Below, piece after piece: positions 1 to 64,000 of a stretch of DNA of 64,000 bases (position 1 is the stretch's first letter; every line of letters starts with the position of its first letter). Below the pieces are notes generated by a model that was not told where the DNA came from, did no database searches, and worked only from the letters and a program-made list of their open reading frames with translations. The translations under genes and the position numbers were made by a program. This stretch comes from Nocardioides mangrovicus (GTDB taxonomy: Bacteria > Actinomycetota > Actinomycetes > Propionibacteriales > Nocardioidaceae). Location of the stretch: contig NZ_RDBE01000007.1 of assembly GCF_003674065.1 (NCBI RefSeq), positions 373,972 to 437,971 on the forward strand, in the 5' to 3' direction.

Positions 1-2
1 TG

Positions 3-1220
3 GTGCTCCTGGCCGCGGCCGGGTTCCTGGTCGTCGCGGTGCTGCGGGTGCCCTGGCACTGGCTGCCGGCGGGGGAGCAGCTGCCCCGGCTCGACGAGCA
101 CACCTACTTCAGCGCCGCCGAGCTGCGCCGGACCGAGGCCTACAGCTCGACGCAGAGCCTGCTCTCGCTGCTCTCCTACGCCGTCTCGCTCGTCGTGACG
201 GCCGTCCTCGGCCTGACCGGGCTCGGCGCGCGGCTGCTCAGCCGGACGCCGGGCTGGTGGTGGCTGCGGCTGACGCTGGGCACGCTGGTGCTGCTGGTGA
301 TCGGCGAGCTGGTCACGCTGCCGTTCTCGCTGGCCCTGCGCCGACGCGCCGTGGCCGCCGGCCTGACGCGCCAGTCGCTGGCCGGGTGGGGGCGCGACGA
401 GGGGGTCTCGCTGCTGGTCACCGCCGTCTACACCGCGATCGCCGCGATCGTGCTGGTCGGCCTGGCCCGGCGGCTGCCGCGCACCTGGCCGGCCTGGGGT
501 GCGCTGATCTCGGGGCTGCTGGTGGTCATCGGGTCCTTCGTCTACCCGGTGGTGGTGGAGCCGCTGTTCAATTCCTTCCGGCCGCTCCCGGCGGGCGCGC
601 TGCGCACCGAGATCCTGCAGCTGGCCCGCACCGAGCACGTGCAGCTGGACGACGTCCTGGTCTCCGACGCCTCGATCCGCACCACCGAGCTGAACGCCTA
701 CGTCACCGGCTTCGGCAGCACGCGACGCGTGGTGCTGTGGGACAACACGGTGCGCGACCTGCCGCGCAGCCAGGTGGCGGCGGTCGTCGCGCACGAGCTC
801 GGCCACGCCGAGCACGACGACGTGCTGCTGGGCACGGTGCTGGGGGCCTTCGGCGCGGCGTTCGGCGTGGGCCTGCTGGGCCTGCTGCTGGCCCCGGGCG
901 GGGCGCTGCTGCGACGCTCCGGCGCGAGCGGACCGGGCGACCCACGGGTGCTGGCGCTGCTGCTGGCGCTGACGGCGCTCGGCGGCTTCGTGGCCTCGCC
1001 GGTGGAGAACGCCGTCAGCCGCTCGATCGAGGCGCGTGCCGACCGGACGGGCCTGGAGGCCACGCGGGACCCCACCGCGTTCGTGGCGATGCAGCGTCGC
1101 CTGGCGCTCTCGGGCCTCGACGAGCCGCAGCCACCGGCGGTGACGCACTGGTGGTTCGGCACCCATCCCACGACCATGCAGCGCATCGGGATGGCCGAGG
1201 TGCTGCTGAACCGGTCCTGA
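3..1220 (+). CDS. M48-family zinc metalloprotease (Ste24/CAAX-type), 5' end cut by window
   Basis: This is a membrane-embedded M48 (Ste24-like) metallopeptidase. About 405 residues are visible. The frame is open to the left edge and the GTG at 3 is only the first in-frame start, so the true start is probably outside the window. The zinc site is the HELGH motif with His264, Glu265 and His268; a downstream EARAD motif supplies the usual third ligand Glu. Several hydrophobic segments precede the catalytic motif and two follow it, as expected for integral-membrane members. The family cleaves near membranes (CAAX processing in eukaryotes, membrane protein quality control in bacteria). The bacterial substrate cannot be told from the sequence. 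The gene ends in a hairpin and converges on the pilin genes. Confidence 0.88.
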   Translation: MLLAAAGFLVVAVLRVPWHWLPAGEQLPRLDEHTYFSAAELRRTEAYSSTQSLLSLLSYAVSLVVTAVLGLTGLGARLLSRTPGWWWLRLTLGTLVLLVIGELVTLPFSLALRRRAVAAGLTRQSLAGWGRDEGVSLLVTAVYTAIAAIVLVGLARRLPRTWPAWGALISGLLVVIGSFVYPVVVEPLFNSFRPLPAGALRTEILQLARTEHVQLDDVLVSDASIRTTELNAYVTGFGSTRRVVLWDNTVRDLPRSQVAAVVAHELGHAEHDDVLLGTVLGAFGAAFGVGLLGLLLAPGGALLRRSGASGPGDPRVLALLLALTALGGFVASPVENAVSRSIEARADRTGLEATRDPTAFVAMQRRLALSGLDEPQPPAVTHWWFGTHPTTMQRIGMAEVLLNRS

Positions 1221-1267
1221 GCCGCGCCCCGGATTGGTCCAGAACTGGCACGGGACGGGCACAGGAA

Positions 1268-1293
1268 GGTCTCCTCGCCCGAGCGGGGAGACC
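1268..1293. terminator. Hairpin between convergent protease and pilin genes
   Basis: The arms GGTCTCC and GGAGACC pair perfectly, and three further pairs (one G-U) close a six-base CCCGAG loop. The hairpin lies between the protease stop (1220) and the pilin stop (1315), so it can terminate transcripts from both sides. There is no clear U-tract, which is common in high-GC actinobacteria. Confidence 0.6.
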
Positions 1294-1314
1294 GTCCTGA
1301 GGAGTCGGCGCTGC

Positions 1315-1515
1315 TCAGCTGCAGGTCTGCGTCGTCGACGCCCTGGTCTGCACGCTGGAACAGGTCTTGCTGAAGATGCCCTTCACGACGCCGCCGAAGC
1401 TGAAGACGACCAGGACCAGGACGACCGCGACGCCGCTGATCAGCAGGGCGTACTCGACCGCCGAGGCGCCGTGCTCGTCGCGTCGCTGGCGACGGGGCAC
1501 GCGACCACTCACCAT
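1315..1515 (-). CDS. flp: Flp-type pilin 2
   Basis: This 66-residue Flp/Fap pilin is the major subunit type of Tad pili. A short basic leader ends in the prepilin site HG|ASAVEY, with the conserved Glu and Tyr at +5/+6 of the mature protein. One hydrophobic helix of about 22 residues follows, then the motif GGVVKGIFSKTC. The C-terminal tail carries two cysteines separated by 12 residues and could close a disulfide loop outside the cell; this is unusual for Flp pilins. It is the downstream member of a pilin pair; a 20-bp perfect hairpin separates it from pilin 1. Cleavage needs a TadV/CpaA peptidase, which is not encoded in this window. Confidence 0.9.
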   Translation of the reverse strand: MVSGRVPRRQRRDEHGASAVEYALLISGVAVVLVLVVFSFGGVVKGIFSKTCSSVQTRASTTQTCS

Positions 1516-1549
1516 CCGACCTTCCCTTTCGTGTGTCGGTAGGACGCGG

Positions 1550-1590
1550 ACGGGGCGTCGATCCGGGCCTGGCCCGGATCGACGCCCCGT
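1550..1590 (-). terminator. Perfect 20-bp hairpin between the two pilin genes
   Basis: Positions 1550-1569 are the exact reverse complement of 1571-1590 around a single T at 1570. The structure lies after the stop of pilin 1 (1619) and before the start of pilin 2 (1515) on the transcribed strand. No U-run follows on the minus strand. It could be a partial terminator that sets the ratio of the two pilins or an RNA-stabilising 3' structure. Confidence 0.65.
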
Positions 1591-1618
1591 ACGCGTAGCG
1601 GCACTGGGCCGCTGATGG

Positions 1619-1813
1619 TCAGCTGCAGGAACCGACGCTGGACGAGGCCTGGACGGTCGAGCAGGTCTTGCTGAAGACGCCCTTGATGACGCCGCCGAAG
1701 GCGAAGACGACGAGCACGATCAGGGCGGCGATGCCGGCGACCAGCAGGCCGTACTCCACGGCCGACGCGCCGTTCTCGTCACGACGGGTCCAGTTACGGA
1801 TGAGCTCGAGCAT
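1619..1813 (-). CDS. flp: Flp-type pilin 1
   Basis: This is a 64-residue Flp pilin close to pilin 2. The leader ends NG|ASAVEY, the canonical G|xxxxEY prepilin cleavage site, and a hydrophobic assembly helix plus GGVIKGVFSKTC follows. The tail has two cysteines separated by 11 residues, as in pilin 2. A good ribosome site (AGGGAGAA, about 6 bases before the ATG at 1813) decides the start. It is first in the pilin transcript, with a 247-bp leader region carrying the palindrome at 1955-1971. It is likely the major pilin; the second copy may be a minor or alternative subunit. Confidence 0.92.
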   Translation of the reverse strand: MLELIRNWTRRDENGASAVEYGLLVAGIAALIVLVVFAFGGVIKGVFSKTCSTVQASSSVGSCS

Positions 1814-1954
1814 GGGTGGTTCTCCCTCAAAAGGATGTTGGGTTTACGGATGGCCGGCGTACCCCACTGCCGGATGAAGAAATGGTGGCAAGACGGAGGT
1901 ATCGGGCACATCGGGTAAACGGTCGTACCTAAGAGGTCGCCGAGAATGATCCGT

Positions 1955-1971
1955 TCATAGCCCGATCGGGC
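1955..1971. promoter_or_regulatory. Candidate response-regulator palindrome upstream of the pilin genes
   Basis: Read on the minus strand this is GCCCGATCGGGCTATGA. It matches 16 of 17 bases of a site before the tad operon (10045-10061). Its core has the 7-2-7 layout TAGCCCG-AT-CGGGCCA, like heptamer pairs bound by NarL-family regulators; such a regulator is encoded next door at 2061-2696. It lies about 145 bp before the pilin start. The rest of 1814-2060 shows no gene. Confidence 0.5.
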
Positions 1972-2060
1972 CATAGCGGGGTGCGAACGGGCAGATCCCG
2001 GGTCCCGCGGCTCTTAATTTCGCCGAAAGCGCGCGCTGACCTGCAGGTTCAGGTGTAGCG

Positions 2061-2696
2061 CTACATCCGCTCGATGTCGGTGAGCAACCCCATCCGCATG
2101 GCCGTCACCAACGCTTGGGCCCGGTTCGCGGCGCCCAGCTTGTCGTAGATCTTGGTGATGTGCGACTTGGTGGTCGACTCGCTGACGTAGAGCTTGGAGG
2201 CGATGGCGCTGACGCCCAGACCGGCGGCGAGCAGGTCGAGCACCTCGCGCTCGCGCTCGGACAGGCGCGGGGAGGTCGAGGTCATCTTGCGCATCATGGC
2301 CTCGCCCAGCCCGGTGCAGGTGAACGTGCGCGGCGAGACCGCGGCGTGCTTGGCGGCGTTGATGACCTCGCTGCTCGGGGCGTCCTTGCCGACGAACGCT
2401 GACGCACCGGCGTCCATCGCGGCGAACAGCTGCTCGTCGCCGGAGTACATGGTCAGCACCACCAGCCCGATGTCGGGCCGTTCCGAGCGCAGCGAGCGCA
2501 CGATGTCCAGGCCGCTGCCGTCGGGCAGCCGGACGTCGGTGACGACGACCTCGGGCTGCGCCTTGCGAGCGGCGGCCAACGCCTCGGCCACCGAGCCGGC
2601 CTGACCGACGACCTCGAACTCCCCGGAGGCGCGGAAGGCGCCGGCCAGCCCGTTGCGGATCAGCTCGTGGTCATCGACCATCAGGATCGTCGTCAT
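2061..2696 (-). CDS. NarL/FixJ-type response regulator
   Basis: This 211-residue response regulator has an N-terminal receiver domain (acidic pair Asp8/Asp9, phosphoacceptor Asp54 in VVVTDVRLPDG) and a C-terminal LuxR-type HTH (about 145-205, LSEREREVLDLLAAGLGVSAIA). The start at 2696 has a GTGAGGA ribosome site. It follows the histidine kinase gene by 44 bp and is probably co-transcribed with it. Position between the pilins and the tad operon suggests it controls the pilus. The 7-2-7 palindromes upstream of both pilus transcripts are candidate targets. The input signal is unknown. Confidence 0.9.
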   Translation of the reverse strand: MTTILMVDDHELIRNGLAGAFRASGEFEVVGQAGSVAEALAAARKAQPEVVVTDVRLPDGSGLDIVRSLRSERPDIGLVVLTMYSGDEQLFAAMDAGASAFVGKDAPSSEVINAAKHAAVSPRTFTCTGLGEAMMRKMTSTSPRLSEREREVLDLLAAGLGVSAIASKLYVSESTTKSHITKIYDKLGAANRAQALVTAMRMGLLTDIERM

Positions 2697-2740
2697 GGTG
2701 TCCTCACGCCTCTGCGGATCCCCCCGTGCCGGTCATTGTC

Positions 2741-4333
2741 TCAGGTGGTGCCAGCGGGACGGCCCAGGCGCACCCGCAGCTGGGTGCCGGAGGTGTCGCC
2801 GGTGCGGTTGGCGACCTCGAGCCGGGCGCCGATCCCCTCGGCGCGCTCCCGCATGATCCGCAGCCCGTGGGAGTCGTGCCGGCCCGGCTGCAGGCCGACG
2901 CCGTCGTCGATGACCTCGATCTCGGCGTAGGGCGGGCGCACCGTGCAGCTGACCCACAGGTTGCTCCCGCCGGAGTGCTTGCGGGCGTTGTTCATCGCCT
3001 CCTGGGCGATGCGCAGCAGCTCGGCCTCCACGTGCGGGCGCAGCCGGGTGGCCCCCTCGTCGAGGCGGACGTGCACGGTGAGGTCGGAGCGCGACCCGAT
3101 CTGGCGGGCGAAGGCCGAGACCCCCTGGCCCAGCCCCTGACCGGCACGCATCTCGTTGCGCAGGTCGTAGACCGAGGCCCGCAGCTCGGCGACCACCCGG
3201 GTGACCTCCCTGCGCAGGGCCACCAGCTGCTCGCGCTGGTCGTCGGTGGTGGCGGCTGCGCTCAGCCCGTCGACCATGTAGCCCAGGGACGCGACGTCCT
3301 GGGCGACGCCGTCGTGCACCTCGCGCGCCAGCCGGTTGCGCTCCTCGCTGGTGGCGTGGGCCCGCACGCTGTCGAAGAGCAGCGCGGCGTGCAGCTGCAG
3401 CGCCAGGCCGCCCAGGGCCTCCTGCAGGCGCAGCAGGCTGCGATGATCGGCCGGCCGGGGGAGGTCGAGGGTCAAGACACCCACCGTGCGGGTGCCGGTG
3501 CGCACCGGCACGCCGGCGACGTTCTCGCGGATCAGGGGCCGGTCGCTGCGCCAGCAGTTCTCGACGAAGTCGTCGAGGCCGACGAAGGCCTGGGGCGCCG
3601 AGAAGGTGGAGTACCGCAACGGGGCCACCGTGCCGACGGGCGTCCGGGTGAACACCGCGGCCTGCTGCACGGTGACGAACAGGTCGGCCTCAGCCATGAG
3701 CTCCTCGGCCAGTGCGACGGGGTCCAGGCCGCCGGAGAGCCGGCCCGAGAGGGCGTCGAGCTGCTCGATGAGGGCGATCGCGTCGCGGTAGCTGCCGGTG
3801 TCGGACCGGCTCTCCAGGCGTCGCTGCAGCAGCACCACGACCAGTCCGACGAGCAGGGCCGCGCCGAGCCAGAGCAGCAGCGGTCGGGTCTGGGAGAGCG
3901 TCGGCCGGCCGTTGACCGGCCACCAGGCCACGGCCGCCACCAGCGCCTCGGCCACCAGCACCCGCACCAGCCCCGGCATCCGGGCGGCGGTGGCGCCGAC
4001 GAGCATAGGGACGACCAGGTAGGGCAGGACCGTCGTGCCCGCGGGCTGGGTAAGCACCCCGATGCCGGCCACGGCGCCGCCCTCGAGGATGGCCAGCAGG
4101 TCCTCACTCACCCGGCCGATCAGGGTCGCGACACTGAGCACCGCCGCCAGGGCGATCACCAGCAGCAGGGGAGTCGCAGCGTCCTGCGGGCCGCGCACCA
4201 GCGTGAGCGGGATCAGCACCACCAGCGCCACCACGCGGGCGGCCACGGCCACCCGGCCGGGCAGGTCGGCCGGGTGGCCGTCGGCCGGGAGCCCGGCTGC
4301 GCGCGACCCATTCACAAGCCCGCATGATCCCAT
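2741..4333 (-). CDS. Membrane sensor histidine kinase of the NarX/DegS type
   Basis: This 530-residue kinase probably phosphorylates the adjacent NarL-type regulator. Residues about 25-185 form a cluster of hydrophobic segments (a multi-pass sensor). A GAF-like region at roughly 205-320 follows. The HisKA_3 dimerisation helix carries His340 in the motif REVHDGVAQDVASLG, and a HATPase_c domain ends the protein (N-box EAMNNARKHS, G-box DDGVG). The phosphoacceptor context (HDG) is that of NarL-partner kinases. A short intergenic gap separates it from the TadC stop upstream, so it may belong to the tad transcript or start its own. The ligand is unknown. Confidence 0.88.
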   Translation of the reverse strand: MGSCGLVNGSRAAGLPADGHPADLPGRVAVAARVVALVVLIPLTLVRGPQDAATPLLLVIALAAVLSVATLIGRVSEDLLAILEGGAVAGIGVLTQPAGTTVLPYLVVPMLVGATAARMPGLVRVLVAEALVAAVAWWPVNGRPTLSQTRPLLLWLGAALLVGLVVVLLQRRLESRSDTGSYRDAIALIEQLDALSGRLSGGLDPVALAEELMAEADLFVTVQQAAVFTRTPVGTVAPLRYSTFSAPQAFVGLDDFVENCWRSDRPLIRENVAGVPVRTGTRTVGVLTLDLPRPADHRSLLRLQEALGGLALQLHAALLFDSVRAHATSEERNRLAREVHDGVAQDVASLGYMVDGLSAAATTDDQREQLVALRREVTRVVAELRASVYDLRNEMRAGQGLGQGVSAFARQIGSRSDLTVHVRLDEGATRLRPHVEAELLRIAQEAMNNARKHSGGSNLWVSCTVRPPYAEIEVIDDGVGLQPGRHDSHGLRIMRERAEGIGARLEVANRTGDTSGTQLRVRLGRPAGTT

Positions 4334-4389
4334 CCGAGTGGCGCGAGCGGGTCAGCGCCACACGGGCGACGCCGGGCGTCTCCTGGGAC

Positions 4390-5331
4390 TCAGACGCCGC
4401 CGGCGGAGAAGCTCTGGAAGATGCTGATGCCGGCCGGGCCGAGCACCGCGAGGAACAGGCAGGGCAGGATGCAGAAGATCAGCGGCACCAGGATCTTGAC
4501 CGGCACCTTCTGCGCCTGCTCCTCGGCCCACTGGCGGCGCTTGACGCGGATCTCGCTGGACTGCACGCGCAGCACCTGGCCCACGGGGATGCCGAAGGCG
4601 TCGGCCTGCACCATCGCGCTGACGAACTGGCGCAGGTCGGGCAGGTCGCTACGGTCGCCCATCGAGCGCAGCGCGTCGGAGCGACCGCGGCCGATCTGCA
4701 TCTCCTGCAGCATCCGCGAGAACTCCTCGGCCAGCGGGCCCTTGGTGTTGCGGGCCACCTGGGCGATGGCGGCGTCGAAGCCCAGTCCGGACTCCACCGA
4801 GATGGTGAGCAGGTCGATCGCGTCGGGCAGGGCCTTGCGGGTCTGCTCGGTGCGCTCGTGGGCACGGGAGTACAGGTACATGTTCGGCGCCATGTAGCCG
4901 GCGAAGGAGGCGCCGAGCACGATCGCGAGGGTCAGCCACAAGTTGGTGCCCATGACGACGGCCAGCACCAGGCTGACGACCAGGCCGGCGACGAAGCCGA
5001 GCACCTTCAGCCCGTTGACCCGCTCGACCGTCAGCCCGGCCGGGTTGCCGGCCAGGTCCAGCTTCTCGCGGATGGCGGCGCCGCTGTCGGTGGGCGTCAG
5101 GCGTCGGGTCAGGCCCTGCATGCGGCCCAGCAGCGGCGCGAGCACCCGGTCGGCGAACGGCGCGTCCAGCTCGGCGCGCATCTGCTCCGGGGCACTGGTC
5201 AGCGCCTCGAGCACGGAGATCGAGCGGCCGACGCCCTGGGTCTCCTTGGTCAGACCGCCGATCGCGGCGATCGCGGCGAACATGCCCAGGAAGATGCACC
5301 CCAGGCCGACGTAGACGAGCATCGGGTTCAT
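4390..5331 (-). CDS. tadC: TadC, Tad pilus inner-membrane platform protein
   Basis: This 313-residue type II/IV secretion F-domain protein forms, with TadB, the membrane platform on which TadA drives Flp pilus assembly. There is a membrane segment at the N-terminus (about 4-25), two in the middle (about 105-145) and one at the C-terminus, flanking the cytoplasmic helical GspF/T2SSF domain (about 160-285). A GGGAG site stands six bases before the ATG at 5331. It is last in the cpaB-cpaE-tadA-tadB-tadC order and lies 55 bp after tadB. Confidence 0.92.
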   Translation of the reverse strand: MNPMLVYVGLGCIFLGMFAAIAAIGGLTKETQGVGRSISVLEALTSAPEQMRAELDAPFADRVLAPLLGRMQGLTRRLTPTDSGAAIREKLDLAGNPAGLTVERVNGLKVLGFVAGLVVSLVLAVVMGTNLWLTLAIVLGASFAGYMAPNMYLYSRAHERTEQTRKALPDAIDLLTISVESGLGFDAAIAQVARNTKGPLAEEFSRMLQEMQIGRGRSDALRSMGDRSDLPDLRQFVSAMVQADAFGIPVGQVLRVQSSEIRVKRRQWAEEQAQKVPVKILVPLIFCILPCLFLAVLGPAGISIFQSFSAGGV

Positions 5332-5386
5332 GCGTGGCTCCCACTGGGTGCGCAGGAGGCGAGCAGGACGAGACGGTTCGGGCTCC

Positions 5387-6409
5387 TCACAGCTCCACCT
5401 TCGAGACCTTGGACATCCAGAAGACGCCGACCGAGAGCAGGATGCTGATGGCGCCCAGCAGCACGTAGCCGATGCCCGAGGTGAACAGCGGCTTGACGTA
5501 GGTCCACTTCGTCAGCGCCAGGTAGAGCAGGAACACCGGCGGCAGCCCGCCGAGCACGTACATGCTCAGCCGGCCCTCGGCGGCCAGGGCGCGCACGTGG
5601 CGCCGGATGTACTCGCGCTCGCGGAGCGTGGCGGCCACGGTGAGCAGCAGCTCGGCGAGGTTGCCGCCGACCTCGCGCTGGATCCGGATGGCCATGACGA
5701 CCCACTCGAAGTCCTTGCTCTCCATGCGCTCGGCGACGCCCTGCATCGCGTCCTCCAGCGCCACGCCGAGCCGGCTCTCCACGACGACCCGACGGAACTC
5801 CGAGCTCACCGGCTCGGCGCCCTCGCGGACGATGGTGTCGACCGACTGGGCCAGCGACAGGCCTGCCGAGAGGCTGCTCGACATCAGCTGCAGCGTGTCG
5901 GGCAGCATCGACTCGAACGCCTTGAGGCGACGCGAGCGCTTGAAGCCGAGGTAGATCCACGGCACGAACACGCCGATGACGATGCCGACGATCATGAACG
6001 GCAGCCGGCCGCCGGAGAGCAGGATCCAGAACAGCGCGGACCCGACGACCATTCCGGCGTGCAGCAGCACCCACTCCGCGGGCTTCATCGAGTGCCCGGA
6101 GCCCTCGAGCCGCTTGGCGATCTTGGCCTCGAAGGACTGGTTGTTGGCCAGCACCTCGGTCATCTTCGACTTCGCGGCGGCGGCGATGCTCGCCGCCTCG
6201 GCCTGCTTCTTGCGGTCCGCGGCACGCGCGGCGACGCCTGCGGCGCCGTAGGCGTTGATCTGGTCGGAGACGGCGTCCTTGCCGCCGGTGGCCGGACGGG
6301 CGCTGACCAGTCCCATCCCGAAGATGACGGCGAGCGCGCCGAACAAGATGGCGACGATGCCGCCGATCATCATGACCGCCGACGGGTCGACGTTGCGCAG
6401 CGCGTCCAT
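5387..6409 (-). CDS. tadB: TadB, Tad pilus inner-membrane platform protein
   Basis: This is a 340-residue T2SSF-domain protein, partner of TadC. It has a transmembrane segment near residues 12-35, a pair around 115-150 and a C-terminal pair (about 285-335), with the GspF cytoplasmic domain (about 170-280, LMSSSLSAGLSLAQSVDTI) between them. Its ATG overlaps the tadA stop by one base (TGATG), so translation is probably coupled to the ATPase. Length and topology fit the family. Confidence 0.93.
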   Translation of the reverse strand: MDALRNVDPSAVMMIGGIVAILFGALAVIFGMGLVSARPATGGKDAVSDQINAYGAAGVAARAADRKKQAEAASIAAAAKSKMTEVLANNQSFEAKIAKRLEGSGHSMKPAEWVLLHAGMVVGSALFWILLSGGRLPFMIVGIVIGVFVPWIYLGFKRSRRLKAFESMLPDTLQLMSSSLSAGLSLAQSVDTIVREGAEPVSSEFRRVVVESRLGVALEDAMQGVAERMESKDFEWVVMAIRIQREVGGNLAELLLTVAATLREREYIRRHVRALAAEGRLSMYVLGGLPPVFLLYLALTKWTYVKPLFTSGIGYVLLGAISILLSVGVFWMSKVSKVEL

Positions 6410-7884
6410 CAGCCGCTCATCGCGAACGTCATCGGGTCGACCTTCACGTTGTGGTCGGACATCTTGTCCAGGAAGGTCGGGCGCAGCCCGGTCGGCTTGA
6501 GCGAGCCGAGGGTCTTGCCGTTGGCGTCCCAGCCGGCGGAGTGGTCGAAGACGAAGACGTCCTGCAGCGTGATGACGTCACCCTCCATCCGCTCCACCTC
6601 GGTGATGTGGGTGATGCGGCGCGAGCCGTCCTTGAGGCGGGTCTGGTGCACGACGAGGTCGACCGCCGAGGCGACCTGCTCGCGGATGGCGCGGATCGGG
6701 AGGTCCATGCCCGCCATCAGCACCATGGTCTCCATGCGGGCCAGGGTGTCGCGTGGGCCGTTGGAGTGCAGCGTGCAGATGGAGCCGTCGTGGCCGGTGT
6801 TCATCGCCTGCAGCATGTCGAGGGCCGAGGCGTCACGGACCTCGCCGACGATGATGCGGTCGGGCCGCATGCGCAGCGAGTTCTTGACCAGGTCGCGGAT
6901 GGTGACCGCGCCCTTGCCCTCGATGTTGGCCGGTCGCGACTCCAGCCGGACGACGTGGTCCTGCTTGAGCTGCAGCTCCGCGGCGTCTTCGATGGTGACG
7001 ATGCGCTCGTCGGAGGGGATGAACGAGGAGAGCACGTTGAGCGTGGTGGTCTTCCCCGCGCCGGTACCGCCGGAGACGATCACGTTGAGGCGACCCCGCA
7101 CACAGGCGTCGAGGAAGTCCGCAGAGCGCGGGTCCAGCGAGCCGAAGCGGATCAGGTCGTTGACGCCGAGCGGGTCGGCGGCGAACTTGCGGATGGTCAG
7201 CGAGGAGCCGTCGACGGCCAGGGGAGGCACGACGGCGTTGACGCGGGAGCCGTCGGAGAGCCGGGCGTCGACCATCGGCGAGGACTCGTCCACGCGGCGG
7301 CCGATGCGGGAGACGATCTTGTCGATCGTGCGCCGCAGGTGGGCCTCGTCGTTGAACTTGCCATTCACCTTGGTCAGCCGGCCCTGGTACTCCAGGTAGA
7401 TGTCGAAGGGGCCGTTGACCATGACCTCGGAGACGTCGGGGTCGCGCAGGTAGGGCTCGAGCGGTCCGTAGCCGAGGATGTCGTCGGCGATCTCGTTGGT
7501 GATGTTCTGCCGGTCGGTGGACGTCAGCGGCCGGTTGCTGGCCGCCATCACGTCCTTGAGGACGGCGTGGACCTTCGACTCCAGGTCCTCCTGGGTCATG
7601 TTCTGGTCGTAGAGCTGCGGCCCGAGCTGGATGAGCAGCTCGTTGTGGACGTGCGCCTTGAGGTCGTCGAACCGGTGGGTGTCGCCGCTCACGCGGTCGC
7701 GGGACTCCGGTGCGGCCGAGGCGGGCCCGGCCGGCGGCATGCTGGCCGGGGCGGGCGTGGCGGCCCGTGCCCCCGCGGCGGGAGCAGGCGCCGGCGAGGC
7801 GGCGGCGTGCGGGTCCGGGTAGGCGACCGGTGCCCCCTGCTCCGCGCTGCGGACGGCGGCGAGGCGTTCGCTCAGGGAGGTCAT
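6409..7884 (-). CDS. tadA: TadA/CpaF, Tad pilus assembly ATPase
   Basis: This 491-residue secretion ATPase of the VirB11/CpaF class powers Flp pilus polymerisation from the cytoplasm. A Pro/Ala-rich N-terminal tail (about 15-60) precedes the helical N-terminal domain. The ATPase core shows Walker A GGTGAGKTT with Lys278, an Asp-box/Walker B region (IIVGEVRDASALDMLQAM) and a His-box (TLHSNGPRDTLARMETMV). The CpaF signature LSDGSRVNAVVPPLA is also visible. The gene starts four bases after the cpaE stop and shares a base with the tadB start, so the tad genes form a tight operon. Confidence 0.95.
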   Translation of the reverse strand: MTSLSERLAAVRSAEQGAPVAYPDPHAAASPAPAPAAGARAATPAPASMPPAGPASAAPESRDRVSGDTHRFDDLKAHVHNELLIQLGPQLYDQNMTQEDLESKVHAVLKDVMAASNRPLTSTDRQNITNEIADDILGYGPLEPYLRDPDVSEVMVNGPFDIYLEYQGRLTKVNGKFNDEAHLRRTIDKIVSRIGRRVDESSPMVDARLSDGSRVNAVVPPLAVDGSSLTIRKFAADPLGVNDLIRFGSLDPRSADFLDACVRGRLNVIVSGGTGAGKTTTLNVLSSFIPSDERIVTIEDAAELQLKQDHVVRLESRPANIEGKGAVTIRDLVKNSLRMRPDRIIVGEVRDASALDMLQAMNTGHDGSICTLHSNGPRDTLARMETMVLMAGMDLPIRAIREQVASAVDLVVHQTRLKDGSRRITHITEVERMEGDVITLQDVFVFDHSAGWDANGKTLGSLKPTGLRPTFLDKMSDHNVKVDPMTFAMSG

Positions 7885-7888
7885 CGGG

Positions 7889-9073
7889 TCACTTCTTCCC
7901 GCGGCGCAGCAGCGAGCGTCGGCCGGAGGGTTCCGAGCCGGCGCCGGCGGCGACCGGTACCCGCTCCTCCACCGCGGCGATCGAGGCGGCCACGGCGCGG
8001 ATGCCGCGGCTGACCGGGTGGTCGGGCTTGGAGAGCACGATCGGCCGGCCGTGGTTGGTGGCGTTCGCGACCTCCACCGAGCTCGGGAACGAGGCGATGG
8101 TCGCCATGCCCAGGATGCTCTCGACGTTGGGGATGGTGAGCCCGACCTCGTCGTCGGCCCGGTTGACCACCAGGTGGCGGTGCCCGATGGCCAGGTTGAG
8201 CAGATCGAGGGTCTCCAGCGACATCTTCACGTTCTTGACCGTGGGGACGTCGAGGGTGGCGAGCACGATGCACTCGTCGGTCTCGTCGAAGGCCGAGAGG
8301 ACCTGCTCGTCGAAGCCGGGGGAGCTGTCGACCACGATGTAGTCGAAGTCCGAGCGCAGGGAGGCGATGACGCGACGGACCAGGGCCGGGCTGATCCGGT
8401 CCTTGGCGTCGGGCAGCGTCGGCGCGGCCAGCACCATCAGGCCCGAGTCGTGACGGGTCAGGAGCTTCTGGAGCATGGCGTTGTCCAGGTGGCCCTCGAC
8501 CTCGGCGGCCTCGGCGATGGTGTGCTCGGGGATCAGCTGCAAGGTGATCGCGACGTCGCCGAAGGCCAGGTCGAGGTCGACCAGGGCGACCCGGTTGGTG
8601 CCGTTGTCGGCCAGTGCGACGGCCAGATTCACCGAGACGGTCGTCTTGCCGACGCCGCCCTTCGGCGAGAAGACCGTGATCACCTTGCCGTTGTCGCGGG
8701 CCGAGGCCGACGGGCCGTGGATCGCGTCGTAGTTCTGCTGCGAGCGCTCGATCGACTCGCGCAGCGAGTCCATCTCGTCGATCGCGATGACCTCGCGCAC
8801 ACCGGCGTACATCGCCTGCGCCATGAGGTCGGTCGTGGTCTGGGTGCGCAGCATGATGACCGAGAGGCCCGGGCGGCTGAGCCGGAGCCGGTTGGTCAGC
8901 CCGGCCGCGGCGTCCATGGAGACGTCGGGCCCGAGGACCACGGCGTACTCGTTGGGACGTCGGTCCAGCCAGGTCTGCAGCTGCTCGACGGTGGCGACGA
9001 CGTGGCTGCTGTGGCCCACGGTCGCCGAGAGTCGGACCGCACGCGTGGTGTCGGTGTCGACGATGACCGGCAT
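7889..9073 (-). CDS. cpaE: CpaE/TadZ-like pilus-localising ATPase
   Basis: This 394-residue MinD/ParA-superfamily protein positions Tad machinery at the cell surface in characterised systems. Residues about 1-115 resemble an atypical receiver domain without a clear phosphoacceptor. The P-loop is the deviant Walker A FSPKGGVGKTT (about 133-143), followed by the switch DLDLAFGD and IVVDSSPGFD. The C-terminal tail is basic (SLLRRGKK), possibly for membrane contact. AAGGAG lies six bases before the ATG at 9073. It sits between cpaB and tadA. Confidence 0.92.
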   Translation of the reverse strand: MPVIVDTDTTRAVRLSATVGHSSHVVATVEQLQTWLDRRPNEYAVVLGPDVSMDAAAGLTNRLRLSRPGLSVIMLRTQTTTDLMAQAMYAGVREVIAIDEMDSLRESIERSQQNYDAIHGPSASARDNGKVITVFSPKGGVGKTTVSVNLAVALADNGTNRVALVDLDLAFGDVAITLQLIPEHTIAEAAEVEGHLDNAMLQKLLTRHDSGLMVLAAPTLPDAKDRISPALVRRVIASLRSDFDYIVVDSSPGFDEQVLSAFDETDECIVLATLDVPTVKNVKMSLETLDLLNLAIGHRHLVVNRADDEVGLTIPNVESILGMATIASFPSSVEVANATNHGRPIVLSKPDHPVSRGIRAVAASIAAVEERVPVAAGAGSEPSGRRSLLRRGKK

Positions 9074-9099
9074 GGTCTGCTCCTTCGCTGTCCGGTGGC

Positions 9100-9858
9100 C
9101 TAGTTGAAGAGGTTCGACATGTTGGTGGGAGCCTGCGCCTTGTTGACCACCGAGTCCTTGTTGAGCAGACCGAAGGTCAGCGTCTGGCCGGCGCTCTGGG
9201 TGTAGATGATCTTCTGGGCATCCGCCTGGTCCAGCGACAAGGTGATCTGGGTGCTCGGCACCTGCTCGGTGGTCTGGGCGCCGGTCGGGTCCGTGGTCGT
9301 GGTGGCCACCGTGGTGGTGCTGCCGACCGCGATCACGGTGACGTCGGGCAGCAGCACGCGGGTGCCGTCCTTCGCGTTGTCCGTGGCGTCGCTCGCGCTG
9401 CCGGCCGTGGCGAAGATGGCGACCTTGTCGCCCGGCTCCAAGAAGCCGGCGACGCGGTTCGGGTCCGACATCGTGATCGCGATCGCGAGCTGGCCCTTGG
9501 CGATGCTCAACGTCGATCCGCTGGCGGCCGCCGCGGCGCCGAACTTGGAGGTCAGGATCTGCTCGCCGGGGTAGATGGCGGTGAGGGCGACGTCCTTGCT
9601 GGAGATCGCGGCGTCGTTGGCGACGGCGCCGGGCACGACGCTGCCGCTGGTGACCGACTTGACCTCCAGCTTGCCCGCGGTCTTGGCGGCGGCCAGGGTC
9701 TCACCCGGCTGGATGGCCACCTTGGCCACGAGCACCTGCTGCGCGGCGAACTTCTGGTCCGCGCGGTTGTCGGCACCCTTGACGTAGAGGTAGACGACGC
9801 CGGTACCCAGCACTGCGACGAGTGCGCCGACGAGGACGATGACCCTTCTGCGGTCCAC
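9100..9858 (-). CDS. cpaB: CpaB/RcpC, Tad pilus assembly protein with SAF domain
   Basis: This 252-residue protein has one N-terminal membrane anchor (about 6-27) and an extracytoplasmic SAF/RcpC domain (VLVAKVAIQPGETLAA, YPGEQILTSKFG, LEPGDKVAIFAT). CpaB/RcpC proteins work with the outer-membrane secretin in Gram-negatives. In this monoderm no secretin gene is present, so it probably acts in the wall zone around the pilus. It is the first gene of the cpaB-cpaE-tadABC operon (GTG start, AAGGA nine bases upstream). The 259-bp region before it carries the palindrome at 10045-10061 and no other gene. Confidence 0.9.
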   Translation of the reverse strand: MDRRRVIVLVGALVAVLGTGVVYLYVKGADNRADQKFAAQQVLVAKVAIQPGETLAAAKTAGKLEVKSVTSGSVVPGAVANDAAISSKDVALTAIYPGEQILTSKFGAAAAASGSTLSIAKGQLAIAITMSDPNRVAGFLEPGDKVAIFATAGSASDATDNAKDGTRVLLPDVTVIAVGSTTTVATTTTDPTGAQTTEQVPSTQITLSLDQADAQKIIYTQSAGQTLTFGLLNKDSVVNKAQAPTNMSNLFN

Positions 9859-10044
9859 GGCCCGGAATCCTTCTCAGTTCGAGGCGATCGGCACCGCTCC
9901 TGCACGCCCACGACGTGCTCCTGGTGCGGTACCCCGGACCCTGGTCTCCCCAACCCGGCCCGGTGTTGCGGTACTCAGCCTCTCGTGTTCGCTTCCAAAG
10001 TGGGCCAAACCCCAAAGATTCGGACTACTAGGACAACACGTGTA

Positions 10045-10061
10045 GCCCGAACGGGCTATGA
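10045..10061. promoter_or_regulatory. Candidate response-regulator palindrome upstream of the tad operon
   Basis: The sequence GCCCGAACGGGCTATGA contains the perfect inverted repeat TAGCCCG-AA-CGGGCTA (10043-10058). It differs by one base from the site before the pilin genes. It lies about 185 bp before cpaB, just after the end of the convergently placed fadD region. The 7-2-7 spacing matches the dimer sites of NarL-family regulators. Confidence 0.5.
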
Positions 10062-10117
10062 GCCATTCGATCGGGGCCCGGTCGGGGCCCAGTCCGGGCT
10101 CGGTCTGACCCGGTCAC

Positions 10118-11974
10118 TCAGCTGCGGTAGAGCGCCTCGACGTCCTCGTGGGCCTGGCGCATCACCTCGGTACGGCGCAGCTTCAGGCTGGGCGTGAGCT
10201 GGCCGCCCTCCTCGCTCCACTCCTCGGCCACGATCGCGAACTTGCGGATGGACTCCGCACGCGAGACCGCCTGGTTGGCCTCGTCCACGCCCGCCTGGAT
10301 CTCGGCCTGAAGATCCGGGTCGTCGAGCGCCGCCACGACGTCGGCGGGTTTGTCGTGCTGCTGGGCCCACAGCGCGTAGCTCTCGCGGTCGATGGTGACC
10401 AGGGCCGCGATGAAGGGCCGGCCGTCGCCCACGACGACGCACTGGTCGACCAGCGGATGCGCGCGCAGCCGGTCCTCGAGCACGGTGGGGGAGACGTTCT
10501 TGCCGCCGGCGGTCACCAGGATCTCCTTCTTGCGCCCGGTGATGCGCACGAACCCCTCGTCGTCGATCTCGCCCACGTCGCCGGTGTGGAACCAGCCGGG
10601 TCCCTCCGGCCCCGCTGCCAGCTCCGTCCCCTCCGTCGGGGCGTCGAGCACCTCGGCGGTCGCCTCGGCGTCGTGCCAGTAGCCGGTGAACACCTGGCCG
10701 CCGCGGAAGAGCAGCTCGCCGTCCTCGGCCACGCGGACCTCGGTGCCCGGCAGCGGCCGGCCGACGGTGCCGATCTTGAGGGCGTCGGGCAGGTTCACGG
10801 TGAGCGCGGCGCTGGTCTCGGTGAGCCCGTAGCCCTCCAGCACGGTGATGCCGATGCCGCGGTAGAAGTGACCCAGCCGCTCGCCCAAGGGCGCGCCGCC
10901 GGAGACGGCGTACTCGCAGCGACCGCCCAGGGCAGCGCGCAGCCGGCCGTAGACCAGCCGGTCGAACAAGGCGTGCTGCAACCGGACGCCGCGAGGCACC
11001 TTGCCCGCCTGCTCGCCGCGGGAGTAGGCGATGGCGACGTCGGCGGCCCGCGCGAAGACGCGCCCGCGGCCGTCGGCGACCGCCCGCTGGGAGGCGGTGT
11101 TGAAGACCTTCTCGAAGACGCGGGGCACCGCCAGCACGAAGCTCGGCCGGAAGCCGGCCAGGTCGTCGGTGAGGTGCTTGATGTCGGCGGTGTGGCCCAT
11201 CCGCACCCGATGGCGCATGCAGCCCACCTGGATCGCCCGGGCGAAGACGTGGGCCAGTGGCAAGAAGAGCAGCGTGGAGGCGTCCTGCGCGCCGAAGAGC
11301 GGCTCGAGCTCCGAGCCGGTCACGGCCGCCTCGAAGGCCAGGTTGCCGTGGGTGAGCACGCACCCCTTCGGTCGCCCGGTGGTGCCCGAGGTGTAGATGA
11401 TCGTCGCGACATCGGCGGGCCCCGCGGCGGTGCGCCGCTCTTCCAGCTCGGCGTCGTCGACGTCGGCCCCGAGCCGGGTCAGCAGGTCGACCGCCCCGGC
11501 GCCCTCGCGCGGCTCGATGGCCCACAGCTGGTGCAGCTCGGGCAGGCGGCCGCGACATCTGCTGACCCGGGCGACGTGGTCGGGCGTCTCGACGACCACT
11601 GCCCGCACACCGGCGTCGCTGAGGATGTGCTCGACCTGCTCGACCGAGGAGGTCTCGTAGACCGGCACCGTGACGGCGCCGGCGAACCAGATGGCGTAGT
11701 CAAGGACGGTCCACTCGTAGCGGGTGCGCGACATCAGCGCGACCCGGTCGCCGGGTTCGAGGCCGGCGGCCACCAGGCCCTTGGCCACGGCCCGCACCTG
11801 GGCGAGGAGCTCGGCGCAGCCGACGTCGACCCACTCGTCGCCGACGCGGCGGCACAGGGCGGGGGCCTCGGGATGCTCGGCGGCGTTGCGGACGACGTCG
11901 TCGGTGAGGTTGCCCTCGACGACGCCGGGCAGGGCCGCGGCGTCGACCGTCAGGGGGGTGGCGTACTCACGCAC
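10118..11974 (-). CDS. fadD: Long-chain fatty acid-CoA ligase (AMP-forming)
   Basis: This 618-residue ANL-superfamily enzyme activates fatty acids to acyl-CoA through an acyl-adenylate. The P-loop motif TIIYTSGTTGRPKG (about 190-205), the motif GYGLTETSAA, and the hinge/C-terminal signatures WFHTGDVGEID and ITGRKKEILVTAGGKNV are all present. Length fits the 600-residue FadD15-like class. The GTG at 11974 has no obvious ribosome site, so it may be leaderless. It is divergent from the SRPBCC gene across 89 bp. Together with ArsA downstream this block resembles a conserved actinobacterial neighbourhood that is unrelated to pili. Confidence 0.92.
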   Translation of the reverse strand: MREYATPLTVDAAALPGVVEGNLTDDVVRNAAEHPEAPALCRRVGDEWVDVGCAELLAQVRAVAKGLVAAGLEPGDRVALMSRTRYEWTVLDYAIWFAGAVTVPVYETSSVEQVEHILSDAGVRAVVVETPDHVARVSRCRGRLPELHQLWAIEPREGAGAVDLLTRLGADVDDAELEERRTAAGPADVATIIYTSGTTGRPKGCVLTHGNLAFEAAVTGSELEPLFGAQDASTLLFLPLAHVFARAIQVGCMRHRVRMGHTADIKHLTDDLAGFRPSFVLAVPRVFEKVFNTASQRAVADGRGRVFARAADVAIAYSRGEQAGKVPRGVRLQHALFDRLVYGRLRAALGGRCEYAVSGGAPLGERLGHFYRGIGITVLEGYGLTETSAALTVNLPDALKIGTVGRPLPGTEVRVAEDGELLFRGGQVFTGYWHDAEATAEVLDAPTEGTELAAGPEGPGWFHTGDVGEIDDEGFVRITGRKKEILVTAGGKNVSPTVLEDRLRAHPLVDQCVVVGDGRPFIAALVTIDRESYALWAQQHDKPADVVAALDDPDLQAEIQAGVDEANQAVSRAESIRKFAIVAEEWSEEGGQLTPSLKLRRTEVMRQAHEDVEALYRS

Positions 11975-12063
11975 GGTGGGGAACGTTACCGACGGGTCGC
12001 CTTCGCCGAGGAGCCCCCACTATTGTCGGGACTCTTCCCGCTCCCTTCGGCAAAGGACCAGGT

Positions 12064-12501
12064 GTGGCCGACCAGACCACCTCCAGCATCGTGATCGACG
12101 CCCCCGCGGCCGAGGTCATGGCGGTGATCGCGGACTTCGAGTCCTATCCGCAGTGGGTGCAGGGGATGAAGCGCGTCGAGGTCGTGGCCCGCAGCGACGA
12201 CGGCACCGTCGAGCAGGTGGCCTTCGACCTCGAGGCGATGCCGATCAAGGACTCCTACACCCTGGCCTACGACTGGCACGGGCAAGACGACGTGTCGTGG
12301 CACCTGGTCGAGGGCCGGATGCTGTCGGCGATGGAGGGCTCCTACCAGCTGCGGCCCGTGGGGGTCGGTACCGAGGTCACCTACCGGCTCGAGGTCGACG
12401 TCAGCATCCCGATGATCGGCATGCTGAAGCGACGGGCGGAGAAGGTCATCGTCGACACCGCGCTCAAGGGGCTCAAGAAGCGCGTCGAGACCAGCCGGTG
12501 A
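12064..12501 (+). CDS. SRPBCC-family lipid/ligand-binding protein
   Basis: This is a 145-residue START/Bet v1-like (SRPBCC; polyketide cyclase/dehydrase) protein. The opening (SSIVIDAPAAEVMAVIADFESYPQW) and the closing amphipathic helix (IVDTALKGLKKRVETS) are typical and enclose a hydrophobic cavity in known members. A GTG start at 12064 follows an AAAGGA site. It lies 30 bp before the ArsA-like ATPase and opposite fadD, suggesting a role in lipid or isoprenoid handling. The ligand is not known. Confidence 0.85.
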   Translation: MADQTTSSIVIDAPAAEVMAVIADFESYPQWVQGMKRVEVVARSDDGTVEQVAFDLEAMPIKDSYTLAYDWHGQDDVSWHLVEGRMLSAMEGSYQLRPVGVGTEVTYRLEVDVSIPMIGMLKRRAEKVIVDTALKGLKKRVETSR

Positions 12502-12530
12502 TCGCGGCGTGATCCCCCGGTGACCCGGCG

Positions 12531-13712
12531 GTGACCCGGCTGCTGCTGCTGACCGGCAAGGGTGGCGTCGGCAAGACGACCCTGGCGGCCGGTACGGCGG
12601 TGCTGGCCGCGCGCCGCGGGCTGCGGACGCTGGTGATGTCGACCGATGCCGCCCACTCGCTCGGCGACGCCTTCGGGCTCGGCGCCACCGGGGCCGAGCC
12701 GGTGGAGGTCGAGCCGCGGCTGTGGGTGCAGCAGGTCGACGCCCAGCGGCGCTTCGAGGCCTCCTGGGCGCAGATCCAGGGCTACCTGGTCTCGGTGCTC
12801 GGCGCGGGCGGCGTCGACCCGGTCACCGCCGAGGAGCTCACCGTGCTGCCCGGCGCCGAGGAGGTGCTGGCGCTGCTGGAGCTGCGCACGCGGGTGCTCG
12901 AGGGGGGCTACGACGTCGTCGTCGTCGACTGTGCGCCGACGGCGGAGACGCTGCGGCTGCTGGCGCTGCCCGAGGCGCTGGGCTGGTACATGGCCCGGGT
13001 GCTGCCCGTCGAGCGGCGCGTGGTGCGCGCGCTCAAGCCCGTGCTGACCCGCGCGGCCGGCGTGCCGATGCCAGGCGAGCCGGTCTTCGACGCCGTGGAG
13101 CGGCTGCACGCCGACCTGCACCAGGCCCACCAGCTGCTCACCGGGCCCAACGCCACGGTGCGTCTGGTGCTCACGCCCGAGGCCATGGTGGTGGCCGAGG
13201 CGCGCCGGTCGTGGACGACGCTCTCGCTCTACGGCTACCGCGTCGACGGGGTGGTGGCGAACCGGGTGTTCCCCGCCGCCGACGACGCCTGGACCGCGGG
13301 CTGGGTCCGCAGCCAGGAGCAGCAGCTGGCCGGGGTCGCGGAGTCGTTCGCGCCGCTGCCGCTGTGGCGCGGTGAGTACTTGCCGGCCGAGCCGATCGGC
13401 ACGGACGGGCTGGCGGCGCTGGCCGAGCGCGCCTACGCCGGCAGCGACCCAGTGGCGGTGCCCGACGGCGAGGGTCCGCTGCGCCTGGAGCCGGGCCCGG
13501 AAGGTCCGGTGCTGCGGCTCGCGCTGCCGCTGGCCGGGCGTGAGGACGTCGACCTGGCGCGGCACGGCGACGAGCTGGTGGTCACCGTCGGCTCCTACCG
13601 TCGGGTGCTCGCGCTGCCGGCCTCGCTGGCTCGCGCGGAGGTGCGGGGCGCCGCGGTGGCGGACGGCTGGCTGCGGGTGCGGTTCGCCGCGCCCGTGCAG
13701 GCGGCGCTGTGA
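12531..13712 (+). CDS. ArsA/Get3-family ATPase
   Basis: This 393-residue single-unit ArsA-type ATPase has the deviant Walker A LLTGKGGVGKTTLAAG at its N-terminus and DAAHSLGDAF as switch I. The motif VVVDCAPTAETLRLL is the Walker B/switch II region. The last 75 residues look like the HSP20-like ArsA C-terminal domain (LRLALPLAGREDVDL...). It is a half-length enzyme, not the fused double ArsA of arsenite pumps, and no arsB or arsR is nearby, so arsenic resistance is unlikely. It may act in membrane-protein or lipid-linked processes. Its stop overlaps the next gene (GTGA). Confidence 0.88.
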   Translation: MTRLLLLTGKGGVGKTTLAAGTAVLAARRGLRTLVMSTDAAHSLGDAFGLGATGAEPVEVEPRLWVQQVDAQRRFEASWAQIQGYLVSVLGAGGVDPVTAEELTVLPGAEEVLALLELRTRVLEGGYDVVVVDCAPTAETLRLLALPEALGWYMARVLPVERRVVRALKPVLTRAAGVPMPGEPVFDAVERLHADLHQAHQLLTGPNATVRLVLTPEAMVVAEARRSWTTLSLYGYRVDGVVANRVFPAADDAWTAGWVRSQEQQLAGVAESFAPLPLWRGEYLPAEPIGTDGLAALAERAYAGSDPVAVPDGEGPLRLEPGPEGPVLRLALPLAGREDVDLARHGDELVVTVGSYRRVLALPASLARAEVRGAAVADGWLRVRFAAPVQAAL

Positions 13713-14137
13713 GCGCGGGGTCCGACGGCGCCCACGGCTCCGAGCCGGTGGGCAGCCTGCACGAGGAGGCCGTCCGGTTGCTGGGTGCGCTGGGCGAGGT
13801 GGCCGGCGGGATGGGTGCCGGTGCCGGTGCCGGTGCGGACCACGGCGAGCGGCGGCACGAGCCGCTGGCGGGGGACTGCCGCTTCTGCCCGGTGTGCCAG
13901 ATGATCCACGCGGTACGTGAGACCGTGCACCAGACCAGTCCCGAGGTGCGCGAGCACCTGGCGACGGCAGCGACCGCGCTGCTGCAGGCCGCGACCGAAC
14001 TGCTGAGCACCCGGCCTGAGAGTGGTGGGACTTCTGGGTCTTCTGGGTCTGGTGAGGCTCCCGCGGCGACTGGGTCACATGGGACCTCTGTGGAAAGAAT
14101 CGACCTCGACGAGGATCCGTCGACCCCGCCCGCGTAG
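13709..14137 (+). CDS. Small CxxC protein coupled to the ArsA-like ATPase
   Basis: This 142-residue protein has no recognised catalytic domain. Its central region has a compact cysteine motif (CRFCPVCQMI) that could bind zinc or iron, followed by an amphipathic helix (VREHLATAATALLQAATELL). The N-terminus has a short repeat of GA pairs, and the C-terminus is Ser/Gly-rich and probably disordered. It starts inside the stop of the ATPase gene (GTGA), so the two products are made together and may interact. Similar small Cys-motif proteins follow this ATPase in other actinobacteria; the function is unknown to me. Confidence 0.75.
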   Translation: MSAGSDGAHGSEPVGSLHEEAVRLLGALGEVAGGMGAGAGAGADHGERRHEPLAGDCRFCPVCQMIHAVRETVHQTSPEVREHLATAATALLQAATELLSTRPESGGTSGSSGSGEAPAATGSHGTSVERIDLDEDPSTPPA

Positions 14138-14264
14138 TCCGTTCAGGCCAGGCGGCCTCGACGTTCGTCCAGAGTGTCGTGACAAGTGCGGCTAACTCGG
14201 GATTTGGCCGGTTCTGTCCTTCTACGCTCGGCTGCGTCGGGGGACGACCACAAGGGGACCGGAC

Positions 14265-14966
14265 ATGCACGAGCTCAGGCGTCGACGCCGTCGCGGTGAA
14301 CGCGGTGCGGTGGCGCTCGAGGCTGCCCTGATCTTCCCGGTCCTGATGCTGCTGGTCTTCGGCATGATCGACATGTCGCTGATGCTGCGCGACTACGTCA
14401 CCGTCACCTCCTCGACCCGCGCGGCCACCCGTTTCGTCTCCGCGGAGGCCGGCGTGGGTCCGTGCACGAGCACCGACACCTCCGTCTGCCCCTCTGGCAC
14501 GACGGTGCCGCAGGTGGCCCAGGACGCTGCCGACCGCGTGCAGGGCAACCTGGTGACGGTGCCGGCGTCGTCGGTGAACTACCTGCTGGTCTACGAGGCC
14601 AACCAGAACGGCTACCCCTGCGCCTCAGCCGGCGGGTGCAACGCCGCGATCGCCAAGCAGAACAGCGTGTCCGCGGACAGCTTCAACGGCCCCATGCCCT
14701 CGACCTGCACGGGCTACGACTCATGCGTGAAGTTCAAGTGGAACGCCACCGCGAAGGCGTTCCGCTACGACAGCGGCAGCTGGAACTCCACGACCATCAA
14801 CGCCTGCGTGACCAAGGAGGACAACGTCGGCGTCTACGTGAACCTCTCGCACAACTGGCTCACCGGACTGCCGCCGTTCACCGGGTCGATGACGCTGGCC
14901 GACCGGTCCGTCACCCGGTTCGAGCCGCTCACCAACGACATCTGCGCCGCGGGAACGCACCCGTGA
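14265..14966 (+). CDS. tadE: TadE-family minor pilin, cysteine-rich
   Basis: This 233-residue TadE-like pseudopilin opens with a basic leader and the motif RGAVALEAALIFPVLMLLVFGMIDMS, which combines a prepilin-like site and a hydrophobic helix. The extracellular part is longer than in classic TadE and carries eight cysteines in short pairs, suggesting several disulfides. AAGGGG lies six bases before the ATG. The stop overlaps the TadG start (TGATG). It lies 4.4 kb beyond the tad operon on the opposite strand, with its own 127-bp upstream region. Confidence 0.88.
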   Translation: MHELRRRRRRGERGAVALEAALIFPVLMLLVFGMIDMSLMLRDYVTVTSSTRAATRFVSAEAGVGPCTSTDTSVCPSGTTVPQVAQDAADRVQGNLVTVPASSVNYLLVYEANQNGYPCASAGGCNAAIAKQNSVSADSFNGPMPSTCTGYDSCVKFKWNATAKAFRYDSGSWNSTTINACVTKEDNVGVYVNLSHNWLTGLPPFTGSMTLADRSVTRFEPLTNDICAAGTHP

Positions 14967-16759
14967 TGGGCCGATCCGAGGTGCAACGGTCCCTCGTGCG
15001 CCGGCGCGACGAGCACGGTTTCGTGGCGATCTTCGCCACGATCTGCCTCTCGGCCTTCCTCTTCGGCTGCGCCGCGATCGGCATCGACATCGCGCGCTGG
15101 TACCTCGAGGGTGCCCGCGAGCAGAACGCCGCCGACGCGGCGTCGCTGGGTGCGGTGGTGTGGCTGCCCGACAACATCGACAAGGCGAAGTCCACAGCGG
15201 CCGACCTGGCCCAGGACAACGGCTACGTGGACGGCACGAACAACACCACGGTGAGCGCGGCCCTGGGTGCCAAGCCCACGCAGCTGCAGGTGACGGTGTG
15301 CCGCACCGTCACGAACTCCTTCGGCGTCGTGCTCGGCTTCGGCTCCACCAAGGTGTGTCGCACCTCGACCGCCGACTACACCGGGCCACAGCCCATGGGC
15401 AGTCCGTGCAACACGCTCGGCAACGAGCCGGCGGGCACGACCGCCAAGGGACCCACCGACTCCCAACTGGTCAAACCGAGCGGAGCGACGTGCAGCTCCA
15501 CGCCGCAGTTCTGGATGCACATCTCGGGCCCGATGGTCCCCAAGGCGCAGGGCGACCAGTACGACACGCGGACGTGCTCGTCGGGCAACTCGGGATGCTC
15601 GGGCACCACCAACTCCGACTTCCGGCCCGAGGGGTACTTCCTGCTCGTGCGGGTGGCCGCCACCGCGGTGAACACCCCCATCCGGCTGCAGCTCTACGAC
15701 CCCGAGTTCGCCGCCACCAACAACCGCTGCGAGTCCGGGCCGACCGGCACGTTCCCGACGACCGACAACTGGAACAAGTGGACGAGCAGCGACGGGCTCA
15801 CGCGCTACAAGGTGACCAGCGGGTCGGACACGCCCAACGCGTTCTGCACCGGTGACGTGGCGGCGACCACCACGCCGACCGTCACCTCGTTCGCCCTACG
15901 CAGTCCCACCGACACCCAGGACCCGACCAAGGCGACGCCGGTGGCCGGGTGCACGAAGCAGTGGCCGGGCTACAGCGCCAACGACGTCACGATCAACAAC
16001 CTCTTCAGCTCCACCAACCCTGGCGCCTTCGACACGCCGCTGAGCGAGTCGTTCCACCAGTGGGTGACGTTGTGCGACTTCACACCGTCCGTCGCCGGTG
16101 ACTACTACGTCCAGGTGCGCAGCAACGTGGCCATCGGCGGCAGCGTCAACAACGCGGGTCAGACCGACGGCAGCTACCAGCCGCCCGATGCGGCATCGTC
16201 GAAGGTCTACACGCAGACCGGTGACGACACCAGCGTGACCGGCGGCGGCTCCAACCGGTACGCCGTGCGCGCCTTCTATGCCTCCGGCACGACGCCGGCC
16301 GGGGCGGTCAGCGTTGCGGCCTTCGGCCGGATGCCGATCTACATGAACTCCAACGCCTCGACCGCCACCTTCAACCTCATCCGCGTGCTGCCCGCAGCTG
16401 CTGGCAAGAGCATGAACTTCACCTTCTTCGACATGGGCGACGCCGCCTCGTCGGGCACGGTGACGGTGCTCCCACCCAATGACTCCAACATGGGCGGCAC
16501 CGCCACCAACTGCACCGCCACCGGGTTCATCAACCAGACGTTGAGCACCTGCGCCCTCTCGGGGGTGTCCTCGGGCAACGGTGCGGACGGGAAGTCCGAG
16601 ACCATCTCGGTGCCGATCCCGAGCACCTATACCTGCTCCTACGCCAGCGCCGGCGGCTGCTGGTTCCAGGTGAAGATCAACTTCCCCAGCGGCACGGTGA
16701 CCGACACGACCACCTGGACCGCCAACATCTCAGGACAGCCGGTGCGCCTGATCCAGTAG
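14966..16759 (+). CDS. tadG: TadG-like pilus-associated protein with large extracellular domain
   Basis: This 597-residue protein begins with the TadE/G-like membrane region: RDEHGFVAIFATICLSAFLFG, then GIDIARWYLEGAREQNAADAASLGA, which is the hallmark of TadG/DUF2134. The remaining 530 or so residues are extracellular, rich in Thr, Ser and Asn, with many cysteines and predicted beta strands; no named domain was recognised. The ATG at 14966 shares its A with the TadE stop; the frame is open far upstream but that part is antisense to nothing real and only shadows TadE. It may be a tip or wall-linked adhesin of the Flp pilus. Confidence 0.82.
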   Translation: MGRSEVQRSLVRRRDEHGFVAIFATICLSAFLFGCAAIGIDIARWYLEGAREQNAADAASLGAVVWLPDNIDKAKSTAADLAQDNGYVDGTNNTTVSAALGAKPTQLQVTVCRTVTNSFGVVLGFGSTKVCRTSTADYTGPQPMGSPCNTLGNEPAGTTAKGPTDSQLVKPSGATCSSTPQFWMHISGPMVPKAQGDQYDTRTCSSGNSGCSGTTNSDFRPEGYFLLVRVAATAVNTPIRLQLYDPEFAATNNRCESGPTGTFPTTDNWNKWTSSDGLTRYKVTSGSDTPNAFCTGDVAATTTPTVTSFALRSPTDTQDPTKATPVAGCTKQWPGYSANDVTINNLFSSTNPGAFDTPLSESFHQWVTLCDFTPSVAGDYYVQVRSNVAIGGSVNNAGQTDGSYQPPDAASSKVYTQTGDDTSVTGGGSNRYAVRAFYASGTTPAGAVSVAAFGRMPIYMNSNASTATFNLIRVLPAAAGKSMNFTFFDMGDAASSGTVTVLPPNDSNMGGTATNCTATGFINQTLSTCALSGVSSGNGADGKSETISVPIPSTYTCSYASAGGCWFQVKINFPSGTVTDTTTWTANISGQPVRLIQ

Positions 16760-16816
16760 CCCACACCACCACCCGACGTCCCTCGTCGCGGTCCGGCCCG
16801 GACGCGCGAGGGCGGA

Positions 16817-16840
16817 CGAGCCCGCACGGGGGCGGGCTCG
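16817..16840. terminator. Hairpin after tadG
   Basis: The nine-base arms CGAGCCCGC and GCGGGCTCG are perfect around the loop ACGGGG. It lies between the convergent tadG and TIGR00300 genes, so it can serve both. The rest of 16760-16930 shows no gene. Confidence 0.65.
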
Positions 16841-16930
16841 ACCACCTACGACCCGGGCCGTCCGATCCTCTGGCTGTGGACCGGGCGGCTCGGGTCCGCG
16901 GTGTCTCGGGACCCCGGGACCGCCTCGCCG

Positions 16931-18166
16931 TCAGCGGCGGTAGCCGGGCACGAGCTCCTGGGCCAGCTGCTCGAGGAACAGCCCGACGTCGGTGACGATG
17001 CCGCGGGCCTGGGAGGAGCCGCGGTCGGCGAGCTTGGTGACCGTGGCGGGGTTGATGTCGACGCAGACCAGCGGGATCGAGGCGGGCAGGATGTTGCCGG
17101 TCGCGACCGAGTGCAGCATGGTCGCCACCATCAGGCAGAAGCCGACGTCGGCGAGCTCGGCGCGCATCGCCCGCTGACCCTCGATGACGTCGGTGTAGAC
17201 GTCGGGCAGCGGGCCGTCGTCGCGCACGGAGCCGACGAGCACGAAGCTCTTGTCCGCCTTCACCAGGGCGTGCATGACGCCACCGGTGAGCACCCCGGCG
17301 TCGACCGCGGCCCGGATCGAGCCGGCCTTGCGGATCGTGTTCAGCGCGCGGATGTGATGCTCGTGGCCGTGCTCGACGCCGCGGCCCGCGGCGAGGTCCA
17401 CGCCCAGCGACGTGCCGTAGAGCGAGGACTCGATGTCGTGGGTGGCCAGCGCGTTGCCGGCGAACAAGACGTCGACGAACCCGGCCTCGACCAGGGCGAC
17501 CATCGCCGGCGCCGCGCCGGTGTGGACGACGCCGGGGCCGCCCACCCACAGCACCTTCTGGCCGGCAGCGCGAGCCTCGCGCATGCCGTCGGCCACCTGC
17601 CGTACGAGCACCGCCTGCGGCTTCTCGCTGGACACGTCGGACTCCATGAAGCCGAACGTCTCGCCCTCGTCGCGGGCGGCGAGCGGCTCGACGCGGACGC
17701 CGTCGACGCCGCAGACGACCTGCATGCCCACGCGGACGTCGGACATCGGCAGCGTCCTCACGCGCGCGGCGTCAGTGCCGGGGTCGGTGACGACCAGCCC
17801 GCAGTCCATCTCCGGGTTCTCGACCTCCAGCCAGTGGCCGTCGAGGCGGACCCGGGTGAGGAGGTTGGTCGTGGAGTAGAAGCCGTCGGGGAACACGCCG
17901 TCCTGGTCGGCCGGCGCCAGCGTGGCCTCGCCGACCTCGGTGGGGTTGACGCCCTTGGTCTGCAGCCGCATCAGCAACCGCTCCATCGACTCCTCGTCGG
18001 GGGTCGAGACCGAGATGACCGCGGTCGACTCGTCCTCCGACTCGTGGCCGATGTCGATGCTGGAGATGACGTAGTCCGCGCCGTAGCCGCGGATGTCGTC
18101 CAATACCCGGGAGAGGATCCCGGAGTCCATCAGGTGGCCGGTGATCTCCACGGTCTCCTGCGGCAT
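16931..18166 (-). CDS. TIGR00300 LOR/SDH-domain protein, probable ornithine cyclodeaminase type
   Basis: This 411-residue protein carries the LOR/SDH conserved region. That region also forms the C-terminal part of cyanobacterial arginine dihydrolase/ornithine cyclodeaminase fusions and occurs as stand-alone archaeal ornithine cyclodeaminase. Typical stretches seen are ETVEITGHLMDSGILSRVLD at the start, the central VLWVGGPGVVHTGAAPAMVA and the ending MVATMLHSVATGNILPASIP. A Rossmann-type glycine turn lies in the C-terminal half. GGGAGG just before the ATG at 18166 favours that start over the GTG at 18178. No arginine or proline genes are adjacent. The activity (ornithine to proline) is inferred from the family. 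Confidence 0.8.
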   Translation of the reverse strand: MPQETVEITGHLMDSGILSRVLDDIRGYGADYVISSIDIGHESEDESTAVISVSTPDEESMERLLMRLQTKGVNPTEVGEATLAPADQDGVFPDGFYSTTNLLTRVRLDGHWLEVENPEMDCGLVVTDPGTDAARVRTLPMSDVRVGMQVVCGVDGVRVEPLAARDEGETFGFMESDVSSEKPQAVLVRQVADGMREARAAGQKVLWVGGPGVVHTGAAPAMVALVEAGFVDVLFAGNALATHDIESSLYGTSLGVDLAAGRGVEHGHEHHIRALNTIRKAGSIRAAVDAGVLTGGVMHALVKADKSFVLVGSVRDDGPLPDVYTDVIEGQRAMRAELADVGFCLMVATMLHSVATGNILPASIPLVCVDINPATVTKLADRGSSQARGIVTDVGLFLEQLAQELVPGYRR

Positions 18167-18192
18167 GTGACCTCCCACAGCATCGCGGGCGG

Positions 18193-18618
18193 TCAGATCA
18201 CCGCCCCGTCGTCCCAGTCGTCGTCGTCACCACGCCGCATCGTGGCGACGAGGTAGCCGAACCCTCCGACGAACCATGCCAGACCCAGCACGCCGGCCCA
18301 CGAGGGCACCGCCACGTGCACCACGGCCAGCACGACGGCCAGCACCGGGACGCCCAGCACGCCGGCCCAGGCCAGCAGCCGAGGCGGCTCCGGCAGGCTC
18401 ATCGGCGGCGGCTCGGGCGGGACGAAGTGGTCCTCCGGGTCGGCCTCGGGCGCCGGGTCGTGCTCCTCGACGCGGTCGGCCTGCGAGGCGGACTGAGGGC
18501 TCGGCTGCGGCCGGACCAGCGGCTCGACCTCGGCCGGCGGGTCGTCGAGCGTGGCCCGCTCGCCGTAATTCTCGACGATCGAGCGCCAGGCGGCGTCCAG
18601 GTCCGGCTCGTTCGTCAT
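18193..18618 (-). CDS. Small membrane protein with disordered cytoplasmic tail
   Basis: This is a 141-residue protein. The first 80 residues are rich in Pro, Glu and Asp and probably unstructured. Two hydrophobic helices follow (about 81-103 and 106-127), and the protein ends in an acidic stretch (RRGDDDDWDDG). It sits 10 bp after the esterase gene on the same strand and 26 bp before the TIGR00300 gene, so all three may form one transcript. I recognise no named family or function. Confidence 0.7.
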   Translation of the reverse strand: MTNEPDLDAAWRSIVENYGERATLDDPPAEVEPLVRPQPSPQSASQADRVEEHDPAPEADPEDHFVPPEPPPMSLPEPPRLLAWAGVLGVPVLAVVLAVVHVAVPSWAGVLGLAWFVGGFGYLVATMRRGDDDDWDDGAVI

Positions 18619-18628
18619 GAGGACATCA

Positions 18629-19384
18629 TCACCCCGCGGCGGTGACGCGCGCGAGGAAGTCCGCGGACTGTTCGAAGATCACAGGGGCGTCGTTGTCCAA
18701 GGTGGCCACGTGGTAGCTGTCGGCGAGGTCCACCCGGGTGTAGTCGCGCGAGCCGATGCCGGCCTCGATGTCGCGGATCGAGCCGTCGTCGACGACGTGG
18801 TCCTCGGTGGAGCGGAACAGGATCGTCGGGGCGGTAACCTTCGACAGGTCGGCACGGACCTGCTGCCAGCCCACGGTCATCGAGTGGAGCGCCTTGAGCG
18901 GCGTCTTGGGATAGGCGTGCTCCTCGACGCCGGGCTTCTTGATGTCGCCGCCGATCGCGTCCAGGCCGCCCACCAGGTGCTTGGCCAGCCCGACGACGCG
19001 CAGCCGCTTGTCCTGGCTGGAGACCGCGGGGTTGACCAGCATGAGGCCGGCGACGTGCTCGGGGTGGCGCGCGGCGAGCCAGAGCACGAGCCCGCCACCC
19101 ATCGAGAGCCCGCCGGCGACGACCACGTCGGTACGAGCGCGCAGCGCCTCGAAGGCCCGCTCGACCTCGGCGTACCAGTCGGCCCAGCCGGTGCGGTTCA
19201 TGTCCTGCCAGCTCGTCCCGTGCCCGGGCAACCGCGGCACCGAGACGGCGTAGCCGCGCTCGGCCAGGTACTCGCCCCATGGGCGCATCGAGGCGGGCGA
19301 CCCGGTGAAGCCGTGGGAGAGCAGCACCCCGACCCGGCCCCCCTCGGACTCGAAGGGCGCAGCGTGGGCGGCGACGTCGGGCAC
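18629..19384 (-). CDS. Alpha/beta hydrolase, carboxylesterase/monoacylglycerol lipase type
   Basis: This 251-residue serine hydrolase resembles the Est30 carboxylesterase group. The oxyanion motif SHGFTGSPASM and the nucleophile elbow GLSMGG (about 92-97) are clear, with the acid in STEDHVVDD and a catalytic His near the C-terminus (DSYHVATLD). No signal peptide is seen, so it acts on short esters or monoacylglycerols inside the cell. It uses a GTG start and is divergent from macS with only 24 bp between the two starts, so their promoters must overlap. Confidence 0.88.
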   Translation of the reverse strand: MPDVAAHAAPFESEGGRVGVLLSHGFTGSPASMRPWGEYLAERGYAVSVPRLPGHGTSWQDMNRTGWADWYAEVERAFEALRARTDVVVAGGLSMGGGLVLWLAARHPEHVAGLMLVNPAVSSQDKRLRVVGLAKHLVGGLDAIGGDIKKPGVEEHAYPKTPLKALHSMTVGWQQVRADLSKVTAPTILFRSTEDHVVDDGSIRDIEAGIGSRDYTRVDLADSYHVATLDNDAPVIFEQSADFLARVTAAG

Positions 19385-19408
19385 GCGTGCAGCCTAGTGT
19401 TCGCCGCT

Positions 19409-20542
19409 ATGAGGCCGCTGGCGACCGATCCCGCCGCGGTGGCCGTGCAGGACACCACCTACCGCGCGCTGGCGGTGCTGCGCGTGGTCGTGCTGCTCAA
19501 CGCGCTCGGGCTCGGGTGGTACCGGCGCGACAACCTCGACCACCCCACGGCCGGGCTGCTGGTCTTCGTCGCCCTCACGGTGTGGACGCTGGTGGCGGTG
19601 TGGGCCTACGCCTCGGCGGCGCGGCGGACGTCGCTGCTGCTGGTGGCCGACCTGCTGGTGGCGCTGGCGGCGATCGGGGTCTCGCCGTGGGTCAAGGGGC
19701 CCGAGATGAGAGCGACGCTGCCCGGGTTCTGGGTGATGGGCGTCGTACTGGCCTGGGCGATCGGGTGGCGCTGGCGCGGTGGCCTGGTGGCGGGGGTCGT
19801 GGTGGCCGTCGCGGACCTGGGCGTGCGGGTGCACCTGGACCAGGGCAACTACGGCAACGTCTTCCTGCTCCTGGTCGGGGGCCCGGTCGTCGGGTTCCTC
19901 GTCGGACGGCTGATCGACCTCACGCGCGAGCGCGACACCGCGCAGCGCGAGGTCGCCACGGCCGCCGAGCGCGCCCGGCTGGCGCGGGCCGTCCACGACG
20001 GTGTGCTGCAGGTGCTGGCGCTGGTGCAGCGCCGCGGCGCCGAGATCGGCGGCGACGCGGCCGAGCTCGGCCGGCTCGCCGGCGAGCAGGAGGTCGCGCT
20101 GCGCGCGCTCGTGCAGAGCCGGCCCGAGCGGTCCGACGAGGTGACGGCCGACCTGGCCGACCTGCTCACCGCGCTCGGGGGCCGTCCCTCGCCGCGGGTG
20201 TCGGTGGCCGTGCCGGGACCGGTGCCGATGGACACGGCGCGGGCGCGGGAGGTCGAGGCGGTGGTGCGCGCCTGCCTGCACAACGTCGCCGACCACGTCG
20301 GCGCCGACGCCTCGGCGTGGGTGCTGCTGGAGGACCTGGGCGACGTCGTGGCCGTGAGCGTGCGCGACGAGGGACCCGGGATCGCGCCGGGGCGGTTGGA
20401 GCAGGCCGCGGCGCAGGGGCGCCTGGGCGTGTCGGGGTCGGTACGCGGCCGGGTGAGCGACCTGGGCGGCACGGCGGTGCTGTCGACGTCGCCGCGTGGG
20501 ACGGAGTGGGAGCTGACGGTGCCGAAGGAGGCCCAGGAGTGA
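19409..20542 (+). CDS. macS: MacS-like sensor histidine kinase
   Basis: This 377-residue kinase has an N-terminal block of hydrophobic segments (about 25-165) and a HisKA_3-like helix with His196 in ARAVHDGVLQVLALVQRRG. A shortened HATPase domain ends it (RDEGPGIAPGRL, then DLGGTAVLSTS). The layout and the paired regulator match the MacS family known from Streptomyces, where MacRS influences development and antibiotic production. The ATG at 19409 is the sensible start; the frame upstream is antisense to the esterase. A tandem 12-bp repeat covers the junction with macR. Confidence 0.83.
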   Translation: MRPLATDPAAVAVQDTTYRALAVLRVVVLLNALGLGWYRRDNLDHPTAGLLVFVALTVWTLVAVWAYASAARRTSLLLVADLLVALAAIGVSPWVKGPEMRATLPGFWVMGVVLAWAIGWRWRGGLVAGVVVAVADLGVRVHLDQGNYGNVFLLLVGGPVVGFLVGRLIDLTRERDTAQREVATAAERARLARAVHDGVLQVLALVQRRGAEIGGDAAELGRLAGEQEVALRALVQSRPERSDEVTADLADLLTALGGRPSPRVSVAVPGPVPMDTARAREVEAVVRACLHNVADHVGADASAWVLLEDLGDVVAVSVRDEGPGIAPGRLEQAAAQGRLGVSGSVRGRVSDLGGTAVLSTSPRGTEWELTVPKEAQE

Positions 20543-20574
20543 GCCCAGGAACGAGCCCAGGAACGAGCCCAGGA
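20541..20574 (+). repeat. 12-bp tandem repeat at the macS-macR junction
   Basis: GAGCCCAGGAAC occurs twice (20541-20552, 20553-20564) and a third partial copy runs into the macR ATG at 20574; a looser copy precedes the macS stop. Each unit carries an AGGA that could act as a ribosome site, so copy number may affect macR translation. Confidence 0.8.
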
Positions 20575-21275
20575 TGAGCCCGGGACTAGACGAGGAGATC
20601 CGGGTGATGGTGGTCGACGACCACCCGATGTGGCGCGACGGCGTGGCCCGCGACCTGGAGGAGGCCGGGCTGAGGGTCGTCGCCACCGCCGGCACCGGGC
20701 CCGAGGCGCTGGCCCGGTTCCCCGCGGCCCGGCCGCAGGTGGTGGTGCTGGACCTGCAGATCCCCGAGCCCAACGGCGTCGCGCTCACCGCGGCGGTGGT
20801 GCAGCAGGACCCGGCGGTGCGGGTGCTGGTGCTCTCGGCGTCGGGGGAGCAGCAGGACGTGCTCGACGCCGTCAAGGCCGGCGCCACGGGCTACCTGGTC
20901 AAGTCCGCCTCCCGGGCCGAGCTGCTCGACGCGGTGCGCCGGGTGGCCGCGGGCGACACCGTCTTCACCCCGGGGCTGGCCGGGCTGGTGCTGGGGGAGT
21001 TCCGACGCATGTCCGCAGCGCCCGAGGACCCCGAGGACGACGGCCGACCCCGGCTGACCGAGCGCGAGACCGAGGTGCTCCGGCTGGTGGCCAAGGGGCT
21101 GTCCTACAAGGACATCGCCGAGCGGCTGGTGCTCTCGCACCGCACGGTGCAGAACCACGTGCAGAACACGCTGCGCAAGCTGCAGATGCACAACCGCGTG
21201 CAGCTGGTGCGCTGGGCCCTGGAGACCGGTGCCGTCGAGCCCGGGTCCGACGACTCGGACGGCCCCGACGCATGA
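20574..21275 (+). CDS. macR: MacR-like response regulator
   Basis: This 233-residue NarL-type regulator has a receiver domain with Asp15/Asp16 and phosphoacceptor Asp60 (VVVLDLQIPEPNG), and the switch Lys in YLVKSA. The C-terminal LuxR HTH reads LTERETEVLRLVAKGLSYKDIAERL followed by the recognition helix SHRTVQNHVQNTLRKLQ. It lies 31 bp after macS and shares its transcript. The MacR operator of Streptomyces (an inverted TGAGTAC repeat) was looked for; only isolated half-sites exist in this window, so targets are elsewhere. Confidence 0.87.
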   Translation: MSPGLDEEIRVMVVDDHPMWRDGVARDLEEAGLRVVATAGTGPEALARFPAARPQVVVLDLQIPEPNGVALTAAVVQQDPAVRVLVLSASGEQQDVLDAVKAGATGYLVKSASRAELLDAVRRVAAGDTVFTPGLAGLVLGEFRRMSAAPEDPEDDGRPRLTERETEVLRLVAKGLSYKDIAERLVLSHRTVQNHVQNTLRKLQMHNRVQLVRWALETGAVEPGSDDSDGPDA

Positions 21276-21404
21276 GCACGACCGAGGCGAGGACCGGCCG
21301 GTCGGCCGATGGTCCACGGGGTGTCGGTCGGGGAAGATAGGTTGGTTCGATAGCGTTGATCCACACAGCAGCTTGACTCGACCGACGAGTGGTGAGGGGT
21401 GCCC

Positions 21405-21710
21405 ATGGTGCTGTTCCGCGACAGCCTCGGCAGCGTGTTGCGCGCCGAGCGCGTCAACCGCGGCCTCACGCTGCGTGAGCTGTCGGCCGACGCCCGGGTG
21501 AGCCTGGGCTACATCTCCGAGATCGAGCGCGGCCACAAGGAGGCGTCCTCGGAGCTGCTGTCGGCGCTGTGCGACGCGATGGACCTGCGCCTCTCGGAGG
21601 TGCTGCGCGAGGTCAGCGACACCGTCGCGGTCGAGGAGCAGCGGCTGGCCGCCGAGGTGCCCACCATCGCCCCGGTCGCCGACGGCGACGCCGCCATGGT
21701 CGCCGCCTGA
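21405..21710 (+). CDS. clgR: ClgR-like XRE-family regulator
   Basis: This protein of about 101 residues has a Cro/C1 HTH at 7-65 (LTLRELSADARVSLGYISEIERGHKEASSELLSALCDAMD). The stretch from VSLGYISEIERG to the LSEVLREVSD end is characteristic of ClgR, the activator of clp protease genes in actinobacteria. The ATG at 21405 matches the family's N-terminus (short hydrophobic run, then LGSVLR) and has GAGGGG five bases upstream; a GTG at 21399 is an alternative. A TTCGATAGCGTT stretch about 50 bp upstream loosely resembles a ClgR box and could be autoregulatory. Confidence 0.82.
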   Translation: MVLFRDSLGSVLRAERVNRGLTLRELSADARVSLGYISEIERGHKEASSELLSALCDAMDLRLSEVLREVSDTVAVEEQRLAAEVPTIAPVADGDAAMVAA

Positions 21711-21762
21711 GGCTCGCTCCCAGAGGTTCGCTGCTTGGGTTTCGCTCCTTGGGGGTGGCCGC

Positions 21763-23166
21763 CTAGGAGACCCCGGTGGCCTTCTCCAGCAGTCCCAGCT
21801 CGGTGTCGAGGTAGGTCAGCAGCCGCTGCAGGTGCGGCACGCTGCGACGGCAGCCGGTCAGGCCGAACTCCATGTCCTGGTCGTAGCTGTTGCAGGTGAT
21901 GTTGAGCGCCATGCCCTGCAGCGGGATGGAGAGCGGATAGGTGCCCTGCAGCCGGGCGCCGTTGAGGTAGAGCGGCTGACGGGGCCCGGGCACGTTGCTG
22001 ATGATGAGGTTGAAGGGCGGTCGCACCACCTCGTGCAGCCGCAGCATCGGCAGCGCGATCGCCGGTGCCATGCCGAGCCCGGCCATGGCCAGGATCTGGG
22101 CGGGCGACATGGCGCCCAGCGCTTGCTTGCCGTCGACCATCGAGGTGTGGATGCGGGCGAGCCGGTCGGCGGGGTCGTCCAGGTCGGTGCCGAGCTGCAC
22201 CATCACCGCCCCCAGCGCGTTGCCGCCCTCGCCGGAGGCCACGGAGGCGTTCTTGGCCTGCAGCCCCACCGGCACCATCGCCACCAGTGTCGTGTCGGGC
22301 AGGGCCTGCATCTCCTGCAGGTAGGTACGCACGGCGCCCGAGCACATCGCCAGCACGACGTCGTTGAGAGTGGCGCCGGCGGCGTCGGCGATGCCGCGCA
22401 GCCGCTCCAGCGGCCAGCCCTGCGCCGCGAACCGGCGCGAGCCGGTGATGGAGACGTTGAACGGCGTCCGCGGCGCGTACAGCGAGACCGAGGAGGTCTC
22501 GTTGCGCAGCCCCTTGGCGATCGTGCGCACCAGCGCGGACGGCATCCCGGCGGCCTCCGTGGCCATCGCCAGCGCCGATCGGAAGACGTCGGCGGGCAGC
22601 TCGGCCAGGGAGGTCGGTCCGTCGCTGGTGCGAGGGCCGGCCGTGGAGGTCGGCTGCGACCACGGCGGCGGCATGTCGCGGCGGTCGGGGTCCTCGTCGA
22701 GCATGCTCTGCAGGAGCCGCATGGCCGACACGCCGTCGAGCAGGGCGTGGTGCATCTTGATGTACATGGCGAAGGTGTCGTCGTAGAGACCCTCGATCAG
22801 GTGCGCCTCCCACAGCGGCCGCTCGCGGCTGAGCCGGGTGCCGTGCAGCCGTGAGCAGAGCTCGAGCAGCTCACGGATCCGGCCCGGACGCGGCAGCGCG
22901 CTGTGGCGGACGTGGTACTCGATGTCGAACTGGTCGTCGCGCTCCCACACCCATTGACCGGCGGTCCGCACCGAGCGCGCCGGCCGGCGCAGGAACAGCG
23001 GCCGGATCTCCTCGGCGTTCACCGACGCTTCGTAGACCGAGCGGACGTAGTCGTCGCCGGCGCCCTCGGGCTTGCGGTAGATCGCCAGACCGCCGACGTG
23101 CATCGGCTGCGACCGATTCTCGGCGCTCATGAACGCCACGGCGGTCGGGTCCAGGGGAGTCGGCAT
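21763..23166 (-). CDS. WS/DGAT wax ester synthase / diacylglycerol acyltransferase
   Basis: This 467-residue bifunctional acyltransferase is of the WES/DGAT (UPF0089) family and transfers acyl groups from acyl-CoA to fatty alcohols or diacylglycerol to make storage lipid. The catalytic motif HHALLDG (about 138-144, in MYIKMHHALLDGVSAMRLL) is intact, and the C-terminal signatures NLIISNVPGPRQPLYLNGA and SYDQDMEFGLTGCRR are present. A GGAGGGAGGA ribosome site supports the ATG at 23166. It is divergent from the FUSC gene over 60 bp. It fits the lipid-related genes elsewhere in the window (FadD, desaturase). Confidence 0.93.
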   Translation of the reverse strand: MPTPLDPTAVAFMSAENRSQPMHVGGLAIYRKPEGAGDDYVRSVYEASVNAEEIRPLFLRRPARSVRTAGQWVWERDDQFDIEYHVRHSALPRPGRIRELLELCSRLHGTRLSRERPLWEAHLIEGLYDDTFAMYIKMHHALLDGVSAMRLLQSMLDEDPDRRDMPPPWSQPTSTAGPRTSDGPTSLAELPADVFRSALAMATEAAGMPSALVRTIAKGLRNETSSVSLYAPRTPFNVSITGSRRFAAQGWPLERLRGIADAAGATLNDVVLAMCSGAVRTYLQEMQALPDTTLVAMVPVGLQAKNASVASGEGGNALGAVMVQLGTDLDDPADRLARIHTSMVDGKQALGAMSPAQILAMAGLGMAPAIALPMLRLHEVVRPPFNLIISNVPGPRQPLYLNGARLQGTYPLSIPLQGMALNITCNSYDQDMEFGLTGCRRSVPHLQRLLTYLDTELGLLEKATGVS

Positions 23167-23226
23167 CTGCCGATCCTCCCTCCGCGACGGGGTTTGTGGA
23201 AGTCGTCACTTCGTTACCGTTTCCCG

Positions 23227-24279
23227 GTGACTTCGGCGCGGTGGCAGCGGCTGGCGGGCAAACGCTGGCAGATCGGGCAGTGCGCCGTCGCCGCCGGCCT
23301 CGCGTACTGGATCGCCCACGACCTGCTCGGCCACCCCAAGCCGTTCTTCGGGCCGATCGCGGCGGTGGTCGCGCTGGGCACCTCCTACGGCCAGCGGCTG
23401 CGCCGGGTCGGCGAGATCACCGTCGGGGTGGCGCTCGGGGTCTTCCTCGGCGACCTGCTCACCAGCTACGTCGGCACCGGTCCGTGGCAGATCGGCCTCA
23501 TCGTCGCGCTGGCGATGACCGCGGCGCTGCTCCTGGACACCTCGCAGCTGCTGGTCACCCAGGCGGCGGTGCAGTCGATCGTGGTCAGCGTGCTCGTCGC
23601 CCCGGCCTCCTACGCCTTCTACCGCTGGACCGACGCGGTGGTCGGTGGGCTGGTCGCGCTCGTGGCGGCCACCGTGGTGCCCCAGGCGCCGCTGCGGCGT
23701 CCCCGCGAGCAGGCGGCCTCGGTGCTGCGCCGCATCGTCGAGCTGCTGCGTGCGGCTGCCGACAGCATCGACGACGGCGACGTCGACCGCGCGGTGAGCG
23801 TGCTGGAGGAGGCCCGCCGCACCGAGCCGCTGCTGCGCGAGCTGGAGGGCGCGGCCGCCGAGGGCCTCTCGGTGCTGGCCTCCTCACCGTTCCGGATCCG
23901 CCACCGGCCCGGTGTGCGCCGGATGGCCGAGCTGGTGGAGCCGCTGGACCACGCGCTGCGCAACACCCGTGTGCTGGTACGCCGGGTCGCCGTCGCGGCC
24001 TACCGGCGCGAGCAGTTCCCGCGGGGCTACGCCGTGCTGGTCCGCGAGCTCGCCGGCGCCGCCGAGCTCGTCGCCCTCGAGCTCGACGCGGGCCGGACCC
24101 CCGAGCAGGCCCGCGACGTGCTGCTGGCCGTCGGGCACGACAGCGCCCTCGTGGAGCGTGGCCACGGGCTCTCGGCCGAGGTGGTGCTGGCCCAGGTGCG
24201 CTCGATCACCGCCGACCTGCTCGCGGTCAGCGGACTGGACCCCTTCACCGCCACCGACCAGATCCCACCCCTGGCCTGA
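23227..24279 (+). CDS. FUSC-type / aromatic acid exporter-like membrane protein
   Basis: This 350-residue protein has six or so transmembrane segments in residues 15-155, with the family-like stretches FFGPIAAVVALGTSYGQRLRR and VGVALGVFLGDLL. A long cytoplasmic helical domain (about 165-340) rich in Glu and Arg follows. This is the half-size FUSC/ArAE architecture of aromatic-compound exporters, which probably works as an oligomer. The GTG at 23227 starts the conserved region; an earlier frame extension only mirrors the WS/DGAT gene. The substrate cannot be inferred. Confidence 0.8.
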   Translation: MTSARWQRLAGKRWQIGQCAVAAGLAYWIAHDLLGHPKPFFGPIAAVVALGTSYGQRLRRVGEITVGVALGVFLGDLLTSYVGTGPWQIGLIVALAMTAALLLDTSQLLVTQAAVQSIVVSVLVAPASYAFYRWTDAVVGGLVALVAATVVPQAPLRRPREQAASVLRRIVELLRAAADSIDDGDVDRAVSVLEEARRTEPLLRELEGAAAEGLSVLASSPFRIRHRPGVRRMAELVEPLDHALRNTRVLVRRVAVAAYRREQFPRGYAVLVRELAGAAELVALELDAGRTPEQARDVLLAVGHDSALVERGHGLSAEVVLAQVRSITADLLAVSGLDPFTATDQIPPLA

Positions 24280-24412
24280 GAGCTCGTCCATCCCTCTGAC
24301 CTGGGCTTCCGGGCGTTCTCCACAGCCGACCCGGATGCCGGTTGGCCGCCCTCGCCGCGCTGGTCACGATTCTCGACGGATCGACCAGCGCCGGACCGAG
24401 GAGGGGTTGCGC

Positions 24413-24718
24413 ATGGGTGGCACGGGGTTGAGCACGGGGTTGAGTACCGGGTTCAGGGGAGGCGACGTCGCGGTCGTCGGCCGAGCGGGGGAGGAGCTCG
24501 CCCGGGCGGGCGATGACGTGGCCGCGCTCGCGGCCGAGCTGCGGGCCGCGCTGGCGAGGGCGGCCGGCGCCGTGGGGCACCGGGCCGCGGCCGCCGCGCT
24601 GGAGGCGGTGTCGCTCACCTGGTGCGGGGGGCTGGTGGCGGCCGCGGCTCAGGTGACGGCGCTCGGCGCCGCTGCCAGCGCCGGGGCGGCGGACCTGCGG
24701 CGGGCCGGCGATGGCTGA
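24413..24718 (+). CDS. WXG100-like small helical protein
   Basis: This is a 101-residue, Ala-rich, all-helical protein with a Trp-x-Gly turn (Trp70-Cys71-Gly72) between two predicted helices, the pattern of WXG100/ESX partners. The opening TGLS repeat comes from a 12-bp tandem repeat at 24421-24456. A strong GAGGAGGGG site precedes the ATG. Its last eight bases overlap the start of the hydrolase gene, so the two are translationally coupled. By analogy it could be the small partner that escorts the WXG-bearing hydrolase to a type VII secretion system; no ESX ATPase gene is in the window. The assignment rests on pattern and context only. Confidence 0.6.
   Translation: MGGTGLSTGLSTGFRGGDVAVVGRAGEELARAGDDVAALAAELRAALARAAGAVGHRAAAAALEAVSLTWCGGLVAAAAQVTALGAAASAGAADLRRAGDG
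24421..24456 (+). repeat. 12-bp tandem repeat in the WXG-like gene
   Basis: CACGGGGTTGAG occurs twice (24421-24432, 24433-24444), followed by the diverged copy TACCGGGTTCAG. It encodes the repeated tetrapeptide TGLS/TGLS/TGFR near the N-terminus. Confidence 0.85.
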
Positions 24719-26081
24719 CGCGCTCGCGGCGCCCGCAGGAGACGCCGACGCGCTCCTAGCGGCCGGTCATTCACTGCTCTCGGTGGCGGCGGCACTGGAC
24801 CGGCAGCGACGCGGCGTCGGCCGCTCGCAGCGGGCGGGGGAGTCCTGGAGCGGTCCGCGTCGCGACGGGTTCGTGGCCGCTGCAACGGCCACGCAGACCG
24901 GGTTGAGCGCCTTCGCCGACGACGTCGGGAGGATCGGGCGCCGCCTGCAGCACCTCGGCCACCTGCTGGCCGAGACCTCCGCCGAGGTCGCGCGGCAGCG
25001 GCTCCTGGCGGCGGCCGGCGCCGACGTCGCGGCGTGCGAGGACGCCGCCGAGCTGGCGAAGGACGCCTACGCCCGCGCGGCCGCCGCCTTCGCCGTCGCG
25101 GCCGGCGAGCCGTCGGCCTGGCGAGGCCACGCCGCCGACCGGGCCAACCGCGCCCGGCTGCCGCGCATCGAGGCCCGGCTGCGGGCGAGGCTGGACGAGC
25201 TCGCGGCGCGCCGCCACGGCTACCAGCCCTACGGACCCGGCCTCTCGATGCCCGACCGTGAGGAGGAGGACCTCGCCCGCAAGCTGCGCGCCCTGGCCGT
25301 GCTGCGGCGGGTGCTGCGGTTGCCCGGGCGGCAGCTGCTGGCCCTCGACCCGTGGCAGGGCCACGACCTGCACGCCGCGGTGTCCGTGGGCGACGTCGAC
25401 ACCGCGGCGCACGTCGCCGTCTACGTGCCGGGCATGACCAGCAGCATCCAGGACAGCCTGGTCAAGGCCGACGCCGCGATGGTCGCGCTCCGCGAGCGCA
25501 GCGTTGGCAGCAGCGGGGGAGGTGGGAGCGGGGCCCCGGACACCGCGGCGATCACCTGGCTGGGCTACGACGCGCCGCAGGCCGACGACGTGCTCGACGG
25601 CTGGCTCAGCGTCGGCTCCTCCCACCTCGCGCGGACCGGCGGTGACCGGCTGGCCGCCTTCCTGGCCGGGCTGCCACCGACCCATCTGACCCTGCTGGGT
25701 CACTCCTACGGCTCGGTCGCCGCCTGCTACGCGATGCGCCACCGGGGCACCGGCGTCGACGACCTGGTGCTCTTCGGCTCGCCCGGCACCGGTGTGGACG
25801 ATGTGGCGCGGTTGCACGTGCCGGCCGGGCACCTGTGGGACCTCTCCGCACCGGAGGACGTGGTGGCCGCCACCCAGCGGTTCGGGACGCTGCCGTCCAT
25901 GCTGCGAGGCTTCCGGGTTCTCGGCTCCGGCTCGGCCCGCGGGCACGTGCACTACCTGGACGCCGAGACGCTGAGCCAGCACAACATCGCCGCCGTGGTG
26001 GCCGGTCGCCCCGAGGACCTGGTCCTGGCGCCATCGATCAGCCAGCCCGAGCATCTCGCGACGTTCGGCGGGATGGGCTGA
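24711..26081 (+). CDS. WXG-domain alpha/beta hydrolase (DUF1023)
   Basis: This 456-residue protein has two parts. Residues 1-110 form a WXG100-like helical hairpin with Trp46-Ser47-Gly48 at the canonical position (ESWSGPRRDGF), followed by more helices to about 190. Residues about 205-450 form a DUF1023 alpha/beta hydrolase with the nucleophile elbow GHSYGS (Ser332), VLFGSPGTGVDD and a late His in HVHYLD. DUF1023 enzymes are actinobacterial serine hydrolases of unknown substrate, often tied to WXG-like domains. The gene overlaps its neighbours on both sides (8 bp upstream, TGATG downstream). Secretion through a type VII system is inferred, not shown. Confidence 0.82.
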   Translation: MADALAAPAGDADALLAAGHSLLSVAAALDRQRRGVGRSQRAGESWSGPRRDGFVAAATATQTGLSAFADDVGRIGRRLQHLGHLLAETSAEVARQRLLAAAGADVAACEDAAELAKDAYARAAAAFAVAAGEPSAWRGHAADRANRARLPRIEARLRARLDELAARRHGYQPYGPGLSMPDREEEDLARKLRALAVLRRVLRLPGRQLLALDPWQGHDLHAAVSVGDVDTAAHVAVYVPGMTSSIQDSLVKADAAMVALRERSVGSSGGGGSGAPDTAAITWLGYDAPQADDVLDGWLSVGSSHLARTGGDRLAAFLAGLPPTHLTLLGHSYGSVAACYAMRHRGTGVDDLVLFGSPGTGVDDVARLHVPAGHLWDLSAPEDVVAATQRFGTLPSMLRGFRVLGSGSARGHVHYLDAETLSQHNIAAVVAGRPEDLVLAPSISQPEHLATFGGMG

Positions 26082-26506
26082 TGGCCAGGTGGCTGCCGGC
26101 GCTCCTCCTCGTGGTGCTGGCGGCCTGCGGGTCGCAGCCCACGGCCGCCGCGGCACCCGATCTGCACGCCGTGCGGTCCGAGCTGGTGGCGGCCCTGGCC
26201 CGAGCGGTCGGGCCGCGACCCTGGCGCGAGGCGGCCTCCGGGCAGCGGGCGCTGTGCCACCGGGGTGAGCGCAGCTGGCTGCCGACGCTGTCGTTCGACG
26301 GCGGCTACACCCGCCGGCACACGGTGCGCGCGGTCGTCCGCCGCGTGGCGGCTCGCCACGGCTTCACCCGCACGCTTCTCGACGTCGACCGTCCCGGTCT
26401 GCTCGAGATCGACGTGGCCGACCGGACCGGCGCCGAGCTGGAGCTGGAGTCCACCCCGCACGGGACCCGGCTCTCAGTCGCCTCCGGCTGTCTTCTCGCG
26501 GAACAG
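26081..26506 (+). CDS. Lipoprotein coupled to the hydrolase; 3' end unresolved
   Basis: The ATG at 26081 shares its base with the hydrolase stop. The product has a lipoprotein signal (LLLVVLAAC, acylated Cys16) and about 125 further residues with two cysteines (ALCHRG and SGCLL) that may pair. The frame has no stop where the protein should end near 26500. It stays open through the whole antisense DUF402 gene and into the next, to 27910. The given end is therefore only the point where plausible protein stops. A lost stop, a frameshift or a real long antisense tail are possible. It may be a partner or immunity-like protein of the hydrolase; that is speculative. Confidence 0.5.
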
Positions 26507-27013
26507 CGCGAGCCAGCCCGCAGCGGTGGCGCCGTCGAAGGGAGGCTCACCGGCCTGCACGGCGGCCAGGACGCTGGTGCACGACTCCATGGCGTGCTCG
26601 ACGACGTCGTGGGGGTAGCCCAGCGCCGAGCGGTGCTCGGCGAACTCGTCCTCGTCGTCGATCCAGACCCGCCCGGTCGTGCCGCGGATGACGTCGAGGT
26701 CGAGGTCGACCGCACGGACGAGGTGCTCGCCCTGCCAGTCGCACGGCGTGGCGATGTCGACGTAGGTGTCGAAGGGGCGGGCGGCGTCGCGCACGGGGTG
26801 CGAGCCGTAGAAGGTGGCCAGCCACCAGTCCTCGTGCGGTACGCAGGTGACGTGGTCGGCCGCGGCGGTCTGGGTGACGCCCGGGCGACTCATCACCGTG
26901 CCCCGCACCAGCCCGCACCACACGCCGTGACGGTCGGCGCCCAACCGCATGGCGTCGAACTCCCAGTGGGGGGAGTCGGGCCATTTGCGGGTCTCGATCC
27001 TCACCGGGCGCAC
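26474..27013 (-). CDS. DUF402 (FomD-like) protein
   Basis: This 179-residue protein belongs to DUF402, whose characterised members (FomD-type) are metal-dependent nucleotide phosphohydrolases. Typical features are the aromatic/acidic cluster YVDIATPCDWQGEHLVRAVDLDLDVIR and the acidic pair run WIDDEDEFAEH that binds metal in relatives. The start is a GTG at 27013. Its 3' end overlaps the lipoprotein frame from the other strand by an uncertain length. The substrate is unknown. Confidence 0.82.
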   Translation of the reverse strand: MRPVRIETRKWPDSPHWEFDAMRLGADRHGVWCGLVRGTVMSRPGVTQTAAADHVTCVPHEDWWLATFYGSHPVRDAARPFDTYVDIATPCDWQGEHLVRAVDLDLDVIRGTTGRVWIDDEDEFAEHRSALGYPHDVVEHAMESCTSVLAAVQAGEPPFDGATAAGWLALFREKTAGGD

Positions 27014-27037
27014 GCGCCCGAGTATCTACCCCCGCCG

Positions 27038-27874
27038 CTACCGGCTCCGCTGGGGCAGGGTGCGGCGCGCGGCGGCGGTGAAGACGTCCTGGTACCGGGC
27101 GCCGAGCAGCTTGGCGAGGGTGTGCACGGCGTGGGCGTCCGCGCCGATGAGCACCCGCGGCCGGTTGTGGAGGATGCCGCCGACGATCACCTGGGCGGCC
27201 TTCTCGGGCGTGGTCTTGGCCAGCTTGGCGTCGAACATGTCGGCCATGTCGGCCAGGTCCTCGCCGCCGGTGACGCGACCGCCACGCACGATGTTGGTGC
27301 GGATGCCGCCGGGGTGGACGCAGCTGACGCCGACCGGGTGACGGGCCATCAACATGTCCTCGCGGACCGACTCGGTGAAGCCGCGCACGGCGTACTTCGC
27401 GGCGTTGTAGGTCGCCTGGCCCGGCATCGAGACCAGCCCGAAGAGAGAGGAGATGTTGACCAGGTGGCCGTCGCCGGAGGCGATGAGGTGGGGCAGGAAC
27501 TCCATCGTGCCGTGGACGACGCCCCAGAAGTTGATGCCCATGATCCAGTCGAAGCCGTCGTAGTCGATCTCCTCGATCGGCCCGCTGTAGCTCACGCCGG
27601 CGTTGTTGACCACGACGTTGACCCGGCCGAACTGGTCGGCCACGGCGCCGGCGTAGGCGCCGAAGGCGTCGCGGTCGGCCACGTCGAGGTGGTCCGAGCG
27701 CACGGCGCGGGCGCCGTGGTCCTTGACCAGCTCGACGGTCTCGGCGAGTCCGTCGTCGTTGACGTCGCTGACGGCGACCAGCGCGCCCCGCCCGGCGGCG
27801 TTCACGGCCACGGCGCGGCCGATGCCGGAGCCGGCGCCGGTGACGACGACGACCTTGTTGTCCAGAGTCCTCAT
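27038..27874 (-). CDS. Short-chain dehydrogenase/reductase
   Basis: This is a 278-residue classical SDR. The cofactor site TGAGSGIG (about 13-20), NNAG, the catalytic Ser in NISSLFG and the YNAAK dyad (Tyr and Lys) are intact. The Asp after beta-2 (AVSDVND) suggests NAD(H) preference. The start overlaps the monooxygenase stop by four bases (ATGA), so both are made from one message. With the monooxygenase it could oxidise an alcohol to the ketone that the Baeyer-Villiger enzyme then uses. The substrate is unknown. The frame continues open upstream but that part is antiphase to the monooxygenase and not a gene. Confidence 0.9.
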   Translation of the reverse strand: MRTLDNKVVVVTGAGSGIGRAVAVNAAGRGALVAVSDVNDDGLAETVELVKDHGARAVRSDHLDVADRDAFGAYAGAVADQFGRVNVVVNNAGVSYSGPIEEIDYDGFDWIMGINFWGVVHGTMEFLPHLIASGDGHLVNISSLFGLVSMPGQATYNAAKYAVRGFTESVREDMLMARHPVGVSCVHPGGIRTNIVRGGRVTGGEDLADMADMFDAKLAKTTPEKAAQVIVGGILHNRPRVLIGADAHAVHTLAKLLGARYQDVFTAAARRTLPQRSR

Positions 27875-29412
27875 GTGCTTGCTCCCTTGCTCGCGGTGGA
27901 GGTGAGGTAGGCGTCGGGGTCGAAGCTGCGCAGCAGCCGACGGAAGGCGACGGTGCTCATCGGCCACAAGGTGGTGTTGCGGCCGTGCTCGTCGAGATAC
28001 CAGCTGGAGCAGCCGCCCTTGGTCCACACCGTGTGGCGCATCCGGCGCTGCAGCCGGTCGTTCCAGCGTCGCTGCGCGGTGGCCTCGGGCTCGAGGGTGG
28101 TCAGTCCGCGCTCGTCCATGACGCGGAGCGCGTCGAGGAGGTAGGCGATCTGGGACTCGATGATGTGGACCATGCTCGTGTGCCCCTGGCCGGTGTTGGG
28201 CCCGACGACCTGGAAGAAGTTGGGGAACCCGGCGACGGTCGTGCCCTTGTAGGCGCTCATGCCGTGCTCGGCCCAGGCGTCGGCGAGCGTGCGGCCGTCG
28301 CGGCCCTTGATGTGGTGGGCGATGGGCAGGTCGGTGGTGTAGAAGCCCGTGGCGACGACCAGCACGTCGATCTCGCGCTCGCGGGTGGTGCCGTCGGCCT
28401 CGCGGGTGCGGATGCCGGTCGGGGTGATCTCCGCGATCGGGTCCGTCACCAGGTCGACGTGCGCTGAGTCCAGGGCGGGGTAGTAGTCGTTGCTGATGAG
28501 CATCCGCTTGCACCCCATCGTGAACTGCGGCGTGACCTTGCGGCGCAGCTCGGGGTCGGAGATCGAGCGCTCCAGGTGGCGACGGGCCACGAGCTGGGGG
28601 AGGGCCTGCAGGCGCGGCTGCAGGGTCAGGCCGGGCACCAGCGCCTCGCGGCCCCAGTAGATGCCGGCACGGTAGAGCCGCTGCAGACCCGGAACGAGCC
28701 GGAACCCCAGCTTCTCGACGCCGGTGTAGGCACGGTCGGGGCGCGGGGCGATCCACGGGGCGGTGCGCTGGTAGACGTCGAGGTGCGAGGCGAGCTCGGC
28801 CAGCTTGGGCACGATCTGGATGGCTGAGGCGCCGGTGCCGATGACGGCGACGCGTTGACCGCGCAGGTCGGCGGAGTGGTCCCAGCGCGCGGAGTGGAAC
28901 AGCTGACCCTCGAACGTCTCGATGCCCTCGATGTCGGGCAGCCGCGGCTCGGAGAGGCCGCCGGCCCCGCTGACCAGCAGGTCGGCGGTGACCGTGCCGG
29001 CCGAGGTGACCACGCGCCACACCCGGTCCTCGGCGTCCCAGGCGGCGTCGTGCACCTCGGTGTCGAAGCTGAAGCGGTCGAGCACCCCGGCCTCGCGAGC
29101 GGTGCGCCGCAGGTAGTCCCAGATCTCCGGCTGCGGGGAGAACGACCGGCTCCAGGAGGGGTTGAGCGCGAAGGAGAAGGAGTAGAGCTGGCTGGGGACG
29201 TCGCAGGCGGCGCCGGGGTAGGTGTTGTCGCGCCAGGTGCCGCCGACGTCGGAGCCCTTCTCGACGACCAGGAAGTCCCGCTCACCGCTCTCCTGCAGCC
29301 GGATCGCGGTGCCCAGCCCGGCGAAGCCGGAGCCGATGATCAGCACCCGGACGTGCGCCGGAAGTGCTGGGAGCGCCGGGAGCGGGGTCTCGGATGCGGT
29401 GGTGGCGGCCAT
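27871..29412 (-). CDS. Baeyer-Villiger-type flavin monooxygenase
   Basis: This 513-residue FAD/NADPH monooxygenase has the FAD-binding GSGFAGLG near the N-terminus and the Baeyer-Villiger fingerprint FxGxxxHxxxW (FEGQLFHSARW). The second Rossmann motif GTGASAIQ and the ATGF motif are also present. It probably inserts oxygen next to a ketone; related enzymes act on steroids, long-chain ketones or the prodrug ethionamide (EthA). The ATG at 29412 begins just before the conserved region. It is co-transcribed with the SDR and divergent from a TetR gene, an arrangement like ethA-ethR, but orthology is not claimed. Confidence 0.9.
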   Translation of the reverse strand: MAATTASETPLPALPALPAHVRVLIIGSGFAGLGTAIRLQESGERDFLVVEKGSDVGGTWRDNTYPGAACDVPSQLYSFSFALNPSWSRSFSPQPEIWDYLRRTAREAGVLDRFSFDTEVHDAAWDAEDRVWRVVTSAGTVTADLLVSGAGGLSEPRLPDIEGIETFEGQLFHSARWDHSADLRGQRVAVIGTGASAIQIVPKLAELASHLDVYQRTAPWIAPRPDRAYTGVEKLGFRLVPGLQRLYRAGIYWGREALVPGLTLQPRLQALPQLVARRHLERSISDPELRRKVTPQFTMGCKRMLISNDYYPALDSAHVDLVTDPIAEITPTGIRTREADGTTREREIDVLVVATGFYTTDLPIAHHIKGRDGRTLADAWAEHGMSAYKGTTVAGFPNFFQVVGPNTGQGHTSMVHIIESQIAYLLDALRVMDERGLTTLEPEATAQRRWNDRLQRRMRHTVWTKGGCSSWYLDEHGRNTTLWPMSTVAFRRLLRSFDPDAYLTSTASKGAST

Positions 29413-29431
29413 GCGGCGAACGTACCGACGG

Positions 29432-29450
29432 TATTGAACCAGCGTCAATA
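29432..29450. promoter_or_regulatory. Candidate TetR operator TATTGA-N7-TCAATA
   Basis: A perfect six-base inverted repeat with a seven-base spacer lies in the 72-bp gap between the divergent monooxygenase and TetR starts. Its AT-rich arms stand out against the local GC content and it probably overlaps one or both promoters. A second weaker repeat (TGAA-N5-TTCA) is at 29458-29470. Confidence 0.55.
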
Positions 29451-29484
29451 GCGTTGTTGAAACAGATTCAGTAAGGTGGGCCAC

Positions 29485-30111
29485 ATGACGGCGGCGACCA
29501 CCCAGCGCACCCGCATGCCACCCGAGCAGCGTCGCGAGCTGCTGCTCGAGCACGGCGTGCGGCTGCTGGCCACGCGGTCGCTGGAGGAGCTCTCGACCGA
29601 GCTGATGGCCGAGCAGGCCGGCATCTCGCGCGGCCTGCTCTACCACTACTTCGCGAACCTGCAGGACTTCCACCGCGCCGTCGTGCGCAAGGCGGTCGAG
29701 GACCTGGTGGCCATCACCGCGCCCGACGACGGCGAGGACCTCCTCGGCGTGCTGGAGCGCTCGCTGGCGGCCTACGTCGACTACGTCGTGGCCAACCGGG
29801 CCGGCTACCTCTCGCTGGTGCGGGCCGCCAACGGCGGCGACGAGGAGCTCCGGGTCGTCTACGAGCAGGCTCGCGACGCGCTCACCGGGCGGATGTTCGA
29901 GCGCGCCGCAGGCGAGCAGCGGATCGACGGGCTGACCGCGCTCGGGCATGCGGACACGCCCGCGACGCGGCTGATGGTGCGCGGCTGGGCCTCACTGGCC
30001 GAGGAGCTGGTGCTCGCCTGGGCCGAGGACCCCTCCTCGATGACGCGCGAGCAGCTGATCGCCGCGCTGGCGGGATCCCTGGTCGGCGCGCTCAACGCCG
30101 TCTCCGGCTGA
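29485..30111 (+). CDS. TetR-family regulator of the monooxygenase/SDR operon
   Basis: This regulator of about 208 residues has an N-terminal TetR HTH (about 15-60: ELLLEHGVRLLATRSLEELSTELMAEQAGISRGLLYHYFANLQDF) and an all-helical C-terminal ligand domain. The ATG at 29485 follows AAGGTGGG; a GTG at 29476 is less likely. It is divergent from the flavin monooxygenase gene, and the inverted repeat between them is its probable operator. Repression relieved by the enzyme's substrate is the usual logic for such pairs. Confidence 0.87.
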   Translation: MTAATTQRTRMPPEQRRELLLEHGVRLLATRSLEELSTELMAEQAGISRGLLYHYFANLQDFHRAVVRKAVEDLVAITAPDDGEDLLGVLERSLAAYVDYVVANRAGYLSLVRAANGGDEELRVVYEQARDALTGRMFERAAGEQRIDGLTALGHADTPATRLMVRGWASLAEELVLAWAEDPSSMTREQLIAALAGSLVGALNAVSG

Positions 30112-30124
30112 GCGGCCGGCAGAA

Positions 30125-30168
30125 CGGCTGGCTCAGCGGCTGGCTCAGCGGCTGGCTCAGCGGCTGGC
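30125..30168. repeat. 12-bp tandem repeat at the 3' end of the EAL gene
   Basis: CGGCTGGCTCAG is present in three perfect copies (30125, 30137, 30149) plus eight bases of a fourth. The stop codon of the EAL gene (30157-30159) lies inside the third copy, so each added copy offers another in-frame stop on the minus strand. Confidence 0.88.
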
Positions 30169-31296
30169 CAGGTGCGCCAGCACGGCGTCGACCCTGACGA
30201 CGCCGACGTAGCGGCCGCCGTCGTCGGTGCACACCAGCGGCAGGAACCGCGTCGGTCCCGGCCGCGACGTCGCGTAACGGGCGGCGGCGGTCACCTGGCT
30301 GCGCACCTTGACCGTGCCGGTGCTCTGCTCGACGCCGAGCACCCGGCCGAGCTCGTCGATGATGCTGGCCGGTCGGTGCTCGGCGTCCAGCACGACGAGC
30401 ACCTCGCCGCGCGGAGCCCGTTCGCCGTGACCCAGCGAGGTGGTGGTCGGCGCCTGCTGGAGCAGGTCGACCAGGGTGGCGCCGCCGTGCTGGGCGGCGA
30501 TCGTCTGCAGCAGCGCGGTGGTCTGCTCGCGCACGATCGGCCACTCCGGGGCGGGACGGGCGAGCAGGAAGCCCTGGGCCAGGTGGACCCCGAGCCGGGA
30601 GATGGTGTCCAGCTCGGCCAAGGTCTCCACACCCTCGGCCAGCAGCTGGGCGTCGAGCTGGCAGGCCAGGTTGGCGACCAGCTCGATCTGCATACGGCGG
30701 GTGGGGTCGCGGTCGACGCCGGAGACCATGGCGCGGTCGAGCATGAGGATGTCGGGGCGCAGCGCCTGCAGGTCGTGCAGACGCGTGTAGGTGGTGCCGC
30801 CGTGGTCCACGGCCACCCGGGCGCCGGAGGCGCGCAGCTCGCCGAGGGTGTCGAGCAGCTGGGTGCCGAGGTCGACGCCGGAGTGCTCGGTCAGGTCGAA
30901 CACGACGCGTCGCAGCGAGCCGCGCTCCTCGAGGACCTCGCGCACCTCGCGGGTGGCCAGCACCTCGGGGGAGACGTTGACGGTGAGGAACGTGTCGGCC
31001 GGCAGCGTGTCGAGCCGGGCGATGCCGGCGCGCAGCGTGGCTGCCTCGAGCCGGGTCAGTCGACCCCGGTTGCGCGCGGCGGCGAAGACGCCGGCGGGGC
31101 TCTCCTGGGCGGCACGGCGGAACCGGGCCAGGGCCTCGTAGCCGACGATCGTGCCGCGCGCCAGGTCGACGATGCACTGCACGTAGGCGACGACGCCTCC
31201 GGGCAGCAGGGCGTCCTCCAAGACGCCGTCGACGTCACCGGCACGGATGCCGGCGCCGACCAGCGGGGTGGCCGTGACGTCGCGGTGCGTGCCCAT
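30157..31296 (-). CDS. Degenerate EAL-domain protein with C-terminal CBS-like region
   Basis: This 379-residue protein has an EAL fold at about 30-275, starting YVQCIVDLARGTIVGYEALARFR (Glu54-Ala55-Leu56). The metal-binding Asp-Asp pair of active c-di-GMP phosphodiesterases is Asp-His here (VAVDHGGTTYTRL), and the KID lysine is Met (DILMLDRAMV). The late AEGVET motif is kept. Catalysis is therefore doubtful, and a c-di-GMP sensor or protein-interaction role is more likely. Residues about 300-379 look CBS-like (VLVVLDAEHRPASIIDELG...). AGGAGG six bases before the ATG at 31296 decides the start. The gene stands alone. Confidence 0.82.
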   Translation of the reverse strand: MGTHRDVTATPLVGAGIRAGDVDGVLEDALLPGGVVAYVQCIVDLARGTIVGYEALARFRRAAQESPAGVFAAARNRGRLTRLEAATLRAGIARLDTLPADTFLTVNVSPEVLATREVREVLEERGSLRRVVFDLTEHSGVDLGTQLLDTLGELRASGARVAVDHGGTTYTRLHDLQALRPDILMLDRAMVSGVDRDPTRRMQIELVANLACQLDAQLLAEGVETLAELDTISRLGVHLAQGFLLARPAPEWPIVREQTTALLQTIAAQHGGATLVDLLQQAPTTTSLGHGERAPRGEVLVVLDAEHRPASIIDELGRVLGVEQSTGTVKVRSQVTAAARYATSRPGPTRFLPLVCTDDGGRYVGVVRVDAVLAHLASR

Positions 31297-31402
31297 GCAC
31301 ATCCTCCTGCGCAGAAGTGGCGACGGGCCGTAGCGGAGGGCCTGTCGATATGCACAAGGTACGCGAAACGGGCAGAGCCTATGTCCGGATTGTCGAAAGT
31401 TC

Positions 31403-32653
31403 TCAGACCTCCCGAGCACCTCGCGCGAACACCCAGACCCGCATCGCCACGAACCGCATCACGGTCACCAGCAGGTTGGCCACGGTGAGGACGACGACCT
31501 CGACGCCGTGGTGTCCGTGACCGCTGCCGTTGCTGGCGTCGACCGCCCACAGCGCGCCGCTGGTGACCCCCAGCCCGATGAGGAAGATCACCAGGCCCTG
31601 GACCTGATGGCGGACCATCCCCTCGGGCCCGCTCACCCCGAACGTCAGACGCCGATTGGCAGCCGTGTTGCCCACGGCGGTGATGAGCAACGCCAGCAGG
31701 TTCGCCAGCTGCGCGTCCATCGAGGTCCGCAGCAGCAGGTAGATGCCGCCGTAGGCCAGCGTGGAGGCGACGCCGATCAGCCCGAACATCACCACCTGCA
31801 TCCCCAGGCGACCGCCGCCGGCGTCGGCGCTAGCCCGGCCGAGCCGGACGGCGACGTCGCGCACGGGGATGCGCCGGGTGATCAGGCCGCGGCCGAGCCG
31901 GGCGATGCCGCGCACGTCGTCGCGAGCGGTACGCCAGATGTCGACCCGGCTGTCGGGGTCGTCGGTCCAGTCGACCGGCACCTCGTGGATCCGCAGCCCG
32001 ATCCGTTCGGCGAGCACCAGCAGCTCTGTGTCGAAGAACCAGGCGTTGTCCTCCACCAGCGGCAGCACCTCGCGGGCGATGTCGGCCCGGATCGCCTTGA
32101 ACCCGCACTGGGCGTCGGAGAACCGGGCGCGCAGCGCTCCGCGCACCAGCAGGTTGTAGCCGCGCGAGATGACCTCGCGCTTGGCGCCCCGCACCACTCG
32201 CGAGCCCGAGCGCAGCCGGCTGCCGATGGCCAGGTCGGAGTGACCGCTGATGAGCGGCGCCACCAGCGGCAGCAGCGCGTTCAGGTCGGTGGACAGGTCG
32301 ACGTCCATGTAGACCAGCACCTGGGCCGCGGACCGGTTCCAGGCCCGCTTGAGGGCGCGGCCGCGGCCCTTCTCGGCCAGGTGCACCACGTGAACCTCGT
32401 CGTAGGCGTGGTCCAGCCGACGGGCCACGATGGCGGTGCCGTCGGTGCTGGCGTTGTCGGCGATCGTGACCCGGAACGACCACGGCAGCCGCCGCAGGTG
32501 GGCCACCACTCGCTCCACCGCCGGGGTCAGGGCCACCTCCTCGTTGTAGACCGGGATGACGACGTCGAGCACCGTCGCGGTAGCCGGCTCGCACGAGGCT
32601 CCGGCGGCGAGGCCGGCCACCGGATCGGTCCCGGACTGGTGGCTGGTGGTCAC
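31403..32653 (-). CDS. Family 2 glycosyltransferase fused to a GtrA domain
   Basis: This 416-residue protein joins two modules. Residues about 25-270 are a GT2 enzyme of the dolichyl/polyprenyl-phosphate sugar synthase type (VVIPVYNEE, DNASTDGT, YMDVDLSTD, then GSR and the cation-contact region). Residues about 285-410 form a four-helix GtrA domain (GLIGVASTLAYGG...). It probably makes a polyprenyl-phosphate sugar and helps flip it across the membrane. The GTG start overlaps the GT39 stop by four bases (GTGA), so it is coupled to that enzyme, which can use such a donor outside the membrane. Confidence 0.9.
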   Translation of the reverse strand: MTTSHQSGTDPVAGLAAGASCEPATATVLDVVIPVYNEEVALTPAVERVVAHLRRLPWSFRVTIADNASTDGTAIVARRLDHAYDEVHVVHLAEKGRGRALKRAWNRSAAQVLVYMDVDLSTDLNALLPLVAPLISGHSDLAIGSRLRSGSRVVRGAKREVISRGYNLLVRGALRARFSDAQCGFKAIRADIAREVLPLVEDNAWFFDTELLVLAERIGLRIHEVPVDWTDDPDSRVDIWRTARDDVRGIARLGRGLITRRIPVRDVAVRLGRASADAGGGRLGMQVVMFGLIGVASTLAYGGIYLLLRTSMDAQLANLLALLITAVGNTAANRRLTFGVSGPEGMVRHQVQGLVIFLIGLGVTSGALWAVDASNGSGHGHHGVEVVVLTVANLLVTVMRFVAMRVWVFARGAREV

Positions 32654-34770
32654 GTGGCACTCCCGTCGGTGGCGGTGGAGCTGCTGGCGGAGCTGGTGGG
32701 CTGGGTCAGGTCGTAGACGGTCGTGCCGCCGACGGTGGTCGCGGTGAAGTTCTGCGAGACCCAGGTGGAGATCGACGAGGAGTCGCTGCTGCCGCCGCTG
32801 GAGGAGCCGAAGCTCGACCCGCTGCCGATGAAGTAGTGGATCTTCTTGGCCGCGACGTAGGCCTTGAACTGCGCCAGCGTCGGGCTCGGGTCCGAGCCGT
32901 TGAACCCGCCGATCGCCATCACCGGTTCCTGGGTGGCCAGCTGGTAGCCCGAGGCGTTGTTGGATCCCACCGCCGCCGCGACCCAGGTGTAGCTCGACGC
33001 ATCGGCCTCGAGCAGCTTGGTCAGCGCCGAGGACGCCGTGCTGCCGTTCAGCAGACCGCCGGCACCGCCACCCATACCGCCGCCGCCTCGTCCGAAGCCA
33101 CCGCCAGTCCCGTTCTGGGTCTGGCCGTTCTGGGTCTGGCCGTTCTGGGTCTGGCCGTTCTGGTTGGGCATGCCCGGGGGCCGCCCGCCGCCGTTGCCAC
33201 CGCCACCGGGTCCGCCACGGCCGCCCCCGAAGCCGCTGCTGCCCGTGCTGGGGCCGGCGTCGACGATCGAGCCGCTGTGGCCGGTCGTCGCGGTCTGCAC
33301 GGCGTACGAGGCGGGGCCGGCCATGGTCGCCACCAGCACGCCGGCGCCGACGGCGATCGCGACCCGGCGCCCGTAGTGGCCGATGCCCACCACCAGCAGC
33401 GCCGAGACCACCCCCACCACCAGCACGACCCAGCGCAGCCACGGCACGAAGTCGGCCGAGCGGCCCAGGAGGTAGAAGGCCAGGACGCTGGTCAGCGAGA
33501 CGGTGAGCGCGGCGGCACCCTGGGCGAGAAGGGAATCGCGATGACGCCACAGCAGCCAGCCGCCGATGCCGACCAGGGCGCCGATCGCGGGGGACAGCGC
33601 CACCGTGTAATAGGCGTGGAAGATGCCGGCCATGAAGCTGAAGGTCAGTCCTGTGACCAGCAGCCACAGGCCCCACACGACCAGGCCCGCGCGCACCAGG
33701 TCGGTGCGCCGCTGCCCGAAGCCGGTGCGGCGGGTCAGCCACAGGCCCACGCCCAGCAGCACCAGGGCGGCCGGCATCAGCCAGGCGATCTGGCCGCCGA
33801 TCTCGGAGTTGAAGAGGCGCAGCAGCCCGGTCTGGCCCCACATGCCGCCGCCGGTGCCACCCGCGCCGCCACCGCCACCGCCGACCGAGCCGGTCTCCTC
33901 GCCGTTGAGCCGGCCCAGGCCGTTGTAGCCCAAGGTGAGCTCGAGGATCGAGTTGTTCTGCGAGCCGCCGATGTAGGGCCGGCTCGAGGCGGGCCACACC
34001 GACACGATCGCGATCCACCAGCCGGCCGAGACGATCATCGCCACCAGGGCCAGGGCCAGGTGGCCCAGCCGCTTGGGGATGCTGGTGTGGGCGAAGAGCA
34101 GGTAGACGACCGCCAGGGCCGGCAGCACCAAGAAGGCCTGCAACATCTTGGCCAGGAACGCCAGACCGACCAGCACGCCGACGAGGGTCACCCACCGCAG
34201 CGACGGCTTCTCCAGGGCCCGCATCGTCGCGTAGACCGCGCCGGTGAGGAGCAGCACCAGCATCGCGTCGGGGTTGTTGAACTTGAACATCAAGACCGCC
34301 ACCGGGGTGATGGCGAGCGTCAGACCGGCCAGCAGGGCCGCGCCGTTGGAGCCGGTGGTGCGGCGCACGGTGTTGTGCAGCAGCCAGACCGTCAGCACCC
34401 CCTCGATGGCCTGCGGCACCAGGATGCTCCACGAGGACAGCCCGAAGATCCGGACCGAGAGGTCCATGGGCCACAGTGCGAGCGGCGTCTTGTCCACGGT
34501 GATGGCGTTCGCGGCGTCGGAGGATCCGAAGAACATCGCCTTCCACGACACCGAGCCGGCCTGGACGGCCGCGGAGTAGAAGCTGTTGGCCCAGCCCGAG
34601 CGGTCCAGGGCCCACAGGTACAGCACGGCGGTCAGGGCGAGCAGCCCGACCAGTCCGGGACGGGCCCACCGCGGTCGTGTGCCGGTCCCGTCGCTCGTGT
34701 CGATGTGGGCCTGGCGCACCCGGAACGGCGCCGTGAGCTGGCTGCGGAAGGCAGTGCTGTCCGAGGTCAT
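32650..34770 (-). CDS. GT39 (ArnT/PMT-like) membrane glycosyltransferase with Gly-rich loop
   Basis: This 706-residue glycosyltransferase family 39 protein has a dozen or so membrane helices between about 40 and 520. The acidic catalytic region after the first helix is seen (WANSFYSAAVQ... then ITVDKTPLALW). Family members transfer a sugar from polyprenyl phosphate to protein or lipid on the outer face. An unusual Gly-rich, low-complexity stretch with three QTQNG repeats (DNA repeat 33110-33154) interrupts the C-terminal extracytoplasmic part, which ends in a small globular domain (about 600-690). A 7-4-7 box lies 44-61 bp upstream. It is first in the operon with GT2-GtrA. Confidence 0.88.
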   Translation of the reverse strand: MTSDSTAFRSQLTAPFRVRQAHIDTSDGTGTRPRWARPGLVGLLALTAVLYLWALDRSGWANSFYSAAVQAGSVSWKAMFFGSSDAANAITVDKTPLALWPMDLSVRIFGLSSWSILVPQAIEGVLTVWLLHNTVRRTTGSNGAALLAGLTLAITPVAVLMFKFNNPDAMLVLLLTGAVYATMRALEKPSLRWVTLVGVLVGLAFLAKMLQAFLVLPALAVVYLLFAHTSIPKRLGHLALALVAMIVSAGWWIAIVSVWPASSRPYIGGSQNNSILELTLGYNGLGRLNGEETGSVGGGGGGAGGTGGGMWGQTGLLRLFNSEIGGQIAWLMPAALVLLGVGLWLTRRTGFGQRRTDLVRAGLVVWGLWLLVTGLTFSFMAGIFHAYYTVALSPAIGALVGIGGWLLWRHRDSLLAQGAAALTVSLTSVLAFYLLGRSADFVPWLRWVVLVVGVVSALLVVGIGHYGRRVAIAVGAGVLVATMAGPASYAVQTATTGHSGSIVDAGPSTGSSGFGGGRGGPGGGGNGGGRPPGMPNQNGQTQNGQTQNGQTQNGTGGGFGRGGGGMGGGAGGLLNGSTASSALTKLLEADASSYTWVAAAVGSNNASGYQLATQEPVMAIGGFNGSDPSPTLAQFKAYVAAKKIHYFIGSGSSFGSSSGGSSDSSSISTWVSQNFTATTVGGTTVYDLTQPTSSASSSTATDGSAT
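33110..33154. repeat. 15-bp tandem repeat in the GT39 gene
   Basis: CCGTTCTGGGTCTGG occurs three times without change (33110, 33125, 33140), with a partial fourth copy. It encodes QTQNG repeats in the extracytoplasmic Gly-rich stretch. Confidence 0.88.
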
Positions 34771-34813
34771 GCCACGAGCCTGCGGGTCGGCTCTGAACGG
34801 ACCCCGTGCCGAG

Positions 34814-34831
34814 TCTGTGGCTGACCTGTGA
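34814..34831 (-). promoter_or_regulatory. PhoP-like 7-4-7 direct-repeat box before GT39
   Basis: On the minus strand it reads TCACAGG-TCAG-CCACAGA. The two heptamers are 11 bp apart centre to centre, like the TCACAGC-N4-TCACAGC site of mycobacterial PhoP. It lies 44-61 bp before the GT39 ATG, exactly the same distance as the box at 37134-37151 before the response regulator gene. Confidence 0.6.
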
Positions 34832-34882
34832 GGTGGGCCGGCCCCACGACGAGGGCCTGCGCCGAACCCAGGGCCGAACCGT

Positions 34883-34906
34883 GCCCGGCCCGGGCCTGGG
34901 CCGGGC
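34883..34906 (-). terminator. Hairpin after the PhoR-like kinase gene
   Basis: The nine-base arms GCCCGGCCC and GGGCCGGGC are perfect around the loop GGGCCT. It follows the kinase stop (34917) on the transcribed strand and separates that operon from the GT39 promoter. Confidence 0.6.
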
Positions 34907-34916
34907 CGGACAAGAG

Positions 34917-36359
34917 TCAGGGGAGCAGGAGAGTGAACGTGGTGCTGCCCGGTCGGCTGCCGAGGCGGGCGGTGCCGCCGTGGGCCTCGGTGATGGCCTG
35001 CACGAGCGACAGGCCCAGCCCGGCGCCGCCGGAGGCCCGGGTGCGCGAGGAGTCACCGCGGGTGAAGCGCTCGAAGACGTGGTCGGCGAGCTCGGCCGGG
35101 ACACCGGGACCGTCGTCGTGGACCGTGACGGTGACCGGCTCGCCGTCGGCGGGTCGCGGCCGCACGCCGACGGTGACGGTCGTGCCGGGCGGGGTGTGAC
35201 GGCGGGCGTTGTTGATCAGGTTGGTCACCACCTGGTGCAGCCGCTGCTCGTCGCCGACGGCGCCGACCGGCTCATCGGGTAGGTCGAGGCGCCACTCGTG
35301 GTCGGGCGCGACGACGCGGGCGTCGGCCACCGCCTCCAGCAGCAGCCGGGTGAGGTCGACCTCCTCGCGCTCGAGAGGCCGGCCGGAGTCGAGCCGGGCC
35401 AGCAGCAGCAGGTCGTTGACCAGCGACGTCATCCGGGTCGCCTCGGTCTCGACCTTGTTCATCGCTGCCGTCAGCGCCTCGGGATCGTCTGGCGTGCGAC
35501 GGCTCAGCTCGGCGTAGCCGTGGATGGTGGAGAGCGGCGTCCGCAGCTCGTGGGAGGCGTCGGCGACGAACTGACGCACGTGCTGCTCGCTGCGATGCCG
35601 GGCGTCGAGGGCGGCGTCGACGTGGTCCAGGAGCGTGTTGAGCGCGGACCCGACCCGACCGACCTCGGTGTGCGGGTCGGTGTAGCGGGCGTCCACCCGG
35701 GTCTCGATGGACTGGCCGCCGGCCTCCAGCGGAATCGCGGTGACGTCGTAGGCGGTGGCGGCGACCTCGTGCAGCGGGTGCAGCTGGCGGCGCACCAGGA
35801 TGGTGCCGGCGCCGGCCGCCACCAGGACCCCCCCGACCGTGAGCAGCAGCGACCAGCGCAGCAGACTGGCCTCGGCTCGGTGGATCTCCTCCATGGAGAC
35901 CCCGACCGCGAAGGCGTTGCCGTCGCTGTCGGTACCGACGAGCACACGGTAGGAGCCGAGGCCTGAGAGGTCGACCGTGTGCGGGTGGTCGTCCACCGAC
36001 ACGCCGCGAAGCTGCCGGCGGACAGTGCTGCTGATGGCCTTGACGTCGCCGTCGTCGTTGGTGACCCCCTGCTGTTGCCGGGTGCCGCTGTCGGATCCGG
36101 AGAGCTGCACGAACAAGGTGCCCTTGGCCACGAACGGGCGGAACCCGCGCTGGGACCCGTTGGGTGTCGGCGCGCTCGGGGCGGGCCCGTTGCGCTGGGC
36201 GCGCTGCTGGGTGTCTTGCAGCTGCGAGTCCTGCCGCGAGACCAGGTAGCGGCTCATGGCCAGTGTGGTCACGAGCGCGACCAGCAGGCTGACGACCGCC
36301 ACCAGCGCCACGGCCGTGACGACCAGGCGGGTGGTGAGGGTGCGGGGGACGAGCCTCAC
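34917..36359 (-). CDS. PhoR/EnvZ-type sensor histidine kinase
   Basis: This 480-residue kinase has two membrane helices (about 10-33 and 165-187) flanking an extracytoplasmic sensor loop rich in Gln/Asn (LQDTQQRAQRNGPAPSA...). A HAMP-like linker (about 188-250) follows, then HisKA with His270 (ADASHELRTPLSTIHGYAEL) and HATPase_c (NLINNARRHT, DDGPGVP, RASGGAGLGLSLVQ). The GTG start overlaps the regulator stop by four bases (GTGA). It should phosphorylate the OmpR-type regulator upstream. The signal is probably at the cell surface. Confidence 0.9.
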   Translation of the reverse strand: MRLVPRTLTTRLVVTAVALVAVVSLLVALVTTLAMSRYLVSRQDSQLQDTQQRAQRNGPAPSAPTPNGSQRGFRPFVAKGTLFVQLSGSDSGTRQQQGVTNDDGDVKAISSTVRRQLRGVSVDDHPHTVDLSGLGSYRVLVGTDSDGNAFAVGVSMEEIHRAEASLLRWSLLLTVGGVLVAAGAGTILVRRQLHPLHEVAATAYDVTAIPLEAGGQSIETRVDARYTDPHTEVGRVGSALNTLLDHVDAALDARHRSEQHVRQFVADASHELRTPLSTIHGYAELSRRTPDDPEALTAAMNKVETEATRMTSLVNDLLLLARLDSGRPLEREEVDLTRLLLEAVADARVVAPDHEWRLDLPDEPVGAVGDEQRLHQVVTNLINNARRHTPPGTTVTVGVRPRPADGEPVTVTVHDDGPGVPAELADHVFERFTRGDSSRTRASGGAGLGLSLVQAITEAHGGTARLGSRPGSTTFTLLLP

Positions 36360-37090
36360 TCGACTGCTGGCTTGAGGACGTACCCGGCGCCCCGCATGGT
36401 GTGGATCATCGGGTCGCGGCCGGCGTCGATCTTCTTGCGCAGGTAGGAGATGTAGAGCTCGACGACGTTGGCCTGGCCGCCGAAGTCGTAGTTCCACACG
36501 CGGTCGAGGATCTGGGCCTTCGAGAGCACTCGCTTGGGGTTGCGCATCAAGAACCGCAGCAGCTCGAACTCGGTGGCGGTCAGGGTGATCTCCGTCTCGG
36601 CGCGGCGGACCTCGTGGCTGTCCTCGTCCAAGGAAAGGTCGCCGACCACCAAGACGTTGCTGGACTCGACGTCGGTGGCGCCGGAGCGGCGCAGCAGGCC
36701 GCGCAGCCGGGCCACGACCTCCTCGAGGCTGAACGGCTTGGTGACGTAGTCGTCGCCGCCGGCGGTGAGGCCGGCGACCCGGTCCTCGACGGAGTCGCGG
36801 GCGGTGAGGAACAGCACGGGGACGTCGCCCTGCTGGGCGCGCAGCCGGTTGAGGACCTCCATGCCGTCGAAGTCGGGCAACATCATGTCGAGCACGACGG
36901 CGTCGGGGCGCACCGACTTGGCGGCGGCCACGGCCTTGCTGCCCGTGCCGGCGACGTCGACCTCCCAGCCCTCGTAGCGCAGCGCCATGCGCAGCAGCTC
37001 GGCGATGTTGGGCTCGTCGTCGACGACCAGCACGCGCAGCGGCGAGCCGTCGGGGCGGGTGAGCTGGGGGTGCTTGTCGACCAGTGGCAT
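36356..37090 (-). CDS. PhoP-like OmpR-family response regulator
   Basis: This 244-residue regulator has a receiver domain (Asp24/Asp25, phosphoacceptor Asp68, ALFLT-type switch VLFLTARDS, Lys in YVTKPFS) and a winged-helix DNA-binding domain (about 140-240). The stretch GLTAGGDDYVTKPFSLEEV and the ending NYDFGGQANVVELYISYLRKK are close to mycobacterial PhoP. Consistent with this, a TCACAGG-N4-GCACAGG box lies 44-61 bp before its start, suggesting autoregulation. Matching boxes precede GT39 and the Gly/Gln-rich membrane protein, so these are its likely regulon. Confidence 0.9.
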   Translation of the reverse strand: MPLVDKHPQLTRPDGSPLRVLVVDDEPNIAELLRMALRYEGWEVDVAGTGSKAVAAAKSVRPDAVVLDMMLPDFDGMEVLNRLRAQQGDVPVLFLTARDSVEDRVAGLTAGGDDYVTKPFSLEEVVARLRGLLRRSGATDVESSNVLVVGDLSLDEDSHEVRRAETEITLTATEFELLRFLMRNPKRVLSKAQILDRVWNYDFGGQANVVELYISYLRKKIDAGRDPMIHTMRGAGYVLKPAVE

Positions 37091-37133
37091 AGGCCTACTG
37101 TGCGCCTGGCAAATACCTGTGCGCCATGGAGGA

Positions 37134-37151
37134 CCTGTGCAGAACCTGTGA
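37134..37151 (-). promoter_or_regulatory. PhoP-like 7-4-7 direct-repeat box before the regulator gene
   Basis: On the minus strand it reads TCACAGG-TTCT-GCACAGG. It is 44-61 bp upstream of the regulator ATG at 37090. A further GCACAGG half-site is at 37116-37122 and a GCACAGT at 37097-37103, so several regulator molecules may bind in a row. Confidence 0.62.
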
Positions 37152-37178
37152 GAACCGGACAGGTCGCGGACGGCAGGG

Positions 37179-37196
37179 TCACAGGCGAATCTCAGT
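37179..37196 (+). promoter_or_regulatory. PhoP-like 7-4-7 box before the Gly/Gln-rich membrane protein
   Basis: TCACAGG-CGAA-TCTCAGT on the plus strand, 22-39 bp before the ATG at 37218. The first heptamer is perfect; the second is weaker. It shares the 127-bp divergent region with the regulator's own box. Confidence 0.5.
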
Positions 37197-37217
37197 CGAC
37201 GCGGTCAGGATCGACCC

Positions 37218-37685
37218 ATGAGCCAGGAACCCGTGTCCTTGCCTGCCCACGCGCCTGATGCCGCGTCCGACGCTGCAGCCGACCCCACGCCTCCTGCTCG
37301 GACCCGTCTCGCGGACCGGCTCTGGGCGCTGCGGGCCGTCATCGCGGTCGCACTGGCCTCCGTGATCATCGGCGGCCTCGGCGGCGCCGCGATCGCCAAA
37401 GCCGGCCAGAGCGAGGGCGGCAACCGGTTCGGTCCCGGTCAGGGCGGGTTCGGCGGCATGCGCGGCTTCCGTGGCGGCGGCGGGCAGCCGGGCCAGGGAC
37501 AGGGCCCGGGCCAGGGCCAGGGCCAGGGCGGGTTCGGGGGCGGCTCCGGTACGCCCCAGCAGCAGAACGGCCAGCAGAACGGGCAGCAGAACGGCCGGCA
37601 GCAGCCGCCCGCCGCGTCCGCATCCCCGTCCGCATCCCCGTCCGCATCCCCGTCCGCATCCCCGTCCGCAGGGCAGACGTCGTAG
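37218..37685 (+). CDS. Gly/Gln-rich single-pass membrane protein
   Basis: This 155-residue protein has a cytoplasmic N-terminus, one membrane helix (about 40-62, VIAVALASVIIGGLGGAAIA) and a low-complexity outer part: Gly-rich (FGGMRGFRGGGG), GQ repeats, QNGQQNGQQNG, then SASP repeats from a 12-bp tandem DNA repeat. No fold or enzyme motif is seen. It is divergent from the PhoP-like regulator with a box in its own promoter. The QNG repeats echo those in the GT39 protein, so it may be a surface protein that this system modifies or anchors; that is inference. Confidence 0.72.
   Translation: MSQEPVSLPAHAPDAASDAAADPTPPARTRLADRLWALRAVIAVALASVIIGGLGGAAIAKAGQSEGGNRFGPGQGGFGGMRGFRGGGGQPGQGQGPGQGQGQGGFGGGSGTPQQQNGQQNGQQNGRQQPPAASASPSASPSASPSASPSAGQTS
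37617..37670 (+). repeat. 12-bp tandem repeat encoding SASP
   Basis: TCCGCATCCCCG occurs four times in a row (37617, 37629, 37641, 37653) with six bases of a fifth, encoding the SASP tail of the Gly/Gln-rich membrane protein. Confidence 0.9.
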
Positions 37686-37719
37686 GCCCGCGCGTCTCGG
37701 CCTTGCCTAGGCTGGGTAC

Positions 37720-38925
37720 GTGACCAAGGCTCTGCTGCTGGAGAACGTCCACCCCTGCGCCGACGAGGTCTTCGCCGCGGCCGGCATCGAGGTCGAGCGG
37801 GTGTCGAGCTCCCTCGCGGAGCAGGACCTGATCGCGGCGCTGCCGGGCGTGGACCTGCTCGGCATCCGTTCCAACACCCACCTGACCGAGCGGGTGCTGG
37901 ACTCCGCGCCCCAGCTGGCGGCCGTGGGCGCCTTCTGCATCGGCACCAACCAGATCGACAAGGCCGCCGCCGCCCGGCGCGGGATCGCGGCGTTCAACGC
38001 GCCGTACTCCAACACCCGCAGCGTGGTGGAGCTCGTGATCGGCGAGATCATCGCGCTGGCCCGGCGCCTGGTGGAGAAGACCGACCGGATGCACGCGGGC
38101 GTGTGGGACAAGTCGGCCAAGGGCAGCCACGAGATCCGGGGCCGGGTGCTCGGCATCGTCGGCTACGGCAACATCGGCTCACAGCTCTCGGTCGTGGCCG
38201 AGGCGGTCGGGCTGCGCGTCATCTTCTACGACGTCAACGAGCGGCTCGCTCACGGCAACGCCGAGCGGGTGCGTTCGCTGGAGGAGCTGCTGGAGCGCTC
38301 GGACGTCGTGACGCTCCACGTCGACGGCCGCCCCGGCAACGCCGGCATCTTCGGGCCGGAGCAGTTCGACCGGATGAAACCCCGCTCGATCTTCATCAAC
38401 GCCTCGCGCGGCATGGTGGTCGACGACGAGGCGCTGCGCGAGCGCCTGCTCACCGGTCACATCTCGGGGGCCGCCATCGACGTGTTCCCGATCGAGCCGA
38501 AGGCGCAGGGCGAGCCGTTCGAGAGCCCGCTGCGCGGCCTGGACAACGTCATCCTCACCCCGCACGTCGGCGGCTCCACGCAGGAGGCGCAGGAGGAGAT
38601 CGGCCGGTTCGTCTCGGGCAAGCTGGTCTCGTTCCTGCACGCCGGCAACACGGCGCTCTCGGTCGACCTGCCCGAGGTGCAGACCCCGCCGCTGGCCGCC
38701 GGCGCGCTGCGCATCGCCCACCTGCACGTCAACGTCCCCGGCGTGCTGGCCGAGATCAACCGGGTGCTCTCGGAGGAGAACCTGAACGTGGTCGCCCAGA
38801 ACCTCGCCACGCTGGGCGAGCAGGGCTACGTGGTGACCGACGTCGTGGGCCCGGTGGCCCCTACCGCGGTCGAGAAGCTGCAGGCGATGTCGCAGACGAT
38901 CTGGCTGCGCACGCACACCGCGTAG
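37720..38925 (+). CDS. serA: D-3-phosphoglycerate dehydrogenase with ACT domain
   Basis: This 401-residue enzyme oxidises 3-phosphoglycerate, the first step of serine synthesis. The N-terminal substrate domain, the NAD site VLGIVGYGNIGSQLS (about 145-159), the conserved NASRG and the catalytic PHVGGST are present. A C-terminal ACT domain (about 330-400, HLHVNVPGVLAEINRVLSEENLN) suggests feedback by serine. Length and sequence style are those of the E. coli-type enzyme, not the longer ASB-domain form common in actinobacteria. It starts with GTG and is followed by hrpA after 35 bp. Confidence 0.9.
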   Translation: MTKALLLENVHPCADEVFAAAGIEVERVSSSLAEQDLIAALPGVDLLGIRSNTHLTERVLDSAPQLAAVGAFCIGTNQIDKAAAARRGIAAFNAPYSNTRSVVELVIGEIIALARRLVEKTDRMHAGVWDKSAKGSHEIRGRVLGIVGYGNIGSQLSVVAEAVGLRVIFYDVNERLAHGNAERVRSLEELLERSDVVTLHVDGRPGNAGIFGPEQFDRMKPRSIFINASRGMVVDDEALRERLLTGHISGAAIDVFPIEPKAQGEPFESPLRGLDNVILTPHVGGSTQEAQEEIGRFVSGKLVSFLHAGNTALSVDLPEVQTPPLAAGALRIAHLHVNVPGVLAEINRVLSEENLNVVAQNLATLGEQGYVVTDVVGPVAPTAVEKLQAMSQTIWLRTHTA

Positions 38926-38960
38926 GACCCGCTCCACAGCTGAGCGAGAATGGTCGGGCT

Positions 38961-41900
38961 GTGCAGATCACCTACCCGCCCGACCTCCCTGTCTCCCAGC
39001 GGCGCGACGACATCGCGGCCGCGATCCGCGACCACCAGGTCGTGGTGGTGGCGGGCGAGACGGGGTCGGGCAAGACCACGCAGCTGCCGAAGATCTGCCT
39101 GGAGCTCGGTCGTGGTGAGGGCGGTGCGCTGATTGGGCACACCCAGCCGCGGCGGATCGCGGCGCGCAGCGTGGCCGAGCGGGTGGCCGCGGAGCTGGGC
39201 ACCGAGCTCGGCGACGTCGTGGGCTACCAGGTGCGGTTCGCCGACCGGACGTCGAAGGCCGGCCGGGTCAAGCTGATGACCGACGGCATCTTGCTGGCCG
39301 AGCTGCAGCGCGACAAGGAGCTGCGCCGCTACGACACGATCATCGTCGACGAGGCGCACGAGCGGAGCCTCAACGTCGACTTCATCCTCGGCTACCTCAA
39401 GCGGTTGCTGCCGCGGCGGCCGGACCTGAAGGTCATCATCACCTCGGCCACGATCGACACCGCACGGTTCAGCGAGCACTTCGGCGGCTGCCCGGTCGTG
39501 GAGGTCTCCGGTCGCAGCTACCCGGTGGAGGTGCGCTACCGCCCGCTGCTGGAGGAGTCCTACGACGATGACGACGGCGAGCCCGTCGTGCGCGACCAGA
39601 CCGAGGCGGTCGTCGACGCCGTCAAGGAGCTGCGTGCCGAGGGGACGGGCGACGTGCTGGTGTTCCTGCCCGGCGAGCGGGAGATCCGCGACACCGCCGA
39701 CGCGCTGGCACCGCTGGACCTGGAGGTGCTGCCGCTGTACTCGCGGCTCTCGGCCGCCGAGCAGCACCAGGTGTTCGCCGCGCACACCGGACGCAGGGTG
39801 GTGCTGGCCACCAACGTCGCCGAGACCTCGCTGACCGTGCCCGGCATCCGGTACGTCGTCGACACCGGACTGGCGCGGATCTCGCGCTACTCCGCGCGGA
39901 CGAAGGTGCAGCGGCTGCCGGTGGAGCCGGTCAGCCGGGCCTCGGCCAACCAGCGCGCCGGCCGCTGCGGCCGCGTGGCGCCGGGTGTGGCCATCCGGCT
40001 GTACAGCGAGGAGGACTACGAGGCGCGTCCGGAGTTCACCGACCCCGAGATCCTGCGGACCAACCTGGCCAGCGTGGTGCTGCAGATGACCTCGCTGGGG
40101 CTCGGCGACGTCGCTCGGTTCCCGTTCCTCGACCCGCCCGACAACCGGCAGGTCCGCGCCGGCATCCAGCTGCTCGAGGAGCTCGGTGCGTTGCGCGCGA
40201 AGGGCGGTCTCACCCGGCTCGGGCAGCGGCTGGCGCGGTTGCCGGTCGACCCGCGGCTGGGCCGCATGGTGCTCGAGGCCGATCGGCTCGGCTGCCTGCG
40301 CGAGGTGCTGGTCGTGGCGGCGGCGCTCTCGGTGCAGGACCCGCGCGAGCGTCCGGTGGAGCATCGGGCGCGCGCCGACCAGCTGCACGCGCGGTTCCGC
40401 GACGACCGCTCGGACTTCATGGCCTGGCTCAACCTGTGGCGCTACGTGCGCGAGCAGCAGCGAGAGCGCGGCTCGAGCTCGTTTCGTCGGATGTGTCGTG
40501 ACGAGCACCTGAACTACCTGCGCCTGCGCGAGTGGCAGGAGCTGGAGGGGCAGCTGCGGCAGGTGGCCAAGGAGGTCGGGCTGAAGCCGGGGCGTCCCGC
40601 CGAGCAGGTCGACGCCGACCGTGTGCACCAGGCGCTGCTGTCGGGCCTGCTCTCCCAGATCGGCTCGAAGGAGGAGCGGGCCACGCCTCGGCCGGGCCAG
40701 CCGCAGCCCCAGCGGCGGCCGATGCAGGAGTACCTCGGCGCGCGCAACACCCGCTTCGCGATCTTCCCCGGCTCGGGGCTGGCGCGCAGGCAGCCGGACG
40801 TCGTGATGGCCGGTGAGCTGGTGGAAACCTCCCGGCTGTGGGCGCGCCAGGTCGCGGCGATCGACCCGGCCTGGGCCGAGCGGCTCGGCGAGCACCTGGT
40901 GCGGCGGACCTACTCCGAGCCGCACTGGTCGAAGAAGCGCGCCCAGGTGATGGCCCACGAGCGGGTGACGCTCTACGGCGTGCCGCTGGTGGCCGACCGG
41001 CTGGTCGGATTCGCCCGGCAGGACCCGGCGCTGGCGCGCGAGCTGTTCATCCGCCACGCGCTGGTGCAGGGCGAGTGGCACAGCCGGCACCGGTTCCTCA
41101 CCGAGAACGCGGCCGCGCTGCGCGAGGCCGAGGAGCTCGAGCACCGGGCGCGGCGCCGCGGCATCGTCGTCGACGAGCACACCCTGTTCGACTTCTACGA
41201 CGCCCGCGTCGGCGCTGACGTCGTCAGCGGGGCGCACTTCGACACCTGGTGGAAGGCCGCGCGTCGCGACCACCCCGACCTGCTGAGCTTCGACCCCGCG
41301 ATGCTGGTGCGCGAGGACGACGCGGTCAGCGTCGAGGAGTACCCCGACACCTGGCGCGAGGGGCCGCTCTCGCTGCCGGTCAGCTACGCCTTCCAGCCCG
41401 GCGCCGACGACGACGGCGTCACGGTCGAGGTGCCGGTGGCCACCCTCAACCAGGTGGACCCCGCCGCCTTCACCTGGCAGGTGCCGGGGCTGCGCGAGGA
41501 GCTGGTGGTGGCGCTGCTGCGCTCGCTGCCCAAGCAGCTGCGCACCAGCTTCGTACCGGCCCCCGACGTCGCCCGCGCCTTCCTGGCCGAGGTGCCGCCG
41601 GGGGAGGAGCCGCTCACCGTCGCGCTCGCCCGCCACCTGCGCGCCCGCACCGGCGTGCACGTGCCCGAGGACGCCTGGGACTGGTCCAAGGTGCCGGCCC
41701 ACCTGCTGACCAGGTTTCGCGTGATGGGCGAGGACGGTGCGGAGGTGGCGGTCGGCCGCGACCTCGACGTGCTGCGCCGCCCCTTGCGGCCGGCCTTCGA
41801 GCAGGCGGTGGCCGAGGTGGCGTCGTCGCTGACCCGCACCGGCTCGACCACCTGGGACTTCGGCGAGGTGGCCGAGTCGTTCCGCGAGCAGCGGGCCGGG

Positions 41901-42680
41901 CACGAGGTGCTGGCCTACCCCTGCCTGGTCGACGAGGGCGACTCGGTGGGGCTGCGGGTGGTGGCGTCGGCCGAGGAGCAGGAGGCGCGCCACCGGCTCG
42001 GGGTCCGCCGGCTGCTCACGCTGGGAGTTCCCGCACCTCGGCTGACGGACGGCCTCGACAACGCCACCAAGCTGGGCCTGGCCGGCTCGCCGTACGCCTC
42101 GGTGGCGGCGCTGGTCGACGACGTGGTGCTCGCGGTGCTGGGCGGCCTGGTCGACGGGCGCGACCCGGTACGCACCGCCGGCGACTTCGAGGCGTTGCGC
42201 CGGGTGGCCGTCGCCGAGGTGGAGCCGCGGTCGCGCGAGCTGCTGCTGCGGGTAGTCGACGTGCTGGCGCGCTGGCGGGAGACCGACCGGGCGCTGGCCG
42301 GGCGGGTCGAGCTGCCGCTCCTGCCCGCGATGAGCGACCTGGGCGCGCAGCTGCAGCGGCTGGTGCACGACGGGTTCGTGGCCGAGGCCGGCACCGAGGC
42401 GCTGCTGGGCTACCCGCGCTACCTCGGCGCGATGGGCGAGCGCGCGGCGCGGCTGCCGGCCGATCCCACCGCCGACCGGCGGCTCATGGACCAGGTGACG
42501 CCGTTGCAGCAGGCCTGGCAGTACCGCCTCGACGCGCTCGCGCCGGGGCGACCACCCGGGCGCACGCTGCGCCGGGTGCGGTGGATGCTGGAGGAGTACC
42601 GGGTGAGCCTGTGGGCGCAGCGCCTGGGCACGGCGCACCCGGTGAGCGACGCCCGGATCAGGAAGGCCCTCGATGAGTGA
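38961..42680 (+). CDS. hrpA: ATP-dependent RNA helicase HrpA
   Basis: This is a 1239-residue DEAH-box helicase. Walker A GETGSGKTTQLP, DEAHERS, the SAT motif (ITSATIDTARFS) and QRAGRCGR define the helicase core (about 20-400). The winged-helix and ratchet (HA2/OB) regions follow, and the large DUF3418 C-terminal part typical of HrpA fills about 600-1239. In E. coli HrpA acts on stalled or colliding ribosomes. The GTG at 38961 gives the expected N-terminus; the upstream open frame mirrors serA. Its end overlaps the next gene by 8 bp. Confidence 0.93.
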   Translation: MQITYPPDLPVSQRRDDIAAAIRDHQVVVVAGETGSGKTTQLPKICLELGRGEGGALIGHTQPRRIAARSVAERVAAELGTELGDVVGYQVRFADRTSKAGRVKLMTDGILLAELQRDKELRRYDTIIVDEAHERSLNVDFILGYLKRLLPRRPDLKVIITSATIDTARFSEHFGGCPVVEVSGRSYPVEVRYRPLLEESYDDDDGEPVVRDQTEAVVDAVKELRAEGTGDVLVFLPGEREIRDTADALAPLDLEVLPLYSRLSAAEQHQVFAAHTGRRVVLATNVAETSLTVPGIRYVVDTGLARISRYSARTKVQRLPVEPVSRASANQRAGRCGRVAPGVAIRLYSEEDYEARPEFTDPEILRTNLASVVLQMTSLGLGDVARFPFLDPPDNRQVRAGIQLLEELGALRAKGGLTRLGQRLARLPVDPRLGRMVLEADRLGCLREVLVVAAALSVQDPRERPVEHRARADQLHARFRDDRSDFMAWLNLWRYVREQQRERGSSSFRRMCRDEHLNYLRLREWQELEGQLRQVAKEVGLKPGRPAEQVDADRVHQALLSGLLSQIGSKEERATPRPGQPQPQRRPMQEYLGARNTRFAIFPGSGLARRQPDVVMAGELVETSRLWARQVAAIDPAWAERLGEHLVRRTYSEPHWSKKRAQVMAHERVTLYGVPLVADRLVGFARQDPALARELFIRHALVQGEWHSRHRFLTENAAALREAEELEHRARRRGIVVDEHTLFDFYDARVGADVVSGAHFDTWWKAARRDHPDLLSFDPAMLVREDDAVSVEEYPDTWREGPLSLPVSYAFQPGADDDGVTVEVPVATLNQVDPAAFTWQVPGLREELVVALLRSLPKQLRTSFVPAPDVARAFLAEVPPGEEPLTVALARHLRARTGVHVPEDAWDWSKVPAHLLTRFRVMGEDGAEVAVGRDLDVLRRPLRPAFEQAVAEVASSLTRTGSTTWDFGEVAESFREQRAGHEVLAYPCLVDEGDSVGLRVVASAEEQEARHRLGVRRLLTLGVPAPRLTDGLDNATKLGLAGSPYASVAALVDDVVLAVLGGLVDGRDPVRTAGDFEALRRVAVAEVEPRSRELLLRVVDVLARWRETDRALAGRVELPLLPAMSDLGAQLQRLVHDGFVAEAGTEALLGYPRYLGAMGERAARLPADPTADRRLMDQVTPLQQAWQYRLDALAPGRPPGRTLRRVRWMLEEYRVSLWAQRLGTAHPVSDARIRKALDE

Positions 42681-43410
42681 GATCGCGCTGGTGACGGCCG
42701 GCGAGATGGGCGCGGCCGTCGGCGCCCAGCTGGTCGGGGCCGGGCACCGGGTGCGCTGGCTACCCGCCGGGCGCAGCGAGGCCAGCCGCGCCCGGGCCGA
42801 CGCCGCCGGGCTCGAGGCCGTCGAGCGCCTCCCGGACTCGACCGAGGTGCTCCTCTCGATCTGCCCGCCCGCTGCGGCGCGCCAGGTGGCCTCGCAGTTC
42901 GCGAGCCTGGACGTCGTCTACGTCGACGCCAACGCCGTCGCCCCCGCCACCGTGCGCTCGCTCCGGGTGGCCCACCTGGTCGACGGCGGCATCGTCGGCG
43001 GTCCGCCGACCGCGGACTCCGGTCCACGGCTCTACCTCTCCGGCGAGCGGGCCGACGCGGTCGCCGCCCTCTTCGAGGCCACCACCGTCCAGACCCGCGT
43101 GCTCGGTCCCGACGTCGGGACGGCCTCGGCGATGAAGGCCTGCTACGCCGCATGGACCAAGGGCAGCGCCGCCCTGCTGCTCGACGTCGCCCGGCTGGCC
43201 GACGCCCTCGAGGTGGCCGAGCCGCTGCGCGCGGAGTGGGAGCAGTCGCTGCCCGGCCTGCCGGAGCGTCTCGCCGCGGCCGAGCGCAGCGCGACCACCA
43301 AGGGCTGGCGGTGGGTCGCGGAGATGCAGGAGATCGCCGAGACCTTCGCCAGCAGCGGTCTGCCCGACGGCTTCCACCGCGCCGCTGCGGAGGTCTTCGG
43401 GCAGCCCTAG
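42673..43410 (+). CDS. NAD(P)-binding 6PGDH-like dehydrogenase with DUF1932
   Basis: This 245-residue protein of the beta-hydroxyacid dehydrogenase superfamily is shorter than usual. The N-terminal Rossmann domain has a weak dinucleotide motif (VTAGEMGAAVGAQL). The C-terminal helical region (about 130-235, GTASAMKACYAAWTKGSAALLLDV) matches DUF1932, which contains the catalytic Lys. It overlaps the end of hrpA by 8 bp and so is probably co-transcribed with it, without obvious functional link. The substrate is unknown. Confidence 0.82.
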   Translation: MSEIALVTAGEMGAAVGAQLVGAGHRVRWLPAGRSEASRARADAAGLEAVERLPDSTEVLLSICPPAAARQVASQFASLDVVYVDANAVAPATVRSLRVAHLVDGGIVGGPPTADSGPRLYLSGERADAVAALFEATTVQTRVLGPDVGTASAMKACYAAWTKGSAALLLDVARLADALEVAEPLRAEWEQSLPGLPERLAAAERSATTKGWRWVAEMQEIAETFASSGLPDGFHRAAAEVFGQP

Positions 43411-43418
43411 CTGGTCCT

Positions 43419-43799
43419 CTAGATCGTGTGGAAGGCCTTCGCGGCGGCGACCACGTCGGTGAAGACCGCCCGCGGCAGCGCGGCGCCCTCGCGGCGCACG
43501 TCGGCGTCGGTGAGCACCACCAGCCGGTCGAGGCGGACCTCGCTGGGCCGGTGCCGGACGTCCCAGTCGCCGGTGCCGACGTCCATCCAGTGCCGCCCGG
43601 CAGCGGCCTCCTGCGCGGCGTCGCGGTCGTGGTCCTTGCTGGTCAGCGGCAGCGTCAGCAACCGGCCGTCGTCGCGGGCCAGCACCAGGACGGGGCGGTC
43701 CTTGCCCTGGGACGGATCGTCCTCGAAGGGCACCCACGCCCAGACGACCTCACCGGGATCGGCGTCGCCGTCCGGTTCGGGCTCATAGCTGATGCCCAC
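43419..43799 (-). CDS. PemK/MazF-like protein
   Basis: This 126-residue protein has the small SH3-like barrel pattern of PemK/MazF endoribonucleases: PGEVVWAWVPFEDDPSQGKDRPVLVLAR at the start, LPLTSKDHD in the middle, and a final helix (VFTDVVAAAKAFH). The Arg and Pro of the KxRPVLV motif are kept. No antitoxin-sized gene lies directly next to it, so it may be a stand-alone relative that is not a toxin. Upstream is the palindrome-rich noncoding stretch. GTG start at 43799. Confidence 0.72.
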   Translation of the reverse strand: MGISYEPEPDGDADPGEVVWAWVPFEDDPSQGKDRPVLVLARDDGRLLTLPLTSKDHDRDAAQEAAAGRHWMDVGTGDWDVRHRPSEVRLDRLVVLTDADVRREGAALPRAVFTDVVAAAKAFHTI

Positions 43800-43926
43800 G
43801 CCGGAGAGCCTAGTGGCCCGCCGAGGCGTCGGGTTGTCGCGCGTCTGGGGCGGTGAGGCGTCGGGTTTCAGGCAGACCCGCTCCGACCGCACGTTGCGCC
43901 GTTTTCTTGCGGTTCGCTGCTGGCTC

Positions 43927-44005
43927 GCCGAGACGTCGCGACTTCGCACTCCTGACGTGCGCGCTTCGCGCGAGCAGCACGACTGCGAGGTAGCGACGTC
44001 TCGGC
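43927..44005. repeat. Long branched hairpin 1 (79 nt)
   Basis: The outer arms GCCGAGACGTCGC (43927-43939) and GCGACGTCTCGGC (43993-44005) pair perfectly over 13 bp. Inside, ACTTCGCA and TGCGAGGT pair imperfectly, and further CGTGC/GCACG and CGCG/CGCG arms follow, so the structure folds almost to its centre. Confidence 0.8.
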
Positions 44006-44009
44006 TCCT

Positions 44010-44062
44010 GCGCATCATCGCCTTGCAAGCTCGCGGAGCGAGCTTGCAAGACGATGATGCGC
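44010..44062. repeat. Near-perfect 25-bp hairpin 2 (53 nt)
   Basis: Left arm 44010-44034 and right arm 44038-44062 pair over 25 positions with one C/A mismatch, around the three-base loop GGA. The inner part is CTTGCAAGCTCGC / GCGAGCTTGCAAG, the outer part GCGCATCATCG / CGATGATGCGC. It begins four bases after hairpin 1. Confidence 0.92.
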
Positions 44063-44072
44063 CGGGCCGGGA

Positions 44073-44104
44073 GCGCCTCACGGCGCGTGGCCGCTCGTAG
44101 CGGC
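44073..44104. repeat. Two small hairpins 3 and 4
   Basis: GCGCC-TCAC-GGCGC (44073-44086) and GCCGCT-CGT-AGCGGC (44090-44104) follow hairpin 2 closely. Together with hairpins 1 and 2 they form an uninterrupted structured block of about 180 nt. Confidence 0.75.
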
Positions 44105-44181
44105 AATCAGTTGGGACCCGGGGCTGCCACGGCCCGGCGCAGGCACCACGGTACACACCGGGCAAGGCCTGCGGAGGTAGA

Positions 44182-44775
44182 TCAGAGCCGGTCGGCGAGC
44201 TCGAGGCGGCCGGCCTGCTCGAGCTGCTGGGAGAGGGTGAGCAGCCGCGCCGCGGAGAGGTCGCCGGCGTGGTCGGCACCCGTACGCCCGGCCGCCGCCA
44301 CGCGCGCGAACGCCGCGGCGCGGAACAGCACGTCGGCGTACTCACCGCGCACCACGCCGGCCAGGACGTCGTCGACGAGCCGGCGCACCTCCTCGGGACC
44401 GGGCGGGTCGGCGACCCCGGCCACCACCTCGGCCACCGGCGTGGCCGTGCGGCCGGCGGCGAACTCCGTCGACGCGCGCACCGGGTCGGCATGGACCCAG
44501 GTCCGCAGCAGGTAGAGCCGCCACAGGCTGCCGGCGACGCTGTCGGCCGGCGAGCCCGACCACAGCTCGGCCAGCGCGTCGAGGCCCTCGGTCTCGGCCA
44601 GCGCGACCACCCGGGCCACCAGGTCGTCGGTGGCGGCTTCCGTGGTGCCCCGGACCAGCGCGACGGCCGACTGCTCCGCCGCCTCGCGCAGCTGCGCGGG
44701 ATCGGGGCCGCCCTCGACCGCCTCGAAGGCCAGCCGCCCGGGCAGCGCGGGTCGGTGGTGGGGTCGCTCGCTCAT
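44182..44775 (-). CDS. Hypothetical helical protein
   Basis: This 197-residue protein matches no family I recognise. It is rich in Ala, Glu and Arg and almost wholly helical, with repeated Leu-rich amphipathic helices (AEQSAVALVRG, LVARVVALAETEGLDALAELW, RRLVDDVLAGVVRGEYADVLFRAAAFARVA). There is no signal peptide or membrane segment. The ATG at 44775 starts the conserved-looking part; the frame beyond it mirrors the solute-binding protein gene. It is divergent from that gene and followed by the palindrome block, which could terminate its transcript. Confidence 0.75.
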   Translation of the reverse strand: MSERPHHRPALPGRLAFEAVEGGPDPAQLREAAEQSAVALVRGTTEAATDDLVARVVALAETEGLDALAELWSGSPADSVAGSLWRLYLLRTWVHADPVRASTEFAAGRTATPVAEVVAGVADPPGPEEVRRLVDDVLAGVVRGEYADVLFRAAAFARVAAAGRTGADHAGDLSAARLLTLSQQLEQAGRLELADRL

Positions 44776-44880
44776 CGCGGGCCAGCGTAGGACGGTGGGC
44801 CATGCGCGTCGGATGGGTGTGGGACGGGAGTGAACAGGGGGCCGATATCGTGGGCGCGCTGTCCGGGGATGGAGGGTCTC

Positions 44881-46305
44881 GTGCGCGTAGGTCGAATCGC
44901 GCTGGCGGCCGCAGCGACGGTGCTGCTGACCGCGGCGTGCACGCCCGACGGCGACGCGCCGCCGACTCCCACGGTCACCCGCACCACCGGTCCGATCAGT
45001 CTGACCGTCGGCGTCTACGGGCCTGCCTCGGTGATCTCGGCGTACACCACGATCGCCTCGCGCTTCAACGCCGCGCACCCGTCGGTCTCGGTCACGATCA
45101 AGCCTTACACCGACCACGACACCGCGCTGGCCGACGTGGTCGCGACGAAGGGCACCACGAGCCAGCCCGACGTCTTCCTGGCCGACTCCGACGACCTGCC
45201 GACGCTGATGGACCAGAAGGCCAACCAGTCGGTCGACGGCATGCTCACCAACCAGAACGTCGACTTCGGCGACGGCTTCCAGCGCATCGCGCTCGAGGCG
45301 TTCAGCGACGACAACGCACTGCAGTGCATGCCCGTCGACGTCTCCCCGATGGTCGTCTACTACAACGCCAACCTGGTCCACCTCTCCCAGCTGCGGCCAC
45401 CGGGCCGCAAGGTGCCCAGCGCCGACGACGGCTGGCGGTTCGACGACTTCGTGACCGCCGCGCAGCAGGCCTCGAAGGGCACCGTGAAGGGCGTCTACGT
45501 GGCGCCGACGCTGGAGCAGATCGCGCCGTTCGTGTTCTCCGGCAACGGCTCGCTGGTCGACGACACCGACAAGCCGACGACGCTCACCCTCACCGACGGG
45601 TCGTCGGAGAAGGCGCTGCAGCGGCTGCTCGAGCTGGTCCGCGACCCCTCGCTCACCAACACCGCCGCGCAGATCCAGCGGCGTGACGCGATCTCGCGGT
45701 TCAAGGCCGGCAAGCTGGCGATGATCCTGGGCTACCGCAGCCTCACCCCCGAGCTGCGCACGCAGGAGGGACTGCGCTTCGACGTGATGCCGATCCCGCG
45801 CGTGAGCCGGTCGGCGACCACGGTCGACGTGTCCGGGCTGTGCGTGCGCTCCCAGGCGCCGCACCGGACCACGGCCGCGCAGTTCATCGCCTACGTCGTC
45901 GGCGACAAGTCGATGGAGACCCTGGCCCGCACCGGCTACGTGACGCCGTCGAGCACCGTGGCCATCCACTCCGATGCGTTCTTGCAGGCCGACGAGGACC
46001 CCAGCTCGGCCCAGATCTTCAACACCCAGGTGCGCTTCGCCCGGACGCTTCCCAGCGGCGAGGCGTGGCAGCAGGTCGAGCAGGAGGCCGACCAACAGCT
46101 CTCCGCGCTGTTCTACGACCCGGCCATCGACCCGCTCGACGACCGGTTGCAGCTGATCGACGACACCTCGAAGATCACCTGGGCCAGCATCACGGCCAGC
46201 CCGTCTGCCAGCCCGTCCGCCAGCCCGTCCGCCAGCCCGTCCGCCAGCACGTCGTCCTCCGGGGCGCCGTCGGGCAGCCCGAGCGCGGGCGCTAGCTCTC
46301 CGTAG
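44881..46305 (+). CDS. Extracellular solute-binding lipoprotein of an ABC importer (orphan)
   Basis: This protein of about 474 residues has a lipoprotein signal (LTAAC lipobox) and the fold pattern of family 1 solute-binding proteins for sugars (FNAAHPSVSVTIKPYTDHDTALADVVATKGTTSQPDVFLAD). It may capture a carbohydrate for import. No permease or ATPase genes are adjacent. The C-terminal tail (about 430-474) is an ASPS repeat made by a 12-bp DNA repeat. GGAGG five bases before the GTG at 44881 favours that start; an ATG at 44869 is the alternative. Its last 14 bp overlap the RNase D gene from the other strand. Confidence 0.82.
   Translation: MRVGRIALAAAATVLLTAACTPDGDAPPTPTVTRTTGPISLTVGVYGPASVISAYTTIASRFNAAHPSVSVTIKPYTDHDTALADVVATKGTTSQPDVFLADSDDLPTLMDQKANQSVDGMLTNQNVDFGDGFQRIALEAFSDDNALQCMPVDVSPMVVYYNANLVHLSQLRPPGRKVPSADDGWRFDDFVTAAQQASKGTVKGVYVAPTLEQIAPFVFSGNGSLVDDTDKPTTLTLTDGSSEKALQRLLELVRDPSLTNTAAQIQRRDAISRFKAGKLAMILGYRSLTPELRTQEGLRFDVMPIPRVSRSATTVDVSGLCVRSQAPHRTTAAQFIAYVVGDKSMETLARTGYVTPSSTVAIHSDAFLQADEDPSSAQIFNTQVRFARTLPSGEAWQQVEQEADQQLSALFYDPAIDPLDDRLQLIDDTSKITWASITASPSASPSASPSASPSASTSSSGAPSGSPSAGASSP
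46195..46254 (+). repeat. 12-bp tandem repeat encoding ASPS
   Basis: GCCAGCCCGTCC and near-identical units occur five times in a row (46195, 46207, 46219, 46231, 46243), encoding the disordered ASPS tail of the solute-binding protein. Confidence 0.9.
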
Positions 46306-47623
46306 TCGGCTCGGGGGTTCCTGCGTCGGGGGTGACCGGATCGATGATCGCCTCGGCCAGCACCGGCCCCACCAGCTCGATCTGCCAGGGCCGGGCGTCG
46401 GCCTCGGCGAGACGTTGTGCGAGCTGGGCGGTGAGCTCGACGGGTTCGCGCGAGGGCGGCGGCTGCCACAGCACGCGCCGCACCAGGTCGGGCGTCATCA
46501 TGTTCTCCACCGGCACCGAGCGCTCCTCGGAGATCGCGGCGAGCGCGGCGCGGGCGGTGGTGAGCCGGGCGGCCGCCTCGGGGTCGCGGTCGGCCCAGGC
46601 GCGCGGCGGTGGCGGACCGTCGGAGCGCAGCGCGACCGGCGGCAGGTCGGCCTCGGGCATCGTGCGCGCCGCCTCCATCGCGGCGACCCACACATCGGCG
46701 TAGCGACCCGCGCCGCGACCGTGGAAGCCGCGGGTGCCGAGCAGGGCGCGGCGTTCGACGGGCCGGTCGGCGACCAGGGTGCTCGCGGCCACCACGATGG
46801 CGGAGTCGGGGATGATCCGGCCCGGGGTGACGTCGCGGAGACGGGCGATCTCGTCCCGAGCCAGCCACAGCTCGCGGACCGCGGCCACGGGGCGCTTCCC
46901 GCGGACCTTGTGCATTCCCGAGGTCCGTCGCCACGGGTCGACCCGAGGCGACGGGCGCTGGCGCATGACGTGCTCGAACTCCTGGCGGGCCCACTCGTCC
47001 TTGCCCGCCTCGACCAGCTCCGCGGCCAGTCGGTCGCGGATCTCGAGCAGCACCTCGACGTCGAGCGCGGCGTAGTCCAGCCATGCCTCGGGCAGCGGCC
47101 GCTGCGACCAGTCGGCGGCCGAGTGCTCCTTGCGCACCCGCTTCTCGCAGATCGCCTCCACCAGGGCGGCCAGGCCGACCCGGGGGTAGCCCAGCAGCCG
47201 GGCGGCCAGCTCGGTGTCGAACAGCACCGGCGGCTCCAGGCCCACCTCGCGCAGGCACGGCAGGTCCTGGTTGGCGGCGTGCAGCACCCACTCGTTCTCG
47301 GCCAGCACAGCCCGCAGCGGCGTGAGGTCCTCGAACGCGATGGGGTCGATCAGCCACGTGGTGGCGCCCGCGCGTCGCAGCTGCACCAGGTAGGCGCGAG
47401 CGGAGTACTTGTAGCCGCTGGCCCGCTCGGCGTCGAGGGCGACCGGGCCGTGCCCGCCGGCCAGGTCGGCGACGGCGGCAGCCAGGGCGGCGTCGGTCTC
47501 GACGACCTCGGGCAGGCCGTCGCGCAGCGTGAGCAGCTCGAGCTCGGGTTCGGTGTCCTCTGGGGAGGCGGGGGAGTCGGGAGCGGGCTGGTCCGGAGCG
47601 GGCTGGTCGGACTGGGAAGTCAT
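46292..47623 (-). CDS. rnd: Ribonuclease D
   Basis: This 443-residue 3'-5' exoribonuclease of the DEDD-y class matures tRNA 3' ends. The three exo motifs are seen: ALDAERASGYKYSAR (Asp-x-Glu), LHAANQDLPCL, and LDYAALDVEVLL (Tyr-x3-Asp). An HRDC domain (about 215-295, AAVRELWLARDEIAR) and a second helical domain follow. The first 45 residues are an acidic, Pro-rich extension (SDQPAPDQPAPDSPAS). It lies 10 bp after the DUF3000 gene and is probably co-transcribed with it. Confidence 0.92.
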   Translation of the reverse strand: MTSQSDQPAPDQPAPDSPASPEDTEPELELLTLRDGLPEVVETDAALAAAVADLAGGHGPVALDAERASGYKYSARAYLVQLRRAGATTWLIDPIAFEDLTPLRAVLAENEWVLHAANQDLPCLREVGLEPPVLFDTELAARLLGYPRVGLAALVEAICEKRVRKEHSAADWSQRPLPEAWLDYAALDVEVLLEIRDRLAAELVEAGKDEWARQEFEHVMRQRPSPRVDPWRRTSGMHKVRGKRPVAAVRELWLARDEIARLRDVTPGRIIPDSAIVVAASTLVADRPVERRALLGTRGFHGRGAGRYADVWVAAMEAARTMPEADLPPVALRSDGPPPPRAWADRDPEAAARLTTARAALAAISEERSVPVENMMTPDLVRRVLWQPPPSREPVELTAQLAQRLAEADARPWQIELVGPVLAEAIIDPVTPDAGTPEPTTES

Positions 47624-47632
47624 GGGCTCCGG

Positions 47633-48238
47633 TCAGCCCTGGCCGCGCCGGGTGGTCGAGCCACGCTGGCCGCGGCGGCTCGGCAGCGTCGAGACGCCCT
47701 CGGGCACCGGGGGCAGGCCGGCGGCGGTGCACAGCACCTCGCCCCACGCCTCGACGTGGGCGGCGAGCGTCTGCCCGACCTCGCCCAGCGGCGTCCACGA
47801 CGCCCGGATCTCGATCTGGGCGCTCGCACCCTCGTCGGCCAGGCCGCCGAAGCTCTCCGAGGCGACGCAGGTGACGGTGCCGCTGGGCGCTCCGAACTCG
47901 GCGCCGTGGGCCTCCAGCGCCTCGGTGAGCCAGCTCCAGCCGACCTCGGCCAGCATCGGGTCGGCGGCCAGCTCGGGGTCGAGCTCGGCGCGGACGTAGG
48001 CCACGCAGCGGAAGGTGCCGTCCCAGGCGTCGTTGCCGTCGGGGTCGTGCAGCAGCACGAGCCGGCCGCCGCCGATGTCCTCGCCGTCGACGGTCACGTC
48101 GGCGGCCAGCGCGAAGGAGTAGGGCGCGATGCGCTGGGGCGCCGGCATCTCCTCGGCCAGGATCTCCGGACGCAGCGGAGCCAGCTGCATCTGCTGGACG
48201 GCGTCGCGGAACTCCGAAGGGGTCCCCGGCTCGTCCAT
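47633..48238 (-). CDS. DUF3000 protein
   Basis: This protein of about 201 residues belongs to the actinobacterial DUF3000 family, function unknown. The family core is clear (PQRIAPYSFALAADVTVDG, GRLVLLHDPDGNDAWDGTFRCVAYVRAELD). The C-terminus is basic (SRRGQRGSTTRRGQG). AGGAG seven bases before the ATG at 48238 favours that start over the ATG-like start at 48262. It is divergent from hemE and upstream of rnd; this rnd-DUF3000-hemE order is common in actinobacteria. Confidence 0.87.
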   Translation of the reverse strand: MDEPGTPSEFRDAVQQMQLAPLRPEILAEEMPAPQRIAPYSFALAADVTVDGEDIGGGRLVLLHDPDGNDAWDGTFRCVAYVRAELDPELAADPMLAEVGWSWLTEALEAHGAEFGAPSGTVTCVASESFGGLADEGASAQIEIRASWTPLGEVGQTLAAHVEAWGEVLCTAAGLPPVPEGVSTLPSRRGQRGSTTRRGQG

Positions 48239-48334
48239 GCTGGGCTCCTGACGTGCGGGCATGCCATCAGGGTAAGCACGCCGTCACGGCGTCCCCTGCT
48301 CGACGCGCCGCCCTGACCTGCGACGATTGACCCT

Positions 48335-49381
48335 GTGACCTCGCTCCACGACTCGGCGTTCCTGCGGGCGGTGCGCCGCGAGCCGGTGCCTCACACACCG
48401 GTGTGGTTCATGCGGCAGGCGGGCCGGTCGCTGCCGGAGTACCGCGCGATCCGCGAGGGCACGACGATGCTCGAGTCGTGCATGCGGCCCGACCTGGTCG
48501 TCGAGATCACGCTGCAGCCGGTGCGCCGCTACGGGGTCGATGCCGCCATCTTCTTCTCCGACATCGTGCTGCCGCTCAAGGCGGTCGGCGTGGACCTGGA
48601 CATCAAGCCCGGCGTCGGTCCGGTGGTGGCCGACCCCGTGCGCACGCTGGCCGACGTCGAGCGGATCCCGCTGCTGACCCCCGAGCACGTGACGTTCGTG
48701 ACCGAGTCGGTCCGCACCCTGGTCGGCGAGCTCGACGGCACCCCGCTCATCGGCTTCGCGGGCGCGCCGTTCACGGTGGCGTCGTACCTGGTGGAGGGCG
48801 GCCCCTCGCGCGACCACGCCCGCACCAAGGCGATGATGTACGGCGCGCCGGAGGTCTGGGACGCGCTGCTCACGCGGATCTCCGACATCGCCGCGGCCTA
48901 CCTCCAGGTCCAGATCGCCGCCGGCGCGAGCGCGGTCCAGCTCTTCGACTCCTGGGCCGGTGCCCTCGACCCGGCCTCCTACGCCACGCACGTGATGCCG
49001 TACTCGGCCTCGGTGCTGGAGCGCGTCGCCTCGGTGCCGCGGATCCATTTCGGCGTCGGCACCGGCGAGCTGCTGGGGCTGATGGGCGCCGCGGGGGCCG
49101 ACGTCGTCGGCGTCGACTGGCGCGTGCCGCTGGCCGAGGGGATCCGGCGCAGCCAGCAGGACGCTCCGGACGGCCGCGCGGTGCAGGGCAACCTGGACCC
49201 GACGCTGGTCTTCGCGCCGACCGAGGTGATGCTCGAGCAGGCCGCCGGCATCCTCGACGCCGGCCGCGCCGCCCCGGGGCACGTGTTCAACCTCGGTCAC
49301 GGCGTGCTGCCCGACACCGACCCCGACCAGCTCGCCCGGCTGGTCGACTTCGTCCACGACTACGAGCCGACCGCCGGCTGA
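48335..49381 (+). CDS. hemE: Uroporphyrinogen decarboxylase
   Basis: This 348-residue enzyme removes four carboxyl groups from uroporphyrinogen III to give coproporphyrinogen III. The N-terminal signature [14 protein letters not shown], the substrate Asp region [13 protein letters not shown] and the motif [13 protein letters not shown] are intact. Length fits the family. It starts with GTG and shares its upstream region with DUF3000. The next heme genes (cgoX, hemQ) follow 1.8 kb later, after the broken TetR gene and the DUF4349 gene. Confidence 0.95.
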
Positions 49382-49420
49382 GGGTGGTCGCTGCTGCGTC
49401 GTCAACGGGTGTTGACGTCG
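49382..49420. repeat. 39-bp direct repeat, copy 1, with 18-bp palindrome
   Basis: Identical to copy 2 at 38 of 39 positions, 74 bp apart. It contains the inverted repeat CGTCAAC-N4-GTTGACG (49400-49417), a TetR-operator-like palindrome. Confidence 0.85.
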
Positions 49421-49455
49421 GTGGTCGGGTTGGTCGGGGTGCGGCGTGGCGGCGT

Positions 49456-49494
49456 GGGTGGTCGCTGCTGCGTCGTCAACGCGTGTTGACGTCG
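49456..49494. repeat. 39-bp direct repeat, copy 2, with 18-bp palindrome
   Basis: This copy carries CGTCAACGCGTGTTGACG (49474-49491), palindromic at all but one base pair. It lies about 100 bp before the interrupted TetR reading frame. The 74-bp spacing is seven helical turns, so both palindromes face the same side of the DNA. Confidence 0.85.
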
Positions 49495-49592
49495 CGGAGG
49501 AGAGAGGGCGCCGGACCCGAACTGTCGGTGGCCCCGGCGAGGGTGAGCACGTGCGCCATGAGTAGTCCCCTTCCACCAGGGTCCCACCGCCA

Positions 49593-50198
49593 GTCCTGAG
49601 AAATGTCGAGGCCAACGTGGCGATCGAGGTCGTGCAGCTGGGCCGCGAGGCGCTGAGCCTGCGCTCGATCGCCCGACAGCGTGGCGTGAGTCCGGCGACA
49701 CTGGTGCGGCGGTGGGGCTCGGTGGATCAGATGTTCGACGCCATCCTCATTCGGATGCTGGCCCGGTAGGTGCAGGTCACGACGCGCCAGTGGCGGATCG
49801 CCCGGCTCGATCCGCAGCTCGGTCTGGCCGGACTGGTGGGGATGCTGCCGGACATCGCCAGGCCTTGTGACGACGAGTACTGCATCGAGCCACACGTGTC
49901 CGTCGTCGACCTCGCTCACATCAGCGTCTTCCTCGACCTGGCGCGCCAGCGTCCCCGCAGCGAGGAGATCGTGCTGGAGGTCCGTGCGGAGGAGCGTGCA
50001 CTGGTGGCGGAGTCGCTGGGCGAGCTGATCGGGCGTGCCGCGAGCCGGGCGGAGGTCGACGCCGTCTCCTGCGTGCTCGACGGCCTGCGACGCCGGCTGA
50101 TCGACGTGCACGCGCCGATGCCGCTGCCCGAGGCCATCGAGTGCCTGCAACGCGTGGTCGACTCGCTCCGGACGAGCGCCGGCGCCGTGGCGGCGTGA
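49593..50198 (+). pseudogene. TetR-family regulator broken by an in-frame amber codon
   Basis: One frame from 49593 to 50198 encodes a 201-codon TetR-like protein, the usual family length. Residues about 8-55 are a TetR HTH (VVQLGREALSLRSIARQRGVSPATLVRRWGSVDQMFDAILI). A TAG at 49767-49769 then interrupts the frame, and the helical ligand domain continues in the same frame to 50198. No good ribosome site precedes the HTH part (first GTG 49593 or 49617). A GTG directly after the TAG could start the C-terminal half alone. This looks like a recent nonsense mutation. The two palindromic repeats upstream were probably its operators. Confidence 0.78.
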
Positions 50199-50199
50199 G

Positions 50200-51081
50200 T
50201 CAGCCGGCGGCAGAGCGGGACGCCAGCGCACGCCTGCGCCGCAGCACCAGCCACACCGGCCCACCCACCAGCGCGGCCACCGCCGCGAAGGGGAGCACGG
50301 CCCCGACCCCGGTGAACAGGCCGGCCAGGAACAGTCCCAGCGCGTGCCAGCCGTGGCTCAGCCCCGCCCAGAAACCGGCCGGCCGCGCGTCGTGCTGCGT
50401 CGGCGGGGCGGAGGTCCGGGTCAAGGTAACCGTGATCGTCGACAGCGAGGTCTGGTCGGCCAGGTAGGCCTGTTGCTGCAGCAGCGAGTCCAGCTCGGCC
50501 TGCCGGCGGGTGATCTCCTTCTCCAGCGCCAGCACCTCGCTCAGACCACCCGCGCGCCCGAGCAGGTCCTCGACCCGGGTCAGTCCCACCCGCTGGGCCT
50601 TCACCCGCTGTGCGGTGTCGATGACCTGGGTCGTGACGTCGTCGCTGGTGCGGTCGGAGTCGCGGACGCCGGGCACCGCGGCGAGGTCGTGCATGGCTGC
50701 GCCGAACTCGGCCGACGGCACCCGCACCACCAGTCGCAGCTGGGAGAGGTCGCCGTGGCGGTCGGTGCCGGACCGCTCGTCGGCGACGACGCCGTGGTGC
50801 GCCGCCACCACGCGGTCGACCTGGTCTCGCGGCCGCTCCAGCTGCCGGGCCGTCACTCGCACGGTGCCGGTGCTCACCACCTGGCGCTGCATGACGGCCG
50901 GGTCCGTTCGGACGGAGGCCGATCCTGCCGCCGATCCTGGCGCGACCTCGCTGCGGGCCGAGGTGCCCCCAGCGTCCGATGCCGAGGAGTTCTGCGTTAG
51001 CCCGGCCGAGCCCCCGCAGCCGGACAGCAGGCCGACCAGGCAGAGCAGGGCGACGAGGGGCAGCACCGTGACGCGTCTCAT
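50200..51081 (-). CDS. DUF4349 lipoprotein with C-terminal membrane helix
   Basis: This 293-residue envelope protein has a lipoprotein signal (LLCLVGLLSGC) and a DUF4349 domain (about 65-230: a beta region, then a coiled-coil EVLALEKEITRRQAELDSLLQQQAYL). One or two hydrophobic helices close to the C-terminus (about 250-280) and a basic tail follow. DUF4349 proteins are of unknown function. The ATG at 51081 starts the signal peptide. It ends one base from the stop of the broken TetR gene and is divergent from cgoX over 56 bp. Confidence 0.83.
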   Translation of the reverse strand: MRRVTVLPLVALLCLVGLLSGCGGSAGLTQNSSASDAGGTSARSEVAPGSAAGSASVRTDPAVMQRQVVSTGTVRVTARQLERPRDQVDRVVAAHHGVVADERSGTDRHGDLSQLRLVVRVPSAEFGAAMHDLAAVPGVRDSDRTSDDVTTQVIDTAQRVKAQRVGLTRVEDLLGRAGGLSEVLALEKEITRRQAELDSLLQQQAYLADQTSLSTITVTLTRTSAPPTQHDARPAGFWAGLSHGWHALGLFLAGLFTGVGAVLPFAAVAALVGGPVWLVLRRRRALASRSAAG

Positions 51082-51137
51082 GCGGCTGGGACGTCGCCGG
51101 GCTGGGTCCGGTTCCCGCGCCGCGAGAGACTGACGGG

Positions 51138-52454
51138 GTGGCACGCATCGTGGTGGTCGGAGGCGGCATCGCCGGCGTCGCCGCCGCCCATCGGGTCACG
51201 ACGCTGGCTCCCGACGCCGAGGTGGTGCTGCTGGAGGGCTCGCCTCGGCTAGGCGGCAAGCTGGCGCTGGCCGAGGTCGGCGGGCTGGTGGTCGACACCG
51301 GCGCCGAGGCCCTGCTGCAGCGTCGGCCCGAGGCGGTCGACCTCGCCCGTGCGGTCGGCCTGAGCGACGACCTGGTGGAGCCGGCGACGATCAGCGCGTC
51401 GCTGTGGTCGCGCGGGGAGCTCTCATCGTTGCCTCGCACCCTGATGGGCATCCCGACGGACGGCGACGACGACGGCCGCCCGGTCGTGCTCGACGCGGAC
51501 GTCAGCGTCGGCGACCTGGTGGCCGCGCACCTGGGTGAGGACGTCGTGCAGCGGCTGGTCGAGCCGATGCTGGGCGGCGTCTACGCCGGGCACGCCCACC
51601 AGATCTCCACGCGCGCGGCCGTGCCGCAGCTGGTGAGGCACCTCGACGGCACCCGGACCCTGACCGAGGCGGCCGCCGCCGCGATGACGCCCAGCGGTGC
51701 GGGGGGCCCGGTCTTCGCGGGCATCCGCGGGGGAGTGGGCCGGCTGCCGCTGGCGGTCGCGGCCGACCTGTCGGTCGAGACCGATGCCGTGGTGCGCGAG
51801 CTGCACCGCACGCCGACGGGCTTCGAGCTGGTCGTGGGTCCCACCCGCGCCGAGCGCCGCGTCGAGGCCGACGCCGTCGTGCTGGCCACCCCGGCGCGGC
51901 CCACCGCTCGGCTGCTGGCCGACGTCGCCGCCACGGCCGCCGCGGAGCTGGCCGAGATCGAGTACGCCTCCATGGCGGTGGTCACCCTGGCGGTGCGTGA
52001 CCTGCCGGCGACCACCGGCTCGGGGTTCCTGGTGCCACCGGTGGAGGGGCGCACGGTGAAGGGCGCCACCTACTCGTTCGCCAAGTGGGGTTGGGTCGGC
52101 GAGCACGACCTCACCGTGCTGCGCTGCTCGATCGGCCGCCACCGCGAGGAGCAGGTGCTTCAGCGCGATGACGACGAGGTCGTGGCGCTGGCAGCGGCCG
52201 ATCTGTCCGACGCACTCGGGGGCCCGGTCGTCCCGGTCGACTCCCACGTGCAGCGCTGGGGCGGCGGTCTGCCGCAGTACGCGGTCGGTCACGTCGAGCG
52301 GGTGGCACGGATCCGCGCCGACGTGGAGCGCGTGCCCGGGCTGGCGGTCTGCGGTGCGGCGTACGACGGGGTGGGGGTGCCGGCCGCGATCGGCACCGCC
52401 TTGGCTGCGGCCGAGCGAGTCGTCAGTTCACTGGATGGGAGAATCGGGTCGTGA
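51138..52454 (+). CDS. cgoX: Coproporphyrinogen III oxidase (HemG/HemY-type, CgoX)
   Basis: This 438-residue FAD enzyme carries the N-terminal dinucleotide fold [15 protein letters not shown] and the family motifs [19 protein letters not shown] and [12 protein letters not shown]. In actinobacteria this protein oxidises coproporphyrinogen III to coproporphyrin III in the coproporphyrin-dependent heme pathway; many databases still call it HemG or HemY. It starts with GTG and overlaps hemQ by four bases (GTGA). Confidence 0.92.
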
Positions 52455-53140
52455 CGAAGAAGGCCAACGAGATCAACGCCAGCATCCGCTACACGATGTG
52501 GTCGGTGTTCCGGCTGCGCGACGTGATCGGCGACGGCGACCGGACCGCGGAGACCTCCGAGCTGGAGAAGTTCCTGGCCGGGCTGGCCGAGGCCGACGTG
52601 GTGGTGCGCGGCCTCTACGACGTCTCCGGGCTGCGCGCCGACGCCGACGTGATGGTCTGGTGGCACGCCGCGACGTCCGATGAGCTGCAGGACGCCTACA
52701 ACGCGCTGCGCCGCACGGCCTTCGGCCGGCGGTTGGACCCGGTCTGGTCGCAGCTCGCGCTCCACCGCCCGGCGGAGTTCAACAAGAGCCACGTGCCGGC
52801 GTTCCTGGCCGACGAGGAAGCACGTGCGTACGTGTGCGTCTACCCGTTCGTGCGCTCCTACGAGTGGTACCTCCTCGAGGACGGCGAGCGGCGCCGGATG
52901 CTGGCCGAGCACGGCATGATGGCGCGCGACTTCGCCGACGTCCGCGCCAACACCGTGGCCTCCTTCGCGCTGGGCGACTACGAGTGGCTGCTGGCCTTCG
53001 AGGCCGACGAGCTGCACCGCATCGTCGACCTGATGCGCCACCTGCGCGGCTCCGACGCCCGCCGCCACGTGCGCGAGGAGCTCCCGTTCTACACCGGCCG
53101 CCGGCTCTCGGCCGGGGAGCTCGTGGCCCTCCTGCCATGA
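52451..53140 (+). CDS. hemQ: Coproheme decarboxylase HemQ
   Basis: This 229-residue chlorite-dismutase-superfamily protein uses hydrogen peroxide to turn coproheme into heme b. Its sequence ([37 protein letters not shown], ...[12 protein letters not shown]) is that of actinobacterial HemQ/ChdC, not true chlorite dismutase; the Tyr in RSYEWYLL is the conserved catalytic region. It overlaps cgoX and the HAD gene by four bases each, so the three genes form one tightly coupled operon. The ferrochelatase gene is not in the window. Confidence 0.94.
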
Positions 53141-53808
53141 GCCTGCTGATGCTGGACCTGGACGACACCCTCGTCGTCCGCGAGCCGGTGCTGCGCGCCT
53201 GGGGCGAGCGGCTGATCGAGCGCCACTCGCTCCGCGTGGACCTCGACGGGCTCGTCGAGCTCGAGGGCGGCGGACTGCGCGATCGCCACGAGGTCTACGA
53301 CGACCTCGTCGCCGCCGGGTTCCCTGGCAGCTTCGACGATTTCACCGACGCCCAGGACGACGTCGCTCGCGGGTATCGGCTCACCGACGAGACCCGGCAG
53401 GCGCTCGAGCAGGCGCGCGCCGCCGGCTGGACGCTCGCGGTGGTCACCAACGGCTTCGTCCGGCGCCAGGAGATGAAGCTGCGCGGCAGCGGTCTGTACG
53501 AAATGGTCGACGCGGTGTGCATCTCCGAGGAGGTGGGCGTCCGCAAGCCCGACCCGCTGATCTTCGCCACCGCCGCCGCGCGGGCAGGTGCGACGTTGGA
53601 GGGAGCGTGGATGGTCGGCGACAACGTCGACGCCGACATCCTCGGCGCCCACCGCGCCGGCGTCCGCTCCGTGCAGCTGCCCTGCCAGGACCACCGGCTG
53701 GAGTTCACCTCCGGCGCGCAGGCCGACCTGCAGGCCGCCGACGTCGCCGACGCGGTGGCTCAGATCCTCACGCTTGAGCGGGCTCCAGCGTCATCGCGAT
53801 CGAGTTGA
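53137..53808 (+). CDS. HAD-family phosphatase
   Basis: This 223-residue HAD hydrolase has motif I LDLDDTLV with nucleophile and acid Asp, motif II VVTNG, the motif III Lys in [10 protein letters not shown], and motif [15 protein letters not shown]. It is a cap-I subfamily phosphatase of the YjjG/Gph kind; the substrate is unknown. It is translationally coupled to hemQ (ATGA), although no role in heme synthesis is known. Its last 41 bp overlap the msrB gene from the other strand. Confidence 0.87.
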
Positions 53809-54223
53809 TGCAGTAGCGCTGCCCGGTGGGCGTGCCGTAGCCGTCGTCGAAGACGTGGCCCAGGTGCGAACCGCAGTTGGAGCAGCGCACCTCGACGCGC
53901 TTCATGCCCAGCGTGTTGTCCTCGATGTACTGCACCCGGTCCTCGGCCAGCGGGGCGTAGAAGCTCGGCCAGCCGCAGCCGGAGTGGAACTTCGTCTCGG
54001 AGCGGAACAGCTCGGCGTCGCAGGCCTTGCAGCGGTAGACGCCGACCGTCTCGGTGTCGGTGTACTCGCCGACGAACGCCCGCTCGGTGCCCGCCTGGCG
54101 CAGCACCTGGTACTCGGCCGGGGAGAGCTCCTCGCGCCACTGCTCCTCGGACTTCTCGACCTGGTAGGTGCCGGCTGGCGCGTCGCCGGGGCCCTCGTGC
54201 TTGCTCTTGAACATGTGGCTCAC
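53768..54223 (-). CDS. msrB: Peptide-methionine (R)-S-oxide reductase
   Basis: This 151-residue MsrB repairs oxidised methionine in proteins. Two CxxC zinc motifs (CKAC and CSNC) and the catalytic Cys in [11 protein letters not shown] are present, as is the substrate pocket GCGWPSF. It is a stand-alone B-type enzyme, cytoplasmic. The GTG at 54223 or the ATG at 54214 could be the start; neither has a strong ribosome site. MsrB near hemQ is frequent in actinobacteria and fits peroxide exposure. An inverted repeat stands just upstream. Confidence 0.94.
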   Translation of the reverse strand: MSHMFKSKHEGPGDAPAGTYQVEKSEEQWREELSPAEYQVLRQAGTERAFVGEYTDTETVGVYRCKACDAELFRSETKFHSGCGWPSFYAPLAEDRVQYIEDNTLGMKRVEVRCSNCGSHLGHVFDDGYGTPTGQRYCINSIAMTLEPAQA

Positions 54224-54231
54224 GCTACGTC

Positions 54232-54257
54232 GAACACCCCAGGCGGCAGCGGTGTTC
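54232..54257. promoter_or_regulatory. Inverted repeat between msrB and the MDR oxidoreductase
   Basis: GAACACC (54232-54238) and GGTGTTC (54251-54257) form a perfect seven-base inverted repeat with a 12-base spacer in the 80-bp divergent promoter region. It could be an operator for either gene; no adjacent regulator gene is evident. Confidence 0.4.
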
Positions 54258-54303
54258 CAACGCGGGTGCGCTCCCCGAGGCCTGGGCTGGAAACATCCAC
54301 CTC

Positions 54304-55314
54304 ATGCAGAGCACCCAGATCCGGCTGGCCCGACGACCCGACGGCGAGCCCGACGCCGACACCTTCGAGACTGTCACCGTCGACGTCCCCGAGCCCGCCG
54401 AGGGCGAGGTGCTGCTCGCGGTGCGCTGGCTCTCCCTCGACCCGTACATGCGCGGGCGCCTGTCCACGGCGAAGTCCTACGCGGCTCCGGTGGAGATCGG
54501 CGACGTGATGGTCGGCGGCACCGTGGCCGAGGTGGTCGAGTCCCGGTCCGAGAGCTTCGCCACGGGCGACCTGGTGCTCTCCTACTCGGGTTGGCAGAGC
54601 GCCGTGGTGGCGCCTGCCGGTCAGCTGCGCAAGCTGACCGGCGACGCGCCGCCGCAGACTGCGCTGGGCGTGCTCGGCATGCCCGGTTTCACCGCGTACG
54701 CCGGGCTGCTGCAGATCGGTCGCCCGCAGCCGGGGGAGACGGTCGTCGTGGCCGCCGCGACCGGACCCGTGGGCTCGGCCGTCGGCCAGATCGCGCAGCT
54801 GCGGGGCGCTCGCGCGGTCGGGATCGCCGGCGGGCCGGCGAAGCAGGGCGCGCTGGTCCAGGAGTTCGGGTTCGACGCCGCGCTGGACCACCGGGCGCCC
54901 GACTTCGCCGAGCGGTTCGCCGAGGCGGTGCCCGGCGGCGTCGACGTCTACTTCGAGAACGTCGGCGGCGCGGTCTGGGACGTCGTGCGGCGTCACCTCA
55001 ACACCTACGCCCGCATCCCGGTGTGCGGGCTGGTGGCCGGCTACAACGCCACTGCCTCGCCCGAGGGACCGGACCGGATGCCCGGGTTGATGCGCCAGGT
55101 GCTCACCCAGAGCCTGACCGTCCGGGGGTTCATCCAGAACGAGTTCGTCGCCGAGCACTACCGCGACTTCCTGCGCGAGATGGGGGAGTGGGTCGCAACG
55201 GGGCGGGTGCGCTACCGCGAGGACGTCGTCGACGGGCTGGCGGCGGCGCCGGCCGCGTTCGCCGGCATGCTGCGCGGTCAGAACTTCGGGAAGCTGCTCG
55301 TCCGCGTCTCCTGA
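54304..55314 (+). CDS. Zinc-free NADP-dependent MDR oxidoreductase
   Basis: This 336-residue medium-chain reductase is of the leukotriene-B4-dehydrogenase/curcumin-reductase type. The opening (QIRLARRPDGEPDADTF, then RWLSLDPYMRGRL), the glycine-rich AATGPVGSAVGQIA and the ending RGQNFGKLLVRVS are diagnostic. Such enzymes reduce activated double bonds of enones with NADPH. No zinc ligands are present, as expected. It appears to be a single-gene unit divergent from msrB. Confidence 0.92.
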   Translation: MQSTQIRLARRPDGEPDADTFETVTVDVPEPAEGEVLLAVRWLSLDPYMRGRLSTAKSYAAPVEIGDVMVGGTVAEVVESRSESFATGDLVLSYSGWQSAVVAPAGQLRKLTGDAPPQTALGVLGMPGFTAYAGLLQIGRPQPGETVVVAAATGPVGSAVGQIAQLRGARAVGIAGGPAKQGALVQEFGFDAALDHRAPDFAERFAEAVPGGVDVYFENVGGAVWDVVRRHLNTYARIPVCGLVAGYNATASPEGPDRMPGLMRQVLTQSLTVRGFIQNEFVAEHYRDFLREMGEWVATGRVRYREDVVDGLAAAPAAFAGMLRGQNFGKLLVRVS

Positions 55315-55380
55315 CCAGGTTTGGTGAGGAAGGTCTCGGGCAACGTGTGATCACCGACACCTCCGGGTGGTTGTCGGCTC

Positions 55381-55400
55381 CAGTGAACATGTGTTTACTG
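55381..55400. promoter_or_regulatory. 20-bp palindrome before the reductase/desaturase operon
   Basis: CAGTGAACA and TGTTTACTG (rc CAGTAAACA, one mismatch) flank a TG centre, 23 bp before the GTG of the reductase gene. Size and AT-richness fit a TetR-type operator overlapping the promoter. No TetR gene is adjacent. Confidence 0.55.
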
Positions 55401-55423
55401 GGCGGAACTTCCAGGAGGACACC

Positions 55424-56506
55424 GTGGCGCTGACCGATCGCGTGAGCTGGACCGGCGTGCGACGCCTGGGCCGTCAGCTCACCACGCCACTGCAGCCCGA
55501 CGACTACCTGCGCCTGGTCAACCCGCTGTGGACCGCCCGGGAGCTGCGCGGCGTCGTGGAGCAGGTCGTCCCCGAGACCGACGACGCCGCCACCGTGGTG
55601 ATCCGGCCGGGCTGGGGGTGGTCCTTCGACCACCAGGCCGGCCAGTACATCGGCATCGGCATCCAGGTCGAGGGCAAGTTCCACTGGCGCTCCTACTCGC
55701 TCAGCTCGGCCCCGGAACGTTCGGGCCGGACGATCTCGATCACCGTCCGCGCGATGCCCGAGGGCTTCCTCTCCGACCACCTGGTCAACGGCGTCGCGCC
55801 GGGCACGATCATCCGACTAGCGCTGCCCAGCGGCGACTTCGTGCTGCCGAACCCGCCGCCGGCCAAGATCCTCTTCCTGGTCGGGGGCAGCGGCATCACA
55901 CCGGTCATGTCGATGCTCCGCACACTGGCCCGTCGCGACACGATGCCCGACGTCGTCCTCAGCTACTCCTCCACGGGCCCGGACCGGATGATCTTCCGCG
56001 AGGAGCTCGAACGGCTCCACGCCGAGCACGAGACGCTGCGCGTGGTGCCGCGGCACACCGACGACGAGGGACTCTTGGACCTCGACGAGCATCTCGACGA
56101 GCTGTGCCCGGACTGGCGCGAGCGCGAGGTGTGGGCCTGCGGCCCGGCGCCGATGCTCGACGCCGCCGAGGAGCACTGGCAGGCAGCCGGCCGCGAGGAC
56201 CACCTGCACCTGGAGCGGTTCAGCCTCAAGGCCTCCGGCGACGGCGGCGAGGGCGGCACCGTGACCTTCCAGAACTCCGGCAAGACCGCCGAGTGCGACG
56301 GCGCGACCAGCGTCCTGGAGGCCGGCGAGGAGGCCGGTATCGGCATGCCCTACGGCTGCCGGGCCGGCATCTGCCACACCTGCACCCTCACGTTGATCTC
56401 GGGCACCGTGCGCGACCTGCGCAACGGCGAGGAGTTCGGCGAGGGAAACGACCGCGTCCAGACCTGCGTCACCGTGCCCGTCGGTGACTGCACCTTCGAC
56501 ATCTAA
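55424..56506 (+). CDS. Ferredoxin reductase (FAD, NAD(P)H and 2Fe-2S), desaturase electron donor
   Basis: This 360-residue flavo-iron-sulfur protein passes electrons to the desaturase encoded next to it. The FAD-binding motif WRSYSLSS, the NAD(P) site LVGGSGITPVMSMLRT and a C-terminal plant-type 2Fe-2S domain are seen; the iron ligands are Cys312, Cys317, Cys320 and Cys348. AGGAGG just before the GTG at 55424 fixes the start. The order reductase-desaturase matches Rv3230c-desA3 of mycobacteria. It lies 26 bp before the desaturase gene. Confidence 0.92.
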   Translation: MALTDRVSWTGVRRLGRQLTTPLQPDDYLRLVNPLWTARELRGVVEQVVPETDDAATVVIRPGWGWSFDHQAGQYIGIGIQVEGKFHWRSYSLSSAPERSGRTISITVRAMPEGFLSDHLVNGVAPGTIIRLALPSGDFVLPNPPPAKILFLVGGSGITPVMSMLRTLARRDTMPDVVLSYSSTGPDRMIFREELERLHAEHETLRVVPRHTDDEGLLDLDEHLDELCPDWREREVWACGPAPMLDAAEEHWQAAGREDHLHLERFSLKASGDGGEGGTVTFQNSGKTAECDGATSVLEAGEEAGIGMPYGCRAGICHTCTLTLISGTVRDLRNGEEFGEGNDRVQTCVTVPVGDCTFDI

Positions 56507-56532
56507 GACCCCACCACCCGGGAGGAACCGCC

Positions 56533-57738
56533 ATGGCCATCTCCGACGTCACGGAGTACACCCACCTCACCTCCGAGGAGGTCGAGCAGCTCGGCGCCGA
56601 GCTCGACGCCATCCGGCAGCGCGTCGAGGAGAGCCGCAGCGACGACGACGCCGCCTACATCTACCGGATGATCAAGGTGCAGCGCGGCCTGGCCACCGCC
56701 GCGCGGGTGGTGATGGCGACGACGCCGTGGAGCCGGCGCACCCGCGTGCCCGGGGCGATCGTGGGCGGCACCCTGCTGGGACTGGCCAAGATCTTGGAGA
56801 ACATGGAGATCGGCCACAACGTCATGCACGGCCAGTGGGACTGGATGAACGACCCCGAGGTCCACTCCAGCAACTGGGAGTGGGACACCGCGCAGCCGGC
56901 CGAGCAGTGGAAGCACTCCCACAACTACGTGCACCACCAGTTCACCAACGTCCTCGGCTACGACGCCGACATCGGCTACGGCATCCTCCGCATGGCTCGC
57001 GAGCAGAAGTGGAACCCCGGCAATCTGGGCCAGCCGGTCTACAACGCCCTGCTCGCGGCGCTCTTCCAGTGGGGCGTCGCGTTGCACGACCTCGACCTCG
57101 AGGCGATCCGCAAGGGCACCAAGGACCCCAAGCTGATGAAGAAGCAGCTGCTGCAGATCTGGAAGAAGGGACGTCGCCAGGCCGGCAAGGACTACGTCGT
57201 CTACCCGCTGCTCTCCGGCCCACACTTCGCCACCACGGCGGCCGCGAACGCCTACGCCAACGCGATGCGCAACCTGTGGGCCTACGTCATCATCTTCTGC
57301 GGTCACTTCCCCGACGGGGCGCTGCACTTCACCGAGGAGGAGATCGAGGACGAGTCGCGCGCAGAGTGGTACCTGCGCCAGATGCTCGGCTCGGCCAACT
57401 TCGAGGGCGGACCGCTGCTGCACATCATGAGCGGCAACCTGGGCTTCCAGATCGAGCACCACCTGTTCCCCGACCTGCCCAGCAACCGCTACGCCGAGAT
57501 CGCCGTCGAGGTGAAGGCGCTGTGCCAGAAGTACGGCATCCCCTACACCATCGGCCCGCTGCACCGGCAGTACGGACAGGCGCTGCGCACCATCATGAAG
57601 CTCTCGCTGCCCAACCGCTTCACCTCCGGTCCGGACTACGACCCGACCGACGAGGTGCCGCGCGGGCGCAAGAACGACGCGCAGATGGGCCTGCGCCGCA
57701 AGGAGCTCGGCTCCTACGAGGGCCGGCGGACGGCATGA
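56533..57738 (+). CDS. Membrane acyl-CoA desaturase (DesA3-like)
   Basis: This 401-residue fatty acid desaturase probably makes the delta-9 double bond (stearoyl to oleoyl). All three His clusters are intact: His95/His99 (GHNVMHG), His130/His134/His135 (HNYVHH) and His309/His310 (QIEHH). Two hydrophobic regions flank the first clusters. GGGAGGAACC precedes the ATG. With the reductase gene upstream it forms an electron-transfer pair and probably shares the palindromic operator. A soluble extension at the end is rich in Arg and Lys. Confidence 0.93.
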   Translation: MAISDVTEYTHLTSEEVEQLGAELDAIRQRVEESRSDDDAAYIYRMIKVQRGLATAARVVMATTPWSRRTRVPGAIVGGTLLGLAKILENMEIGHNVMHGQWDWMNDPEVHSSNWEWDTAQPAEQWKHSHNYVHHQFTNVLGYDADIGYGILRMAREQKWNPGNLGQPVYNALLAALFQWGVALHDLDLEAIRKGTKDPKLMKKQLLQIWKKGRRQAGKDYVVYPLLSGPHFATTAAANAYANAMRNLWAYVIIFCGHFPDGALHFTEEEIEDESRAEWYLRQMLGSANFEGGPLLHIMSGNLGFQIEHHLFPDLPSNRYAEIAVEVKALCQKYGIPYTIGPLHRQYGQALRTIMKLSLPNRFTSGPDYDPTDEVPRGRKNDAQMGLRRKELGSYEGRRTA

Positions 57739-57748
57739 GGACGCAGTC

Positions 57749-58183
57749 GTGATCGCGACCACCGGCATCACCGAGCGCCCCCGCGACGCCGAGCTCGACG
57801 CGCCGGTGCCCTACGCCTGCGAGTTCGACGACGGCCGCGCCTCGGTGCGTCTGCTGAACAAGAAGCGGGTCACCCAGTGCGCGCTCTCGCGCATCTGCGG
57901 CGTCTGCGGCGACACCCTGGGCAACCCGGTGGCCTTCGTCGGCCCGCTCGCCGAGCTGCAGCGCGCGGCGTTCCACTTCCCGGCCGTGCACGAGTGGTGC
58001 GGCGAGACGCTGGTCCGCGCCTGCGGTCGGGCCGGCTTCGGCGTCCTGGGACAGGACCATCCGGTGGCCGACTGGGTCATGGTCACCACCGGTGGCTACG
58101 ACCACGACCGCGCCCAGGCCGAGGATCCCGACCAGCGCCCGACGTTCCGGCCGAACTCCGTGGTGGACGTCAAGGAGCTTTAG
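57749..58183 (+). CDS. Hypothetical protein with paired cysteine motifs
   Basis: This 144-residue protein matches no family I recognise. It has a Cys cluster (CALSRICGVCG) and a second pair (CGETLVRACG), which could bind zinc, and the His-containing stretch FHFPAVHEWCGE. There is no signal peptide. The GTG at 57749 is 10 bp after the desaturase stop, so it is probably the third gene of that operon. A role with the desaturase is possible but unsupported by motifs. Confidence 0.7.
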   Translation: MIATTGITERPRDAELDAPVPYACEFDDGRASVRLLNKKRVTQCALSRICGVCGDTLGNPVAFVGPLAELQRAAFHFPAVHEWCGETLVRACGRAGFGVLGQDHPVADWVMVTTGGYDHDRAQAEDPDQRPTFRPNSVVDVKEL

Positions 58184-58229
58184 CGGCTGAGCCTTGCCCT
58201 CGGCGGGCCGTGTGCCGAGAGTGGTCGAC

Positions 58230-58907
58230 ATGACCGAGAGCGCGGGCCCGGCAGCGCCCCGCTACCTGCGTCCGCTGACGGCGGGGGTCGGCGTGCTGCT
58301 CCTGGTCATCGTCGGCTTCGCGGTCGTGCGCGTGGTCACGGACTGGCCGCACATCCTCGACGGCACCGTGCCGGCCGACGACTTCGCCAAGCGGTACGTC
58401 GCTCACCCGTGGTTCGGCTACCTCCACATCGTGCCGGGCCTGGTCTACCTGCTGGGTGCTCCGCTTCAGCTCTCACGCCGGTTCCGGACGCGTCACTACC
58501 TGCTGCACCGCCGGCTGGGCCGGGTGCTGGTCGGGTGCGGTGTCCTCAGCGGTCTGCTGGCGCTGGTGATGGGCGTGCTCTACCCGTGGGGGCACGCGAC
58601 CGAGTCGGCGGCCACGGTGGTGTTCGGGACCTGGTTCGTCGGCTGCCTGCTGCGGGCCCTGTGGGCGATCCGCCACGACGACGTCCCCATACACCGTCGC
58701 TGGATGATCCGCGCGTTCGCGGCCGCCACCGGCATCGGGACGATCCGGCTGTGGGTGGGCATCTTCACCGCGATCGTGCTGGCCACCACCGACGTCGAGA
58801 CCTTCCCCGAGCGGGTCACCTTCGGCATCGCCTTCTGGCTGGGCCTCTCGATCAACGTCGCCGTCGGCGAGTGGTGGCTGCGCCGGACCCCCGATCTCGA
58901 CGGCTAG
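58230..58907 (+). CDS. DUF2306 membrane protein
   Basis: This protein of about 225 residues has six predicted membrane helices. The family hallmarks are the His-containing helices around WFGYLHIVPGLVYLLGAPLQL, RRLGRVLVG and HRRWMIRAFA. DUF2306 proteins resemble small cytochrome-like or permease-like proteins; their function is unknown. The ATG at 58230 precedes the first helix; a GTG nine bases upstream is an alternative. It lies 9 bp before the polymerase gene. Confidence 0.82.
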   Translation: MTESAGPAAPRYLRPLTAGVGVLLLVIVGFAVVRVVTDWPHILDGTVPADDFAKRYVAHPWFGYLHIVPGLVYLLGAPLQLSRRFRTRHYLLHRRLGRVLVGCGVLSGLLALVMGVLYPWGHATESAATVVFGTWFVGCLLRALWAIRHDDVPIHRRWMIRAFAAATGIGTIRLWVGIFTAIVLATTDVETFPERVTFGIAFWLGLSINVAVGEWWLRRTPDLDG

Positions 58908-58916
58908 TCTCCGAGC

Positions 58917-59999
58917 ATGGCGAAGCCGCCCGCAGCCGAGGTCGACGCGGGCGGGCGCGCCGTCCGGGTCTCCAGCCCCGACCGGGTGATCTTCGAGGCC
59001 ACCGACGCCACGCCCGAGGTCACCAAGGTGATGGTGGCGCAGTTCTTCGCCGACGTCGGCGACGGGCTGGTGCGGGCGCTGCGCGAGCGGCCGACGGCGC
59101 TGGAGCGGTGGACGTCCGGCGTGCGGCCGGGGATGAGGCTGGCCACCGGTCCGCAGGACAAGGACGCCGACGCGTTCTACCAGAAGCGGGTGCCCAAGGG
59201 CGCGCCCGACTACCTCGAGACGGTGAAGGTGGCCTTCCCCTCGGGGCGTACGGCCGAGGAGATCTGCCCGACCGAGATCGCCGTGCCGGTCTGGTGCGCG
59301 CACATGGGCACGCTGGTCTTCCACCCCTGGCCGGTGCGGCGCGCAGACGTGGACCATCCCGACGAGCTGCGGATCGACCTCGACCCGCAGCCCGGCACCA
59401 CCTTCACCGACGCGGTCCGCGTGGCGGGCGTGGCCAGGGAGCTGCTCGACGAGCTGGGCATCGCGGGGTTCCCGAAGACCTCGGGCAACCGCGGCGTGCA
59501 CGTGTTCGTGCGGGTCGAGCCCCGCTGGACCTTCGAGGAGCTGCGCCACGCCGCCATCGGCTTCGGCCGCGAGCTCGCCCGCCGCGACGACCAGGTCACC
59601 GTCGACTGGTGGAAGGAGGAGCGCGGCGAGCGCATCTTCGTCGACTTCAACCAGAACAACCGCGACCGCACCATCGCCTCGGCCTACTCGCTGCGTCCGC
59701 TGCCCGGCGCGCCGGTCTCGACGCCGGTCACCTGGGACGAGCTGGCCGGCCTCACCGACCCCGGAGCGTTCAACCTCTTCACCGTCCCCGAGCGGATGGC
59801 CGACGGCGACCCCTGGGCCGCGATCGACGACGTCGCCCACTCCCTGGACCCGCTCCTCGAGCTCTGGGAGACCCTCCCCGGTGGCGAGCTCAACTGGCCC
59901 CCCGACTACCCGAAGATGCCCGGTGAGCCGCCGCGCGTGCAGCCCAGCAAGAAGGTCGCTGAGCACTGGGACGCGGACGGCAACCGGATCGAGCCGTGA
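58917..59999 (+). CDS. LigD-type primase/polymerase, stand-alone
   Basis: This 360-residue protein is the polymerase (PolDom, AEP primase superfamily) part of LigD. The catalytic Asp motif ELRIDLDPQPGT and the motif SGNRGVHVFVRVEP are intact, as is the third acidic region (VTVDWWKEERGERIFVDFNQNNRDRT). No ligase or nuclease domain and no Ku gene are adjacent. Such stand-alone PolDoms can fill gaps in end joining or base repair and can incorporate ribonucleotides. ATG at 58917. Confidence 0.92.
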   Translation: MAKPPAAEVDAGGRAVRVSSPDRVIFEATDATPEVTKVMVAQFFADVGDGLVRALRERPTALERWTSGVRPGMRLATGPQDKDADAFYQKRVPKGAPDYLETVKVAFPSGRTAEEICPTEIAVPVWCAHMGTLVFHPWPVRRADVDHPDELRIDLDPQPGTTFTDAVRVAGVARELLDELGIAGFPKTSGNRGVHVFVRVEPRWTFEELRHAAIGFGRELARRDDQVTVDWWKEERGERIFVDFNQNNRDRTIASAYSLRPLPGAPVSTPVTWDELAGLTDPGAFNLFTVPERMADGDPWAAIDDVAHSLDPLLELWETLPGGELNWPPDYPKMPGEPPRVQPSKKVAEHWDADGNRIEP

Positions 60000-60020
60000 G
60001 GCCGGGGCGGCTGCCTTGAC

Positions 60021-60152
60021 TCAGCGTCGGTACTGACGGATCGCCATGTAGACCGCGATGACCAAGATGACGACCAGCAGCACGGTCAGGTGGTGCGACA
60101 AGAAGATCGGATGCAGGCCGCGCAGCCCTCGCATCACGACGTCGGCGCTCAC
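60021..60152 (-). CDS. 43-residue single-pass membrane protein
   Basis: A GTG at 60152 opens a 43-codon frame. It has a basic/aromatic start (MRGLRGLHPIFLSHH), one membrane helix (LTVLLVVILVIAVYMAI) and a positively charged end (RQYRR). The composition is strongly that of a real small membrane protein, not random high-GC sequence. It lies after the hairpin at 60185-60244 on the minus strand and converges on the polymerase gene. Function unknown. Confidence 0.6.
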   Translation of the reverse strand: MSADVVMRGLRGLHPIFLSHHLTVLLVVILVIAVYMAIRQYRR

Positions 60153-60184
60153 GGCTCGAACCTACGTCGTGCGGCCTGGCGGGG

Positions 60185-60244
60185 TAGTCCAGAACGAGTG
60201 ACACCGTCCACCCGCGGATAGTTGGTGTCACTCGTTCTGGACTA
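60185..60244 (-). terminator. 60-nt hairpin after the MFS gene (element A)
   Basis: The 21-base arms are perfect complements (TAGTCCAGA...GACACC and GGTGTC...TCTGGACTA) around an 18-base loop. Read in the direction of the MFS gene it ends GGACTACCCC. It begins six bases after the MFS stop. It shares arm length, loop length, outer sequence and 3' flank with the hairpin at 62406-62465. Confidence 0.8.
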
Positions 60245-60249
60245 GGCGC

Positions 60250-61740
60250 TCAGGCGGGGGCGAGGGCCGCCTGACGCCGCGCACTCACGTGCATCGCCGC
60301 GGCGACCAGGAAGGTCAGGGCGGCGAAGGTGGCCGAGGCGTCGAAGGCGGCGCCCAGGCCCGGGACGAACTGGCCCGGGATGCTGTGGCCGGCGTAGACC
60401 GAGACGATCGTCGCGACGCCGACGGCGCTGCCCAGCTGCTGGGTGGTCTGCAGCAGGCCGGAGGCCGATCCCGCGTGCTCCGGCTCGACGCCGCCGAGCG
60501 CGATGGCGGTGATGGGCATGAAGCACAGGCCCATCGAGATGCCGATGAGCAGCATCGGGCCGAAGACGCCGGTGAGGTAGGTCGTCGTGGCGTCGACCTG
60601 GGAGAGCCACAGGTAGGAGACCGCGGCACCCAGCCCGCCGGCCATCAGCAGCCGGGTCGGGCCGAACCGCCCGACCAGGCGGGGGCTGATGCGCGACATG
60701 GCGAACACGGCGAGCGAGAGCGGCAGGAACGCCAGCCCGGAGGCCATCGGGCCGAAGCCGAGCACGCGCTGCACGAACTGCACGACGAGGTAGAACATCG
60801 ACAGGTTGCCGCCGACGATCAGCGCCATCGCCGCCAGCGCTCCCACGCGACGTCGGTCGCGCACCAGCACCGGGGCCACGAGCGGGTGGCTGACGCGTCG
60901 CTCGGTCACCGCGAGCGCGGCCAGGAGCAGCGCGCCGACCGCCAGACCGCTCATCGTGCGCACCGAGACCCAGCCGTGGGCCGGGGCGCCGATGAGCGAC
61001 CAGACGATCGCGACCGCGCCGCCGGTGGCGGTGAGGGCGCCGACGACGTCGAAGCGGCCGGGCTGACGCGCGGTCTCGCCGACGTAGCGCCCGACCAGGG
61101 CGATCACGACCAGGCCGATCGGGGCGTTGATGAAGAGCGTCCAGCGCCAGGACCCGAGGTCGGTGAGGGCGCCGCCCAGCAGGAGCCCGAGCGACAGCCC
61201 GCCAGAGGAGACGGCGCCGAACAGCGCCAGAGCGCGCAGCCGCGACGGCTCGTCGGGGGCGCTGGTGGTCAGCAGCGCCAGGGTGCTCGGGGCGGCGAGC
61301 GCGGCGCCGACGCCCTGGAGGACGCGGGCGCCGACCAGCATCTCCGGGGTTAGCGCGAGGCCGCCGAGGATGGAGGCGAGGGTGAAGACGGTCAGGCCGA
61401 GGCGGAAGGCGCGGCGACGCCCGAACGCGTCACCGAGGCGGCCACCCAGCACGAGGAGGCCGCCGAAGGCGAGCGCGTAGGCGTTGAGGACCCAGGAGAG
61501 GTTGGCGCGGTCGAAGCCGAGGTCGGCGCTGATCCGGGGGAGCGCGACGTTCACGACGGTCGCGTCGAGGATGAGCATCAGCTGGCCGGTGAGGACCAGC
61601 GCCATGGCCAGGCCCGGCCGCTCGGGGCGGGGCCGGCGCGCCAGCCGGGCGCCGGTCTTCTTCATGGGGAGGGGACGGCGGTGCTCGATGACGGCGATCG
61701 GGCGCTCGAGCGGGTTCCGAGAAGCAGTGGAGACGGTCAC
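60250..61740 (-). CDS. MFS drug exporter, DHA2 (14-helix) type
   Basis: This 496-residue major facilitator has 14 predicted helices. The first-helix motif LDATVVNVALPRISADLGF and the loop GGRLGDAFGRRRAFRLG are typical of EmrB/QacA-type proton antiporters. A basic cytoplasmic leader (about 1-40) precedes the first helix; an ATG at 61665 is an alternative start, but the GTG at 61740 has an AGGA site. It is divergent from a TetR gene with two palindromes between them, so it is probably induced by its own substrates. Confidence 0.92.
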   Translation of the reverse strand: MTVSTASRNPLERPIAVIEHRRPLPMKKTGARLARRPRPERPGLAMALVLTGQLMLILDATVVNVALPRISADLGFDRANLSWVLNAYALAFGGLLVLGGRLGDAFGRRRAFRLGLTVFTLASILGGLALTPEMLVGARVLQGVGAALAAPSTLALLTTSAPDEPSRLRALALFGAVSSGGLSLGLLLGGALTDLGSWRWTLFINAPIGLVVIALVGRYVGETARQPGRFDVVGALTATGGAVAIVWSLIGAPAHGWVSVRTMSGLAVGALLLAALAVTERRVSHPLVAPVLVRDRRRVGALAAMALIVGGNLSMFYLVVQFVQRVLGFGPMASGLAFLPLSLAVFAMSRISPRLVGRFGPTRLLMAGGLGAAVSYLWLSQVDATTTYLTGVFGPMLLIGISMGLCFMPITAIALGGVEPEHAGSASGLLQTTQQLGSAVGVATIVSVYAGHSIPGQFVPGLGAAFDASATFAALTFLVAAAMHVSARRQAALAPA

Positions 61741-61787
61741 GCGAGTAGTCCTGTTCTGCCCGGTCCGGGCGAGGTACTCTATGGGTT

Positions 61788-61804
61788 CCGGAGAACTTCT
61801 CCGG
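61788..61804. promoter_or_regulatory. TetR operator 1, CCGGAGAA-C-TTCTCCGG
   Basis: A perfect 17-bp palindrome between the divergent MFS and TetR genes. It shares the core GGAGA-N3-TCTCC with operator 2, whose centre is 32 bp away (three helical turns). Confidence 0.7.
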
Positions 61805-61819
61805 TTCGGTCAGAACAAT

Positions 61820-61836
61820 ACGGAGACTGTCTCCGT
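61820..61836. promoter_or_regulatory. TetR operator 2, ACGGAGAC-T-GTCTCCGT
   Basis: A second perfect 17-bp palindrome, 24 bp before the TetR start, covering its likely promoter. Two same-face operators fit cooperative autorepression and repression of the exporter. Confidence 0.7.
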
Positions 61837-61859
61837 TTAGCAAGTGTGAGGACGCGACG

Positions 61860-62408
61860 ATGCGTGCGGACGCCCAACGGAACCGTGAGCGGATCATCGA
61901 GGTCGCTCGCGCGATCTTCCGCGAGCAGGGCTATGACGCCTCGCTCGACCTCGTCGCCAAGCAGGCCGGCGTCGGCGCCGGCACGCTCTACCGGCACTTC
62001 CCGAACCGGGAGTCGCTGGTCGATGCGGTCATGCAGGTCTGGGTCGACCGGGTCAACGACACCGCCGGCAAGGCGATGGCCCGCGAGGGCGCGCCGCGCG
62101 ACGTGCTGGTCGGCTGGTTCGCCGACTACGTCGCCCTCATCAGCCTCCACAAGGGCGGGCCGGCCAAGCTGACCTGCGCCATGGGCGATGAGACCTCGCC
62201 CATCCGCACCAAGTGCCAGGTGCTCTCCGAGGCGATGCGCACCGTGCTGAGCGACCTCGAGGACGACCTCGTGGTGCCGGTCGACGCGCTCCAGGCGTGC
62301 CGGCTCGTCGGCGGCGTCGCCACCGTGGCCGACCAGGCCGACCTCGACGCCGAGGCGGTGCGCCCGATGCTCGAGGTCGTGGCCGACGGCTTCCTCGCGC
62401 GGGGTTAG
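61860..62408 (+). CDS. TetR-family repressor of the MFS exporter
   Basis: This 182-residue regulator has an N-terminal HTH (about 8-55: REQGYDASLDLVAKQAGVGAGTLYRHFPNRESL) and a helical ligand domain with the TetR C-terminal signature of the SACE_7040 kind (VLVGWFADYVALI). The two 17-bp palindromes upstream are its likely operators. Its TAG stop is the first three bases of the hairpin at 62406-62465, so terminator and stop codon share sequence. Confidence 0.9.
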   Translation: MRADAQRNRERIIEVARAIFREQGYDASLDLVAKQAGVGAGTLYRHFPNRESLVDAVMQVWVDRVNDTAGKAMAREGAPRDVLVGWFADYVALISLHKGGPAKLTCAMGDETSPIRTKCQVLSEAMRTVLSDLEDDLVVPVDALQACRLVGGVATVADQADLDAEAVRPMLEVVADGFLARG

Positions 62409-62465
62409 TCCAGATCATGGAGCACCGCTTCCAGGTCCCGAACTGGTGCTGCTTGATCTGGACTA
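62406..62465 (+). terminator. 60-nt hairpin after the TetR gene (element B)
   Basis: The 21-base arms pair at 18 positions around an 18-base loop; GGGG/CCCC flanks add four pairs after a one-base bulge. In gene direction it ends TCTGGACTACCCCG, 14 bases identical to element A. It lies between the convergent TetR and DUF695 genes. Confidence 0.75.
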
Positions 62466-62471
62466 CCCCGG

Positions 62472-63506
62472 TCAGGCGCTCAGGTGCGCCACGCCGGCCC
62501 AGGTCGGGTCGGGGCGTGCGGTGACGACGGCCGTGCCGTCGGGCCAGGTGCCGGCCAGCGCGCGGACGCGGTCGACGGCGTCGGAGGTCTCGTCGACGTA
62601 GGCGTGGATCGTGCGCAGGCCGCCGGCGGTCTCATGGGCCACCAGGCGGCCCTCGGCGGCCAGCGTAGCGGCCACCTGGTCCTCGAAGGCGCGCAGCGAG
62701 GCCAGCGAGTGCTGGCCCGGCAGGCCGTCGGAGAGCATCTCGGCGAACGGCACCGCCACCGCGACGTGCACGGCCAGCGAGGGCGCGGTGGCCGGGTGCA
62801 GCGGCACCTGCACCGAGGCCAGCAGCGGGCCGTCGGGGGTCTCGCCCTGCAGCAGGATCCAGGCGGGCCGGCCGTCCTCATCGACGTGGTCGGCCGCGTG
62901 CTGCTGCACCACCGAGCGCAGCGCCGTCAGTCCGAAGCCGTCGACCAGCGGGTGCTCGGTGGCGGTGGTGGTGCCGATCCACAGCTCCACGTCGTCCTCG
63001 CCCAGCGTGAGGTCCAGGGCCAAGAAGGCGACCTGCAGGCGCGCCGGCTCGATGAGGTCGGCGAACCGCGGGTGGTGCACGACGACGTCGAAGCGCAGCC
63101 CGTTCAGCCGCGCGGTGACGCTGACGTCGCCGAACGCGACGGCGCCGCCGATCGAATCCAGCCGGACGGACTCCGGGTCGGTGCGCGGCAGCCGGTGGTC
63201 GGAGTAGGACCAGGTCTCATCGGAGGCGGGGGCGGCGAGCAGCCACCGCCGCGCGGTCGCGCGCAGGTCGGGGTTGCCGGCGGGCGTCACCACGAGCACG
63301 TACGTCGACAGCTCGCCGGGCGCCACTTCCCACGACAGCTCGGAGTGCACCGTCGAGACGGCCTCGGCCAGCGGCTCGACGGTGCCCGCGGGCTCGCCGG
63401 CGGCCAGCGCGCGCGAGGTCAGCGTGCGTCCCTCCTGGTCCCACCAGCTCCAGAACGCCGTGGGGTCGCCGCCACCATCGGGTCGACCGCGCCGGCCCCA
63501 CCTCAT
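62472..63506 (-). CDS. DUF695-domain protein
   Basis: This protein of about 344 residues has an N-terminal region with WSWWDQEGRTL, a central beta-rich part (about 60-230) and the DUF695-like C-terminal part (RLVAHETAGGLRTIHAYVDETSDAVDRVRALAGTW). Function unknown. The ATG at 63506 has a GAGG site seven bases upstream; a GTG at 63515 is an alternative. A 38-bp gap separates it from the next gene on the same strand, so both may be co-transcribed. Confidence 0.8.
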   Translation of the reverse strand: MRWGRRGRPDGGGDPTAFWSWWDQEGRTLTSRALAAGEPAGTVEPLAEAVSTVHSELSWEVAPGELSTYVLVVTPAGNPDLRATARRWLLAAPASDETWSYSDHRLPRTDPESVRLDSIGGAVAFGDVSVTARLNGLRFDVVVHHPRFADLIEPARLQVAFLALDLTLGEDDVELWIGTTTATEHPLVDGFGLTALRSVVQQHAADHVDEDGRPAWILLQGETPDGPLLASVQVPLHPATAPSLAVHVAVAVPFAEMLSDGLPGQHSLASLRAFEDQVAATLAAEGRLVAHETAGGLRTIHAYVDETSDAVDRVRALAGTWPDGTAVVTARPDPTWAGVAHLSA

Positions 63507-63544
63507 CGGGCCCACCTCATCAGTCGGGGCTCATCGGTGCGGGC

Positions 63545-63994
63545 TCACAGGCCGGTGACGCCTTCCTCGCCGTAGCCCTCCGCCTGCTCGTCGAAGGTCT
63601 CGGCCTCGAGCAGGTGCAGCACCGGGACGCCGAGCTTGCGACGGGCGCGCGAGGTCCAGTCGAGGTGGAAGAACTCCGAGACGACGTGCGAGCTGGTCAT
63701 CACGATCACCTCGGCGGCGCCGAGCTCGCCGACCTTGGCGACCAGGCCGTCAACCGGGTCGACGCTGACCAGCTCGCCCTGCACCGTCGCGGCACCGGCG
63801 TCCTGCAGCGCCGTGACGGAGTCCTGCAGCGCCTTGCGGGCCTGCGTGACCAGCTCGTCCTGCAGCTCCTCGACGTCGAGCTCGGGCTGGATCAGGCCGG
63901 TCGGCAGCAGGTCGCCGGGGCTGCCGAGCGCACCCATCGCGCTCTCGACGCGGACGGCGGCGTCGTCGACCGGCAGCAGCAGGTGGTAGCGCAC
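63545..63994 (-). CDS. Universal-stress-like nucleotide-binding protein, edge of window
   Basis: At least 149 residues are visible; the frame runs to the right edge, so the GTG at 63994 may not be the real start. The opening (RYHLLLPVDDAAVRVESAM), a long helix (LVTQARKALQDSVTALQDAG) and AEVIVMTSSHVVSEFFHLDWTSRARRKLGVPVLHLL resemble a universal stress (UspA-like) Rossmann fold. No ATP-binding glycine motif (G-x2-G-x9-G) is seen. The role is unknown. Confidence 0.65.
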   Translation of the reverse strand: MRYHLLLPVDDAAVRVESAMGALGSPGDLLPTGLIQPELDVEELQDELVTQARKALQDSVTALQDAGAATVQGELVSVDPVDGLVAKVGELGAAEVIVMTSSHVVSEFFHLDWTSRARRKLGVPVLHLLEAETFDEQAEGYGEEGVTGL

Positions 63995-64000
63995 CGTCTC

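Follow-up and report, generated by a model that had tools for sequence, protein, structure and literature searches.

Within the window (the whole 64-kb stretch of DNA that was analysed), we found two glycosyltransferase genes, a two-component system and a divergent gene for a small protein, with box-like repeats upstream of three of the genes (Table 1). The start codon of the GT2-GtrA gene overlaps the stop codon of the GT39 gene in the sequence, and GT-A synthase, GtrA flippase and GT-C transferase domains were all found by Pfam, which is the gene set of multi-component transmembrane glycosylation. The response regulator has a receiver domain and a winged-helix Trans_reg_C domain (Pfam) and hence belongs to the OmpR/PhoB type. 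The Gly/Gln-rich protein had no family match in Pfam or NCBIfam.

Table 1. Genes, boxes and predicted promoter elements of the locus (window coordinates).
Feature	Position	Strand	Basis or remark
GT2 glycosyltransferase fused to GtrA/DPMS membrane domain	31403..32653	minus	Pfam PF00535, PF04138
GT39/YkcB-like membrane glycosyltransferase (GT-C), Gly/Gln/Asn-rich insert	32650..34770	minus	Pfam PMT_2, YkcB_C
GT39 predicted -10 hexamer CAGGCT	34777..34782	minus	6 bases 5' of ATG; promoter alignment
GT39 box, degenerate subsites 3 and 4	34803-34809, 34792-34798	minus	
GT39 box, subsites 1 + 2, TCACAGGTCAGCCACAGA (TCACAGG-N4-CCACAGA)	34814-34831	minus	44-61 bp 5' of GT39 ATG (34770)
Sensor histidine kinase	34917..36359	minus	overlaps regulator stop codon; Pfam HisKA, HATPase_c
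OmpR/PhoB-type response regulator, PhoP sister family	36356..37090	minus	Pfam, PDB match to PhoP, tree
Regulator predicted -10 hexamer CACAGT	37097..37102	minus	6 bases 5' of ATG
Regulator promoter third subsite CCATGGC	37123-37129	minus	CATGG kept in most relatives
Regulator (autoregulation) box, subsites 1 + 2, TCACAGGTTCTGCACAGG (TCACAGG-N4-GCACAGG)	37134-37151	minus	44-61 bp 5' of ATG 37090
Gly/Gln-rich gene box (two-subsite type), TCACAGGCGAATCTCAGT	37179-37196	plus	22-39 bp 5' of ATG 37218
Gly/Gln-rich gene predicted -10 hexamer CAGGAT	37206..37211	plus	6 bases 5' of ATG 37218
Membrane-anchored small Gly/Gln-rich protein, divergent	37218..37685	plus	anchor read from sequence

The coordinates, heptamers and 4-base spacer of all three boxes agree with the preliminary description, as does the equal distance of the GT39 and regulator boxes from their start codons; a further partial heptamer pair at 37105-37122 (minus strand, 3 mismatches) was absent from it. 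Counting box-like sites with up to 3 mismatches across the window, we found 7 compared to 6.94 expected from shuffled sequence, which is no excess. Hence, with the window count at chance level, the case for the boxes had to rest on conservation in relatives.

By its nearest named loci, the host is probably a Nocardioides or close to that genus. The genus set comprised 24 genomes, the host included, and 22 of these encode the regulator at 81% identity or more (G005 and G020 are without it). Upstream of the regulator gene, the TCACAGG-N4-TCACAGG box was found with at least 12 of 14 matches in 21 of the 22 genomes and with at least 11 in all 22, so motif conservation in relatives, which had been named beforehand as a check, is borne out. 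Upstream of GT39, the box reached at least 12/14 in 8 of 16 genus loci and at least 11/14 in 16/16, and upstream of an unlinked MacA-like gene it reached at least 12/14 in 12 of 13 loci; the GT39 gene of G001 (L053, at a contig end) and the second pieces L057 and L058 lie outside these counts. In comparison, 300 permuted consensuses at the cut of at least 12 gave means of 0.14 (regulator), 0.04 (GT39) and 0.05 (MacA), with maxima of 8, 4 and 3, and spacer lengths other than 4 bp (range 0 to 11) gave at most 3 loci. The relatives therefore hold two TCACAGn heptamers with a strict 4-bp spacer, the PhoP-type layout that had been claimed for the boxes. At the looser cut of at least 11, one permuted heptamer matched 19 of the 22 regulator promoters, with adjoining conserved sequence as the likely cause; hence, the regulator figure at that cut is weak when taken alone. 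Among 24 loci around GT39 genes (L061-L084, 4.8-12 kb), the stretches matching seven query proteins of the window contained no site of at least 12/14.

The regulator, GT39 and MacA promoters were found to have a rigid design: every one of the 48 has a -10 hexamer (nAnnnT) whose A is exactly 50 and whose T is exactly 54 bases past the start of the box. These promoters share descent and are thus not 48 independent events. For this pair, every other offset was found fewer than six times in the four-subsite promoters, and the start codon lies 6-8 bases past the -10 in 46 of the 48. Hence, the start codon is probably also where transcription starts. Three GT39 loci (L033, L041 and L042) were dropped from the count since the scanner had picked subsites 3 and 4; L033 and L041 fit the geometry once re-registered, and L042 fits only with CCACAGA read as subsite 1, by eye. 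Judged from the DNA, the regulon promoters look leaderless, with fixed box-to-(-10) spacing, and this would be why the GT39 and regulator boxes stand at equal distances from their start codons.

The heptamers repeat each 11 bp (7 bp plus the 4-bp spacer), and many GT39 relatives have four of them in phase (TCACAGG, CCACAGA-like, CCACACG and TCGCAG). In the four-subsite promoters (regulator, both GT operons and MacA), the distal subsites are strong and the proximal ones weaker; the two-subsite promoters (Gly/Gln-rich protein, ApbE operon, dioxygenase-fold protein and HtrA) have the promoter-proximal pair only. Both types leave 9 bases between the last subsite and the -10. The Gly-rich genes have promoters of the two-subsite type; in 20 of their 22 loci, the A of the -10 is at 28 and the T at 32, and every other offset occurs fewer than five times. 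Hence, the box before the Gly/Gln-rich gene is genuine in layout but is not a weaker box, as it had been called; it is the ordinary two-subsite version.

We found M. tuberculosis PhoP to be the best solved-structure match of the window regulator (E 6e-82). Six PhoP residues contact bases (N212, V213, E215, S216, Y217 and Y220) according to the crystal as given in the accessible part of PMC4832192, and five of them are identical in the window regulator; position 216 is Leu, both here and in nearly all rows of the regulator's clade (Ile or Val in few). In a midpoint-rooted tree with 91 regulators, some of them on long branches, the window regulator fell in a clade of 45 and PhoP (L252, L254 and L259) among the other 46, with support of 98/98, and these sister clades rule out PhoP orthology of the regulator. 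Hence, the earlier comparison with PhoP holds for the closest solved structure, but the regulator is a member of a sister family rather than PhoP itself. The host genome also encodes a second OmpR-family regulator, which is 51% identical to that of the window.

PhoP position 212 corresponds to Asn208 of the window regulator, and Asn212 bonds to the central C in the PhoP crystal (PMC4832192, accessible part). Position 212 is Asn in most of the regulators, Ser in Microbacteriaceae and His in a group including Streptomyces. With boxes picked while ignoring the central base, and with promoters scoring at least 9 of 12 counted, we found C with Asn in 201 of 218 half-sites, T with Ser in 49 of 56 and G with His in 27 of 32. 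The set held 165 promoters once three duplicates, L235 (no upstream DNA) and L110 (frame not found) were out, and 12 of them with a best box below 9 of 12 (11 Asn-type and 1 Thr-type) are outside the quoted counts; the single Thr-type promoter has T in both half-sites. L292, a long-branch row placed within the clade, was left out of the covariation tables, and of 105 regulator matches without a locus, 60 were fetched, favouring families other than Streptomyces. Among alignment columns with less than 20% gaps, residue 212 is the most informative about the central base (0.97 of 1.10 bits; 0.84 for the runner-up column) over 130 promoters with agreeing half-sites, 23 with disagreeing half-sites being left out. 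Among the seven box positions, the fourth is the only one with clear covariation (0.71 bits, compared to 0.08 at most for the others). Only two switches are seen on the tree, and the covariation is strong because residue 212 is a crystallographic contact, not because of the sample size. The evidence for the boxes as putative regulator sites is then their conservation in relatives, their fixed distance to the -10 hexamer and their covariation with the regulator.

Beyond the genus, Asn-type promoters place the A at offset 50, with the start codon 6-8 bases on, in 53 of 89 cases, at 28 in 8 and at 39 in 7. Offsets 28, 39 and 50 are 11-bp steps. Ser-type promoters have offset 27 in 19 of 28 cases, 50 in 5 and 28 in 2; a phased offset was found in 1 of 16 His-type promoters, where the leaderless geometry is nearly absent. 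By the strict consensus (at least 12/14), the box is present in 14 of the 35 named clade members outside the genus for which upstream DNA was available; the shortfall beyond these is due in part to an altered central base and in part to weak boxes. Linkage of regulator, kinase and GT39 (flanks up to 6 kb) was found at 13 of 36 named clade loci, and was seen in Streptomyces, Amycolatopsis, Terrabacter, Nocardia and a Mycobacterium. In Mycobacterium sp. AZCC_0083 and Williamsia deligens, GT2-GT39 adjoins true PhoP-PhoR.

Searching the host genome, we found 40 box-like sites compared to 14 for the reversed control, and six have the promoter geometry and lie 5' of an open frame. These six precede the regulator, GT39, the Gly-rich gene, an HlyD/MacA-like adaptor gene (with genes downstream for an ABC ATPase, a MacB-like permease and an exported protein that matches DUF5666 below the cut-off), the gene of an exported Dioxygenase_C-domain protein, and the gene of a small Ser/Thr-rich protein, which is followed by the gene for ApbE and one that is ferric-reductase-like. 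A trypsin/PDZ (HtrA-like) protease, whose linker is Gly/Gln-rich, comes in through the two-subsite pattern, and the architecture scan adds a second GT2-GT39 operon of the host, with its box at contig C1:200548-200565 and the same promoter type. About eight host promoters would thus share the geometry: regulator-kinase, two GT2/GT39 operons, Gly/Gln-rich, MacAB-like, HtrA-like, ApbE and dioxygenase-fold. The preliminary description had pointed to an autoregulated surface glycosylation system; likely autoregulation and putative control of GT39-GT2 stand, and the second operon has a like promoter, but a scope of glycosylation only does not, as four of the predicted targets are of other kinds.

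Across the 24 genus genomes, the two-subsite pattern gave 30 matches compared to 0 for the reversed control, 29 of them before genes whose translations read as membrane or exported proteins. The 30 comprise 9 Gly-rich, 9 small Ser/Thr-rich (7 of these genes adjoin an ApbE match), 10 dioxygenase-like (1 by Pfam, 5 beside dioxygenase search matches and 4 by a motif read by eye), 1 HtrA and 1 with nothing sensible downstream; no match to this pattern was found in G008, G012 and G021, all of which bear the regulator. In the loci L061-L084 (4.8-12 kb), there were 33 four-subsite and 16 two-subsite architecture matches compared to 0 and 2 for the reversed heptamer, with 3 of the 16 being proximal subsites of four-subsite arrays. 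A looser pattern gave 42 matches in the genus compared to 7 for the control (23 at the regulator/GT39 locus and 19 elsewhere), with none in the regulator-bearing genome G022. Fourteen of the 19 off-locus matches were examined, and most are not before recognisable regulon genes (L120, L128, L147, L143, L130, L132, L133, L136, L137 and L139 lie in or 5' of genes that are of another kind or hard to classify); among the other five, G007:C10 is the ApbE-operon match L194 of the two-subsite scan. Co-evolution of the Gly/Gln-rich tail with the GT39 insert was not detected in 15 genomes by 4-mer overlap (0.018 within vs. 0.016 between, permutation p = 0.10).

Taken together, the boxes are very probably the sites of the adjacent response regulator, which would be a PhoP-like OmpR-family activator of its own operon and of a small envelope regulon. 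An autoregulated envelope regulon that includes surface glycosylation is well supported by the promoter comparisons, and from box position only, we infer activation over repression. It is unlikely that the regulator binds the boxes and that these serve mainly as repressor sites, at least at its own promoter. The strong subsites of the four-subsite promoters are far upstream and the proximal ones weaker, so proximal occupancy could differ between genes; however, the arrays end 9 bp 5' of the -10, at the place of the -35, without overlapping the -10. An array ending at the -35 place is the layout expected of PhoB-type activators.

Less probable again is that another OmpR-family regulator of the host, such as a true PhoP orthologue, reads the boxes. 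The heptamer is near TCACAGC, which the accessible part of PMC4832192 gives for mycobacterial PhoP, and the second host regulator is a candidate; however, residue 212 of the window-family regulator and the central base change in step, all 22 genus loci have a box of at least 11/14 5' of this regulator's gene, and G005 and G020, which lack it, have no pattern match, although two genomes are few. If the repeats were not regulator sites but part of a promoter read by an alternative sigma factor, this would fit their fixed distance to the -10 and start codon, but tandem repetition in 11-bp phase (up to four copies), strict spacing of 4 bp and the residue-base covariation fit an OmpR-type regulator and make this reading very improbable. 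Chance similarity in a G+C-rich window, which the window count equal to the shuffle mean would allow, is contradicted by conservation, spacing and geometry across many genomes and deserves almost no credence.

With the boxes as sites of the adjacent activator, its kinase would sense an envelope condition, and the phosphorylated regulator would line up in tandem, as a dimer or tetramer, where a -35 element would otherwise be, and recruit RNA polymerase. Leaderless transcription of the regulator operon and the envelope genes would thereby be activated. By family knowledge, the GT2-GtrA protein would load a sugar on polyprenyl phosphate and flip it, and the YkcB-like GT-C enzyme would pass the sugar to an acceptor outside the membrane.

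As a broader and tentative picture, somewhat more apt to fail than to hold, the regulators may form a phylum-wide actinobacterial sister family of PhoP with rigid leaderless promoters, whose DNA code changed at least twice through one recognition-helix residue (Asn-C, Ser-T and His-G) with the promoters following, and whose regulon would join one or two machines for lipid-linked glycosylation with exported Gly/Gln- or Ser/Thr-rich proteins as possible substrates. In the open-access literature, we found neither the regulon nor the residue-base code described, which is weak evidence of novelty as most subscription papers lay outside the search and sources were accessible in part. A widespread two-component system thus gains a testable regulon and a promoter code precise enough for finding targets by sequence. 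For OmpR-family regulators, there is a one-residue-one-base hypothesis of specificity change, and YkcB-type transmembrane glycosylation gains a likely regulatory partner along with candidate co-acting exported proteins.

Like the sites of M. tuberculosis PhoP-PhoR, as far as the accessible parts of the sources describe them, the boxes are 7-bp direct repeats with a 4-bp spacer and a near-identical heptamer. PhoP binds 5' of its own gene (PMC4038636, in part), and its cooperative binding can reach trimers and tetramers on proper repeats (PMC4832192, in part). Unlike in PhoP sites, the seventh base of the first heptamer is mostly G rather than C in the window family, and unlike for PhoP-PhoR, the predicted regulon is the GT39/MacAB/HtrA/ApbE envelope set; the leaderless look and fixed geometry were compared among promoters of the window family. 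CutRS and CssRS of Streptomyces (secretion stress) are likewise two-component systems controlling HtrA-type proteases (PMC12802291, accessible part), but CutR reads TAWATAAA rather than TCACAGG repeats, and this difference in motif rules out a CutR-type system. CrsR of Actinosynnema was dropped as a match since the accessible text reports no motif, and HexRK/HexSDF of C. difficile was weighed as an analogue, with a glycolipid operon under kinase control, but the enzymes differ. The term 'two-component' is absent from the YkcBC paper (PMC8035078), whose accessible part gives the YkcBC sugar acceptor as still unknown. Like YkcB-YkcC, CsbB-GtcA-YfhO and GtlA/GtlB, the window genes encode a GT-A enzyme, a GtrA-family flippase and a PMT_2-domain GT-C enzyme; unlike YkcB-YkcC and related systems, GT2 and GtrA are fused in one window gene.

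Tandem G-centred boxes (TCAGAGG-like) are mostly retained with regulators of the His212 type (recognition-helix residue, PhoP numbering), and we found leaderless spacing, with the start codon 6-8 bases after the -10, to be very rare at their promoters (loci L236, L247, L295-L305, L307, L308). Hence, these promoters may give transcripts with leaders.

At the window regulator's own promoter, the motif scan of the window returned an extra partial heptamer pair with 3 mismatches, placed between the regulator box and the regulator ATG, in an interval that also takes in bases of the predicted fourth subsite. Tandem repeats of the QNG type occur in the Gly-rich protein as well as in the insert of GT39; the within-genome similarity of the two was not significant in the 15 genomes compared.

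Coordinates of the partial box, the repeats and the second regulators
Feature	Position	Strand
Partial pair GCACAGG-TATT-TGCCAGG	37105-37122	minus
QNG-type repeats, GT39 insert	33100-33210	
QNG-type repeats, Gly-rich protein	37540-37600	
Second regulator, genome G004	G004:C91:13484	
Second regulator, genome G016	G016:C6:39056	

Two genomes of the genus, G004 and G016, encode a second regulator with 69% identity to that of the window, each with an ApbE gene ~1.1 kb away. In both we looked for a kinase match beside the first regulator, the counterpart of the window's, and found none. At a separate locus in each (L135 on G004:C19; L131 on G016:C23), a loose-pattern box lies close to the start of a gene that, by eye, reads as sensor-kinase-like.

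GT2-GT39 genes adjoin true PhoP-PhoR in one Mycobacterium and one Williamsia (L259, L268), which hints that the association of PhoP-type regulators with this glycosylation system is of old date.
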